This document shows, piece after piece, positions 1-40,642 of a DNA stretch of 40,642 nt. This DNA is from a virus: the IMG/VR virus record IMGVR_UViG_3300035070_001610, positions 1 through 40,642 of that record; one strand, written 5' to 3'. The notes below the pieces were generated by a model. The model was given only the letters and a program-made list of their open reading frames with translations, made no database searches and was not told the DNA's origin. Position numbers and translations under genes: made by a program. How positions within the stretch are numbered: the first letter of the stretch is position 1; every line of letters begins with the position of its first letter.

Positions 1-106
1 CGAGATAGCCTCAGGCTGCTATATCGAGTGCAACGAGATAGCCTCAGGCTGCTATATCGAGTGCAACGAGATAGCCTTATGCTGCTACAGGCTGCTATAC
101 TCGAGG
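1..106. repeat. Left-end 33-bp tandem hairpin repeats
   Basis: A 33-base unit repeats head to tail: a partial copy at 1-13, full copies at 14-46 and 47-79, then a degenerate copy to about 106. Each unit holds an imperfect inverted repeat, gctatatcg / cgagatagc (one mismatch in nine), around a 7-base loop, agtgcaa. The same unit closes the window at 40532-40642. Bases 1-58 are identical to 40585-40642. T7-type genomes have direct terminal repeats flanked by short repeat arrays, so this is probably the terminus. The copy number may have been altered by assembly. Confidence 0.9.
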
Positions 107-426
107 TTTTTATTGTCTCCATCCCCTTTATTTATTGGATTCTACTAACTTTTTTCATTTATTTTCATTTATTTTCATCAAGGGGGCTTGCAATCAATCT
201 TGGCCTGATCTATCTCTACCTCATCGGAAGCAAACAAGGCGCTACCGGATACGGGGACCCACTAGCCCAAGAGCATACAACAAGTGGCGGCGTAAGTGCT
301 CCGATCAATCCACACGGCGAGGTGTGGCGGCAATCCGAGAAAACAGAGCTAGTCCAGCGGTAACTGGGTATTTACTTTTTAGACAAGCACATCAAGTCGA
401 TGTGTTTCTTAAAGGAGTATTTACAA
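107..426. other. Left-end leader without a convincing gene
   Basis: No open frame here has a ribosome binding site and credible protein. An A/T-rich 10-base repeat (attttcattt) occurs almost three times at 151-179. A 6-bp stem with a 6-base loop lies at 310-327 (ccacac / gtgtgg). Early genes of T7-like phages are read from host promoters at this end. TTGCAA near 187 with TATCTC 17 bases downstream is a poor sigma70 match, and I do not call a promoter. Strong Shine-Dalgarno sequences begin only at about 410. Confidence 0.5.
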
Positions 427-528
427 ATGACATATCGCCAACGCAAACGTCACAACATCATCTTGTGTTTTGGGGCAAGTATCCTTGCAATCACAGTCAC
501 AACCCTTTTAATCTTAGCGTTAATCTAA
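427..528 (+). CDS. Small membrane protein, first early gene
   Basis: A 33-residue protein. The start ATG follows a strong AAAGGAG about 10 bases upstream. The N-terminus is very basic (MTYRQRKRHN) and is followed by an uninterrupted hydrophobic stretch to the C-terminus, so a single inner-membrane segment with the basic end in the cytoplasm is likely. It is the first credible gene from the left end and would be made right after infection from a host promoter. Function is unknown; tiny membrane proteins at this position in phages often modify host envelope or physiology, but nothing here shows that. Confidence 0.6.
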   Translation: MTYRQRKRHNIILCFGASILAITVTTLLILALI

Positions 529-542
529 TAGGAATCTTTTAA

Positions 543-671
543 ATGGCTCAGGTAATATTAAACGGCCTATCAATCGGCACAATCACAGATGTTAACCTAG
601 ACACTTTCATTCGCAACACACGGCTCACAATCGTTAGTCGTACTGCTACCACAATCAGCTTTGAAGGATAA
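543..671 (+). CDS. Small early protein, unknown
   Basis: A 42-residue protein beginning MAQVILNGLS and ending SFEG. AGGAAT lies 7-8 bases before the ATG, and the gene starts 14 bases after the previous stop. It alternates hydrophobic and polar residues like a small beta-strand protein and has no cysteine or membrane segment. The stop lies 4 bases before the next ATG. I do not recognise the family. Confidence 0.5.
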   Translation: MAQVILNGLSIGTITDVNLDTFIRNTRLTIVSRTATTISFEG

Positions 672-675
672 GACA

Positions 676-858
676 ATGCATTATGATATTTTTGATCGGG
701 GGTTCTACCTGACACTGGTACGTTTGGACGGGGAATCCGTTTGCTTGCAAGGGCAGGATGCCACGACATTCCGTGACGGGTATCAGGCTTGCCCTAGTGA
801 CTGGACAATATCACGCTACATTGAGCAAGTAGGGTATGATATTTTATTTGAAGGTTGA
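676..858 (+). CDS. Small conserved-type early protein, unknown
   Basis: A 60-residue protein beginning MHYDIFDRGF. I chose the ATG at 676 because GAAGGATAAG lies just upstream; an in-frame TTG at 661 would sit inside the preceding gene. The middle, with a LVRLDGESVCLQGQDA pattern followed by ACPSDWT, looks like a short beta unit plus helix of a kind seen in small phage and bacterial proteins of unknown role. It is acidic and soluble. A weak hairpin at 866-887 lies just after the stop. Confidence 0.6.
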   Translation: MHYDIFDRGFYLTLVRLDGESVCLQGQDATTFRDGYQACPSDWTISRYIEQVGYDILFEG

Positions 859-865
859 TTTATTG

Positions 866-887
866 GACGCATCTTACGGGGTGCGTC
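866..887 (+). terminator. Weak hairpin after third early gene
   Basis: gacgca (866-871) pairs with tgcgtc (882-887) around a 10-base loop. The following bases are A/T-rich (taaataa) but have no run of T. It could be a weak terminator or an RNA processing site in the early transcript. Confidence 0.3.
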
Positions 888-923
888 TAAATAAGCCAAA
901 CCAAACCTTGAAAGGATAAGACA

Positions 924-1268
924 ATGGCACGTAAGAATACACTGAGAATGGTAAATGCTTTACTTAATGGTAAAAACGCAAAGGCGGCGCGGGATACTGT
1001 AAGCAATGGCGCTTGGAAACAACACGGTAATACGATTGCCTACTACGCAAATGGTAATCTCCGCGTTACTCTGTCAGGTTACAACAGCGTATCCACACGA
1101 GAACGTTTGAACCAACTGCTAACAAGCTTGGGCCTTCACCGCGTAAGTTTCAGCCAAAAGAATTATGAGGCCGTTATCAAGGTTGATGGCAAAGTTGTGA
1201 CAGAGATTGATCCAGATGATGTTTGGACAATCGACGAGCTCAAAGATATGGTGAAAGGATCAAGATAA
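924..1268 (+). CDS. Conserved phage protein of unknown function
   Basis: A 114-residue protein with AAAGGATAAG upstream of the ATG. The N-terminus (MARKNTLRMVNALLNGK) is basic and helical. The middle has the pattern GNTIAYYANGNLRVTLSGYN then STRERLNQLL, which I associate with a widespread family of small phage proteins without assigned function. The C-terminal half is a beta-rich segment ending in an acidic helix (DPDDVWTIDELKDMVKG). Its TAA overlaps the next ATG (TAATG), so the following membrane protein may be translationally coupled to it. Confidence 0.65.
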   Translation: MARKNTLRMVNALLNGKNAKAARDTVSNGAWKQHGNTIAYYANGNLRVTLSGYNSVSTRERLNQLLTSLGLHRVSFSQKNYEAVIKVDGKVVTEIDPDDVWTIDELKDMVKGSR

Positions 1269-1363
1269 TGAAATACCGTATCCGCAATTTCATCGCAGAG
1301 TTAGTTATGCTAGTCTGCATACTTATCATATCGGGCGCTGCCCTCTTTCTAGGATCATTCTAA
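1268..1363 (+). CDS. Small membrane protein
   Basis: A 31-residue protein with a basic start (MKYRIRNF) and a hydrophobic core (ELVMLVCILIISGAALFLG) long enough for one membrane crossing. Its ATG overlaps the upstream stop and its TAA overlaps the downstream ATG, both as TAATG. Translation therefore probably depends on reinitiation, and the three genes form one coupled unit. Function unknown. Confidence 0.55.
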   Translation: MKYRIRNFIAELVMLVCILIISGAALFLGSF

Positions 1364-1761
1364 TGCTAAATAAAATCATATTCGCAATCGACGATAATAC
1401 AGACGTTCATGCAGTCGCTAAATTTATGCGCCATATTGATACAGCCCGCGCTATGGGCAACCTCAAAGGGTCCTTTGTGCAATGCATTGGATGTTATGAA
1501 GGCCAGCTAGAACCATCTTATATGATGGACGAACGCGACTATCGCGCTTTAGTTGATGAAAAACACTACGTTGAGTATCAGGATTGCATCTTGCATGTAC
1601 CTGCGGATACTCGCCAACCTTGCACCTTAGAATACCCAGATGAAGAACACCGCCTAGTCCTAGCGCCCATGCGTGAAGTAACGGCGGCTGAGGCTATGCA
1701 ATGCAGGGCTTGGACCTACGTTCAAGCAACTAACAAATACTTCACCACAGAAAAGGTTTAA
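1363..1761 (+). CDS. Early protein, unknown
   Basis: A 132-residue protein beginning MLNKIIFAIDDNTD. The start overlaps the preceding TAA. The sequence is balanced and soluble, with three cysteines that do not form an obvious metal site. The frame is open throughout, and codon use is like that of its neighbours, so it is a real gene. No motif I recognise. Confidence 0.6.
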   Translation: MLNKIIFAIDDNTDVHAVAKFMRHIDTARAMGNLKGSFVQCIGCYEGQLEPSYMMDERDYRALVDEKHYVEYQDCILHVPADTRQPCTLEYPDEEHRLVLAPMREVTAAEAMQCRAWTYVQATNKYFTTEKV

Positions 1762-1765
1762 GATA

Positions 1766-1888
1766 ATGTTTGAGATTCTTGGGATAATTTTTGAAGGTTG
1801 GGAAGGTTGGGTGTTAATTGGCGCAGTCGCACTGGGAGCGCGTTGGGCTAAGCAAGATGGCAACCTAAAAGATGAATACAAAGACTAG
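1766..1888 (+). CDS. Small early protein with short hydrophobic segment
   Basis: A 40-residue protein that starts 5 bases after the previous stop. It begins MFEILGIIFE, then has a tryptophan- and glycine-rich segment (GWEGWVLIGAVALGARW) and ends charged. It may attach to or cross the membrane once. The start lacks a strong Shine-Dalgarno of its own (aaaggtttaagata lies upstream), so coupling to the previous gene is likely. Unknown function. Confidence 0.5.
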   Translation: MFEILGIIFEGWEGWVLIGAVALGARWAKQDGNLKDEYKD

Positions 1889-1899
1889 GAGTAACTACA

Positions 1900-2166
1900 A
1901 TGCAAACTATACAGGAATATTCGAATCGCGACATCGATGCCAGTTTAATGCTGCGCCGTCTTACAGCCTATCGTAATGTTACCACTGAAGAAGCTGAGGA
2001 GCGTCTAAGCTTTCTTAAAGAAAAGCGCGATGATGGTATTCGTAATTATAAACGGGTCGACACCTTGGACCATGAAATAGGCAGTCTGTTGCTATTAATT
2101 CAGAATCGCAATCAATGGTCTGACTACTGTTGTGATGATGTAAGTCATTGGGTAGGTGCAATATGA
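1900..2166 (+). CDS. Early protein, unknown, helical
   Basis: An 88-residue protein with TAGGAGT upstream of the ATG. It is rich in charged helical sequence (TTEEAEERLSFLKEKRDD) and could form a short coiled coil. The C-terminus holds a CC pair. Its TGA overlaps the next ATG (ATGA). Function not recognised. Confidence 0.6.
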   Translation: MQTIQEYSNRDIDASLMLRRLTAYRNVTTEEAEERLSFLKEKRDDGIRNYKRVDTLDHEIGSLLLLIQNRNQWSDYCCDDVSHWVGAI

Positions 2167-2387
2167 AGATTTACTTTTATCGCATCTTTATAGCATTATC
2201 AGTGTTGTTAAATGTCATACTAGGCGGTTACAGTAATCAAACATTCAGCGCCCGCAATCATCAGCGTAAGCGCGAAGGTCGCTTGAATATAGAAAAACCA
2301 CTAGACCGCATCCTAGGCGAAGGACATTGCCTAGAATGTTGGGTAAACTGGATGATTAGAAAAGGACATATCTCAGATGGACAATAA
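2163..2387 (+). CDS. Small membrane-anchored early protein
   Basis: A 74-residue protein. The ATG at 2163 overlaps the upstream stop as ATGA; an upstream in-frame ATG at 2148 lacks a better ribosome site. It has an N-terminal hydrophobic segment (IFIALSVLLNVILGG) followed by NQTFSARNHQRKREG. A short membrane helix followed by a glycine and a TxSAR motif is a pattern I recall in small phage proteins of unknown function. The C-terminal half has two cysteines (HCLEC). Confidence 0.6.
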   Translation: MKIYFYRIFIALSVLLNVILGGYSNQTFSARNHQRKREGRLNIEKPLDRILGEGHCLECWVNWMIRKGHISDGQ

Positions 2388-2544
2388 ACTATTATCAGAA
2401 GCCGTAAACGAGCTTTACTTTTTAAATGTTGAATTCGGGAAAGCTATTTGGGATTCCTCAACAGAAGATGAATTGTTAGCAGTTATTAACAGTTTACAAG
2501 AGGACCTAAACAGTATTATAGCCCATATTGAATATCAGAAATAA
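2377..2544 (+). CDS. Small helical early protein, unknown
   Basis: A 55-residue acidic protein, MDNKLLSEAV to EYQK, largely helical by pattern. AAAGGA lies about 10 bases before the ATG, inside the preceding gene, which it overlaps by 11 bases. No motif recognised. Confidence 0.55.
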   Translation: MDNKLLSEAVNELYFLNVEFGKAIWDSSTEDELLAVINSLQEDLNSIIAHIEYQK

Positions 2545-2573
2545 TAACCCACACCCCCAAGGAGACAAAGAAA

Positions 2574-2717
2574 ATGACTTACACAGATACACCTATTTTT
2601 GACCTAACACCAAACGGCGCTCTATCAGTTAGTGATGAAAGTGAATTAACTTCTCAACTGCCTGATTACTTTATCGAAGCAATCTTAGAAAACCTACTAG
2701 GTGGCTATGATGTTTAA
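2574..2717 (+). CDS. Small acidic early protein, unknown
   Basis: A 47-residue acidic protein, MTYTDTPIFD to LLGGYDV, with a strong AAGGAGA 9-10 bases before the ATG after a 29-base gap. Its end overlaps the beginning of the next gene by 8 bases. Function unknown. Confidence 0.55.
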   Translation: MTYTDTPIFDLTPNGALSVSDESELTSQLPDYFIEAILENLLGGYDV

Positions 2718-3000
2718 TTTTATCAAAGACTACTGGGCTTTGTGGTACTATGGGCCTTGTATTGGTTCAATGGTAGCCGTCACACAAGCCCGTCGGGAAG
2801 AAGGTTTACAGATACAGCGAGACACAATCGAGGCTGGCTTAAATTGTCGTGTCAAGATTGTCGAAGATTCCGTAGAAATAAACGGCGCTGACTTCGAGAT
2901 TGACGATAATACAATAATTCTTGTGTCTGAATTTGAAGGCGGTGTTTTAGGTCCACCCACAGACCAAATCTACACCTTAACATTTGATGAAAGGATTTGA
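2710..3000 (+). CDS. Early protein, unknown
   Basis: A 96-residue protein. Candidate starts are GTG 2701, ATG 2707 and ATG 2710; I prefer 2710 because taggtgg sits about 5 bases before it. The first 25 residues are aromatic and hydrophobic (MFNFIKDYWALWYYGPCIG) and may bind the membrane. The remainder has alternating charged beta-like sequence (VKIVEDSVEINGADFEIDDN). The stop is directly before the SleB-type hydrolase gene. Confidence 0.55.
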   Translation: MFNFIKDYWALWYYGPCIGSMVAVTQARREEGLQIQRDTIEAGLNCRVKIVEDSVEINGADFEIDDNTIILVSEFEGGVLGPPTDQIYTLTFDERI

Positions 3001-3001
3001 G

Positions 3002-3373
3002 ATGCTAGCCGCTCACTGTCTAGCCTTGGCAATCTATTATGAGGCTCGTAACCAGCCTATTGATGGGCAGCTGGCCGTTGCTCAAGTTGTGATGAATCGT
3101 GTTGAGTCTAAACGGTATCCCAATGATGTTTGTGGTGTTGTGTGGCAAAACAAGCAATTCTCCTTCACACATGATGGCCTCCCTGAGCGTCCTAAGCATC
3201 ATTCATGGGGGGATATACAGGGGATGGCAGAGATGGTGCTTTCTGGGGCCTCTCACGGCCTCTCAGGGCTATCTGCAACACACTACCACGCTAACTACGT
3301 CCAACCCTACTGGGTAAACTCAATGAAGCTTGTCGGAAAGATAGGCGATCACATATTTTACATTGAAAACTGA
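3002..3373 (+). CDS. SleB/CwlJ-type cell wall hydrolase
   Basis: A 123-residue protein consisting only of the hydrolase_2 (SleB/CwlJ) domain. The family cleaves peptidoglycan glycan strands. The signature is visible: ALAIYYEARNQ with the presumed catalytic Glu14, GQLAVAQVVMNRV, YPNDVCGVVWQ and QFSF. I chose ATG 3002 because GAAAGGA lies 7 bases before it. There is no signal peptide or membrane segment, so it needs a holin or release by another route to reach the wall. It sits in the early region, far from the late lysis cassette that already carries a GH24 endolysin. An alternative is a role in virion entry or wall remodelling. Confidence 0.85.
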   Translation: MLAAHCLALAIYYEARNQPIDGQLAVAQVVMNRVESKRYPNDVCGVVWQNKQFSFTHDGLPERPKHHSWGDIQGMAEMVLSGASHGLSGLSATHYHANYVQPYWVNSMKLVGKIGDHIFYIEN

Positions 3374-3384
3374 AAGGAACTACA

Positions 3385-3576
3385 ATGCCAACATTCCATA
3401 TCGTACTAGAATCGACATATCCCGAAACAATTGTAGAAGAAATTATTGAAATTGAGGCGGCTAGCGCTGATGAAGCAGTAGAAGCTGTATTAGATGGCGA
3501 TGGATACCAGTTGAAAACGTCGACCTGTTATGGTGAGTCTGATGTAGAAGTTATAAAGACAATCGAAAAGGCTTAA
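3385..3576 (+). CDS. Small acidic protein, unknown
   Basis: A 63-residue acidic protein with GAAAGGA before the ATG. A beta-helix-beta pattern is likely: TFHIVLEST, then EAASADEAVEAVLDG, then a strand near the end. This arrangement resembles small ferredoxin-like or dodecin-like folds, but I can assign no family. It lies directly before the glutaredoxin gene. Confidence 0.55.
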   Translation: MPTFHIVLESTYPETIVEEIIEIEAASADEAVEAVLDGDGYQLKTSTCYGESDVEVIKTIEKA

Positions 3577-3581
3577 ATACT

Positions 3582-3827
3582 ATGTATACAATATTTACAC
3601 ATGACGTTTGTGTATTTTGTGACCGAGCCAAGGCTACCTTAAGCCAACTCAGTCAGGAATATCAGGAAATCAACATCCAGCAACATAAATGGGCCTTGGA
3701 TTTGGTTAAACGGTCAGGTTTTAAAACAGTCCCTCAAATATATTCCCCAACTGGTCACCATATAGGCGGTTATACTGAACTTGGGGAGTTCTTAAAGGAT
3801 CAACAAATGGAAAAGCAACATGATTGA
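3582..3827 (+). CDS. grx: Glutaredoxin
   Basis: An 81-residue glutaredoxin. The redox motif C10-V-F-C13 follows the first strand, the cis-proline segment is TVPQIY, and the glutathione-binding GGYTEL follows. Length is normal for a phage glutaredoxin. It would reduce disulfides in the cytoplasm. The obvious client is the phage class II ribonucleotide reductase, which must be re-reduced after each turnover. It overlaps the thyX gene by 8 bases, so both serve deoxynucleotide supply and are probably co-translated. Confidence 0.9.
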   Translation: MYTIFTHDVCVFCDRAKATLSQLSQEYQEINIQQHKWALDLVKRSGFKTVPQIYSPTGHHIGGYTELGEFLKDQQMEKQHD

Positions 3828-4476
3828 AGTAACTTATGTAGACCACATGGGCAACGATTTGACCACAGTTAACGCGGCGCGGGTCAGCTTTGGGAAGAAA
3901 AGCGGCTGGGAGGCACCCTTTGAGGACTGTGATGAATCACTACTCAAGCTATCTGACCGTGATACCAAGTTAATTAAATATCTTGCCAAGCATAAGCACA
4001 TCAGCCCGTTTGGGCATTGCTTTGCATCCTTCCATGTAAAGGCCCCAATCTTTGTGATCCGACAGTTAGTCAAGCATCAATATCTCAGAATTAACGAAGT
4101 ATCGCGTCGATATATCACGTCTGAACCTGAGTTTTATGTGCCTGAGGTGTGGCGAGGCCGCGCCGAGGACGTCAAGCAAGGCTCTGATGGTGTGGCAGAT
4201 ACCAGCATCACATCAGAATACATCAACAACCAAACACGAATAATCTATAAGAACCTGTTAGATGATGGTGTGGCACCTGAACAAGCCCGTATGGTGTTAC
4301 CTCAATCGACAATGACAGAATGGTACTGGAGCGGCTCTTTGGATGCCTTTGCTGCCATGTGCAACCTACGTTGTAAACCTGACACACAATATGAGTCACA
4401 GTTAGTTGCTAATCAGATCGACACCATAATGAGTGATCTATATCCTGTATCGTGGGAGGCGCTCAGAGGACGTTAG
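3820..4476 (+). CDS. thyX: Flavin-dependent thymidylate synthase ThyX
   Basis: A 218-residue ThyX, which makes dTMP from dUMP using methylene-THF, FAD and NADPH. The family signature RHRxxxxxxxS occurs as K85-H86-Q87 with S95, inside a stretch reading NEVSRRY; the two flanking arginines of RHR are thus replaced by Lys and Gln. The region HISPFGHCFASFHVKAPIFVIRQL before it and the C-terminal arginines fit the family, and length is usual. The replacements are conservative or known to vary in phage enzymes as far as I recall, so I expect it to be active. It overlaps the glutaredoxin gene. Confidence 0.92.
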   Translation: MIEVTYVDHMGNDLTTVNAARVSFGKKSGWEAPFEDCDESLLKLSDRDTKLIKYLAKHKHISPFGHCFASFHVKAPIFVIRQLVKHQYLRINEVSRRYITSEPEFYVPEVWRGRAEDVKQGSDGVADTSITSEYINNQTRIIYKNLLDDGVAPEQARMVLPQSTMTEWYWSGSLDAFAAMCNLRCKPDTQYESQLVANQIDTIMSDLYPVSWEALRGR

Positions 4477-4576
4477 GCAAGGCTCAGGTGTTGCATTAGC
4501 TGAAAGCAAGGTATCCTGTAAGTTGGAGCACCTTGATAGAGTAATAATATTACAAAAACACAAAGGAATATGAAAC
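4477..4576. other. Gap between thyX and phoH
   Basis: One hundred bases without a gene. It is A/T-rich toward the 3' end (gagtaataatattacaaaa), with AAAGGAAT as the ribosome site for the next gene. It could hold a weak host promoter, but I see no convincing -35/-10 pair with correct spacing. Confidence 0.4.
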
Positions 4577-5287
4577 ATGTCTTCCCAATCCTCAATTAAC
4601 TTTCAACCCCACCCTAAACGGGCAACAAAATACAAAGGAGCTGCTAATAAACCTCTAGTTAATTTGATTCCTAAGACGGAAAACCAAGCCCTTTACATGA
4701 AAGCATTGAAAGAGGAGGCTCAGGTGATCTGCATGGGGCCTGCGGGTACAGGTAAGACATATGTCGTGGCAACTCACGCGGCCAACCGATACATCTCTAA
4801 GGACATCCATAAAATCATCATCACACGCCCTCACGTGCCCGTAGGACGCGATATCGGCTTTTTGAAGGGTGACCTAGCCGACAAGACGTTACCGTGGGCT
4901 ATGCCCGTCCTAGACGTCCTAGAGCAGCATCTAGGTAAGGGTGCTGTGGAGACTGGCCTAAAGAATGGTAATATCGAAGTCGCTCCTATGGCGCTTATGC
5001 GGGGACGGTCTTTCGATAATGCTTACATCATTGTCGATGAAGCCCAGAATATCACAATCCCCGAACTTAAGATGGTGGTGACTCGAGTGGGTGAGAATAG
5101 TACCTTGGTGCTCAATGGGGACACTAAACAGTCCGACATTAATGAACAATCAGGCCTCTCAAAGGCTATTCACCTCGCTAAGAAATACAATATCAGTGCA
5201 CCTGTGGTTGAGTTCACAACCGATGACATTATTCGATCAGATGTGTGTAAACAATGGATCATCGCATTCGATGAGGAAGGACTATAA
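4577..5287 (+). CDS. phoH: PhoH-like ATPase
   Basis: A 236-residue PhoH-family P-loop ATPase. Walker A is GPAGTGKT at residues 54-61; Walker B is IIVDEAQN; the segment ITRPHVPVGRDIGFLKGDL is typical of PhoH, as is NGDTKQSD. PhoH genes are common in marine phages; proposed roles in RNA metabolism or phosphate stress are unproven. Residues 1-30 are a basic, low-complexity extension. It would be transcribed early by the host polymerase because it lies upstream of the phage RNA polymerase gene. Confidence 0.93.
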   Translation: MSSQSSINFQPHPKRATKYKGAANKPLVNLIPKTENQALYMKALKEEAQVICMGPAGTGKTYVVATHAANRYISKDIHKIIITRPHVPVGRDIGFLKGDLADKTLPWAMPVLDVLEQHLGKGAVETGLKNGNIEVAPMALMRGRSFDNAYIIVDEAQNITIPELKMVVTRVGENSTLVLNGDTKQSDINEQSGLSKAIHLAKKYNISAPVVEFTTDDIIRSDVCKQWIIAFDEEGL

Positions 5288-5288
5288 G

Positions 5289-5615
5289 ATGGACGGAATC
5301 AAAATATTTAAATCATTAATCCTTGGGGTAGCAATACTTATCCTGATTTCGGTGATCTCACTTAAGGAGGCCACAGCTGACACCACACAAGATAACTGTG
5401 TGAGCGCGGGTAATGTAGCCATGAAGGTTGCTGGATTCAGGGACGTAGGTATCCCACTGGAGATGGTTGTCGGTAAGCTGATTGAGGCTGGGCTGAATAA
5501 TGATATGGCAGTGAAGCTGGTTGTGTGGGTCTACAGCGTACCAGAGGCTGACAGTGTAGCTATCGGTCAGTGGTTCTATCGCTTTTGTATGAGGGAAGCA
5601 GGGGAGCCTGTCTGA
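5289..5615 (+). CDS. Exported or membrane-anchored protein, unknown
   Basis: A 108-residue protein starting at 5289, one base after the phoH stop, with GGAAGGAC upstream. Residues 1-31 form a signal sequence or anchor (FKSLILGVAILILISVISL, then ATADTTQD). The mature part has two cysteines that could form a disulfide, and is helical. It probably works in the periplasm. Function unknown; early exported phage proteins may affect superinfection or envelope physiology. Confidence 0.65.
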   Translation: MDGIKIFKSLILGVAILILISVISLKEATADTTQDNCVSAGNVAMKVAGFRDVGIPLEMVVGKLIEAGLNNDMAVKLVVWVYSVPEADSVAIGQWFYRFCMREAGEPV

Positions 5616-5654
5616 TTGAAGTAACTTACAGCGACTAATAGAAGGAGAGACTAG

Positions 5655-5921
5655 ATGACAGAGTGTAAATTCACACCACCGACAGAGTTTCCTGCTGAGT
5701 ATGTCACGAAACGCGGACGCAAGGTTGTTTTACTGGGTAGAGCACCTGTAGGGGATTACCCTCTAATTGGGTATATCATCTATACAGAAGGTGGTTCTCA
5801 TTGGTCCGACTACTCAAGTGCAGAGGGATGGACAGAGTATGGTCAGTACCACAGTGATTGGCCAAGCCCAGACGATCTCCAAAACACCTTCAAGCATATC
5901 ACAAGTCAGAGAGAGTACTAA
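5655..5921 (+). CDS. Early protein, unknown
   Basis: An 88-residue protein, beginning MTECKFTPPTEFPAEYV, with AGAAGGAGAG before the ATG. It is aromatic-rich (SHWSDYSSAEGWTEYGQYH) and beta-like, with one cysteine and no membrane segment. Many phages carry small proteins with this style of strand-rich sequence ending in a tryptophan-containing tail, but I recognise no family. Confidence 0.55.
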   Translation: MTECKFTPPTEFPAEYVTKRGRKVVLLGRAPVGDYPLIGYIIYTEGGSHWSDYSSAEGWTEYGQYHSDWPSPDDLQNTFKHITSQREY

Positions 5922-5925
5922 ATAA

Positions 5926-6168
5926 ATGTTTACTGTAGAAATGGACACAGCTGAGGGTGAAAGTAGTACAATCACAACCCTAGATGAAACAGGAACCTTC
6001 CCAGATGTTGAGGTGAATATATTCGATGATATGGTGGTAATTCGCCAGATCAAAGATGTTGAGAAGGATATTGTGTTAGATATGGTGGTTATAAGCCCCG
6101 AGCAATGGAGTGATATTCTAGCAGCAATGCAGATGCCAGCTGGGGTGTATAAAAAGGAGTTAGTATGA
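5926..6168 (+). CDS. Acidic early protein, unknown
   Basis: An 80-residue, strongly acidic protein. Its pattern is beta strands (VEVNIFDDMVVIRQI and IVLDMVVISPEQW) followed by a helix. It starts 4 bases after the preceding stop, and its TGA overlaps the RNA polymerase ATG (ATGA). Such placement hints that it is made in step with the polymerase; an acidic partner or regulator would be possible but is unproven. Confidence 0.55.
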   Translation: MFTVEMDTAEGESSTITTLDETGTFPDVEVNIFDDMVVIRQIKDVEKDIVLDMVVISPEQWSDILAAMQMPAGVYKKELV

Positions 6169-8699
6169 CAACACAGACTAGGATGGAGCGGCAACTAGAG
6201 TTGGAAATGCGGGCTAATGATTACTCGCATGACCGTTTAATGAAAATCATCCAAAAGAGAACCGCGTCAGGTAATGCAGATGAGTTACTAGAGGGTCGTT
6301 TGATCCTACTACACAGCATTGACCGACTCTCAGAGAAACTCAAGGAGTATTTTGACGCCCCGCTACGGGGTAAAGCTGGCTCAGTTCGCAATATCCTAGC
6401 TGAGGAGTTTGAGACTAGTACAAAGGACCTAGCCTATGTGATCTTAGTGACCATGGTTCGATATATCTCTCAGGAGAATACAGTGCCTGTGTCGCATATG
6501 ATTAGGACACTGAATAAAAACATCCACGACAGTATTCTAGTAAGGAGGCTAGATAGAGAAGCTGCTACGCTGGGGTCGTTTGTTGATAGACGGTTCCGTA
6601 AGAGGTCCGCTGAGTTTCGTCAAACCGAGAAACTAAAGATCGTCCAGCGTCAGGACAGTATGAAGGAAAGCAACCTAACACCTCTAACGGCTTACCTAGG
6701 TGCTTCTTTACTTGATATTGTAATGAAGAGTGGGATCAACATCATCGAACTCAAGGTCATTAGGCAGAAAGATAAGACCACCCGCTACATCGTCTACACA
6801 GATGAGTGTTACCGAATGGTCCTACAGAGCCGCAGTATCCTCCTAGAGGATTACAGGAGATATCCTATTCTCGTGGTAAAGCCTAAGGACTGGACAACAT
6901 ATAAAGGCAGTGGAGGTTACTACACAACTTCGATCTATAAGCTGTCTATGATCAAGGCCCGCACCGAGACTCGAGGTATCCTACAGCGCTACTTCAATAC
7001 TCACGAAACTGAGAACTTAGCGACAATCCTAAACACTCTGCAAGCTACCCCATGGAGAATCAACCAGCGGGTGTTTGAGGTGATGGATTATGTGTTCACC
7101 AACAACATCGAGGACCCTAACTACCCTAGGCACAATCCTCGACTAGTCGGTCGGTTACCTCTCAACGCTACTATGGAGCCTGAGGATTACATCAACCCTC
7201 ACAACTATGGTAATATTCATAAAGATGGCCCTAAGAAAGGCCTACCTACCGAGAAGGCTATGTGGCGTAAGCGTTTTGCCGACATTGAGACCCAGAGGGA
7301 TATCTGTATCTCTAATAATGGTAGGGCTCTTATGCAGAATATGATCATGGCTAACGCTAGAGAGTATCTAAACGAGGAGAAACTCTACTTCAGCTACCAA
7401 TACGATAGCAGGGGTCGTATCTATCCCATCCAACAACACTTACAGCCCCAAGGCTCAGGTAACATCAAGTCGTTGCTTGAGTTTGCTACAGGCAGTAAGA
7501 TCGAAACTGAGGAACAGCATCGCTGGTTCTTGATCCACGGTGCTAACACTTACGGGTTCGATAAGTTGTTGTATGAAGATCGGATCGCTAAGATCATGGA
7601 ACTTGAAAGCGACATCCTAGCTGCTGCTGATGACCCTATGGCTAACAGGCAGTTCTGGGGTGGTTGTGATGATCCTTATATGTTTCTCGCATGGTGTTTT
7701 GAGTACGCAGACTACAAGCGTGACCCTAAAGCCTTCGAAAGTCACATACCTATCGCCTTAGATGCCACCTGTAGCGGCATACAGCTTTACTCAGGCCTCT
7801 TACGGGATGCTGAGGGGGCTAGGTCCGTAAACGTCATTGGGGACACCAGAGAGGATGTTTACCAGAAGGTCGCTGATCGTGTTAATCAATACCTCGAGGA
7901 AGGTAACTACCAGAAACTATTCTACTACACTGACAAAGCAGGTGATGATCACATCCTAGACGTCGTTCCAATGGCTAACAGCTTCAAAGGGAAGGTCACT
8001 AGGAGCCTCGTTAAACGTAATGTGATGACTCAACCATACTCAGTAACTAAGCGGGGTATGTATGATCAAATCATTGACGAGCTCACAGAAGTGGAGAATA
8101 ATAATAAGAAGTTCTGGGTAGGTGATATGTGGGCGGCTGCGAAGCTGTTATCAGACCTCAACGACAGGGCGATTCAAGACATCGTTAAAGGAGCTAGGGT
8201 CGGTCAGGAGTACCTTAAGAAGGTCACGCAAGACCTTGTAAAGAGAGGAGAACATGTTGCTTACAGAACACCCCTAACAAACTTTCCAGTAGTCCAGCGA
8301 ATTGGCAACAGGAAGGAGGAAAGAGTCCGCACACCAATCGGTAGACTCACAATCCGAACACCAACAGATACTCTAGACAAACTTAGAATGGGTAACGGTA
8401 TTGCACCTAACTTTATTCACAGTTTGGATGCAGCTTTGTTGGCAACTACGGTTCTAAAACTAGCTGATGAGGGCTGTGAGAATTTTCACATGATCCATGA
8501 CAGTTATGGTGTTCCTATTGGTCAAGTAGAGAACTTGAATAAGCTCGTCAGAGAGACTTTTGTAGAGCTATTTGAGTGTGATCCACTATATAGATTTGTG
8601 GACACAGTTAATCACAACTTCGAGCACAGACCTGAGGACATTATGCTGAATACTCTAAATCTAGAGGAAGTCATTGATTCTAAATACATTTTCTCTTAA
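6165..8699 (+). CDS. T7-type single-subunit RNA polymerase
   Basis: An 844-residue DNA-dependent RNA polymerase (T7 gp1 has 883). The conserved elements are present in order: DxRGR at 414-418, motif A with catalytic D533 in LDATCSGIQ, motif B with K617 in KRNVMTQPY, and motif C with catalytic D779 in HDSYG. It would take over transcription of middle and late genes and prime replication at its promoters. The start overlaps the previous stop and has AAAAAGGAG 5 bases upstream. Three near-identical promoter-like 27-mers elsewhere in the window are its probable targets, one of them beginning two bases after this gene. Confidence 0.98.
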   Translation: MTTQTRMERQLELEMRANDYSHDRLMKIIQKRTASGNADELLEGRLILLHSIDRLSEKLKEYFDAPLRGKAGSVRNILAEEFETSTKDLAYVILVTMVRYISQENTVPVSHMIRTLNKNIHDSILVRRLDREAATLGSFVDRRFRKRSAEFRQTEKLKIVQRQDSMKESNLTPLTAYLGASLLDIVMKSGINIIELKVIRQKDKTTRYIVYTDECYRMVLQSRSILLEDYRRYPILVVKPKDWTTYKGSGGYYTTSIYKLSMIKARTETRGILQRYFNTHETENLATILNTLQATPWRINQRVFEVMDYVFTNNIEDPNYPRHNPRLVGRLPLNATMEPEDYINPHNYGNIHKDGPKKGLPTEKAMWRKRFADIETQRDICISNNGRALMQNMIMANAREYLNEEKLYFSYQYDSRGRIYPIQQHLQPQGSGNIKSLLEFATGSKIETEEQHRWFLIHGANTYGFDKLLYEDRIAKIMELESDILAAADDPMANRQFWGGCDDPYMFLAWCFEYADYKRDPKAFESHIPIALDATCSGIQLYSGLLRDAEGARSVNVIGDTREDVYQKVADRVNQYLEEGNYQKLFYYTDKAGDDHILDVVPMANSFKGKVTRSLVKRNVMTQPYSVTKRGMYDQIIDELTEVENNNKKFWVGDMWAAAKLLSDLNDRAIQDIVKGARVGQEYLKKVTQDLVKRGEHVAYRTPLTNFPVVQRIGNRKEERVRTPIGRLTIRTPTDTLDKLRMGNGIAPNFIHSLDAALLATTVLKLADEGCENFHMIHDSYGVPIGQVENLNKLVRETFVELFECDPLYRFVDTVNHNFEHRPEDIMLNTLNLEEVIDSKYIFS

Positions 8700-8700
8700 A

Positions 8701-8727
8701 TGCCCCTTGAAAGCCCTCTATAGATAG
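8701..8727 (+). promoter_or_regulatory. Phage RNA polymerase promoter, copy 1
   Basis: A 27-base element with CCCCTTGAAAG followed, three bases on, by CTCTATAGATAG. It matches copies at 18369-18395 and 39651-39677. The CTATAG core with initiation at G is what T7 and SP6 promoters have. It lies immediately after the RNA polymerase gene and upstream of the single-strand-binding protein, the position of T7 origin promoters. It should drive the replication genes and could prime replication. Confidence 0.8.
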
Positions 8728-8753
8728 AACCCAATTAAGACTAATAGAACCCT

Positions 8754-8881
8754 CTTAAAGAATCTTAAAGACTTCTTAAAGACTTCTTAAAGACTTCTAT
8801 AATAATTATTATTATAATAACTATAATAGTAATAACTAAAGATTCTTAAAGATTCTTAAAGAGTCTTAAAGATACCCAAAG
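8754..8881. other. Candidate replication origin: phased CTTAAAG array
   Basis: CTTAAAG occurs exactly at 8754, 8764, 8775 and 8786, and again at 8845, 8855 and 8865, all in the same direction and 10-11 bases apart. Variants ACTAAAG (8835) and CCCAAAG (8875) extend the second group. Between the groups is a 14-bp A/T palindrome, ataataattattat, at 8799-8812. The region is non-coding, A/T-rich and downstream of a phage promoter, as in the T7 primary origin. Helical phasing suggests cooperative protein binding on one face of the DNA. Confidence 0.6.
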
Positions 8882-8899
8882 CCTAAAAGGAGACAACTA

Positions 8900-9532
8900 A
8901 TGGCTATTACTAAACCCTTCGCAGTTAAAGGCACTAACGCAACCTCACCGAAAGGTAAGGCTCTGTGGTGTAAATTCAAAGAACCTGACACAAAGTTCAA
9001 CGCTAAAGGCGAACTCTCTACTGACTTGGTTTGTGATCCTAATGATCCAGCGGTCCAAGCTTACGTCGAGAAACTAGAGAACCTCGTTGATATCGCTTAC
9101 AACGAGACTTGTGAGTCCCTAGGGCCAGCACGAGCCCGTGAGGTTCGTAAGAGCCCAGTCTACAAAGAGGAATTTGATGCTAGTGGTAACCCAACTGGTA
9201 ACATCATTTTCAAATACAAACTCAAAGACCTCACAGACCGACGAGATCGTGGTGATGCTACGGAAGTTCTCGTAGTAGATGCTAAACGTAACCGCCTTGG
9301 TAAAGATGCCCCTCTCGTAGGCAATGGTTCAACTATCCGCGTAGTCAGCTATGCAAACCCTTACTACATGGCTTCTACAAAGATCGTAGGCCTTAGCCAC
9401 ATCTGGTCTAAGATGCAGATCATCGAGCTTGTAGAGTTCTCTGGAGGCGGTAGTGATGACTTTGAAGACGAAGATGGTTTTATTGACGAAGCTGCTGACG
9501 AAGTATCTGACTTCGCTTCAGATGATTTTTAA
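8900..9532 (+). CDS. Single-stranded DNA-binding protein, gp2.5-like
   Basis: A 210-residue protein of T7 gp2.5 type. The family binds single-stranded DNA and organises the phage replisome. The body has the expected alternating basic and aromatic sequence (GKALWCKFKEPDTKFN, FKYKLKDL). The last 35 residues are very acidic and end in DDF, the hallmark tail that contacts polymerase and helicase. AAAAGGAGA lies before the ATG. It is the first gene after the promoter and heptamer array, so it should be strongly expressed. Confidence 0.92.
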   Translation: MAITKPFAVKGTNATSPKGKALWCKFKEPDTKFNAKGELSTDLVCDPNDPAVQAYVEKLENLVDIAYNETCESLGPARAREVRKSPVYKEEFDASGNPTGNIIFKYKLKDLTDRRDRGDATEVLVVDAKRNRLGKDAPLVGNGSTIRVVSYANPYYMASTKIVGLSHIWSKMQIIELVEFSGGGSDDFEDEDGFIDEAADEVSDFASDDF

Positions 9533-9990
9533 TGACTGGTAAGTCAAAGCACGACAATCCTCTGTCCAGTAATGGGCAGGGGGTTCCTGCTGAACAATCA
9601 TTCGATGTGCCTATTCGGTTAGAGATTGGTGTTAACAAAAAGAAAACACATTACCTCAACCTTGGTAACTACCGTAACTGGCAGTTCCAAGTATCTAACC
9701 AAATGAAGAAGACTTTTAAGATCAAGATTGCGGAGACTGTCCGCGCTCTTAAGCCTGTGTCTGGTCCTGTAAGGATCACATACTCAATCTTTTATCCAAC
9801 ACGCAGATTATTTGACGTCGATAACATCGGCTCTGTGGTATGTAAGTTTACTCTAGACGCCCTAGTGGAGTTTGATGTGCTTGAGGATGATAACTACAAG
9901 TTCGTCCCCGAGATAAACTTCGAGTTTGGTGGTGTAGACAAAGAGAACCCACGCTGCGTTGTGAAAATCGAGGAGATATCTGATGACTAA
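9532..9990 (+). CDS. RusA-type Holliday junction resolvase
   Basis: A 152-residue protein with the RusA signature: D95-x-D97-N in FDVDNIG, D109 in TLDAL, and D119-D120 in VLEDDNYKFVPEI. RusA enzymes are dimeric, metal-dependent endonucleases that resolve four-way junctions. In T7 this position holds endonuclease I (gp3), which also resolves branched DNA before packaging; this gene probably replaces it. It starts on the SSB stop codon (TAATG). The first 25 residues look unstructured. Confidence 0.85.
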   Translation: MTGKSKHDNPLSSNGQGVPAEQSFDVPIRLEIGVNKKKTHYLNLGNYRNWQFQVSNQMKKTFKIKIAETVRALKPVSGPVRITYSIFYPTRRLFDVDNIGSVVCKFTLDALVEFDVLEDDNYKFVPEINFEFGGVDKENPRCVVKIEEISDD

Positions 9991-10099
9991 TTTTGGAAAC
10001 CTAGAATATGACATTGAGGAAGCTCGTCACTACGGAATCACCGTAAGCGAGTATATTGATTACAAAAAGGATATGGAGTTTTACTATGGTTTTAAGTAG
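9983..10099 (+). CDS. Small protein, unknown
   Basis: A 38-residue acidic, tyrosine-rich protein, MTNFGNLEYD to YYGFK. A strong GAGGAGA lies 8 bases before the ATG, inside the end of the resolvase gene, which it overlaps by 8 bases; the next gene starts 14 bases before its own stop. The close packing supports a real gene. Function unknown. Confidence 0.55.
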   Translation: MTNFGNLEYDIEEARHYGITVSEYIDYKKDMEFYYGFK

Positions 10100-10253
10100 A
10101 GAACAATTCATCAAGGCTACTCGTTCAGAGCTTATGTTTGAAAACGATTGGATGGATTACGCAGAAGCTAATCAACTAGCCCTAGAAGAGTGGGAGGATT
10201 TTGATTACATCATTGGCGCTGTTACCGATGGAGACTTAGAGGATGTACAATGA
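10086..10253 (+). CDS. Small acidic protein, unknown
   Basis: A 55-residue, acidic, helical protein, MVLSREQFIK to GDLEDVQ. The ATG at 10086 has GGAG 8 bases upstream; an in-frame upstream start near 10056 lacks one. It overlaps both neighbours (14 bases before, 11 bases after), which couples it to the primase-helicase gene. No family recognised. Confidence 0.55.
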   Translation: MVLSREQFIKATRSELMFENDWMDYAEANQLALEEWEDFDYIIGAVTDGDLEDVQ

Positions 10254-11880
10254 GAATTCTGAGAGCGAATTTACGCATCATAGCCAGTGCGATGCTTGTG
10301 GTAGTTCTGACGCCAATGCTAATTATTCTAACGGCACTAGCTACTGTTTCGCCTGTGGGAAGTGGGATAAAGGAGAAGATGGAATGTCTTCAATACCGCC
10401 ACGCAATAAACATACTAACATGGACCTGCTAACTTATGACTACGTTGACCTAGCTAAACGTAAGATACCTGAGAGTATCTGTAAGCAGTTCCGCTATGGA
10501 CTAGGTCAGGATCGTAACGGTAACAAAGTCCAAATCGCTAACTACTTCGATAAAGACAAACAGGTAGTTGGTCAGAAGCTTCGGTATGCTAACAAAGACT
10601 TCAAGTTCATTGGTGACGCTAAGGCCTCTACAATGTTCGGTCAGTCTCTCTGGGGTAACTCAGGTAGGAAGCTGGTTATTACCGAAGGGGAGATTGACGC
10701 TCTCTCATACGCCACTGCAACAGACGGTAAGTATCCTGTCGTATCACTACGAGGCGGAGCTAACTCTGCTAAGAAAGAGATAGCACAGCACATCGAGTGG
10801 ATCACAGGCTACGACGAAGTTTACATCTGGTTTGATAATGACGATGCTGGCCGACAGGCTGTCAATGACGTTGTTCAACTCATCCCAGTAGATAAGCTAC
10901 GTATCATCCGCCACCCTGACTACAAGGACGCTAATGATGTCCTCCAGTACAAGGGCAAAGCTGGTGTGATCCAATCCTTCTATAACGCAGAGCGATACAA
11001 ACCCGATGACATCGTAACCCCGATGGATATGTTGGATACAATCGCTGAGCCTATTGAAGTTGGTTTCGCATATGCTTACGATGGACTCACACAAATGCTC
11101 TATGGACGCCGCTTCGGTGAAGTTGTAACTGTAGGTGCTGGGGTGAGTGTCGGTAAGACAGACTTTGTGATGACACAGATGGCACACGATATCAGCAAGG
11201 GTTGGAAGGTTGCTACCTTCATGCTGGAGCAAAGCGTTAAGGAGACCCTCCTACGCACAGCTGGTAAACTTGATGGTAAACACTATCACTTACCGAATAT
11301 CGAAGTCGATAAAGATGCTTTGAAAGAGACTGTAGGTTCAATGGATGGTAGCCTGTTTATGTTTGACAACTTCGGTGCAAACACTTGGGAAGTCATCCGA
11401 GAGAAGATTAGGTATATGTCGTATAACTACGAATGTCGTATCTTCTACATTGATAACCTCACAGCTCTTAACTCTCACGCAGCTGATGAAAGACGTAACC
11501 TCGATGCTCTTATGAGTGAGGTTGCGGGTCTAGCTAAAGAACTAGACATTTGGATTATGCTTGTGTCTCACCTCAACCCTCCTAAGACAGGGCCTAGCCA
11601 CGAAGCTGGGGGTAAGACTGAGCAGAATCAATTCACGGGTTCGAGGTCCATTATGCGGTGGTCATACACAATGCTAGGCATTGAACGTAACACACTCCAT
11701 GAAGACATCGACGAGAGAAACAAAGGTCTTATCCGAGTTCTTAAGGACCGCTATTCAGGCAGTGCTACAGGACGTACCGTTGGTTTCCACTACGACCGCG
11801 ATACAGGTCTTGTACATGAGACTGAGACGGACTTCGAGATAGAACAAACAGGAGACACTGGTGGCGACAGCGACTTCTAG
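10243..11880 (+). CDS. Primase-helicase, gp4-like
   Basis: A 545-residue fused DnaG-type primase and DnaB-type helicase (T7 gp4 has 566). A zinc-binding domain comes first (C16, C19, C35, C38). A TOPRIM primase core follows (ITEGEIDALS, then IWFDNDDAGR). The hexameric helicase has Walker A with K305 (GAGVSVGKTD), Walker B (IFYIDNLTAL) and VSHLNPP. The C-terminus is acidic and ends DSDF, as expected for polymerase contact. A second ATG at 10384 (Met48), preceded by AAGGAGA, would make a form without the zinc domain, like T7 gp4B. Confidence 0.96.
   Translation: MYNENSESEFTHHSQCDACGSSDANANYSNGTSYCFACGKWDKGEDGMSSIPPRNKHTNMDLLTYDYVDLAKRKIPESICKQFRYGLGQDRNGNKVQIANYFDKDKQVVGQKLRYANKDFKFIGDAKASTMFGQSLWGNSGRKLVITEGEIDALSYATATDGKYPVVSLRGGANSAKKEIAQHIEWITGYDEVYIWFDNDDAGRQAVNDVVQLIPVDKLRIIRHPDYKDANDVLQYKGKAGVIQSFYNAERYKPDDIVTPMDMLDTIAEPIEVGFAYAYDGLTQMLYGRRFGEVVTVGAGVSVGKTDFVMTQMAHDISKGWKVATFMLEQSVKETLLRTAGKLDGKHYHLPNIEVDKDALKETVGSMDGSLFMFDNFGANTWEVIREKIRYMSYNYECRIFYIDNLTALNSHAADERRNLDALMSEVAGLAKELDIWIMLVSHLNPPKTGPSHEAGGKTEQNQFTGSRSIMRWSYTMLGIERNTLHEDIDERNKGLIRVLKDRYSGSATGRTVGFHYDRDTGLVHETETDFEIEQTGDTGGDSDF
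10384..11880 (+). CDS. Probable short form of the helicase (gp4B-like)
   Basis: The same frame as the full-length protein, restarted at Met48 (MSSIPP), giving about 498 residues. AAGGAGA at 10370-10375 is 8 bases from this ATG and is stronger than the site of the long form. The start lies 9 residues after the last zinc ligand, Cys38, so the short protein keeps the TOPRIM and helicase parts but cannot recognise primer sites. T7 makes a comparable pair and uses mixed hexamers. Inferred from sequence only. Confidence 0.55.
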   Translation: MSSIPPRNKHTNMDLLTYDYVDLAKRKIPESICKQFRYGLGQDRNGNKVQIANYFDKDKQVVGQKLRYANKDFKFIGDAKASTMFGQSLWGNSGRKLVITEGEIDALSYATATDGKYPVVSLRGGANSAKKEIAQHIEWITGYDEVYIWFDNDDAGRQAVNDVVQLIPVDKLRIIRHPDYKDANDVLQYKGKAGVIQSFYNAERYKPDDIVTPMDMLDTIAEPIEVGFAYAYDGLTQMLYGRRFGEVVTVGAGVSVGKTDFVMTQMAHDISKGWKVATFMLEQSVKETLLRTAGKLDGKHYHLPNIEVDKDALKETVGSMDGSLFMFDNFGANTWEVIREKIRYMSYNYECRIFYIDNLTALNSHAADERRNLDALMSEVAGLAKELDIWIMLVSHLNPPKTGPSHEAGGKTEQNQFTGSRSIMRWSYTMLGIERNTLHEDIDERNKGLIRVLKDRYSGSATGRTVGFHYDRDTGLVHETETDFEIEQTGDTGGDSDF

Positions 11881-11894
11881 GTAAAGGAGACAAT

Positions 11895-13691
11895 ATGTCT
11901 ACAGTCATATATGATTGTGAAACTGATGGCCTCTACGAGGAGGCTACAAAGGTTCATTGTATTGCTTTGAAAGTAGACGATGGACCAACACAACTCTTTA
12001 CCGATATTGATAAAGCGGTAGAGATTCTAAATAATGCTGATTTAACAGTAGCTCATAATGGCATCAACTTCGACGCCCCTACTCTGGAGAAACTAGGTTA
12101 CAACCTGACGTCTCCTACAAGGGACACTTTGATTATGTCACGACTAGCTCACCCAAACATCAGCATAACTGACGCGAACCGAAAGACTATCCCACCTAAG
12201 CTTAAGGGATCACACAGTCTCAAGGCTTGGGGATATCGTCTCCGCAAACTCAAAGGTGACTTTGGTGAAACTTCCGACTGGAAAACATACTCCGACGAAA
12301 TGGGTGAGTATTGTAAGTTGGACGTTGATGTTACGTATGCCTTGTACAATAAACTTCTAGGGCGAAACATACCAGAAGAGGCTATCTGGATCGAACAGGA
12401 GTTCGCTCGAATCATTAGCCGACAGGAGAAACATGGTGTCTACTTCAACATCAAAGCAGCGGAGCAGATGCACATTGACCTTATCAACGAGGTCGATATC
12501 GCTGAAGCTAAGCTATTCAAAACCTTCACCCCACTCCAAACATGGACCCCTAAGCCCTACCCTAAAATTGCCTACAAGCAGAACGGGGAAAAGTCACAGG
12601 TCCTAATCAATCAGGAGAAACTTGGTTGTCACTATAACGACCATGGTGAATGGGGTTACTACAAAGAAGTCCATTTCAATCCATCCAGCAGGCAACATAT
12701 CGCTCGCTGGTTATCTGAGGTCTACGGGTGGAAACCCAAGGATCACACAGAGAAGGGAACTCCGATGATCAACGAAAAGGTCCTCGAGGCTCTAGACTTT
12801 CCTGAAGGCAAACTACTCGCCCATTACTTTAATGTTGTGAAGCTTAGAGGGCAGTTAGCTGACGGTAAGAACGCTTGGATGAAGATGGTAGGTAGCGGAG
12901 ACCGTATCAGAGGCCGTGTAAACACCCTAGGAGCCGTAAGTCGACGCTGTACACACTCCAACCCCAATATGGCCCAAGTGCCCTCTCCTCGCTCTTATAT
13001 GGGCAAGGAAGCACGACAGCTATTCACAGTACCTCGAGGTAAGAAACTTGTAGGGGCAGACCTTAGTGGTCTCGAGCTACGAGTCTTTGCACATTACCTC
13101 GCCAGATACGATGGAGGCGCTTATGCTGACGTCATCCTCAACGGTGATATCCACACCTATAACCAAAAAGCAGCTGGTCTCGAGACTAGAGATATGGCTA
13201 AGACGTTCATCTACGGTGTCCTTTATGGGGCAGGTGACGCTAAGGTAGGAGAGATCGTAGGAGGCACAGCTGAGGCGGGACGTCAACTTAAGGAACGCTT
13301 CTTTAGGTCCGTGCCTGCTTATAAGAGATTGTTAGATGCTGTAGGTACCGCTTACAAGCAGAACGGCTTTCTCAAGGCACTAGACGGTAATCCATACCAC
13401 ATCCGATCGGCTCACTCAGCACTCAATACCCTCCTACAGGGAGCAGGTGCATTAATAGCTAAGCAATGGGTTATTGAAATCGACAAAGAACTAAACAGAA
13501 AATACGCAAATAGATATGAGTTCATCCTACAGGTCCACGACGAAGTGGAGCTAGAAGTTGATGCTGATATCGCAGAAGATGTAGCGCGTATTTGCGAGGC
13601 CTCATCTCTGAAGGCTGGGGAAATCCTAAAGATTAGGATGCCAGTTCACTCAGAAGGTAAGGTAGGAGACACATGGTACGATGTACACTAA
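11895..13691 (+). CDS. Family A DNA polymerase, gp5-like
   Basis: A 598-residue replicative polymerase with proofreading. The exonuclease has D7 and E9 in YDCETDGL and a second motif in VAHNGINFD. The polymerase has motif A with D389 (ADLSGLELR), motif B with R432 and K436 (RDMAKTFIYG), and motif C with D549-E550 (VHDEVELEV). T7 gp5 is 704 residues long; the missing length is about what the thioredoxin-binding insertion plus some loops would take, so processivity may not depend on thioredoxin. AAAGGAGA precedes the ATG. Confidence 0.97.
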   Translation: MSTVIYDCETDGLYEEATKVHCIALKVDDGPTQLFTDIDKAVEILNNADLTVAHNGINFDAPTLEKLGYNLTSPTRDTLIMSRLAHPNISITDANRKTIPPKLKGSHSLKAWGYRLRKLKGDFGETSDWKTYSDEMGEYCKLDVDVTYALYNKLLGRNIPEEAIWIEQEFARIISRQEKHGVYFNIKAAEQMHIDLINEVDIAEAKLFKTFTPLQTWTPKPYPKIAYKQNGEKSQVLINQEKLGCHYNDHGEWGYYKEVHFNPSSRQHIARWLSEVYGWKPKDHTEKGTPMINEKVLEALDFPEGKLLAHYFNVVKLRGQLADGKNAWMKMVGSGDRIRGRVNTLGAVSRRCTHSNPNMAQVPSPRSYMGKEARQLFTVPRGKKLVGADLSGLELRVFAHYLARYDGGAYADVILNGDIHTYNQKAAGLETRDMAKTFIYGVLYGAGDAKVGEIVGGTAEAGRQLKERFFRSVPAYKRLLDAVGTAYKQNGFLKALDGNPYHIRSAHSALNTLLQGAGALIAKQWVIEIDKELNRKYANRYEFILQVHDEVELEVDADIAEDVARICEASSLKAGEILKIRMPVHSEGKVGDTWYDVH

Positions 13692-13701
13692 GGAGACAAC
13701 A

Positions 13702-13932
13702 ATGACTGATCCAGTAAACAACCCAGCCCACTACAACCAATCAGGTGGTATTGAGTGTATTGTAGCTATTAATGCTATGACCAGTACCATGAAGGGCGCT
13801 AGTGCTTATATGAGTGGCAACATTCTTAAGTACCTATGGCGTCATGAATACAAGAATGGCCTCGAGGACCTCAAGAAGGCCCAATGGTACCTAAACAAAC
13901 TAATCGAAGACTATCAGGAGAGCCATAAATGA
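13702..13932 (+). CDS. DUF3310 protein
   Basis: A 76-residue protein matching the DUF3310 pattern: NPAHYNQSGGIECI, then SGNILKYLWRHEYKNGLEDLKKAQWYLNKLI. This unit also occurs in T7 gp1.7, a nucleotide kinase-related protein, so a role in nucleotide metabolism is plausible. ATG 13702 follows AAGGAGA; an in-frame ATG at 13681 overlaps the polymerase gene and has a poorer site. The gene overlaps mazG by 4 bases. Confidence 0.85.
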   Translation: MTDPVNNPAHYNQSGGIECIVAINAMTSTMKGASAYMSGNILKYLWRHEYKNGLEDLKKAQWYLNKLIEDYQESHK

Positions 13933-14282
13933 ATCGGACTAAAACAGCCGTAGACTTCAGTATCAGACCACCCACTGACGATTACTCTAAGTGGGTTGAG
14001 ACGCTTATCCTGACCTCAGGTGAGACCCGCATCGTCGAGAACACTCTCGGCCTTGTAGGGGAAGCTGGGGAGGTCGCTGAGAAAATCAAAAAGAAACTTC
14101 GGGATGGCTCAGACGTCAAACCATATGAGATCATCAAGGAGCTAGGGGATGTAGTATTCTACGCTACCGCACTAGCCAACGCCTTTGGGTCTAGCCTAGC
14201 CGAAGTACAACATATGAATCAAGAGAAGCTTAATAGCCGCAAAGAACGCGGCACCCTCAGAGGTAATGGAGATAATCGGTGA
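13929..14282 (+). CDS. mazG: MazG-type nucleotide pyrophosphohydrolase
   Basis: A 117-residue single-domain MazG-like protein. The metal-binding ExxE is E45-x-x-E48 in GLVGEAGEVAEK, and the second motif ExxD is E71-x-x-D74 in KELGDVVFY. These enzymes hydrolyse nucleoside triphosphates to monophosphates plus pyrophosphate. In marine phages MazG is proposed to sanitise or rebalance nucleotide pools or affect alarmones. It sits between the DUF3310 and DUF1127 genes upstream of the ribonucleotide reductase and overlaps both neighbours, so it belongs to the nucleotide unit. Confidence 0.9.
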   Translation: MNRTKTAVDFSIRPPTDDYSKWVETLILTSGETRIVENTLGLVGEAGEVAEKIKKKLRDGSDVKPYEIIKELGDVVFYATALANAFGSSLAEVQHMNQEKLNSRKERGTLRGNGDNR

Positions 14283-14455
14283 ATACATTTTGGAGATATG
14301 TGAACTATCTAGCCACATGGCGAGAGCATAGGGACACAATCAAAACATTAAACCAACTATCAGACAAAGAACTATCAGATATCGGCATTAACCGTGGTGA
14401 TATAGACAGACTCGTCTGGCTTAAAGAAGATAAATCAATGCGAGGACGCGGATAA
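14279..14455 (+). CDS. DUF1127 (YjiS-like) small protein
   Basis: A 58-residue protein with a GTG start that overlaps the mazG stop (GTGA); GGAGA lies 8-9 bases upstream. The sequence has the DUF1127 layout: an aromatic N-terminal helix (FWRYVNYLATWREHRDT) and then LNQLSDKELSDIGINRGDI. Small DUF1127 proteins are abundant in Alphaproteobacteria and have been linked there to RNA metabolism and nutrient responses. Its stop overlaps the reductase ATG. I infer acquisition from an alphaproteobacterial host, but host relatives are usually more arginine-rich. Confidence 0.85.
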   Translation: MNTFWRYVNYLATWREHRDTIKTLNQLSDKELSDIGINRGDIDRLVWLKEDKSMRGRG

Positions 14456-16359
14456 TGAAAGACAATCACCTACCAACAGACTATCAATCATTTATTCACA
14501 AAAGTCGTTATGCTAAATATATAGAAGGTCAAGGCCGCGAGAGTTGGTCAGAGACCATTAACCGCTTTATGGTGAATATCGTAGGTGATAAGGTAGACCC
14601 AGTCACTTATAAAGAGCTTGAAACCGCTATCATAGGCTTAGGTGTAATGCCGAGTATGCGGTCACTAATGACAGCAGGGGCCGCAGCTGATCGTGACAAC
14701 ACCTGTATGTACAACTGTAGCTACCTCCCAGTAGATAACGTGAAGTCGTTTGATGAAGCTATGTTCATCTTGCTATGCGGTACTGGTGTGGGGTTCTCAG
14801 TAGAACGTCAGTATGTCACAAAGTTACCTGATGTACCGAAGCTCTTCAAGAGCGAAACAAACATCGCCGTTAAGGACAGCAAAGAGGGTTGGGCTAAGGC
14901 CCTACGCCAACTTATTGCTCTTCTTTACAGCGGTGAAATTCCTACGTGGGACGTAAGCCGTGTACGTCCAGCTGGAGCACCACTAAAGACATTCGGTGGC
15001 CGTGCTTCAGGACCAGCCCCGCTTGTTGATCTATTCAACTTCGCAGTACACACATTCAAAGAGGCCCAAGGGCGTCAACTATCCTCAATCGAAGTACACG
15101 ACATTATGTGTAAGATTGGTGAGGTTGTCGTTGTAGGTGGTGTACGTCGATCGGCTATGATTAGCTTGAGCAACTTGTCAGATAACCGTATGCGTTACGC
15201 AAAGTCAGGCCAGTGGTGGGAAACAAACCCACAGCGAGGCCTAGCGAATAACTCAGTAGCATACACCGAGAAACCAGATGCCCTCTCATTCATTCGTGAG
15301 TGGACTGCCTTGATTGAAAGTAAATCAGGTGAACGTGGTATCTTTAACCGTGAGGCATCTAAGGCACAAGCAGCTAAGAATGGACGCCGTGATGCAGACC
15401 ATGACTTCGGTACCAACCCGTGCAGCGAGATTATCCTCCGTCCAATGCAATTCTGTAACCTTACGGAGTGTGTAGTACGTGCTACAGACACAATCGATAC
15501 ACTCTCAGAGAAGGTACGCTTAGCGTCGATCCTAGGTACAATCCAATCGACATATACTAAGTTTCCTTACCTACGTAAGAAGTGGGCAGATAATACCGAA
15601 GAGGAGCGTCTACTAGGTGTGTCTCTAACGGGTATCATGGATAATCCATTGATGACTGCAAAGAACAAGGGCCTAGACAAAACACTCACCCACCTCAAAC
15701 AGGTAGCTATTGATACAAACAAAGAGTGGGCCGAGAAGCTAGGTATTCCCGTATCAGCTGCAATTACTTGTGTTAAGCCATCGGGAACAGTCTCGCAGCT
15801 TGTAGACAGCGCCAGCGGCATCCATGCTCGTCACAGCCGCTACTATATCCGCACAGTCCGTGGTGATATCAAGGACCCTCTAACACAGTTCATGAAAGAC
15901 CAAGGTATTCCTAACGAGCCTTGTGTCAGTAAACCAGACCAGACTGTTGTGTTTAGCTTCCCTATGAAGTCACCAGACAATGCTGTAATCACAGAAGACC
16001 TGACTGCAATTAAGCAGCTGGAAATGTGGTTAGCATATCAACGTCATTGGTGTGAACACAAACCCTCAGTTACGATTAACGTCAAAGCCGATGAGTGGTT
16101 CGAAGTAGGTGCTTTTGTCCATAAACACTTTGATGAAATGAGCGGTGTAAGTTTCCTACCCTTTAACGGCCATACTTACCAACAAGCTCCTTATCAAGAT
16201 GTAGGCAAAGCTGACTACAGAGAGCTTGCTAAGATAATGCCTAAGGCAATCGACTGGTCCAAGCTCTCAGAATATGAGAACGAGGACAATACAGCTGGCT
16301 CGCAGACGCTCGCGTGTAGCGGCGGCGGCGATAGCTGTGAGATTGTTGACTTAACCTAA
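14455..16359 (+). CDS. nrdJ: Class II (B12-dependent) ribonucleotide reductase
   Basis: A 634-residue adenosylcobalamin-dependent reductase of the monomeric triphosphate type. It converts ribonucleotides to deoxyribonucleotides. Active-site cysteines lie near C84/C88 (NTCMYNCSYLPV); the radical-bearing C323 and general base E325 are in NPCSEI; the C-terminal shuttle cysteines are in CSGGGDSC near the end. LLCGTGVGFSVE is typical of class II enzymes. The cofactor must come from the host, so activity depends on host B12. It overlaps the DUF1127 gene. Confidence 0.95.
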   Translation: MKDNHLPTDYQSFIHKSRYAKYIEGQGRESWSETINRFMVNIVGDKVDPVTYKELETAIIGLGVMPSMRSLMTAGAAADRDNTCMYNCSYLPVDNVKSFDEAMFILLCGTGVGFSVERQYVTKLPDVPKLFKSETNIAVKDSKEGWAKALRQLIALLYSGEIPTWDVSRVRPAGAPLKTFGGRASGPAPLVDLFNFAVHTFKEAQGRQLSSIEVHDIMCKIGEVVVVGGVRRSAMISLSNLSDNRMRYAKSGQWWETNPQRGLANNSVAYTEKPDALSFIREWTALIESKSGERGIFNREASKAQAAKNGRRDADHDFGTNPCSEIILRPMQFCNLTECVVRATDTIDTLSEKVRLASILGTIQSTYTKFPYLRKKWADNTEEERLLGVSLTGIMDNPLMTAKNKGLDKTLTHLKQVAIDTNKEWAEKLGIPVSAAITCVKPSGTVSQLVDSASGIHARHSRYYIRTVRGDIKDPLTQFMKDQGIPNEPCVSKPDQTVVFSFPMKSPDNAVITEDLTAIKQLEMWLAYQRHWCEHKPSVTINVKADEWFEVGAFVHKHFDEMSGVSFLPFNGHTYQQAPYQDVGKADYRELAKIMPKAIDWSKLSEYENEDNTAGSQTLACSGGGDSCEIVDLT

Positions 16360-16414
16360 CTCCCTCCACCTGAGCATGTGATTAAACTGCTCACTAACCC
16401 AAGGAGAAACCCCA

Positions 16415-17185
16415 ATGACTAAGATGCTCTTTATCGACATCGAGACTGCCCCGATCCTAGGCCACGTATGGAGCCTCTGGAAACAAAACGTAGGCCTTAA
16501 CCAGATCAAAGAAGACTGGTACATTATGTCCTTCTGTGCCAAATGGGCAGGAAAGGATGAGATCATTTACGAAGACGGACGCGATACACCTGAGGATGAT
16601 TACTCAATGTTGCTGACACTTCATAAACTTCTCGATGAGGCAGACTATGTAGTAGCCCACAATGGTGACCGCTTTGACATCAAGAAGATCAAAGCCCGTA
16701 TGATCCTAGCTGGACTCACACCTCCATCCCCATTCAAATCAATCGACACTCTAAAGATCGTAAAGAAAGAGTTCGCATTCACCTCTAACAAACTTGCATA
16801 TCTCACAGATAAGCTTTGCAAGGTCAAGAAGCTGGACCATGCTAAGTTTGCTGGCTTCTCACTCTGGACTGAGTGCCTCCGTGGTAACCTCGAAGCTTGG
16901 GAAGAAATGCGTGAATACAATATTGTAGATGTTGTATCCCTCGAAGAGCTTTATGAGATTCTTCGTCCATGGTCCTCTATGCACCCTAATATCAATGCAC
17001 AGACCGACGATGAGGTCACAGCTTGTCCTAAGTGTGGTTCACATCACATCGTTAAACGTGGTTTCTTCCATACCAACAAAGGTAAGTTCCAGCGTTATAA
17101 CTGTCAGACCTGCCACGGCTGGTCATCATCGACTACGACATCTAACACAAAAGAAAAGCGGGCATCCCTGCTGCAATCACGATAG
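16415..17185 (+). CDS. DEDD 3'-5' exonuclease with C-terminal zinc ribbon
   Basis: A 256-residue protein in two parts. Residues 1-185 form an RNase H-fold DEDDy exonuclease: D8 and E10 (FIDIETAP), D88 (AHNGDRFD), and Y168 with D172 (YNIVDVV). Residues 200-235 form a zinc ribbon, C204-x2-C207 and C230-x2-C233, reading CPKCGSHHIVKRG, then YNCQTCHGW. That ribbon style is seen in transposase DNA-binding ends. The polymerase already has its own proofreading domain, so this is a separate nuclease, perhaps for host DNA or repair. AAGGAGA precedes the ATG. Confidence 0.88.
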   Translation: MTKMLFIDIETAPILGHVWSLWKQNVGLNQIKEDWYIMSFCAKWAGKDEIIYEDGRDTPEDDYSMLLTLHKLLDEADYVVAHNGDRFDIKKIKARMILAGLTPPSPFKSIDTLKIVKKEFAFTSNKLAYLTDKLCKVKKLDHAKFAGFSLWTECLRGNLEAWEEMREYNIVDVVSLEELYEILRPWSSMHPNINAQTDDEVTACPKCGSHHIVKRGFFHTNKGKFQRYNCQTCHGWSSSTTTSNTKEKRASLLQSR

Positions 17186-17197
17186 GAGACAACAACA

Positions 17198-17623
17198 ATG
17201 AGTATTCTTAAAGCTTACCGAGCCGACTTCGCCACACGCGATGCCGATGATATCCTGACCTCGTTTCAGAACACACTGGAGAAGGCTCTAGACCGAGGTG
17301 ATCTAGGCCGAGACGAAGTCGTAACCCTCGTAGCATTCTATGCAGAGTTTGGGGTCGCCTACCTTCGCCAAGTAGCTTATACCTTCCGTGATCCTGAGGG
17401 GTCGCAGCAGAGTATGAAGTTTATGAATAGTGTGATTGCTGAAGCGGTTCACGAAGCTGGCCTTCATTATTACAACAAAGAACACGGCTACTCACTAATT
17501 GATAAAGCAGTTCAAGAAGCTTTGGACAATAATGGGTCCGTATCGGTTGATGTTATCAATCATATTATTGACGATATCGAAATTACTTACATCGAAGAAG
17601 AAGAAACAGAAGTGGAACACTAA
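17198..17623 (+). CDS. Replication-region protein, unknown
   Basis: A 141-residue acidic, mainly helical protein with TAGGAGA before the ATG. The acidic C-terminus (YIEEEETEVEH) is notable. It lies between two exonuclease genes and abuts the second with no gap, so a helper in DNA degradation or replication would fit. No catalytic motif is visible. Confidence 0.6.
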   Translation: MSILKAYRADFATRDADDILTSFQNTLEKALDRGDLGRDEVVTLVAFYAEFGVAYLRQVAYTFRDPEGSQQSMKFMNSVIAEAVHEAGLHYYNKEHGYSLIDKAVQEALDNNGSVSVDVINHIIDDIEITYIEEEETEVEH

Positions 17624-18391
17624 ATGATTGCCCTCGTTGATGCGGATAGCCTATTATATAAAGTTGGATTTGCCATCGAGGACAAGGTGGTTTGGAATGA
17701 ACAGGAAGTTGCTCTAGGGACCGAAGAGCCAGAAGTCGAATACTACACAGACCTCGAGGTTTGTAAGGAGACTTTTGACAGGTTCGTAGGTAACATCCTG
17801 TTCGCCACTGACTGCGACAAAGCGTTTCTTGTGTTCTCAGGTGGAGGTAACTTTCGCGATGCAATCCCAACATCGTATAAAGAGAATCGAACTAACAACC
17901 GCAAACCCCTAGGGTATGCAGAGCTTCGTGAGTACGCGGAGACAACATATGACTCACACACCCCACAAGGAATGGAAGCAGATGATTATGTTGTACACCT
18001 TAAGACTAAGGAGTCCGAAGAATACATCTTATGTGCTATTGATAAGGACGTCCTGTACCAGACTGTAGGGACACACTACAACTACGGTCGTGATGAGGAA
18101 GTCACAGTTAACGACTTCGAAGCTATTTGGTATGCGTACTATCAGGTCCTCACTGGGGACACTTCCGATGGCTACAAAGGAGCTAAGAATGTCGGACCAG
18201 TGAAGGCTAAGAAAATTCTCGAGGAGTGTGAAAACGAACAAGAATTGTGGCAAGCTGTAGTAGAGACATATGAGAGCCGAGGACAGACCGAAGAAGAGGC
18301 TCTACACACTATGCAGTTGGCTAATATGCATCAATTCGATGGTGAAAACATAGTATTATGGACACCTCCGCCCCTTGAAAGACCCCTATAG
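17624..18391 (+). CDS. 5'-3' exonuclease, gp6-like
   Basis: A 255-residue FEN/5'-3' exonuclease comparable to T7 gp6 (300 residues). Metal ligands are in LVDADSLLY (D6, D8), GMEADDYV and CAIDKD. The helix-three-turn-helix DNA-binding element reads GDTSDGYKGAKNVGPVKAKKIL. Such enzymes remove RNA primers and degrade host DNA. Its final codons lie inside the second phage promoter: the TAG stop at 18389-18391 is the TAG of the CTATAG core. Confidence 0.93.
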   Translation: MIALVDADSLLYKVGFAIEDKVVWNEQEVALGTEEPEVEYYTDLEVCKETFDRFVGNILFATDCDKAFLVFSGGGNFRDAIPTSYKENRTNNRKPLGYAELREYAETTYDSHTPQGMEADDYVVHLKTKESEEYILCAIDKDVLYQTVGTHYNYGRDEEVTVNDFEAIWYAYYQVLTGDTSDGYKGAKNVGPVKAKKILEECENEQELWQAVVETYESRGQTEEEALHTMQLANMHQFDGENIVLWTPPPLERPL

Positions 18392-18395
18392 AAGG
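18369..18395 (+). promoter_or_regulatory. Phage RNA polymerase promoter, copy 2 (late)
   Basis: CCCCTTGAAAG followed by ACCCCTATAGAAGG. It differs from copy 1 in only a few positions across 27 bases. It overlaps the end of the exonuclease gene and lies 11 bases upstream of the first late gene, where T7 also has a late promoter (before gene 6.5). It should drive the structural genes. Confidence 0.82.
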
Positions 18396-18405
18396 AAACG
18401 AAATA

Positions 18406-18579
18406 ATGTTACCCAAAATTTCTAAAGAATCCTTAACAGTTATTATTGAGACTCTGGAAGATCGTTTTCCAGATAAATTGCCACATAAGGCTGTTACAAT
18501 GGAACATATGTATATGCTGTTAGGCCAACAGGCGGTCATCCGCCATCTAAAAGAAATACTAGAGGTTAGCTATGAGTAA
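18406..18579 (+). CDS. gp6.5-like small protein
   Basis: A 57-residue helical protein, MLPKISKESL to ILEVSYE, with GAAGGAA before the ATG. The FPDKLP, then MLLGQQAVIRHLKEI pattern resembles the small protein that lies just before the portal block in several T7-like phages. Its function is unknown there as well. It overlaps the acetyltransferase gene by 8 bases and is the first gene behind the late promoter. Confidence 0.65.
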   Translation: MLPKISKESLTVIIETLEDRFPDKLPHKAVTMEHMYMLLGQQAVIRHLKEILEVSYE

Positions 18580-19033
18580 GATCACCGTAATACCCTACGA
18601 TGATAAATACGTAGATGGCCTAGAGGAATTGCTCCTAGCCTTCTCTAAGGAGATTTACGGAGCAGGTACAGTCGATCTAAATAGATTTGTGGAAGACCAC
18701 TGGTTTATTTACTTGGCGATGGATGGGGAAAAGGTTGTAGGTTTTTCGAGTTACATTTACAACACCTACTTTGGCCTACGGCCTCCCACTATCGGTAACT
18801 CATACGTATATGTCACACCTCAATACAGAGGAGGTAGGGCAGCTTACTTACTTAGTAAGCAGACTGGATACGTTAGTATAGACACAGGGCTTCCCCTAGA
18901 GCTATACCTCGCTTCCAATGAATCGAGACGTGTTGCTGAGCACCTCATTGGTACTAAAGGTAATGAGGTGTATACTGCTCACATCTATGAGCTCGATCAC
19001 ATAAAACAAGGTTACAAATTTTACACTAAATAA
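18572..19033 (+). CDS. GNAT-family N-acetyltransferase-like protein
   Basis: A 153-residue protein with GNAT layout: first strand, helices, beta strands around FIYLAMDGEKVVGFSSYIY, then the acetyl-CoA loop Q84-Y-R-G-G-R-A90 after VYVTP, and a following helix. Related proteins occur beside the portal gene in some T7-like phages; their targets are unknown. It could modify a host or capsid protein. Expressed late, from the second promoter. Confidence 0.75.
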   Translation: MSKITVIPYDDKYVDGLEELLLAFSKEIYGAGTVDLNRFVEDHWFIYLAMDGEKVVGFSSYIYNTYFGLRPPTIGNSYVYVTPQYRGGRAAYLLSKQTGYVSIDTGLPLELYLASNESRRVAEHLIGTKGNEVYTAHIYELDHIKQGYKFYTK

Positions 19034-19043
19034 GGACAGAACT

Positions 19044-19349
19044 ATGAGTTACACTTTCAAAAACCCCTTCATGCCCGACCTCTCACTACGACCAGATGGG
19101 ATGGTATTCGGAGGCGGTAAAGGCGGCGGCGGCAGCAAGGTAGTAGAAAAACCAGTCTACGTGCCACCACCCGCAGCACCTCAGCTAGATAATGCGGCCA
19201 CACAAGAAGATGCTGTTACTCCCGAAGACGAAATGATGCGTCAGAAAGAGTCCATTAAGAAGGGCGCTAAGTCACTTCAGATTCCACTAGCAGGTTCAGG
19301 TGACGGTGGAGCTACTGGCACAATCGGCACTGGCTCAGACAATAAATAA
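19044..19349 (+). CDS. gp7.3-like tail assembly protein
   Basis: A 101-residue, low-complexity protein rich in Gly, Pro and Lys (GGGKGGGGSKVVEKP, VPPPAAP) with an acidic middle (EDAVTPEDEMM) and a final basic patch (KKGAKSLQIPLAGSG). Position just before the portal and the composition match T7 gp7.3, a virion protein needed for tail assembly and adsorption. The match rests on composition and order rather than a clear motif. Confidence 0.7.
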   Translation: MSYTFKNPFMPDLSLRPDGMVFGGGKGGGGSKVVEKPVYVPPPAAPQLDNAATQEDAVTPEDEMMRQKESIKKGAKSLQIPLAGSGDGGATGTIGTGSDNK

Positions 19350-19361
19350 AGGATAATATCA

Positions 19362-20924
19362 ATGGCAACTAATAAACAATACAATCCAGAAGAATTGGTT
19401 GAGTTGCTATCGAGTTCCAAGGAAAAGTTTTCCAAGCTAGATACAGGACGCTCCTCAGTGCTAGACCGCGCTAGGGAGTGTTCTAATCTGACTATTCCAT
19501 CTGTAATCACAGAAGATGGTCACACAGAGTCAGACGATCTCTCTACACCTTATCAGGCTGTAGGTTCGCGTTTGGTTCACAACCTAGCTAATAAACTTCT
19601 CATGGCCCTTTTGCCCCCTAATACCTCTTTCTTCCGTCTATTACCTCAGCCCGAGGTTGTCGCATTCGCTAAAGAAAACGACGCAAACGAAGACTTAGAG
19701 AAGAATCTTGTCACAATCGAGAATGAGATACAACGTCAGATCGAGCGTGAGGCTCTGCGAGTTCCTATCTTTGAAGCGATTAAGTCGTTGATCATTGGTG
19801 GTAACGCATTGCTGTACAAGACTAAAGGTGGGGTGAAGAGTTACAAGATGGCCGATTATGTGGTCAGTCGTGACTTCTCAGGTAACCCGATAGAAATAAT
19901 TACAAAGGAAGCTGTTTCTAAAGAAGCACTTCCAGATGATGTTCGTGACCAAGTCATGAGCGATCCAGACCTACGTGAGGCAGAGAAGGTCACAATCTTT
20001 AGCCGTGCTGTCCTCAAAGAGGGTACATGGTATACTTTCCAAGAAGTAGAAGGTTTTATCGTTGAAGGTTCTGAAGAGAACTTCAAGAACGGTACGGACT
20101 TCCCTTACATCCCACTACGCTGGACTTCGATCAATGGTGAAAGCTATGGTCGTGGACTGGTAGAGCAATACCTCGGTGACTTCCGCAGTCTCGAGGCACT
20201 ATATCAACTGTTACTAGAAGCGTCCTCGGTTATGTCCCGAGTGCTCTTCGGTAAGCGAGCAGGTGCCGTTCTGGACATCGACGATATCAACAACGCTGAG
20301 AATGGTGTTTGTATCCTTGGTGATTTAGAGAACGACATCACTACGCTACGGGTAGATAAAGGATCAGACCTCTCTGTTCCTATGAACATGGTCCAAGACC
20401 TGACACGCCGCCTCGAAGCGGCTTTCCTCGTAGCGTCCTCCGCAGCACGTGACTCTGAGCGTACTACAGCCACTGAGATTCGTTTCATGGCCGCAGACCT
20501 CGAGCAGTCGCTTGGTGGTGTATACTCACTGCTCGCTCTAGAACTACAGCGTCCTCTCGCTAGTCTACTCCTGAAGCAATCCAAAGCCCCTCTCGATCAG
20601 TTAGGGGTTGATGTGGTTGTGGTAACAGGTGTGGAAGCACTAGGTCGCACAGCAGAACTAGATAGACTTCGTCAATTCAACTCATTGCTACATGAGACAG
20701 GCGCTGCGGAGCAGATTATGCAGCGTATGAACATTGGTGTTTATATTGAGAAACTGGCTAACGCCCTCTCAATGGATGCTACTGGGTTGATTAAAACAGA
20801 CGAACAGCTACAAGCTGAGCAACAACAACAACAACAAGCTATGCAGCAGCAACAACAGATTCAAATGGAACAGGAAGGCGTTAAAGCCCTTGCTGGCGCT
20901 GCACAAGCACAACTTTCAAAATAG
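19362..20924 (+). CDS. Portal (head-tail connector) protein, gp8-like
   Basis: A 520-residue portal (T7 gp8 has 536) that forms the ring through which DNA enters and leaves the capsid. Recognisable portions are LANKLLMALLPPNTSFFRL, PYIPLRWTSINGESYGRG, and RDSERTTATEIRFMAADLEQSLGGVYSLLA. The C-terminus has a glutamine-rich tail (six Q followed by AMQQQQQ), which is common in this family. AAAGGATA lies before the ATG. First of the canonical head genes. Confidence 0.95.
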   Translation: MATNKQYNPEELVELLSSSKEKFSKLDTGRSSVLDRARECSNLTIPSVITEDGHTESDDLSTPYQAVGSRLVHNLANKLLMALLPPNTSFFRLLPQPEVVAFAKENDANEDLEKNLVTIENEIQRQIEREALRVPIFEAIKSLIIGGNALLYKTKGGVKSYKMADYVVSRDFSGNPIEIITKEAVSKEALPDDVRDQVMSDPDLREAEKVTIFSRAVLKEGTWYTFQEVEGFIVEGSEENFKNGTDFPYIPLRWTSINGESYGRGLVEQYLGDFRSLEALYQLLLEASSVMSRVLFGKRAGAVLDIDDINNAENGVCILGDLENDITTLRVDKGSDLSVPMNMVQDLTRRLEAAFLVASSAARDSERTTATEIRFMAADLEQSLGGVYSLLALELQRPLASLLLKQSKAPLDQLGVDVVVVTGVEALGRTAELDRLRQFNSLLHETGAAEQIMQRMNIGVYIEKLANALSMDATGLIKTDEQLQAEQQQQQQAMQQQQQIQMEQEGVKALAGAAQAQLSK

Positions 20925-20940
20925 CTAAAGGAGACACCAT

Positions 20941-21132
20941 ATGGCACAGAAATCACACTATGAGATCAAGCAGAATGCTTTGAAATCTAAAAACTCTAAT
21001 ACGATCACAGACAGCGATTATGTCCTTCGGGATGTCGGTACTGATGAGGATACTGCTAAGAACATTATTGACATCACACCCGATGCTTTCAAAAAGAAGG
21101 CACCAGTAAAAGCTTCTAAAGCGGAGGACTAA
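20941..21132 (+). CDS. Small protein between portal and scaffold, unknown
   Basis: A 63-residue, lysine-rich protein, MAQKSHYEIK to KASKAED, with AAAGGAGA before the ATG. It probably lacks stable structure. It starts 16 bases after the portal stop and ends one base before the scaffold ATG, so it is made with the head proteins. T7 has no counterpart here; a minor head protein or a piece split from the scaffold is possible. Confidence 0.6.
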   Translation: MAQKSHYEIKQNALKSKNSNTITDSDYVLRDVGTDEDTAKNIIDITPDAFKKKAPVKASKAED

Positions 21133-21133
21133 T

Positions 21134-21967
21134 ATGTCTGAGCATGATCAAGTAACTGAAACAGTCAATGAGGCCCCTCAGGGGGTCTCAGAGGCCCCTC
21201 AGAATACTCCTGAAGAACAGGCAGCTATTGACCGCTACCGTGAGTCACAGAAGACAGCGGAAGAGCGGGATGCTGGTGTTCCTGAAGGTTACAACGAGGA
21301 CGGTACAAAGCAGGAAGAGCTCATTGCTGGTAAGTTCAAGTCTCAAGAAGACTTGCTCAAAGCTTATGAAGAACTCCAAAAGAAAATGGGACAGCCTCAG
21401 GAAACACCTGAGGAAGCTCCAGAAGCTAAAGAGGAATCCATTGAGGAAGCAGATGCAGACTCAACCGAGTTCTCAGCTACAAAATATGAGCAGGAAGTGG
21501 CCTCTAACGGTTCTCTTTCTGACGCGTCATATGCCGAATTGGAATCTAAAGGTTTCACTCGCTCACAAGTAGATACATACATCAAAGGACAACAGGCTTA
21601 TGCCGATTCTGTCCGTAATAGTGTGTATGAATCTGTGGGTGGTGAAGAGGCTTACTCGAGCCTAATCCAATGGGCATCACAAAACATGGAACCCGCAGCA
21701 ATTAAAGAGTATAATGATGCTGTGGACTCTATGGACCAGTCACGTATGTTACGTTCACTGGAATACATGAACCTTAAGCACGGACAGAGTGCCCCACGCG
21801 AAGCGAGACGCCTCGAGGGCGATAGCCCCGCAGGTGGCCTCCAGCCATACTCGAATAAAAACGAATGGCAGCGTGACAGCACAAGTCGCCTCTACGGAAA
21901 AGATGCTAAGTTTACCAAAATGGTTGATCAACGCTACTTAGCAGCACGTCGTAAAGGTATCTTGTAA
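21134..21967 (+). CDS. Scaffolding protein, gp9-like
   Basis: A 277-residue acidic, helical protein (T7 gp9 has 307). The N-terminal two-thirds is rich in Glu, Gln and Ala (PQETPEEAPEAKEESIEEA); the C-terminal end is basic (RLYGKDAKFTKMVDQRYLAARRKG), the arrangement used to bind capsid protein inside the prohead. GKFKSQEDLLKAYEELQKK is a typical scaffold segment. A strong hairpin in its first codons (21169-21190) and another after its stop may tune its level. Confidence 0.9.
   Translation: MSEHDQVTETVNEAPQGVSEAPQNTPEEQAAIDRYRESQKTAEERDAGVPEGYNEDGTKQEELIAGKFKSQEDLLKAYEELQKKMGQPQETPEEAPEAKEESIEEADADSTEFSATKYEQEVASNGSLSDASYAELESKGFTRSQVDTYIKGQQAYADSVRNSVYESVGGEEAYSSLIQWASQNMEPAAIKEYNDAVDSMDQSRMLRSLEYMNLKHGQSAPREARRLEGDSPAGGLQPYSNKNEWQRDSTSRLYGKDAKFTKMVDQRYLAARRKGIL
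21169..21190 (+). promoter_or_regulatory. Hairpin in the scaffold 5' coding region
   Basis: tgaggcccc (21169-21177) pairs with gggtctca and its preceding G (21182-21190) around a 4-base loop, giving nine pairs with one GU. It begins 35 bases after the scaffold ATG. It is one of a family of CCC-tetraloop-GGG hairpins in the late region and may slow ribosomes or serve as an RNA cleavage site. Confidence 0.4.
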
Positions 21968-21971
21968 AGGT

Positions 21972-22011
21972 TAACCCCTGAGGAGTTATGTCTCCTTCTC
22001 CTTGGGGGTTA
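21972..22011 (+). terminator. Strong hairpin between scaffold and HNH gene
   Basis: Bases 21972-21985 pair with 21998-22011 to make a continuous 14-bp stem with two GU pairs and a 12-base loop. Atttaaa follows, so there is no clean U tract. It starts 5 bases after the scaffold stop. It may be a partial terminator or an RNA processing site that separates scaffold from capsid mRNA. Confidence 0.6.
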
Positions 22012-22115
22012 TTTAAACATCTAAGGGACATCGAAGCTAAACTATGTTTATTTATAGCCCGAAGCAAACCCTTGCGGGGGTTAGTAGAGGATAACTATAA
22101 TAAGGAACTCAAATT

Positions 22116-22523
22116 ATGCTTAGAAAATGTCGGTCATGTGGACTCGAAGCACACACAGAAGAAGAGCTATCTCTGTTTGTATTCGGTAAAAACAACAAAC
22201 ATGGACGGCGGCTGGTCTGTAAGGCTTGTGCTAATAAGCAATGGCAAGCACAACCTAACTATCAAGATATAATCTTGAAGGCCCGTTACGGTATTACAAC
22301 AGACGATTATAACCAAATGTTCATTGAACAAGAAGGTTGTTGTGCAATATGTAATATCCACCAGAAGGACACCAAGAAACGACTCTATGTGGATCATTGT
22401 CACGACACTGGAAAGGTCAGACAGTTGTTATGTCAACATTGTAATACTTTACTAGGATTTGCTAGAGACGACACAAAAGTGTTGTCAGAAGCAATTAAAT
22501 ATATAAATAAACATAAGGAATAA
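22116..22523 (+). CDS. HNH endonuclease (endonuclease VII type)
   Basis: A 135-residue protein. Two zinc sites bracket the structure: C5/C8 with C35/C38 and C76/C79 with C106/C109. The nuclease core has D93-H-C-H96 after VDHCH, TGKVRQLLCQHCNTLLGF and a final helix (AIKYINKHKE), the layout of recombination endonuclease VII-like HNH enzymes. Free-standing enzymes like this behave as homing endonucleases in phages. It sits between scaffold and capsid, which are adjacent in T7, so it looks inserted. It ends only 4 bases before the capsid ATG. Confidence 0.92.
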   Translation: MLRKCRSCGLEAHTEEELSLFVFGKNNKHGRRLVCKACANKQWQAQPNYQDIILKARYGITTDDYNQMFIEQEGCCAICNIHQKDTKKRLYVDHCHDTGKVRQLLCQHCNTLLGFARDDTKVLSEAIKYINKHKE

Positions 22524-22527
22524 GACT

Positions 22528-23478
22528 ATGGCCTTAACGGTAAATAACATCGGCTCTAACGCAGGTACACGCGGCGTCCCAACGGATATGGACAACGCAA
22601 TGGAAATCTATTACGGCTCAGTGCTTACAGCATTTGAACGTAAGAACGTATTTCTAGACCTCGTTACGACCAAATCAATCGACTCAGGTAGCTCGGTTTC
22701 GATTCCAGTAATCGGCCAAGGCTCAGACACTGCGACAAATACGCACATTCCAGGAACTGACCTGACAATGAGCACCATCCCAGTCAAAGAGCGTATCATT
22801 AACATTGATGCTCTCGAGTACTTCGCATTGGCTGTTGATAAGTTTGAAGAGAAAGTTCTTCACTTTGAAACACGCGGCGAGCTTGCTAAACAAGCAGGTG
22901 AGGCTCTTGCTACTAAGATTGATAAAGCTGTAGCTAACGCTCTGCGTTTGGCCGCTGAAACATCGGGTACAATCGGTGGTGTAGCAGTACAAGCAGACGG
23001 TACTGAAGTCAACAACGACGCAATCGGTGCTGGTGCAGATGCTAAAGCAAAAGGCGAAGCAATGATTGAGGCTGTGTTCGCAGCTGTTGCGGCTATGGAA
23101 GCTAAAGACGTATCTGGCGACAAAGTACTTGTTGTCGATCCGCTTCACTACAGCTACCTCGCACAATCTTCAGCAGTGAACAAAGACATCACTTCAGGTG
23201 ACAATGGCGGTATCAATAAAGGTACAGTCATGGAAGTTGCTGGCATCCGTATCTACAAATCCAATCACATTGGTACAGGTACAGCTATGACTTCTACTAA
23301 GTTGCTGAAAGGTCTTGTGTTCAGCGCGGAAGCTGTCGCTGTTGCGAAGCTGATGGACGTAACTTCTGAAGTTAACTACATCCCTGAGCAACTGGCTACA
23401 CTCATGACCACATACTACAGCTACGGTATGGGCGTCCTGAAACCAGCTGGTGCTTGTGCACTTACATCTACTACTTAA
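22528..23478 (+). CDS. Major capsid protein, gp10A-like
   Basis: A 316-residue HK97-fold capsid protein (T7 gp10A has 345). Typical parts are YYGSVLTAFERKNVFLDLVTTKSIDSGSSVSIPVIG near the start, then VDKFEEKVLHFETRGELAKQAGEALATKIDKAVA, and ATLMTTYYSYGMGVLKPAGA at the end. A stem-loop follows the gene at 23497-23520. I see no sign of the programmed frameshift that makes T7 gp10B. ATAAGGAATAAG precedes the ATG and overlaps the HNH gene end. Confidence 0.95.
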   Translation: MALTVNNIGSNAGTRGVPTDMDNAMEIYYGSVLTAFERKNVFLDLVTTKSIDSGSSVSIPVIGQGSDTATNTHIPGTDLTMSTIPVKERIINIDALEYFALAVDKFEEKVLHFETRGELAKQAGEALATKIDKAVANALRLAAETSGTIGGVAVQADGTEVNNDAIGAGADAKAKGEAMIEAVFAAVAAMEAKDVSGDKVLVVDPLHYSYLAQSSAVNKDITSGDNGGINKGTVMEVAGIRIYKSNHIGTGTAMTSTKLLKGLVFSAEAVAVAKLMDVTSEVNYIPEQLATLMTTYYSYGMGVLKPAGACALTSTT

Positions 23479-23496
23479 TAATTAGTAGTTTTTCCG

Positions 23497-23520
23497 AAGG
23501 CCTCCCTCATGGGGGGTCTT
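23497..23520 (+). terminator. Hairpin after the capsid gene
   Basis: aaggcctccc (23497-23506) pairs with ggggggtctt (23511-23520), a 10-bp stem with two GU pairs and a tcat loop. T7 has its main late terminator at the same place, between genes 10 and 11. The U tract is weak here (cttctcc), so termination may be partial. Confidence 0.65.
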
Positions 23521-23562
23521 CTCCTAAGACTATTAATAAGAAACAGAACAAGGATATTTACC

Positions 23563-24132
23563 ATGATTACAGAGATTGATGCTATCAATCGGATGCTGCG
23601 GTATATCGGTGAACTTCCGATTCCCTCATCTACTACAATCGACCAACTCCCTGAGGGACACGAAGCTGTATATGCACGGACTGTCCTTTCGGAAACACTC
23701 AGAGAAGAACAAGAAGAGAAGTGGTGGTTTAACACTTTCGATATTAAATTAGTACCAGATTCACAAGGTTATTTGTTATTACCTAATAACGTAGTCGGTT
23801 TCGAAGACCCAGACGTCTTCCAAGAAGGTGGCCTACTCTACGACCGCTCCTCATATAGCCCTATCTTTACTGATCCCAAAGAGATGACCGTTAGATACAG
23901 TATCACCTTCGACAACCTCCCAGACGTATTTAGAACTTATGTGATCCTCATGGCATCACGCTCCCTCCATACATATCTGAATGGTGATGAATCGACTCAG
24001 CGTGAGCTAGAGCAGAAGATCAATACCGCTCGTATTAAAGTGGAACGTGAGCATCTAAAGCAGAAGAAATTCAACTTGGTAAGAGGTAATCGTCTCATTG
24101 ATCGAGGCACAAACCCAACTGCTATCACTTAA
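23563..24132 (+). CDS. Tail tube protein A, gp11-like
   Basis: A 189-residue tail tubular protein A (T7 gp11 has 196), which forms the ring directly under the portal. It begins MITEIDAINRMLRYIGELPI, the family signature, and continues with EEQEEKWWFNTFDIKLVPD and later RSLHTYLNGDESTQRELEQKI. The ATG at 23563 has ACAAGGATAT upstream; an earlier in-frame start at 23509 lies in the terminator hairpin. It ends 9 bases before the next gene. Confidence 0.94.
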   Translation: MITEIDAINRMLRYIGELPIPSSTTIDQLPEGHEAVYARTVLSETLREEQEEKWWFNTFDIKLVPDSQGYLLLPNNVVGFEDPDVFQEGGLLYDRSSYSPIFTDPKEMTVRYSITFDNLPDVFRTYVILMASRSLHTYLNGDESTQRELEQKINTARIKVEREHLKQKKFNLVRGNRLIDRGTNPTAIT

Positions 24133-24141
24133 GGAGGTATT

Positions 24142-26298
24142 ATGTCTAAGATTAACAAAGTCTATGGGGCCTTCTTTAACGGGGTCTCTGAACAGAGTGC
24201 CGAACTGGCTCTAGATAATCAGTGTCGGGAGATGACTAACTGCATCCCTGACCTAGTACGCGGTATTAAGAAGCGGCCACCTGCCGTACTCACACTAGCA
24301 CAGAAACCAGTAGACAATGCTTTCATAGCTGACTCCAAGATATTCCACTCATATGACCGTGGTGAAGACAATGAGGAATACTTCCTTATGTCTACCGAGG
24401 ACAGTAATGACCCAGTGCGAATCTTTAACACAGATGGCCTTGAGATGACTGTCACTTGGGACGGTCTAACAGAAGCTTCATGTAAGACCTATCTTGCTCA
24501 AGGAGGTCTACGAGGGCTTACGGTTCAGGATAGGACTTGGTTGTACTCACGAAAACAAACAACATCTTTGAATACGTCTATAACAACGCCTCTTGATGCT
24601 AACTACGATAAAATAGCTTACTACTGGATCAAGCGAGGCTCAGGTGATCGCTTCAACCCCTTTAACTACGCAGTATATCTAGATGGGACTACATTCGCTG
24701 TAAACCCAAATAAACCATCATCGGGCGGTACAAGCTCTAATGACCCACCCACAGGTGCTGAAGACTCTGATGTTGCAGCTGAACTGTTAGCAGCTAAGAT
24801 TAACAATAACTCAACTTGGAACTGTACAGTTATCGGTTCGATCCTCAAGATCACTAAAGCGTCTGGTGATGATTTCACATTCTCTAGCTGGGACTCTTGG
24901 GGCAACCAAGCGTCTGAAGGTTGGAAGGGGTCTGTGAATAGAATCACCGATCTCCCTAAAGATATGCCTTTTAATAATGTCTATGTTGAGATTGTAGGTG
25001 CTGATAACAATGAATTTACCAATTACTTTGTTAAGTGGAATGGATCATCGTGGGAGGAATGTCTAGACCCTAAAGTTAACCGAGGGCTCCTAAATGGTAT
25101 GCCTCTGAGGATGGACCGTGTAGGAGTATCCAATGGTATCGCTACATTCCTCATAGATCAGATTGATTGGTCACTACCTCGTGTTGGTAATACAGATAAC
25201 AATCCAGACCCGTCCTTTGTAGGACGTAAGATCACAGACCTGTTCTTCTATAAGAACCGTCTAGGTATCGCGTCTGATGACTCTATTACAATGACGGAAG
25301 CAGCTAACTATACAAACTTCTACGCTACTACAGCGGTGGACATTGTATCTACTGACGTTGTTGATATTACTATCTCTACCAACCAAGCCTCTAACATTTA
25401 CTTTGCTAAGCCTTTCAACAATACACTGTATATTTTCACAAAGTATGCCCAATACGAACTCAGTTATGAGGGTGCTTTCTCACCTACTACAGTGTCGATT
25501 GAGAATGTTACGAACTATCCAATGAAGACGGACATAGAGCCCGTTGTGATGAATAACTCTCTATACTTTGTCTCTGTTAGTAACAACCGACAGCAGCTAC
25601 GAGAATACATCAAAGCTGACAACTTGAGTGTTCAGGGTGTTGACCTTAACTTGGCTACACCTACGTACCTCGAAGAGCCTGTCACATCTCTCGTCGCAGA
25701 TGGTGTTATGGGTATTGTGTTATGTTGTACCAACTCAGGGACCACTTACGTCTATAACTATAAAGATGATGGTTCACAGCGAGTGCAATCAGCATGGTCT
25801 AGTTGGAAGCTGTTTGAAGGTAAAACACCTACATCTGTAGAGTGGATAGGTTTGGGTAATCGAGTTGGGATATGGATTAAGATGGACGGTAACTATGTCT
25901 ATCACACAATGTTCCTAGATAATAAAGATACTGATAACCGTTTCGATAGGACCTTCGATGATGCGTTGTTGTTCGTAGACCTACCTTACAAGTCTTCGAT
26001 ACTACTTCCAGATTTCTATCCCCAGATTACAGGTACCCGCACACCTTTGAACAAGGCATTAATTAAGCGGGTCGTTATTGAAGGAGATGGGACATTCGAC
26101 TCTTCTGTATACCGTAAGGATTACAAAATAACCTATACTAAAAAGCATGACCTATCGTTAAAAGATGGTGACTTCTATGTAAACTCTCGAGTAGGGAATG
26201 TAGACATCACACTCTACGATGACTCATCGAATGATTTCACAATCTCTTCGGTAGTCGTTGAGAGCCTCTACCAACCAACTTCAAGAGAGGTTAAGTAA
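24142..26298 (+). CDS. Tail tube protein B, gp12-like
   Basis: A 718-residue nozzle protein (T7 gp12 has 794). The N-terminus MSKINKVYGAFFNGVSEQS and CIPDLVRGIKKRPP is family-typical, and so is FLIDQIDWSLPRVGNTDNNPDPSFVGRKITDLFFYKNRLGI in the middle. It completes the tail tube through which internal proteins and DNA leave. AAGGAGG lies 6 bases before the ATG, a very strong site. A hairpin follows the stop. Confidence 0.95.
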   Translation: MSKINKVYGAFFNGVSEQSAELALDNQCREMTNCIPDLVRGIKKRPPAVLTLAQKPVDNAFIADSKIFHSYDRGEDNEEYFLMSTEDSNDPVRIFNTDGLEMTVTWDGLTEASCKTYLAQGGLRGLTVQDRTWLYSRKQTTSLNTSITTPLDANYDKIAYYWIKRGSGDRFNPFNYAVYLDGTTFAVNPNKPSSGGTSSNDPPTGAEDSDVAAELLAAKINNNSTWNCTVIGSILKITKASGDDFTFSSWDSWGNQASEGWKGSVNRITDLPKDMPFNNVYVEIVGADNNEFTNYFVKWNGSSWEECLDPKVNRGLLNGMPLRMDRVGVSNGIATFLIDQIDWSLPRVGNTDNNPDPSFVGRKITDLFFYKNRLGIASDDSITMTEAANYTNFYATTAVDIVSTDVVDITISTNQASNIYFAKPFNNTLYIFTKYAQYELSYEGAFSPTTVSIENVTNYPMKTDIEPVVMNNSLYFVSVSNNRQQLREYIKADNLSVQGVDLNLATPTYLEEPVTSLVADGVMGIVLCCTNSGTTYVYNYKDDGSQRVQSAWSSWKLFEGKTPTSVEWIGLGNRVGIWIKMDGNYVYHTMFLDNKDTDNRFDRTFDDALLFVDLPYKSSILLPDFYPQITGTRTPLNKALIKRVVIEGDGTFDSSVYRKDYKITYTKKHDLSLKDGDFYVNSRVGNVDITLYDDSSNDFTISSVVVESLYQPTSREVK

Positions 26299-26300
26299 TT

Positions 26301-26324
26301 AAGGGGTCCCTTTGGGGGCCTCTT
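26301..26324 (+). terminator. Hairpin after tail tube B
   Basis: aaggggtccc (26301-26310) pairs with ggggcctctt (26315-26324) around tttg, a 10-bp stem with GU pairs. It is followed by acataatc, so no U tract. It separates tail tube B from the tail fibre and belongs to the same hairpin family as those at 21169 and 23497. Confidence 0.5.
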
Positions 26325-26356
26325 ACATAATCAAAACTAAAACAGGAGGACTCCTC

Positions 26357-28327
26357 GTGGAGACACCAAGCCGATATACATTCTCCCCTGACGGGAGTAC
26401 AAATGTCTTTCAGATTCCCGTTCAGATGAAAGGGGACAACTACGTCCGTATTGATATTAATGATGTAACTGTCAACGACCGTAATAAATTCGATATCGTT
26501 AATAACAGTATTGTGTTCGTCAATGTCACAGACGTACCATCAGGTAGTAAGCTAGATATTCTCGTTGTGCAGACCGATGAAGGTATTGCCAACTTAGGTA
26601 ACGTGAACTCGATTGATATCGTATCACAAAACATTACTTCAGTTAACACAGTGGGTACAAACATTGCCGCAGTAGTTAACAACTCTAATAACATGGCCGC
26701 TATCCAAGCGGTTGATGCTAATATGCCAGCAGTAGTTAATGCTGTTCAGTCGGCTACAGACGCAGCGGCCTCAGAGGCAGCAGCAGCAGCTTCACAGGTA
26801 GCGGCAGCAGCTTCGGAGGTAGCAGCAGCATCTTCAGAGACATTGTCTACACTCGCTAAAAACGCAGCGGAGGCATCTGCTGTATCAGCTGCTACATCTT
26901 ATGATGACTTTCAAGACATCTATCTTGGATCAAAAACAACAGAACCCACAGTGGACAACGATGGAGACCCATTAGCTACTGGTGCTTTGTACTTTAATAG
27001 TCCAAATCGCAGTATGCGTGTTTGGGATGGCGTTGGATGGATTAATGCTTCTACAGTTGGTGGTGCTTCATTAAATAACTTCAACTTCACTGCGGTAGGT
27101 GGTCAAACCACATTCACAGGACTTGACGATAACTCAAAACCACTTGCATACACAGTTAAGAGTATTATTGTAACATTGAATGGTGTGACCCTTAAAGAGG
27201 GTACCGAATATACAGCCAATGATGCACTTAGTATTGTATTGACTACAGGTGCAACTGCTGGAGACGATCTCCATGTCGTAGCTTTTAAGTCATTCTCTGC
27301 GGACGATCTCATTAGTGGTGCTACTGGCGGTACCTTTAATGCTGATGTAACCTTCAATGACAACTATAAAGCTATCTTCGGCGCTGGGTCTGACCTAGAG
27401 ATTAGAGCCGATAGCCTTGGCGCTAGTATTATCGCAACACCCTCCCTCGAGATATCGTCCTATGATATTATTACAATCGGTGGTAATAACAGTATTCTTC
27501 CAAACATGATTGTTGATTCAGCATCTGGGACTGCGTTCTTGGACTCTTTAGGTAGTCCTGTAGCAAACATCCCAAACAATAGTCTTGGCACTGCTGTGCT
27601 AAATATTGACCTAGATGTAAATGGAACTGTGACAGCTACAACCCTTGCAGGTGACGGCAGTGGGATTACAGGTGTCTTAAAGAATGTAACTAAGACAGTA
27701 CTCACGGCAGGCACTGCGGCAACATACACAACACCTACAGACGCTTTTGCGATTGAGGTTGAAGTGTTAGGTGCAGGTGGCGGCGGTGGTGGCGTTGACG
27801 GTCAAGGCTCTGGTACGGCTGCTTGCGGTATCGCAGGTGGTGCTGGTGGTTATAGTCAAAAGATGATTATGAATCCCGCTAGTTCATACACGTACACAAT
27901 CGGTGCTGGTGGTGCTGGTGGTGCTGCGGGTGCTAATATTGGATCAGTAGGTGGAACGACATCTTTCACAGATGGCGCTTCTGTGACATTATCTAGTTCT
28001 GGTGGTGAAGGCGGTACAGGACGGAACGCGTCTGGTGGCGGCTCTCCGAATGGTGGAGTATTAGGTGGTGTAGCATCTGGCGGTGATCTGAACGTTCAAG
28101 GACAATGTAGCACCGCAGGGGTCACAGTTAGTGGTGCTAGAGCAGGTCTATCAATGGGTGGTCACACAAAGTACGGGGCTGGTGCTTTAGCTAGTAACAG
28201 TACGGCCAAGAGTCCGACTGGGTTTGGTTCAGGTGGTGGCGCACCTGTTGTTCAAAACTCAACCAGCAACTATGCAGGTACTGCTGGTATGGATGGAGTT
28301 ATTGTAATCACGGAGTACAGAGAATGA
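26357..28327 (+). CDS. Tail fibre with gp17-like N-terminus and Gly-rich tip
   Basis: A 656-residue fibre. I place the start at GTG 26357 because AGGAGG lies 7 bases upstream; the family N-terminus (ETPSRYTFSPDGSTNVFQIPVQMKGDNYVRIDIND) begins there. The first part attaches to the tail. Next comes a helical, alanine-rich rod (about 26740-26900), then a module with a GALYFNSPNRSMRVWDGVGW signature that recurs in phage fibres. The last ~190 residues (from about 27750) are glycine-rich beta-type sequence with GAGGGGGG and GAGGAGGAAG. Such Gly-rich tips recognise receptors in other phages. Confidence 0.9.
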   Translation: METPSRYTFSPDGSTNVFQIPVQMKGDNYVRIDINDVTVNDRNKFDIVNNSIVFVNVTDVPSGSKLDILVVQTDEGIANLGNVNSIDIVSQNITSVNTVGTNIAAVVNNSNNMAAIQAVDANMPAVVNAVQSATDAAASEAAAAASQVAAAASEVAAASSETLSTLAKNAAEASAVSAATSYDDFQDIYLGSKTTEPTVDNDGDPLATGALYFNSPNRSMRVWDGVGWINASTVGGASLNNFNFTAVGGQTTFTGLDDNSKPLAYTVKSIIVTLNGVTLKEGTEYTANDALSIVLTTGATAGDDLHVVAFKSFSADDLISGATGGTFNADVTFNDNYKAIFGAGSDLEIRADSLGASIIATPSLEISSYDIITIGGNNSILPNMIVDSASGTAFLDSLGSPVANIPNNSLGTAVLNIDLDVNGTVTATTLAGDGSGITGVLKNVTKTVLTAGTAATYTTPTDAFAIEVEVLGAGGGGGGVDGQGSGTAACGIAGGAGGYSQKMIMNPASSYTYTIGAGGAGGAAGANIGSVGGTTSFTDGASVTLSSSGGEGGTGRNASGGGSPNGGVLGGVASGGDLNVQGQCSTAGVTVSGARAGLSMGGHTKYGAGALASNSTAKSPTGFGSGGGAPVVQNSTSNYAGTAGMDGVIVITEYRE

Positions 28328-28644
28328 GTTATGCTGTTCAAATCAAAAATAATGTAGTTACTCAAGTCGGTCTTATGGCACAGGGTCAAAGCGTTCCTGA
28401 TGGCTGGGTACAATCTGACACGCTAGTCGGTATTGGTTATCTCTACGCCAACGGAGGCTTTTGGCCTCCAGCCGCTGCCGCGCCTAGCCCAGAGGAAGTA
28501 GTTGCAGAAGAGATCGAAGAGTTGAAGCAGAAGCTGCGAGACACTGACTTCGTTACGCTTCCTGACTACGATCAGGCTAAACCAGATGTCCTAGCACAGC
28601 GACAGGCTTGGCGTGTGGCAATCAGAGCACTGGAAGACAACTAA
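28324..28644 (+). CDS. Probable tail fibre assembly chaperone
   Basis: A 106-residue protein overlapping the fibre gene by 4 bases (ATGA). It has IKNNVVTQVGLMAQ and IGYLYANGGFWPP in the first half and EEIEELKQKLRDTDFVTLPDYDQAKPDVLAQRQAWRVAIRALE at the end. The DxDxxxxPDY, then RQAWRxxIRAL pattern is typical of phage tail fibre assembly chaperones. The second half is likely helical and would bind the fibre C-terminus during folding. Confidence 0.75.
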   Translation: MSYAVQIKNNVVTQVGLMAQGQSVPDGWVQSDTLVGIGYLYANGGFWPPAAAAPSPEEVVAEEIEELKQKLRDTDFVTLPDYDQAKPDVLAQRQAWRVAIRALEDN

Positions 28645-28661
28645 TGGACAAAGGAATTGTT

Positions 28662-29150
28662 ATGAATAAACTACTCCCAATCGCTATCATTGCTGCTATC
28701 GGTGCTACTGCCGCTACGGCTAATATCCTAGGGCCAGATATGGCGATAACACTCAATGTAACTAATCTAGCTACATCATGCTCCTTTGGTACACCTTTCA
28801 CAGGGTCCATGCCATACGATGAGCCGAATGAGCAGTTCATCGCCGCAGGTGGCTCTCCCGCTACTATGGATATCACTTATCGTTCTCTAACGACGATCAC
28901 TGTAACCAATGATGCTGTCTTTGATGGTAAAGCTGGAGCGATTACTGCGATTGATTACACAGGCTCTACGTTTGGGTCCACAGCTATCACAGACAACGGT
29001 GATCTCACAGGTACGTTTACCCTAGTGGCAGACGGAGCACTTGCGATTGACACGCTTACTCTTGCACCTGCTAGTATTGATGTCGCTGTAACTGAGATTG
29101 ATGACGAGGGTGCATATCCTATTGCCTTTGTTGTGACTTGCCTTGAGTAA
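28662..29150 (+). CDS. Exported beta-rich protein, unknown
   Basis: A 162-residue protein with a clear signal peptide (MNKLLPIAIIAAIGATAATA). AAAGGA precedes the ATG by 6 bases. The mature part is beta-rich and acidic with just two cysteines, one in ATSCSFG and one near the end (VVTCLE), which could form a disulfide. It lacks the features of any phage structural protein I know. It may be secreted to the periplasm or outer surface. It resembles small bacterial surface or pilin-like proteins in composition only. First of three exported genes. Confidence 0.65.
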   Translation: MNKLLPIAIIAAIGATAATANILGPDMAITLNVTNLATSCSFGTPFTGSMPYDEPNEQFIAAGGSPATMDITYRSLTTITVTNDAVFDGKAGAITAIDYTGSTFGSTAITDNGDLTGTFTLVADGALAIDTLTLAPASIDVAVTEIDDEGAYPIAFVVTCLE

Positions 29151-29523
29151 GTTAATTATTGTGTTCGTGGGGGTGTGGTTGGCTTTAGCTAGCAGCGCCC
29201 CTGCGCATCAATCGTCTACCTACGACCTTAGTACTAGTGTTAGTTACATAGGTGAGGCTAGGTTGTGGTTGATTAATCGTTATGACAACCACGTTACTTA
29301 TGTAGTAGAGGTTCTGGATAAGGACCTCAAGCCCACTACATCTAAGTGGAGGTCTAATTTAAACAACAATGAAGTCACCTTAGATACTAACCAACATGTA
29401 GACATAAAGGTACAGGTGAAAGACAAAGGTAAATATTATGTATGTACAACAGTTAAACGTCCTAAAGGTGGCTATAATATCAGTGTCCGCAGTCGTGTTT
29501 GCTTGCGTCTCTGGCACCGCTAG
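29143..29523 (+). CDS. Exported Ig-like protein, possible periplasmic chaperone-like
   Basis: A 126-residue protein. The start is TTG 29143, which overlaps the preceding stop; the first 22 residues form a signal peptide (MSKLIIVFVGVWLALASSAPA). An alternative start is GTG 29161. No strong Shine-Dalgarno is present for either, so coupling to the previous gene is likely. The mature part alternates as in an Ig-like domain (LWLINRYDNHVTYVVEVLD, then VTLDTNQHVDIKVQV). Its layout recalls PapD-type chaperone N-domains, which is a weak resemblance. Two cysteines near the end. Confidence 0.55.
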   Translation: MSKLIIVFVGVWLALASSAPAHQSSTYDLSTSVSYIGEARLWLINRYDNHVTYVVEVLDKDLKPTTSKWRSNLNNNEVTLDTNQHVDIKVQVKDKGKYYVCTTVKRPKGGYNISVRSRVCLRLWHR

Positions 29524-29833
29524 TGCTGACCAGTTCAGTTCTAAATACGGTCAGAGCACATGTAACGAGACTACAGACAACAAGAACGGTCAATCCCTTG
29601 AGTTCTATGGTGAGGTGGCCCCTAAGACGGATGACGCGACTATAGGCTTTAAGTACGTCATTGAGTTCCAGAAGAAGAACATGCGTATCAACCGATGCGA
29701 AAGTATGCACAGCCTTACGCTACAGCGTATGCGTCTGGACTTAGAACGTCAAAAATTAGAGCTAGAGGCTCTGCGAAAGAGCCAAGCAGCTGATAAACTA
29801 GTAACAACAGGTCGCACTACAACCGATTGGTAG
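29438..29833 (+). CDS. Exported protein with C-terminal helix, unknown
   Basis: A 131-residue protein. The start lies inside the preceding gene (86-base overlap). A signal peptide is visible (VAIISVSAVVFACVSGTASA). The mature part has two cysteines (QSTCNE, NRCES), a short beta region (GFKYVIEFQKK), and then a long charged helix (LTLQRMRLDLERQKLELEALRKSQAADK) that could form a coiled coil. Its frame differs from the neighbour's, and both read well, so the overlap is probably real. Unknown role. Confidence 0.6.
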   Translation: MYVQQLNVLKVAIISVSAVVFACVSGTASADQFSSKYGQSTCNETTDNKNGQSLEFYGEVAPKTDDATIGFKYVIEFQKKNMRINRCESMHSLTLQRMRLDLERQKLELEALRKSQAADKLVTTGRTTTDW

Positions 29834-29865
29834 TATGTGTCTATAGACAAAGAAAGGCCACAATA

Positions 29866-30144
29866 ATGACTGAACATGACTTAGAAGTTAAAGTGGTCAA
29901 ACTAGAAAACTCTTATATAAATTTAATGGAAATATCTAAGGACATGAAGACGGAACAATCCGAGCTTTACGATATTTCTCACCAACTTAGAACACAACTT
30001 GCAGTGCTCACCCAATCCATCGAGCAGTTAAACACCCGTGAAGCTTCTCGCAGGTCTATTGGGGAGCGTGTGACTATGTTTGTAGTTGGCGGCTTTATAG
30101 CTGCGGCTGTGTCGTGGATAGTGAGAGGAGGATTGGGACTGTGA
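29866..30144 (+). CDS. XhlA-like membrane protein of the lysis region
   Basis: A 92-residue protein starting at ATG 29866 with AAAGAAAGG upstream. An N-terminal helical, coiled-coil part (VKVVKLENSYINLMEISKDMKTEQSELYD) is followed by one C-terminal membrane segment (MFVVGGFIAAAVSWIVRGGL). This layout matches XhlA/holin-accessory proteins, which sit in the inner membrane with the coil in the cytoplasm. It opens the lysis cassette. Confidence 0.6.
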   Translation: MTEHDLEVKVVKLENSYINLMEISKDMKTEQSELYDISHQLRTQLAVLTQSIEQLNTREASRRSIGERVTMFVVGGFIAAAVSWIVRGGLGL

Positions 30145-30347
30145 TTGATGTGATAAGAAACAACATGGCATGGTCACTTACAGGGGCTGTATTGGTCCTT
30201 GTGGTATTCAATGTGTATGTAAATATCAAACACCATGATGAATTACACAAAGATGATACCCATCCTCACCACTCTCTAATTGAACGCTTCGATAATAATA
30301 ATAACAATGAAAGTGAGTCCAAATGTCCGTATACCTCGATACAATAA
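30141..30347 (+). CDS. Small His-rich membrane protein
   Basis: A 68-residue protein. I place its start at GTG 30141, which overlaps the preceding stop (GTGA) and has GAGGAGG about 9 bases upstream. One membrane segment (MAWSLTGAVLVLVVFNVYV) is followed by a charged, histidine-rich tail (KHHDELHKDDTHPHH) and a run of asparagines. Topology suggests a tail in the periplasm or cytoplasm, undecided. It may act in lysis control. Unknown family. Confidence 0.55.
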   Translation: MIDVIRNNMAWSLTGAVLVLVVFNVYVNIKHHDELHKDDTHPHHSLIERFDNNNNNESESKCPYTSIQ

Positions 30348-30586
30348 CATTAATAATGGCCTGTGCGGCGCTACTAGCCTACGCAAAATGGATTGTTACT
30401 GGTGCTAATATGGTTAATGTGTTAGGCTTTACAGCTGTTGCTGCATATCTATTTGCTCAGACGGGCTGGACAGTAGCATTTCTACAGGGTGACGTCTGGG
30501 GACGAGACCTAACCAACTACATATGGTTTGCTTTCAATTCACTAATTATGATTATACTCGGGCTCATCTGGTTTGATCGAAAATAA
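30323..30586 (+). CDS. Three-helix membrane protein, possible holin
   Basis: An 87-residue protein with three hydrophobic segments: TLIMACAALLAYAKWIV, VNVLGFTAVAAYLFAQTGW, and IWFAFNSLIMIILGLIWF. That matches class I holin topology. It overlaps the preceding gene by 25 bases and lies directly before the endolysin. Holins are too diverse to identify from sequence alone, and another holin candidate follows the endolysin. Confidence 0.55.
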   Translation: MSVYLDTITLIMACAALLAYAKWIVTGANMVNVLGFTAVAAYLFAQTGWTVAFLQGDVWGRDLTNYIWFAFNSLIMIILGLIWFDRK

Positions 30587-30605
30587 AAACAACAAGGAGA
30601 CTAAT

Positions 30606-31103
30606 ATGAATCAAGTCCTAGAGGCTGTCATCGAGATTGTACGACAGCTATTAAACAAAGAACCTTCCGCCCCTGAGAAGATTGCCTCAGTGGGAAGCAC
30701 TAAGCTCATTCGTGACTTTGAAGGTTTAGAACTAAAGGCTTATAAGTGTCCAGCAGGTGTCTTAACCATTGGGTATGGACATACTAAAAAGGTCACAGCG
30801 GGTATGGTGATTACTGAAGCTAAAGCAGAGGCTTTACTACGTGAGGACCTTGAATGGGTCGAACAGGCTATCAACACTAAAGTTGTTGTTCCTCTCACAC
30901 AGAACCAATACGACGCCCTAGCGTCCTTCATTTACAATGTAGGTGCTGGTGCTTTCACTAAATCAACCCTATTACGTAAACTAAACGCAGAGGACTACAG
31001 CGGTGCATCCGCAGAGTTCAAAAGATGGAACAAGGCTAGCGGTAAGGTTCTTCGGGGCCTAACACGACGTCGTAAAGCAGAGCAGGAGCTATTTGATGAG
31101 TGA
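30606..31103 (+). CDS. Endolysin, GH24 muramidase
   Basis: A 165-residue T4/lambdoid-type lysozyme that cuts the glycan backbone of peptidoglycan. The catalytic triad E-x8-C-x5-T is E39, C48, T54 within RDFEGLELKAYKCPAGVLTIGYGHT. Following family segments are LTQNQYDALASFIYNVGAGAF and WNKASGKVLRGLTRRRKAEQELF. ATG 30606 has AAGGAGA upstream. There is no signal or anchor sequence, so release depends on a holin. A late gene, unlike the early SleB-type hydrolase. Confidence 0.95.
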   Translation: MNQVLEAVIEIVRQLLNKEPSAPEKIASVGSTKLIRDFEGLELKAYKCPAGVLTIGYGHTKKVTAGMVITEAKAEALLREDLEWVEQAINTKVVVPLTQNQYDALASFIYNVGAGAFTKSTLLRKLNAEDYSGASAEFKRWNKASGKVLRGLTRRRKAEQELFDE

Positions 31104-31281
31104 ACCAGTAAGACATAAAACGTATAAACGTGAGATTGCCTGTGCCTTAATACTAGGGCTAAGCGGTGTTGTCTATGTCGGTGATATCGAGATGGCGAAG
31201 GTTCTAGTATGGCCTATCATAGGGTTTGCAGCGGCAGCTTTCGGGTTGGATGCTGTAGGCGGACAATGGAAGGCTCGATAA
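31096..31281 (+). CDS. Holin candidate, two membrane segments
   Basis: A 61-residue protein with AGGAG before ATG 31096, overlapping the endolysin by 8 bases. A basic N-terminus (VRHKTYKREIA) leads into two hydrophobic stretches (CALILGLSGVVYVG, then VLVWPIIGFAAAAFGLDAVG). The size and topology fit a class II holin. Its stop overlaps the next start. It is the best holin candidate by position beside the endolysin and the spanins. Confidence 0.6.
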   Translation: MSEPVRHKTYKREIACALILGLSGVVYVGDIEMAKVLVWPIIGFAAAAFGLDAVGGQWKAR

Positions 31282-31496
31282 TGTTTCTCAGATTAAAACT
31301 AATGATGTTAGGGGTCGCAGGGTCCCTAGCTCTCCTCTTTGCTGCATATGCTAAAGGTCGGACATCGCAGCGACAACAAGAAGCAACCAAGGCCTTAAAG
31401 AATTACAAAAACACAAGGGAGCGTATAGATGAAGCTCAAAGTATCAATCGTAGTGCTGACGATGCTCGTAAGTGGTTGCGCGACCGTAACAAGTAG
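31281..31496 (+). CDS. Inner-membrane spanin subunit, Rz-like
   Basis: A 71-residue protein with one N-terminal membrane segment (LMMLGVAGSLALLFAAYAKG) followed by a charged helical part (RQQEATKALKNYKNTRERIDEAQ). This is the i-spanin layout. It shares its first base with the last base of the preceding stop codon, and the lipoprotein gene below begins inside it, as in Rz/Rz1 pairs. Confidence 0.7.
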   Translation: MFLRLKLMMLGVAGSLALLFAAYAKGRTSQRQQEATKALKNYKNTRERIDEAQSINRSADDARKWLRDRNK

Positions 31497-31632
31497 TGTT
31501 GCTATCTGTGATGGCTCTGAGAGCCTCAGAGAGGCCCATACAGACGCCTTACTAAAAGATGGCGGGGATACATCCGTAATAACAGGAGCGGCTCTTATAG
31601 ACGCTCTAGACAGGGCCTGCGGGCCTTCCTAA
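31429..31632 (+). CDS. Outer-membrane spanin lipoprotein, Rz1-like
   Basis: A 67-residue protein whose signal peptide ends in a lipobox, LVSGC (MKLKVSIVVLTMLVSGC), so it should be lipidated and sorted to the outer membrane. It starts within the Rz-like gene in another frame and continues past its stop, the classic overlapping spanin arrangement. AAGGGAG lies 8-9 bases before the ATG. Together they would fuse the two membranes in the last step of lysis. Confidence 0.75.
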   Translation: MKLKVSIVVLTMLVSGCATVTSSVAICDGSESLREAHTDALLKDGGDTSVITGAALIDALDRACGPS

Positions 31633-31651
31633 TAATCGAAAGGATTACACT

Positions 31652-32194
31652 ATGGCAGGACCGATTGTAGCTGCGGCTGTTGGAGGTGCGCTAAGTATCT
31701 TAGGTGGTATGTCTCGAAACAGACAGATCACCAGACAAGCTAATGAAAACTGGAACAATACTCTAACGTCGCTTGGTATCCAACGGAACGTAAATGAAAC
31801 TAACCTCCTATACCAAGGGGATGAGATTAATAGAAGTATTGGTGCTGAGCTAACAGCTCTTATAGGCGAACAACGTCAAGCCTCAGCTGATACAACTACT
31901 AGTACTATCGAGCGTGAGGCTTATGGTAACACAGCTGCCCGTCTACAGGGTCAGGTTGATATGCAAGCTGCTCAGATGGCAGATAATATCACTCAAAACG
32001 GTGATGCTGCCTTAGCTCAAGTACAAGCTAACTTAACAAATACTATGTACCAATATAACAACGGTGTATATGGTGCATCACAACAACGGGCCAATGCCCT
32101 TAATCAACGTCAAGGCGCTTTGGAGATGCTGGCTGGAGGTGTGAGTTCTGGTTTTAGCTTTGCAAGTGGTTATAAGACTATGAAGGGTATATAA
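31652..32194 (+). CDS. Internal virion protein, gp14-like
   Basis: A 180-residue protein with a hydrophobic glycine-rich start (MAGPIVAAAVGGALSILGGMS) followed by polar helices rich in Gln and Asn (QRQASADTTTSTIEREAYG, LAQVQANLTNTMYQYNNG). T7 gp14 (196 residues) forms the outer-membrane part of the ejection channel. The assignment rests on this layout and on the adjoining gp15- and gp16-like genes. GAAAGGAT precedes the ATG. Confidence 0.75.
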   Translation: MAGPIVAAAVGGALSILGGMSRNRQITRQANENWNNTLTSLGIQRNVNETNLLYQGDEINRSIGAELTALIGEQRQASADTTTSTIEREAYGNTAARLQGQVDMQAAQMADNITQNGDAALAQVQANLTNTMYQYNNGVYGASQQRANALNQRQGALEMLAGGVSSGFSFASGYKTMKGI

Positions 32195-32196
32195 CA

Positions 32197-34296
32197 ATGG
32201 CTATGAAATACACGCCTTCACAGGCTAATATCGAGACTGGATCGACTAACTACAACGTTAGCCCTAATCTCTCGACCTCACGTGGGCTTGAGAAGGTTAG
32301 TGAAGCCCTCCAGAAGGGTATGCAGTACAAGACACAAGAAGAAGAGATGGCGTTCACGCGGAGGCAGACAGACCTCCGTAATACAATCTCTACCTTCAAC
32401 GAGGAATATGCTGAGGCTTCTTTTGCTGAGCGTAAGCTTATGGCAAAAGAACTCGAAGACCTTAAGACAGGTGACACTGGTCGTGATAACAAATGGGACC
32501 GTGAGCTTGACCGTATGGGTAAAGAGTTCTCTAGCCGAGTTAACATAAACCTCGCTCAAGAAACCGAGCAGCGTCGTAAAGCAGCGGCAGCAAAAGCGAG
32601 AGCAGCAGCGAGGGCGGCGCAAGCAGCGGCACGTAATAATCGTATTGCTAACCAGCAGATTGCGTACCTAGAGCTTCAGCGTGGTATGGCGGAGACTACT
32701 GACGTCGCTGAGCAGCGTACTATGACCAACGATTACTACGCGGCTCACGTAACCCCTTACGAAGACTCGGATGACCCTGAGGCTAAAAAAATGTATATTC
32801 GGGGCTTAAGTGATTACAACCGAGCTAATAGCTTTGTGATTAATCGTAGACGTAGTATTGCTGACCAACAGATCACAACAGATGTTATGGCAGGTGTACA
32901 GGCTGAGGTCATATCACAAGGTGGTATTACTGAAGAGCGTATACTGGAACTTAGAGAACCGCTAACGCAGCGTAGTGATTACGAAGAAAATCAGTCTGCT
33001 ATTAACCAACAGTTTGCTGACCTTGTACTAAGTGCTATCCAAACACCTTTTAATGAGCCTAACTATGTGCCTACCGAAGAGGATGTAGCAGTGTATAGTG
33101 CACAGCTTGCTGATATCGCTAAGGCGGACCCCTACGTTGTAGGATCACAATCATATCGCGTAGCTCAGAACTTTGGTTCGACTCTTGCAGCTACTGTCAA
33201 CCGACAGCAGGAAGTAAACCTCCAGTCAATGTTAAACGATGGTACTGTATCACCAGCTGTCTACGACAAGCAAGTTGATTTGGTTCTTGATAAAGGTATT
33301 ATTAGTGAAGAGGAGGCTAGTGACTACAAATTCCGTAAAGCAGCTACAAACACTGAGAGCAACCAACGAGCCATAATGGCCCAATTTGTTAATGTTGGTG
33401 ATGTCGCAGGCCTCAGGAAAGCCCTAGATGAAGAGCCTCGTTTGAATCCTAACACAGCCCGAAATATGGTTGGCGAGACCCTTGCGGATACTTTCCAGCA
33501 ACTGTTGGGGCGTGAGGATGTAACTGTAGGTGCTAACGTGCGTAACGCTTTAAACACAGCTATGTCCTTTAAGAATGAGAACCTAGCTCCAACTAAGCTA
33601 CCTTTCATTGATAAGATTCTCAACTCACCTCGTAATGGTATGGAGATGACAAACCAAGAAGTAGTAGACTTCATGGAAACATATGAAGCAGCTACTGAGT
33701 ATGGTTACTTCAAAGGTGGTTCTGGTAACCCACGAGTCACAGCTGATTACCTAGCTCTTAAGGGCATGATGGAAATGGGTGTTCCTAATATCGGAGAGAC
33801 TCTCTTCAATGCTCGTCAGAACCGTATCTCAGTGAAACAAAATGACGTCGATAACGCTATCCTACAAGCTATGGATGCTAATCCCCGCTGGTCAGAGAAC
33901 CTCAGCGAACAGAACCAACGCTTCTTGCTAAGTGCTTTCCGTCCTACTGCTAAGACAATGATGGAAGGTGGGTTTAGTCCTGCGGACGTCGAGGACTTTG
34001 CTGAAAGAACGTTGGATGATAACTGGATGCGTGTTGATCCTAGATTTGGCGGCTCCTCAGAGGTATTCATTCCTCGTACTACAGAAGTACCAGATGGAGA
34101 CTCTTACACACGGGCTTATGACGCAATCAACGAAAATCTTAAAGGATCAGGATTTGCTCGATTGGATTACCTAGCGCCTATCTCAGCTTCTGACCCTGAA
34201 GGTATCTGGATTGCAGTCGATAAAGACGGTAATGTCGCTAGATTTACCAATAAAGAAATTGGTATTGTATCTAGGACTGGCAAGCTACCAAATTAA
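32197..34296 (+). CDS. Internal virion protein, gp15-like
   Basis: A 699-residue, largely helical protein (T7 gp15 has 747). Residues about 120-150 hold an Ala/Arg-rich helix (RKAAAAKARAAARAAQAAARN). The body has repeated short helical segments without membrane spans, as expected of the periplasmic tunnel subunit. It follows the gp14-like gene by two bases and precedes the gp16-like gene, so the three form the ejection set. Assignment is by size, composition and order. Confidence 0.8.
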   Translation: MAMKYTPSQANIETGSTNYNVSPNLSTSRGLEKVSEALQKGMQYKTQEEEMAFTRRQTDLRNTISTFNEEYAEASFAERKLMAKELEDLKTGDTGRDNKWDRELDRMGKEFSSRVNINLAQETEQRRKAAAAKARAAARAAQAAARNNRIANQQIAYLELQRGMAETTDVAEQRTMTNDYYAAHVTPYEDSDDPEAKKMYIRGLSDYNRANSFVINRRRSIADQQITTDVMAGVQAEVISQGGITEERILELREPLTQRSDYEENQSAINQQFADLVLSAIQTPFNEPNYVPTEEDVAVYSAQLADIAKADPYVVGSQSYRVAQNFGSTLAATVNRQQEVNLQSMLNDGTVSPAVYDKQVDLVLDKGIISEEEASDYKFRKAATNTESNQRAIMAQFVNVGDVAGLRKALDEEPRLNPNTARNMVGETLADTFQQLLGREDVTVGANVRNALNTAMSFKNENLAPTKLPFIDKILNSPRNGMEMTNQEVVDFMETYEAATEYGYFKGGSGNPRVTADYLALKGMMEMGVPNIGETLFNARQNRISVKQNDVDNAILQAMDANPRWSENLSEQNQRFLLSAFRPTAKTMMEGGFSPADVEDFAERTLDDNWMRVDPRFGGSSEVFIPRTTEVPDGDSYTRAYDAINENLKGSGFARLDYLAPISASDPEGIWIAVDKDGNVARFTNKEIGIVSRTGKLPN

Positions 34297-34307
34297 TAGG
34301 AGAAACT

Positions 34308-37300
34308 ATGAGTAGTATTACAGACAGATTTGGGGACCCTTTTGGGTCTCCAAGCTTCTCTACGAAGGGTCTTACCCCTGAGCAGATAGCTGAAAGAGAA
34401 GAGGTTTTCAATGCACCAATAGCTGAAGGTCTTTATAAACCACGAGAACTCGATCCCTCAGAGATGGGAGCGGACTACGACCCCTTTGACCCTAACCGTC
34501 CTATGGCCCCTGCACCGTCACTAAGCACTTACGAATCTAGACGGTCAAATGCAATGGAGCTTGCAGGCAGGCAGGACAACATAATAGGTGCTACTGTTAA
34601 CTACTTCGAAGAGCGTAACCTATTCCCTAAGAAAGGTGAGTTTCCTGCTGATCCTAACTTCGACCCTAATGACCATATCGCTATTTACGACCTTGTATCA
34701 CCAGACTACTTTGATGAGTTGAACGAGGCTACTTCAAAAGAAGAGCTATATCGTCGGGCACAGTACTATGGACGTCTTACAAAGGACGCTGAGTATCTTG
34801 ATACCTTAGGTGTAGAGGGTGTAGGCTATCGTATAGCAGCTTTGATGCTTGATATACCTTTCACACAGGTTCTTAAAATTGGTAAAGGTATTAAACTCAC
34901 ACGAGGTATCTCAGAGACGGTGGACAAGACTTATCTTGGCCGTGCTCTCGTAGCAGGTACGGTAGAAGGTGGCTTAGAAGGCATTAAGATGTCCCTAGCA
35001 CCTCACACCCGCGACGAAGCTGATCTACTATTAGCTGTCGGCCTTGGTGGTGCTCTAGGTGGTATATTCAAATCAGGTACCTATACCGATGACGTACAGA
35101 AGGCCCTTATGGACCCTATTAAGGACCTTGGTAATGAGATTGCTGCGAATGGTGGTAAGTTGGTAATACCTCAGAAGACCCTATCTACTCTAGATAAGCT
35201 TCAGGTAAACGTAGCTACAGTACTGCGTACATCTAAATCACCTACACTCGCTAAGTTTGGTGACGAGGCCTTCCTCGATGTAACTCGAGCAGCTCCATCA
35301 CAAGTCAAAGCAGCAGAAGTACAGACAGCTGTTATTGATGGTATCCAAACAGAGTTCAACCTACGCTTCACGCCCCTCTATAAGGAATACCTTAAAGAGA
35401 CTCAGGGTACTGCGATTGGTTCTCGCTACCGTATTACAAGCCAAGATGACTTCTACGAGCTTGTAGGTCAAGTTGCTAATCAACCTAACCGTAATTGGGA
35501 AGGTGTGATCTCTCCAGAGCTCTTAGGTAAACTACGTAATGCCAATGAGGAGATGGGCAAAGCAGCTTATGACGTCCTACAGCGTAATGGGCATGAGATG
35601 TTCACAAACGGAGTTTTTAAACGTGGTGAGTATTTACCTCGTAGATGGAACCGCGCTAAGCTCCTAGAGGATATCAACGAAGGTCGCTTCGGTCTTAAAG
35701 GTAAGGAGACAGCATCTAAGATGTTCGCTACGGGTATCCGTAATGCTGTTAAGCAGCTGGGATACGACCTCACAGATGAGAAGGTTATGGAAGCTGGTAA
35801 ACAGTTTGTAGAATCACTCACCAAAACACAGGTACGCCTAGGTGATCCAAACTTCATTATGGAAGACGTCGCCTTCCGTAGGGCCATTGATGATGTAAAG
35901 AAGGTACTCAACCTTGATACAGACGAAGCTGAGATGCTGGAGAAGGCCTTACAAGGTCGCCGCGCCTCTAAGGGCGTCCAAGAAGGCACCGCATCGGCTA
36001 CTAAGAGACGAGGTGATGTTGACGTAGAGGCTAAGTATATCTCTGAGGATGGTACAGAACACGTACTTAGTGATTACCTAGAAAACAACGTCCAGTCTCT
36101 CTGGATGAGTTATGGACGTCAGATGGGTGGTGACACAGCCCTCCGTAAAATGGGTATCGATAACCGTCCAGACCTTGCAAAGATGCGTGCTCAGATACAG
36201 GAGGAACTCGTAGGTCCTACAGGCCAGCTAGATTCAGCTGGTAAACGAGACCTCGCTAACTTTGATGCTGTTATTGGTGACTTCTTAAACATCAGTGGTA
36301 AGCATGATCCTGAAGGTAACCTCTGGAAAGCAACACGGATTGCTAACAACCTCACACGCTCCTCTAAGTTAGGAGCTACGTGGTTCGCTATGAGTGCAGA
36401 ACTTGCACAGGTAGTTGCAACTAACGGAGTAGTGAGTGTAATGAAAGCTGTTCCTGAGTTGGCTCGGATGAGTAAAGTCCTACGTGGCCCTAAGTCACAG
36501 GAACTCCTCGATGAGATTCAGAGCTTCTATAACCTCGGTGACGAGATTCTACAGATGCCTTCAGCTGCTCGTATTGACGAGATGTACACAACAGGTGCTA
36601 ACAAAGGTCGCTTGGCGAAAGCTGAAGCTATCTCTGACCGTGCTGCGGAAGCTGCTTATATCCTAGGTGGTACTAAGTCAGGTACATCGGCACTAGAAAC
36701 CCTCTTCGCTACATCGGCTAATAACCGTATTGCTAAGATGGCCGCTAAGAAACGCCTCGGTGCGAGTGACAAGTGGTTGTTGGATCAGATGGGTTTTACA
36801 GATGATGCTTCTAAGGCTAATCTACTCAACAATGTCCGTAACAATGCAGACGGTAAGAACAAGTTTCTCTTGAACCTCTCTAATTGGGATGATGCTGAGT
36901 CAGCACAGAGGCTTGCGTATGGTATGCGTCGGGTATCTAACATTGCTATTCAACGTGGTAATATTGGTGACCAGATGGGACGCTTCACAGTAGGCGGACA
37001 GCTTATTAAAGACAGTGCCTTGGGCTCGATGGCTATGAACCTTCGTAACTATATGCTCACAGCTTGGAATAAGCAGTTCAGCCGTATGGTAGGTCAATCA
37101 CAACGTGGGGGTTATGAACGCTGGCAGGCCTTCAAGAACGTCACATACCAGATGGCTATTGTCGGTGGCTTAGGCTACTCAGCAAAGACTGGTTTGGATT
37201 ACGCAGCAGGTGCGATTGATGATGATGAGTTTGAGGAGCGTATGTCACCTCAGGCTATCGCAGCTAACACATTCAATATGACCACCTTCGCCTCGTTCCT

Positions 37301-37574
37301 CCCAGTCGGGATGGATACACTAAGTACTATTGCTACTGGTGAGACGATGAGTGGGCGTCCTGTGCGTGGTGGCTCTACCAACATTGCTGGTGCTACTGGT
37401 TCGTATCTTATGGATACTCTAGGTGCAGCTAGGACAGCTGGTAAGGCTCTAGACCCGACCCGTGAGGTCACTTCATACGAGGCTCGTAAGGTTCTCGGAC
37501 TATTACCACTCTCAACTATGATTGGTGTTAAGCAAGCCTTCTCTGGTCTCGCTGACGCAGCTACAGGAGAATAA
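34308..37574 (+). CDS. Internal virion protein, gp16-like
   Basis: A 1088-residue protein (T7 gp16 has 1318). It is the largest gene here and lies between gp15-like and terminase genes. Family-like parts are found in the C-terminal half: LWMSYGRQMGGDTALRKMG, then NNLTRSSKLGATWFAMSAELAQVVA, and SMAMNLRNYMLTAWNKQFSRMVG. These amphipathic segments would form the inner-membrane channel. The N-terminal transglycosylase domain of T7 gp16 is not visible; the first ~110 residues are proline-rich and disordered. The start has TAGGAGA upstream. Confidence 0.88.
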   Translation: MSSITDRFGDPFGSPSFSTKGLTPEQIAEREEVFNAPIAEGLYKPRELDPSEMGADYDPFDPNRPMAPAPSLSTYESRRSNAMELAGRQDNIIGATVNYFEERNLFPKKGEFPADPNFDPNDHIAIYDLVSPDYFDELNEATSKEELYRRAQYYGRLTKDAEYLDTLGVEGVGYRIAALMLDIPFTQVLKIGKGIKLTRGISETVDKTYLGRALVAGTVEGGLEGIKMSLAPHTRDEADLLLAVGLGGALGGIFKSGTYTDDVQKALMDPIKDLGNEIAANGGKLVIPQKTLSTLDKLQVNVATVLRTSKSPTLAKFGDEAFLDVTRAAPSQVKAAEVQTAVIDGIQTEFNLRFTPLYKEYLKETQGTAIGSRYRITSQDDFYELVGQVANQPNRNWEGVISPELLGKLRNANEEMGKAAYDVLQRNGHEMFTNGVFKRGEYLPRRWNRAKLLEDINEGRFGLKGKETASKMFATGIRNAVKQLGYDLTDEKVMEAGKQFVESLTKTQVRLGDPNFIMEDVAFRRAIDDVKKVLNLDTDEAEMLEKALQGRRASKGVQEGTASATKRRGDVDVEAKYISEDGTEHVLSDYLENNVQSLWMSYGRQMGGDTALRKMGIDNRPDLAKMRAQIQEELVGPTGQLDSAGKRDLANFDAVIGDFLNISGKHDPEGNLWKATRIANNLTRSSKLGATWFAMSAELAQVVATNGVVSVMKAVPELARMSKVLRGPKSQELLDEIQSFYNLGDEILQMPSAARIDEMYTTGANKGRLAKAEAISDRAAEAAYILGGTKSGTSALETLFATSANNRIAKMAAKKRLGASDKWLLDQMGFTDDASKANLLNNVRNNADGKNKFLLNLSNWDDAESAQRLAYGMRRVSNIAIQRGNIGDQMGRFTVGGQLIKDSALGSMAMNLRNYMLTAWNKQFSRMVGQSQRGGYERWQAFKNVTYQMAIVGGLGYSAKTGLDYAAGAIDDDEFEERMSPQAIAANTFNMTTFASFLPVGMDTLSTIATGETMSGRPVRGGSTNIAGATGSYLMDTLGAARTAGKALDPTREVTSYEARKVLGLLPLSTMIGVKQAFSGLADAATGE
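34330..34353 (+). promoter_or_regulatory. Hairpin at the start of the gp16-like gene
   Basis: ttggggaccc (34330-34339) pairs with gggtctccaa (34344-34353) around tttt, a 10-bp stem with one GU pair. It begins 22 bases after the ATG, inside the coding region (RFGDPFGSPS). It could act on translation or mRNA processing. It is one of the late-region hairpin family. Confidence 0.4.
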
Positions 37575-37576
37575 CT

Positions 37577-37825
37577 ATGAGTAAAAAAGCAAGTCTGGAT
37601 GATCTTAATTCCCTACACAGTATGGTTGCTAAGCAACTGGCTGGGGACTTAGATGATCCTAAAGTACTGTCGATGGCGATCCGCTTCCTTAAGGACAACG
37701 AGATCACCGCAGACATCTTAGAATCAGAGAGCATGATGAGCTTAACTGAATCTATCAAACGTATCGCTTCGGAGAGTAAGGAAACTAACTACTCTGTAGA
37801 TGATATGCTCAATAAGACTCACTGA
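37577..37825 (+). CDS. terS: Small terminase subunit, gp18-like
   Basis: An 82-residue acidic, helical protein (T7 gp18 has 89). The N-terminal half, LNSLHSMVAKQLAGDL then VLSMAIRFLKDNEITAD, is the T7-type terS pattern. It selects the concatemer for packaging and activates the large subunit. It begins 2 bases after the gp16-like stop. A large dyad follows before the large subunit gene. Confidence 0.9.
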   Translation: MSKKASLDDLNSLHSMVAKQLAGDLDDPKVLSMAIRFLKDNEITADILESESMMSLTESIKRIASESKETNYSVDDMLNKTH

Positions 37826-37891
37826 GAGCCTCTCTGAGGGCCTTCAGGCACTTTCGGGACACAATATACCTGAGAGTGCCTGATGGCTCTC
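37824..37891. other. Interrupted dyad between terS and terL
   Basis: caggcact (37845-37852) pairs with agtgcctg (37875-37882), and outside it gagagcc (37824-37830) pairs with ggctctc (37885-37891), leaving a 14-base bulge on the left arm. The 107-base gap holds no gene; its ribosome site is TAGGAGA at the end. It may be an RNA element controlling large terminase or a site for DNA recognition. Confidence 0.45.
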
Positions 37892-37932
37892 TACGGGCCT
37901 CTCTGGGCTTCTGAGCGATAATAGGAGATATA

Positions 37933-39633
37933 ATGGAACAAGAAGAAATTAAGAGAGCGATTGGAGACTTTAAGTACTTCCTAAAGCTTACGTGGGAGCA
38001 TCTACGCTTACCACACCCTACTGAAATGCAATATTTCATAGCTGACTTCCTTCAGGAAGGCCATAGACGCTCTGTACTCCAAGCCTTGAGGGGTATTGGT
38101 AAGACTTGGGAGACAGGTGCCTTTGTAGCTTGGAGGTTGCTGAGGAATCCTAACGAGAAGATTCTAATTGTATCACAATCGGGGTCACACTCTGATGCTA
38201 TTGCAATCTTTATCCGTAAGTTGATTGATACGATGCCTATATTGGAGCATTTACAACCACGACCTGACCAGCGATCCTCTGTGATTGCATTCGATGTTAA
38301 TGGTTGTGATGTATCTGTTCAGCCTTCAGTGAAGTCTTTGGGTATCACATCCCAGCTTCAAGGTAACCGTGCGTCTTTGTTGATCTCAGACGATATCGAA
38401 GGCCAGCAGAACTCAGCTACTGAGAAGCGTCGGCAGGACCTATTGAATCAAGCAGCTGAATTTGAAGCTATCCTACAAACTGGTAATGACTCACAGATTC
38501 TAGTACTAGGTACACCCCAGTCCTCTGAGAGTATTTACAACAGAATGATCGAGAAAGGTTATGTGACTCGTATCTTCCCTGCAAAGTACCCTGAGGATGT
38601 GTCGGTATACAAAGGTTGTCTTGCAGATTACATTACACAACGCCTAGCAGCTGATCCAAACATCGTCGGTAAATCAATTGATAGTCGTTTCTCTGATGAG
38701 GACCTGATGCAGCGTGAGTTGTCTTATGGACGCTCAGGATTCAAACTGCAATTCCAACTGGACACAACCCTTAGCGATGCTGAGAAGTATCCATTGAAGA
38801 GCAGAGACCTTATCGTTACCGACCTCACACCTGAGCAAGGCCCTACGAGGCTCATATGGAGCTCACAGAGCAAGGACTCGATCTCTGAGCTACCTAATGT
38901 AGGCTTTACAGGTGATACGCTCCAGAGACCCTCTATGCAGGAGGATTATGGCAACTACGAAGGTAGTATCCTTGCGATTGACCCAAGTGGTCGTGGTAAA
39001 GATGAAATGGCATGGTGCATTGTTAACCACCTATTAGGTAAAGTCTTTGTGCCTGACTTCGGAGGTCTCCGTGGAGGCTATGTCGAAGAGAACTTAGTAT
39101 TCTTAGCTGAGAAGGCAAGTGAATACAAAGTTAATAAGGTAGTAGTAGAGAGTAACTTTGGTGATGGGATGTTCAATAGCCTCCTAGCTCCTGTAATGAA
39201 TGCTATCTACCCAGTGGCTATAGATGAGATTAGAAACAATGTGCAAAAAGAAAAGAGGATAATCGATACCCTCGAGCCATTACTAAACCAGCATCGACTT
39301 GTAGTGGACTATGGTGCCCTCAAGAGAGATATCGAATTCGGACTGAGTGACCCAAAGAGCATCTACTATTCTATGATGTACCAAATGACCCACTTGACGA
39401 ATGAGAGAGGTTCCTTAGTGCATGATGATAGACTCGATGTGCTTGCATTGGGGATTGCTTACTGGAATGAGTATGGAATCCTGAAGCAGAATAGTGACGA
39501 TGCATTGGGTGTCTATAAGAAGAAGATGGTGACTGATGAACTTAAGAGGAGAGCAGGTGTTTACAAGGCTCTGAACGCTCCTAAAAAGGGTACTAAATCG
39601 ACTGCTTTAGGGCGTCTAAAAAGCTTCAAATAA
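37933..39633 (+). CDS. terL: Large terminase subunit, gp19-like
   Basis: A 566-residue packaging motor (T7 gp19 has 586). The ATPase has Walker A R53-GIGKT (K57) and Walker B LLISDD (D153-D154), followed by the coupling segment VLGTP. The nuclease domain begins with D350 in ILAIDPSGRGKDE and continues through KVVVESNFGDG and HDDRLDVLALG. It pumps DNA through the portal and cuts concatemers. It is the last gene of the window and is followed by about 1 kb of non-coding DNA. Confidence 0.97.
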   Translation: MEQEEIKRAIGDFKYFLKLTWEHLRLPHPTEMQYFIADFLQEGHRRSVLQALRGIGKTWETGAFVAWRLLRNPNEKILIVSQSGSHSDAIAIFIRKLIDTMPILEHLQPRPDQRSSVIAFDVNGCDVSVQPSVKSLGITSQLQGNRASLLISDDIEGQQNSATEKRRQDLLNQAAEFEAILQTGNDSQILVLGTPQSSESIYNRMIEKGYVTRIFPAKYPEDVSVYKGCLADYITQRLAADPNIVGKSIDSRFSDEDLMQRELSYGRSGFKLQFQLDTTLSDAEKYPLKSRDLIVTDLTPEQGPTRLIWSSQSKDSISELPNVGFTGDTLQRPSMQEDYGNYEGSILAIDPSGRGKDEMAWCIVNHLLGKVFVPDFGGLRGGYVEENLVFLAEKASEYKVNKVVVESNFGDGMFNSLLAPVMNAIYPVAIDEIRNNVQKEKRIIDTLEPLLNQHRLVVDYGALKRDIEFGLSDPKSIYYSMMYQMTHLTNERGSLVHDDRLDVLALGIAYWNEYGILKQNSDDALGVYKKKMVTDELKRRAGVYKALNAPKKGTKSTALGRLKSFK

Positions 39634-39650
39634 GCCGTTGAAACTAAAGG

Positions 39651-39677
39651 TGCCCTTTGAAAGCCCCCTATAGAGGG
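39651..39677 (+). promoter_or_regulatory. Phage RNA polymerase promoter, copy 3 (right end)
   Basis: CCCTTTGAAAG followed by CCCCCTATAGAGGG. It matches the copies at 8701 and 18369. It stands 18 bases after the terL stop with no gene downstream, the position of the T7 phiOR promoter, which works in replication and terminus processing rather than gene expression. Confidence 0.8.
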
Positions 39678-39742
39678 GAAGCTCCGAGTTACTTAGTATA
39701 TAGAGTAAAGAAAGAAGACAGTCTTAAGGGGTCTTTATGCTT

Positions 39743-39776
39743 CCTGAAGTTAGCTGCTAAGGGCACTTGCTTCAGG
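39743..39776 (+). terminator. Hairpin downstream of right-end promoter
   Basis: cctgaag (39743-39749) pairs with cttcagg (39770-39776) around a 20-base loop. It is not followed by a U run. It could stop transcripts from the right-end promoter or mark a terminus signal. Confidence 0.35.
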
Positions 39777-40180
39777 GACATAAACTTACCTTAATTTGAG
39801 TAGAGAATTACTATCACAATAACCATTACAATTATTACTTAAGATGATGCTTAGGGGCTTTGTTCCTAGCTAGGCATCGAGGTTTGGATTCGAGTAGCCT
39901 TAGGACGATGTTAGGATTCGATTAGCATCGTTGAGACTATTATTATTATTATTATCTACAATTAACAGTCAGGGTTTTTAGAGATGCTTGGGGGTGATCC
40001 ATAAGCGAAGCCTGAGGTACTTAAAAAATACTAAAAAAATATGAAGGGGTATTCATTAAGAATCAGCCAGAGATTCCCCCCATCCCCCCTTCTATTTGAG
40101 GAAGCATATATTATTTTAACAAGCCTTTATTTGCAGCAATAGGATCGAATCGAAACATAGGGGCCTAAGAATATCGAATC

Positions 40181-40240
40181 GGATGCAGTAGGATGCTTGA
40201 AGGATGCAGTGGGATGCTTGAAGGATGCAGTGGGATGTAG
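40181..40240. repeat. 21-base direct repeats
   Basis: A unit starting ggatgcagt and ending gcttgaa occurs at 40181-40201 and 40202-40222, with a diverged third copy from 40223. One difference (a/g at position 10) separates the first two copies. Confidence 0.75.
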
Positions 40241-40281
40241 TGAGTTGCTTAAGGGATGCTATACAGTATCCCAAGCTTTAC

Positions 40282-40375
40282 TAATAGGACCGATCCGGAC
40301 CTAATTTAAGATTGCATAGGGATACTTAGCGGTATCCCAATTGTACTTAATAGGACCGATCCGGACCTAATTTAA
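40282..40375. repeat. Two identical 28-base repeats 66 bases apart
   Basis: Copies at 40282-40309 and 40348-40375 are identical over 28 bases, including taggaccgatccggaccta. Upstream of each is gtatcccaa, at 40266 and 40332, with the same 66-base spacing, so the true unit is about 66 bases. Before the second copy, gggatac (40319-40325) and gtatccc (40332-40338) form a 7-bp hairpin with a 6-base loop; an imperfect version precedes the first. Confidence 0.85.
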
Positions 40376-40450
40376 TACTATATGGGAATGTTATGATTGC
40401 ACTAGGGGCAGGGGATAGCGTTCCCGTTGCAGCAGTTTGTGATCACATAT

Positions 40451-40490
40451 AGAAGCATAGAGAAGCATAGAGAAGCATAGAGAAGCATAT
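40451..40490. repeat. Four 10-base repeats agaagcatag
   Basis: Exact copies at 40451, 40461 and 40471 and a one-base variant at 40481. The 10-base spacing puts each copy on the same helical face. The array is next to the terminal hairpin and 33-base repeats, as T7 short repeats flank its terminal repeat. Confidence 0.85.
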
Positions 40491-40514
40491 AGGGACCTAG
40501 AATAGGGTCCTTTT
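40491..40514 (+). terminator. Terminator-like hairpin before the terminal repeats
   Basis: gggacc (from 40492) pairs with gggtcc (ending 40510) as a 5-bp stem extended by two A-T pairs past a bulged G. It is followed by tttt. It is the only hairpin here with a T run and would stop transcripts from the right-end promoter before the terminus. Confidence 0.6.
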
Positions 40515-40531
40515 GCAGCGGTTTAACTGCA

Positions 40532-40642
40532 GGCTGCTATATCGAGTGCAACGAGATAGCCTCAAGCTGCTATATCGAGTGCAACGAGATAGCCTCAGGC
40601 TGCTATATCGAGTGCAACGAGATAGCCTCAGGCTGCTATATC
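40532..40642. repeat. Right-end 33-bp tandem hairpin repeats
   Basis: Three full 33-base units at 40532, 40565 and 40598 and a partial one from 40631. They match the left-end units; one copy has a single change (g to a at 40565). The last 58 bases equal bases 1-58. The ends are therefore either one physical repeat seen twice, or direct terminal repeats shortened by assembly. Confidence 0.9.

Follow-up and report, generated by a model that had tools for sequence, protein, structure and literature searches.

We place the main transcription-primed replication origin of this phage, with a probability of roughly 0.6, in the non-coding gap between its RNA polymerase and single-stranded DNA-binding protein genes, where repeated CTTAAAG boxes would act as a double-stranded DNA element that works from one face of the helix and marks the origin promoter. 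This reading comes from sequence comparison. The boxes, their spacing, their conservation and their confinement to promoter and origin sites were observed in two distant phage groups. Throughout, the window means the whole stretch of 40,642 nucleotides that was analyzed, an IMG/VR virus record.

The seven-box array and its surroundings

Seven exact CTTAAAG copies lie on the plus strand at 8754, 8764, 8775, 8786, 8845, 8855 and 8865, with spacings of 10, 11 and 11 bp in the left block, 59 bp across the core, and 10 and 10 bp in the right block. They occupy a 200-bp non-coding gap (8700-8899, GC 28%). The relevant features of the window are:

6165..8699, plus strand: single-subunit phage RNA polymerase (RNAP) gene, 844 aa (phrog_414, E = 6.8e-185)
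8709..8724, plus strand: putative phage promoter, GAAAGCCCTCTATAGA, its motif found elsewhere only at 18377 and 39659
8754..8792, plus strand: left array of four CTTAAAG boxes, an array kept in relatives
8797..8841, plus strand: A/T core with a weak CTATAAT (8797), the 14-bp palindrome ATAATAATTATTAT (8799-8812) and ACTAAAG (8835)
8845..8871, plus strand: right array of three CTTAAAG boxes, exact matches
8875..8881, plus strand: degenerate box CCCAAAG, in the 10-bp register
8900..9532, plus strand: gp2.5-like ssDNA-binding protein (SSB) gene, 210 aa (phrog_112, E = 2.4e-23)
18377..18392, plus strand: second putative phage promoter, a copy of the motif at the phi6.5 position, after the exonuclease gene
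39659..39674, plus strand: third putative phage promoter, a copy of the motif at the phiOR position, after the terminase gene

The first-pass annotation had described four boxes to the left and three to the right of a 14-bp palindrome, two degenerate copies that keep the rhythm (ACTAAAG at 8835 and CCCAAAG at 8875), and a non-coding site after the RNA polymerase gene and a promoter; positions and spacings agreed exactly with this description. Both the regularity and the copy number of the array are far above chance. Dinucleotide shuffles of the gap (n = 20,000) contained a mean of 0.13 CTTAAAG copies and never more than three, and random placement of seven boxes gave at least five of six spacings of 10 or 11 bp with P of about 1e-5. 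Over the whole window, 21 copies were counted where 6.75 would be expected. Helical phase is lost across the 59 bp that span the A/T core, which we counted against the origin reading.

The first box begins 30 bp downstream of the putative promoter. This promoter motif is present in exactly three copies in the window: one in the RNAP-SSB gap, a second where the exonuclease gene ends and a third past the terminase gene. A relative (G001) keeps it at the three homologous places. Only the copy at 8709 is accompanied by a box array; the promoters at 18377 and 39659 have none, and this too was counted against the origin reading.

Family scans of the window proteins, several of which are unassigned, returned no initiator or helix-turn-helix family and no candidate for a box-binding protein. 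The conserved protein encoded at 17198-17623 was considered as a binder and set aside, as it is acidic and has no family match; it is kept in most relatives examined and occupies the genome position of T7 gp5.5-5.9. By eye, no T7-type primase site was seen inside the array, although the primase of this phage may have a different preference; a TTGTC complement lies at 8892-8896, outside the array. Both ends of the window (1-110 and 40500-40642) lie in one tandem repeat with a unit of about 33 bp, GGCTGCTATATCGAGTGCAACGAGATAGCCTCA, and because the repeat is shared, the record probably closes there or carries a terminal repeat.

Distribution of the boxes among phages

The ribonucleotide reductase DNA of the window was closest to that of Roseobacter and Lentibacter phages, at only about 74% identity. 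The two nearest RNAP relatives (L001, 82%; L002, 79%) carry arrays in the RNAP-SSB gap, as do several relatives at 50-60% RNAP identity, the arrays often flanking an A/T core left and right. The core itself is near-identical in L001 and differs in L002. Across these gaps the box consensus is CTTWAAG, with CTTAAAG and CTTTAAG mixed in L001, L002, L025 and others. Therefore, the common direction noted in the first-pass annotation, which is true of all seven boxes in the window, does not characterize the element. The linkers differ (ATG, AAG, ATT, AGT, ACTT and others) around a constant box. Among relatives picked by protein and not by box pattern, neighboring exact boxes were spaced by 10 bp in 39 cases, 11 bp in 11, 12 bp in none, 13-15 bp in three and 20-21 bp in six. 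Aligning the gap in relatives, a check proposed beforehand, thus found the 10-11 bp spacing to persist, but not in every relative: L003, L009, L010 and L013 have no gap array, which counts against the origin reading.

In 29 related records we tallied 40 exact pairs (exact boxes with 3-4-bp linkers), and 22 fell in the RNAP-SSB gap, 12 at the terminase site, whether immediately past the large terminase gene or at a greater distance from it on that side, and 6 after the exonuclease gene. The post-exonuclease arrays (phi6.5 position) include those of G012, G014, L152 and L173, and the post-terminase arrays (phiOR position) those of G015, G021, G004 and G005. The three promoter copies of the window coincide with these three array sites. 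Where arrays were inspected together with their flanks, promoter-like sequence was mostly present within about 60 bp upstream. In Lauvirus lau218 (L110), the RNAP gene and the genes for SSB and primase point in opposite directions, and the 550-bp A/T-rich divergent region has no CTTWAAG array.

In the whole T7 genome, pairs of CTT(W0-2)AAG boxes 8-12 bp apart number three, against 0.01 per genome in Markov sequences, and they occur only at phiOL (416, 426) and just after phi1.1B (5930, 5942, 5952; CTTAAG, CTTTAAG, CTTAAG). These are the two best-known regions of replication start in T7, and the window array is an enlarged form of their pattern. Each site has a further box past an A/T stretch, at 466 for phiOL and at 5999 for the primary origin. 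The contrast that the first-pass annotation had drawn with T7, whose similar heptamers it placed at the genome ends, therefore does not hold, as T7 bears phased boxes of the CTTWAAG type at its own origin. T7 phiOR has no phased pair, which was counted against the origin reading. The A/T-rich cluster of the T7 origin includes a GGGTC site that is unused for priming (PMC12839067), and its complement, GACCC, sits between the second and third T7 boxes.

The pattern extends to T7-like phages. In 74 distinct loci anchored on T7-like RNAPs, which are not phylogenetically independent and include several near-identical Klebsiella phages or T7 strains, the density of pairs was 3.30 per kb within 250 bp downstream of the RNAP gene and 0.040 per kb in the remaining sequence. 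Of the 31 pairs in that remaining sequence, 29 sit in the left-end region, 3.2-6.6 kb upstream of the RNAP stop. Among 37 T7-like records, 43 of 47 exact pairs fell at the phiOL, phi1.1, phi6.5 or phiOR positions, mostly assigned by distance only. The complete genomes G077 and G080 have exact pairs at these four promoter sites and nowhere else. T7-type promoters precede the boxes in extracted sequence of G077, G080, G078 and G082, whose phi6.5 pairs lie downstream of a T7 exonuclease homologue, and stand immediately 5' of the boxes in L278-L283. Outside the four usual places, G089 and G090 have CTTTAAG pairs near 27 kb, close to the phi13 position. Pseudomonas phage phiIBB-PF7A (L150) carries boxes and an A/T stretch (3023-3065) upstream of the RNAP gene, not downstream, and these boxes follow sequence that matches the published promoter consensus of that phage.

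A scan for triplets of phased boxes, run without bias over 2.9 million viral contigs, returned 47 stretches, of which a large share adjoin RNAP, SSB, exonuclease or terminase genes of T7-like phages and a few are unrelated microsatellites (e.g., L164). The RNAPs of the two box-bearing groups are only about 27-28% identical, indicating that the element is either old and often lost or arose twice. Gap boxes are absent from the distant Autographiviridae ICP3, JELG-KS1, HTVC168P, CRP-403, BB8, RHEph01 and phiKT, which counts against the origin reading, and T7-like groups that have no non-coding gap after RNAP have no boxes there. Phased CTTWAAG arrays were also seen in L161, L184, L193 and L160, with no RNAP family match in any of the four; L160 and L161 each encode a helicase and a DNA polymerase of the T7-like kind, and L161 has its array within a long divergent non-coding region. 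If these phages truly lack an RNAP, the boxes would be independent of it.

The origin reading and its alternatives

T7 has about 17 phage promoters, few of which act as origins; phiOR and phi6.5 are among those that do. We know of no settled account of what separates its origin promoters from ordinary ones. In T7 itself the motif is confined to the primary origin and phiOL; T7-like relatives have it at phi6.5 and phiOR as well. Since phased boxes mark the T7 primary origin together with a few promoters, repeatedly the same ones, and are missing from the others, an origin role is the best single explanation of their distribution. Independent support comes from T7 adapted to an RNAP of altered specificity, in which 5 of 16 promoters had changed (phiOL, phi1.5, phi2.5, phi6.5 and phiOR; PMC6171733), three of them box sites in T7 or its relatives. 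The proposal of a likely origin in the first-pass annotation is thereby strongly supported by comparison (T7 phi1.1B and phiOL, the four T7-like sites and the gap of the relatives), and from this comparison we infer origin function, protein binding and strand opening at the gap of the window.

The T7 primary origin is transcription-primed, the RNAP transcript being extended by DNA polymerase (PMC5997990). By analogy, the RNAP of the window phage would start at the putative promoter at 8709 and read across the left boxes and on into the A/T core, where the transcript would prime DNA synthesis. The CTTWAAG boxes would set this origin promoter apart from an ordinary one. Their one-turn spacing points to action on double-stranded DNA, through a bound protein or through bending, and suggests cooperative protein binding. 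Placed at one-turn intervals to the left and right of the core, the boxes would most likely hold a protein of the host or of the core replication machinery, bend the DNA, or both, so that the A/T core could open and the primer be retained. Against this, purified T7 RNAP and DNA polymerase are known to start at the T7 primary origin with no dedicated box-binding protein.

More broadly, and at somewhat less than even odds, CTTWAAG boxes in 10-12 bp phase could be the so far unrecognized sequence feature by which certain promoters of single-subunit RNAPs become origins throughout the T7-like phages; the protein that reads them would be one of replication or of the host, not yet linked to this role. 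The boxes may be part of the reason that DNA copying begins at some phage promoters and not at others, and the enlarged arrays of the marine phage group offer a strong bait for the binder. No paper within reach of a literature search, which excluded most T7 origin papers and older ones especially, was found to describe the motif.

The boxes might instead act by structure only, as easily bent and melted TpA-centered DNA (A/T at 10-bp steps and G/C out of phase with it) that cheapens origin opening or wrapping while its sequence goes unread. The 10-11 bp rhythm, the tolerance of either orientation and the A/T-rich surroundings (GC 28%) agree with this. Yet the exact CTTWAAG sequence, outer C and G included, recurs in phages with RNAPs as distant as those of the two groups, and exact boxes outnumber degenerate in-register boxes by 70 to 29 in 20 regions, the register having been seeded by exact boxes; we consider a purely structural role unlikely. 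More doubtful still is an element of the leader RNA, either a translation enhancer near the ribosome site or a hairpin in which the left array pairs with the right. Single CTTTAAG boxes do stand upstream of ribosome sites in several T7 leaders, gap arrays have a ribosome site and start codon downstream, and the leader of the window folds better than its shuffles (z = -3.7 to -4.0). The enhancer was rejected since neither T7 phiOL nor any of the nine post-terminase arrays checked is followed by a ribosome site and start codon. A hairpin was rejected as the common denominator, with z-scores spread from -0.1 to -4.5 and unremarkable at T7 phi1.1B (-0.8), phiOL (-0.1) and L012 (-1.0). Many arrays, moreover, have a single orientation and pair poorly, and RNA pairing does not need a 10-11 bp spacing.

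Slightly less probable again is a signal for transcription, genome entry or packaging, in which the boxes would make RNAP pause or load as the DNA enters, or would label the DNA ends for terminase. Some arrays do lie near genome ends (phiOL, phiOR) besides the internal ones, and phiOL is thought to serve genome entry (PMC6171733), but in the nearest relatives the largest arrays sit inside the genome, between RNAP and SSB, and those at the phi6.5 position are internal as well. Neutral growth of a repeat by slippage, already disfavored, would account for the identical units of some arrays (L185, L152); it is very improbable given linkers that differ within and between phages around a kept box, and positions that are conserved across distant groups.

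Comparison with known systems

Iteron origins, such as the lambda O sites and plasmid Rep sites, likewise place direct repeats next to an A/T-rich segment, and the window array consists of regular repeats in that setting. The likeness is one of working principle only: the window boxes are shorter and free in orientation, an RNAP promoter is part of the unit, and no dedicated initiator gene was found among the window proteins scanned.

The CCTAAAG arrays that flank the T7 terminal repeat have a heptamer one base off CTTAAAG. They differ in spacing (13, 25-26, 19 and 24 bp) and in lying at genome ends; the window array has CTTAAAG, is internal and is spaced by 10-11 bp, not about 13 bp. An identity of the two was rejected on spacing, which at the T7 left end (L146, 175-332) runs mostly in steps of 13 or 26 bp, not a whole helical turn. 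This CCTAAAG run directly precedes phiOL with its phased CTTAAAG boxes. phiOL itself shares the layout of the window, with a promoter, CTTAAAG-aga-CTTAAAAG, an A/T stretch and another CTTAAAG, and differs in being a genome-end site with only two phased boxes.

The closest counterpart is the T7 primary origin, which Saito et al. in 1980 reportedly described as phi1.1A/phi1.1B plus an A/T-rich cluster. The window has two blocks with seven exact boxes in place of CTTAAG, CTTTAAG and CTTAAG, one putative promoter in place of two, and SSB as the next gene in place of gene 1.1. Like a T7-type origin, its gap is A/T-rich and lies downstream of the RNAP gene with a putative promoter upstream. In both phages the site directly follows the RNAP gene and runs from a promoter through CTTWAAG-type boxes 10-12 bp apart into an A/T core and on to another box.
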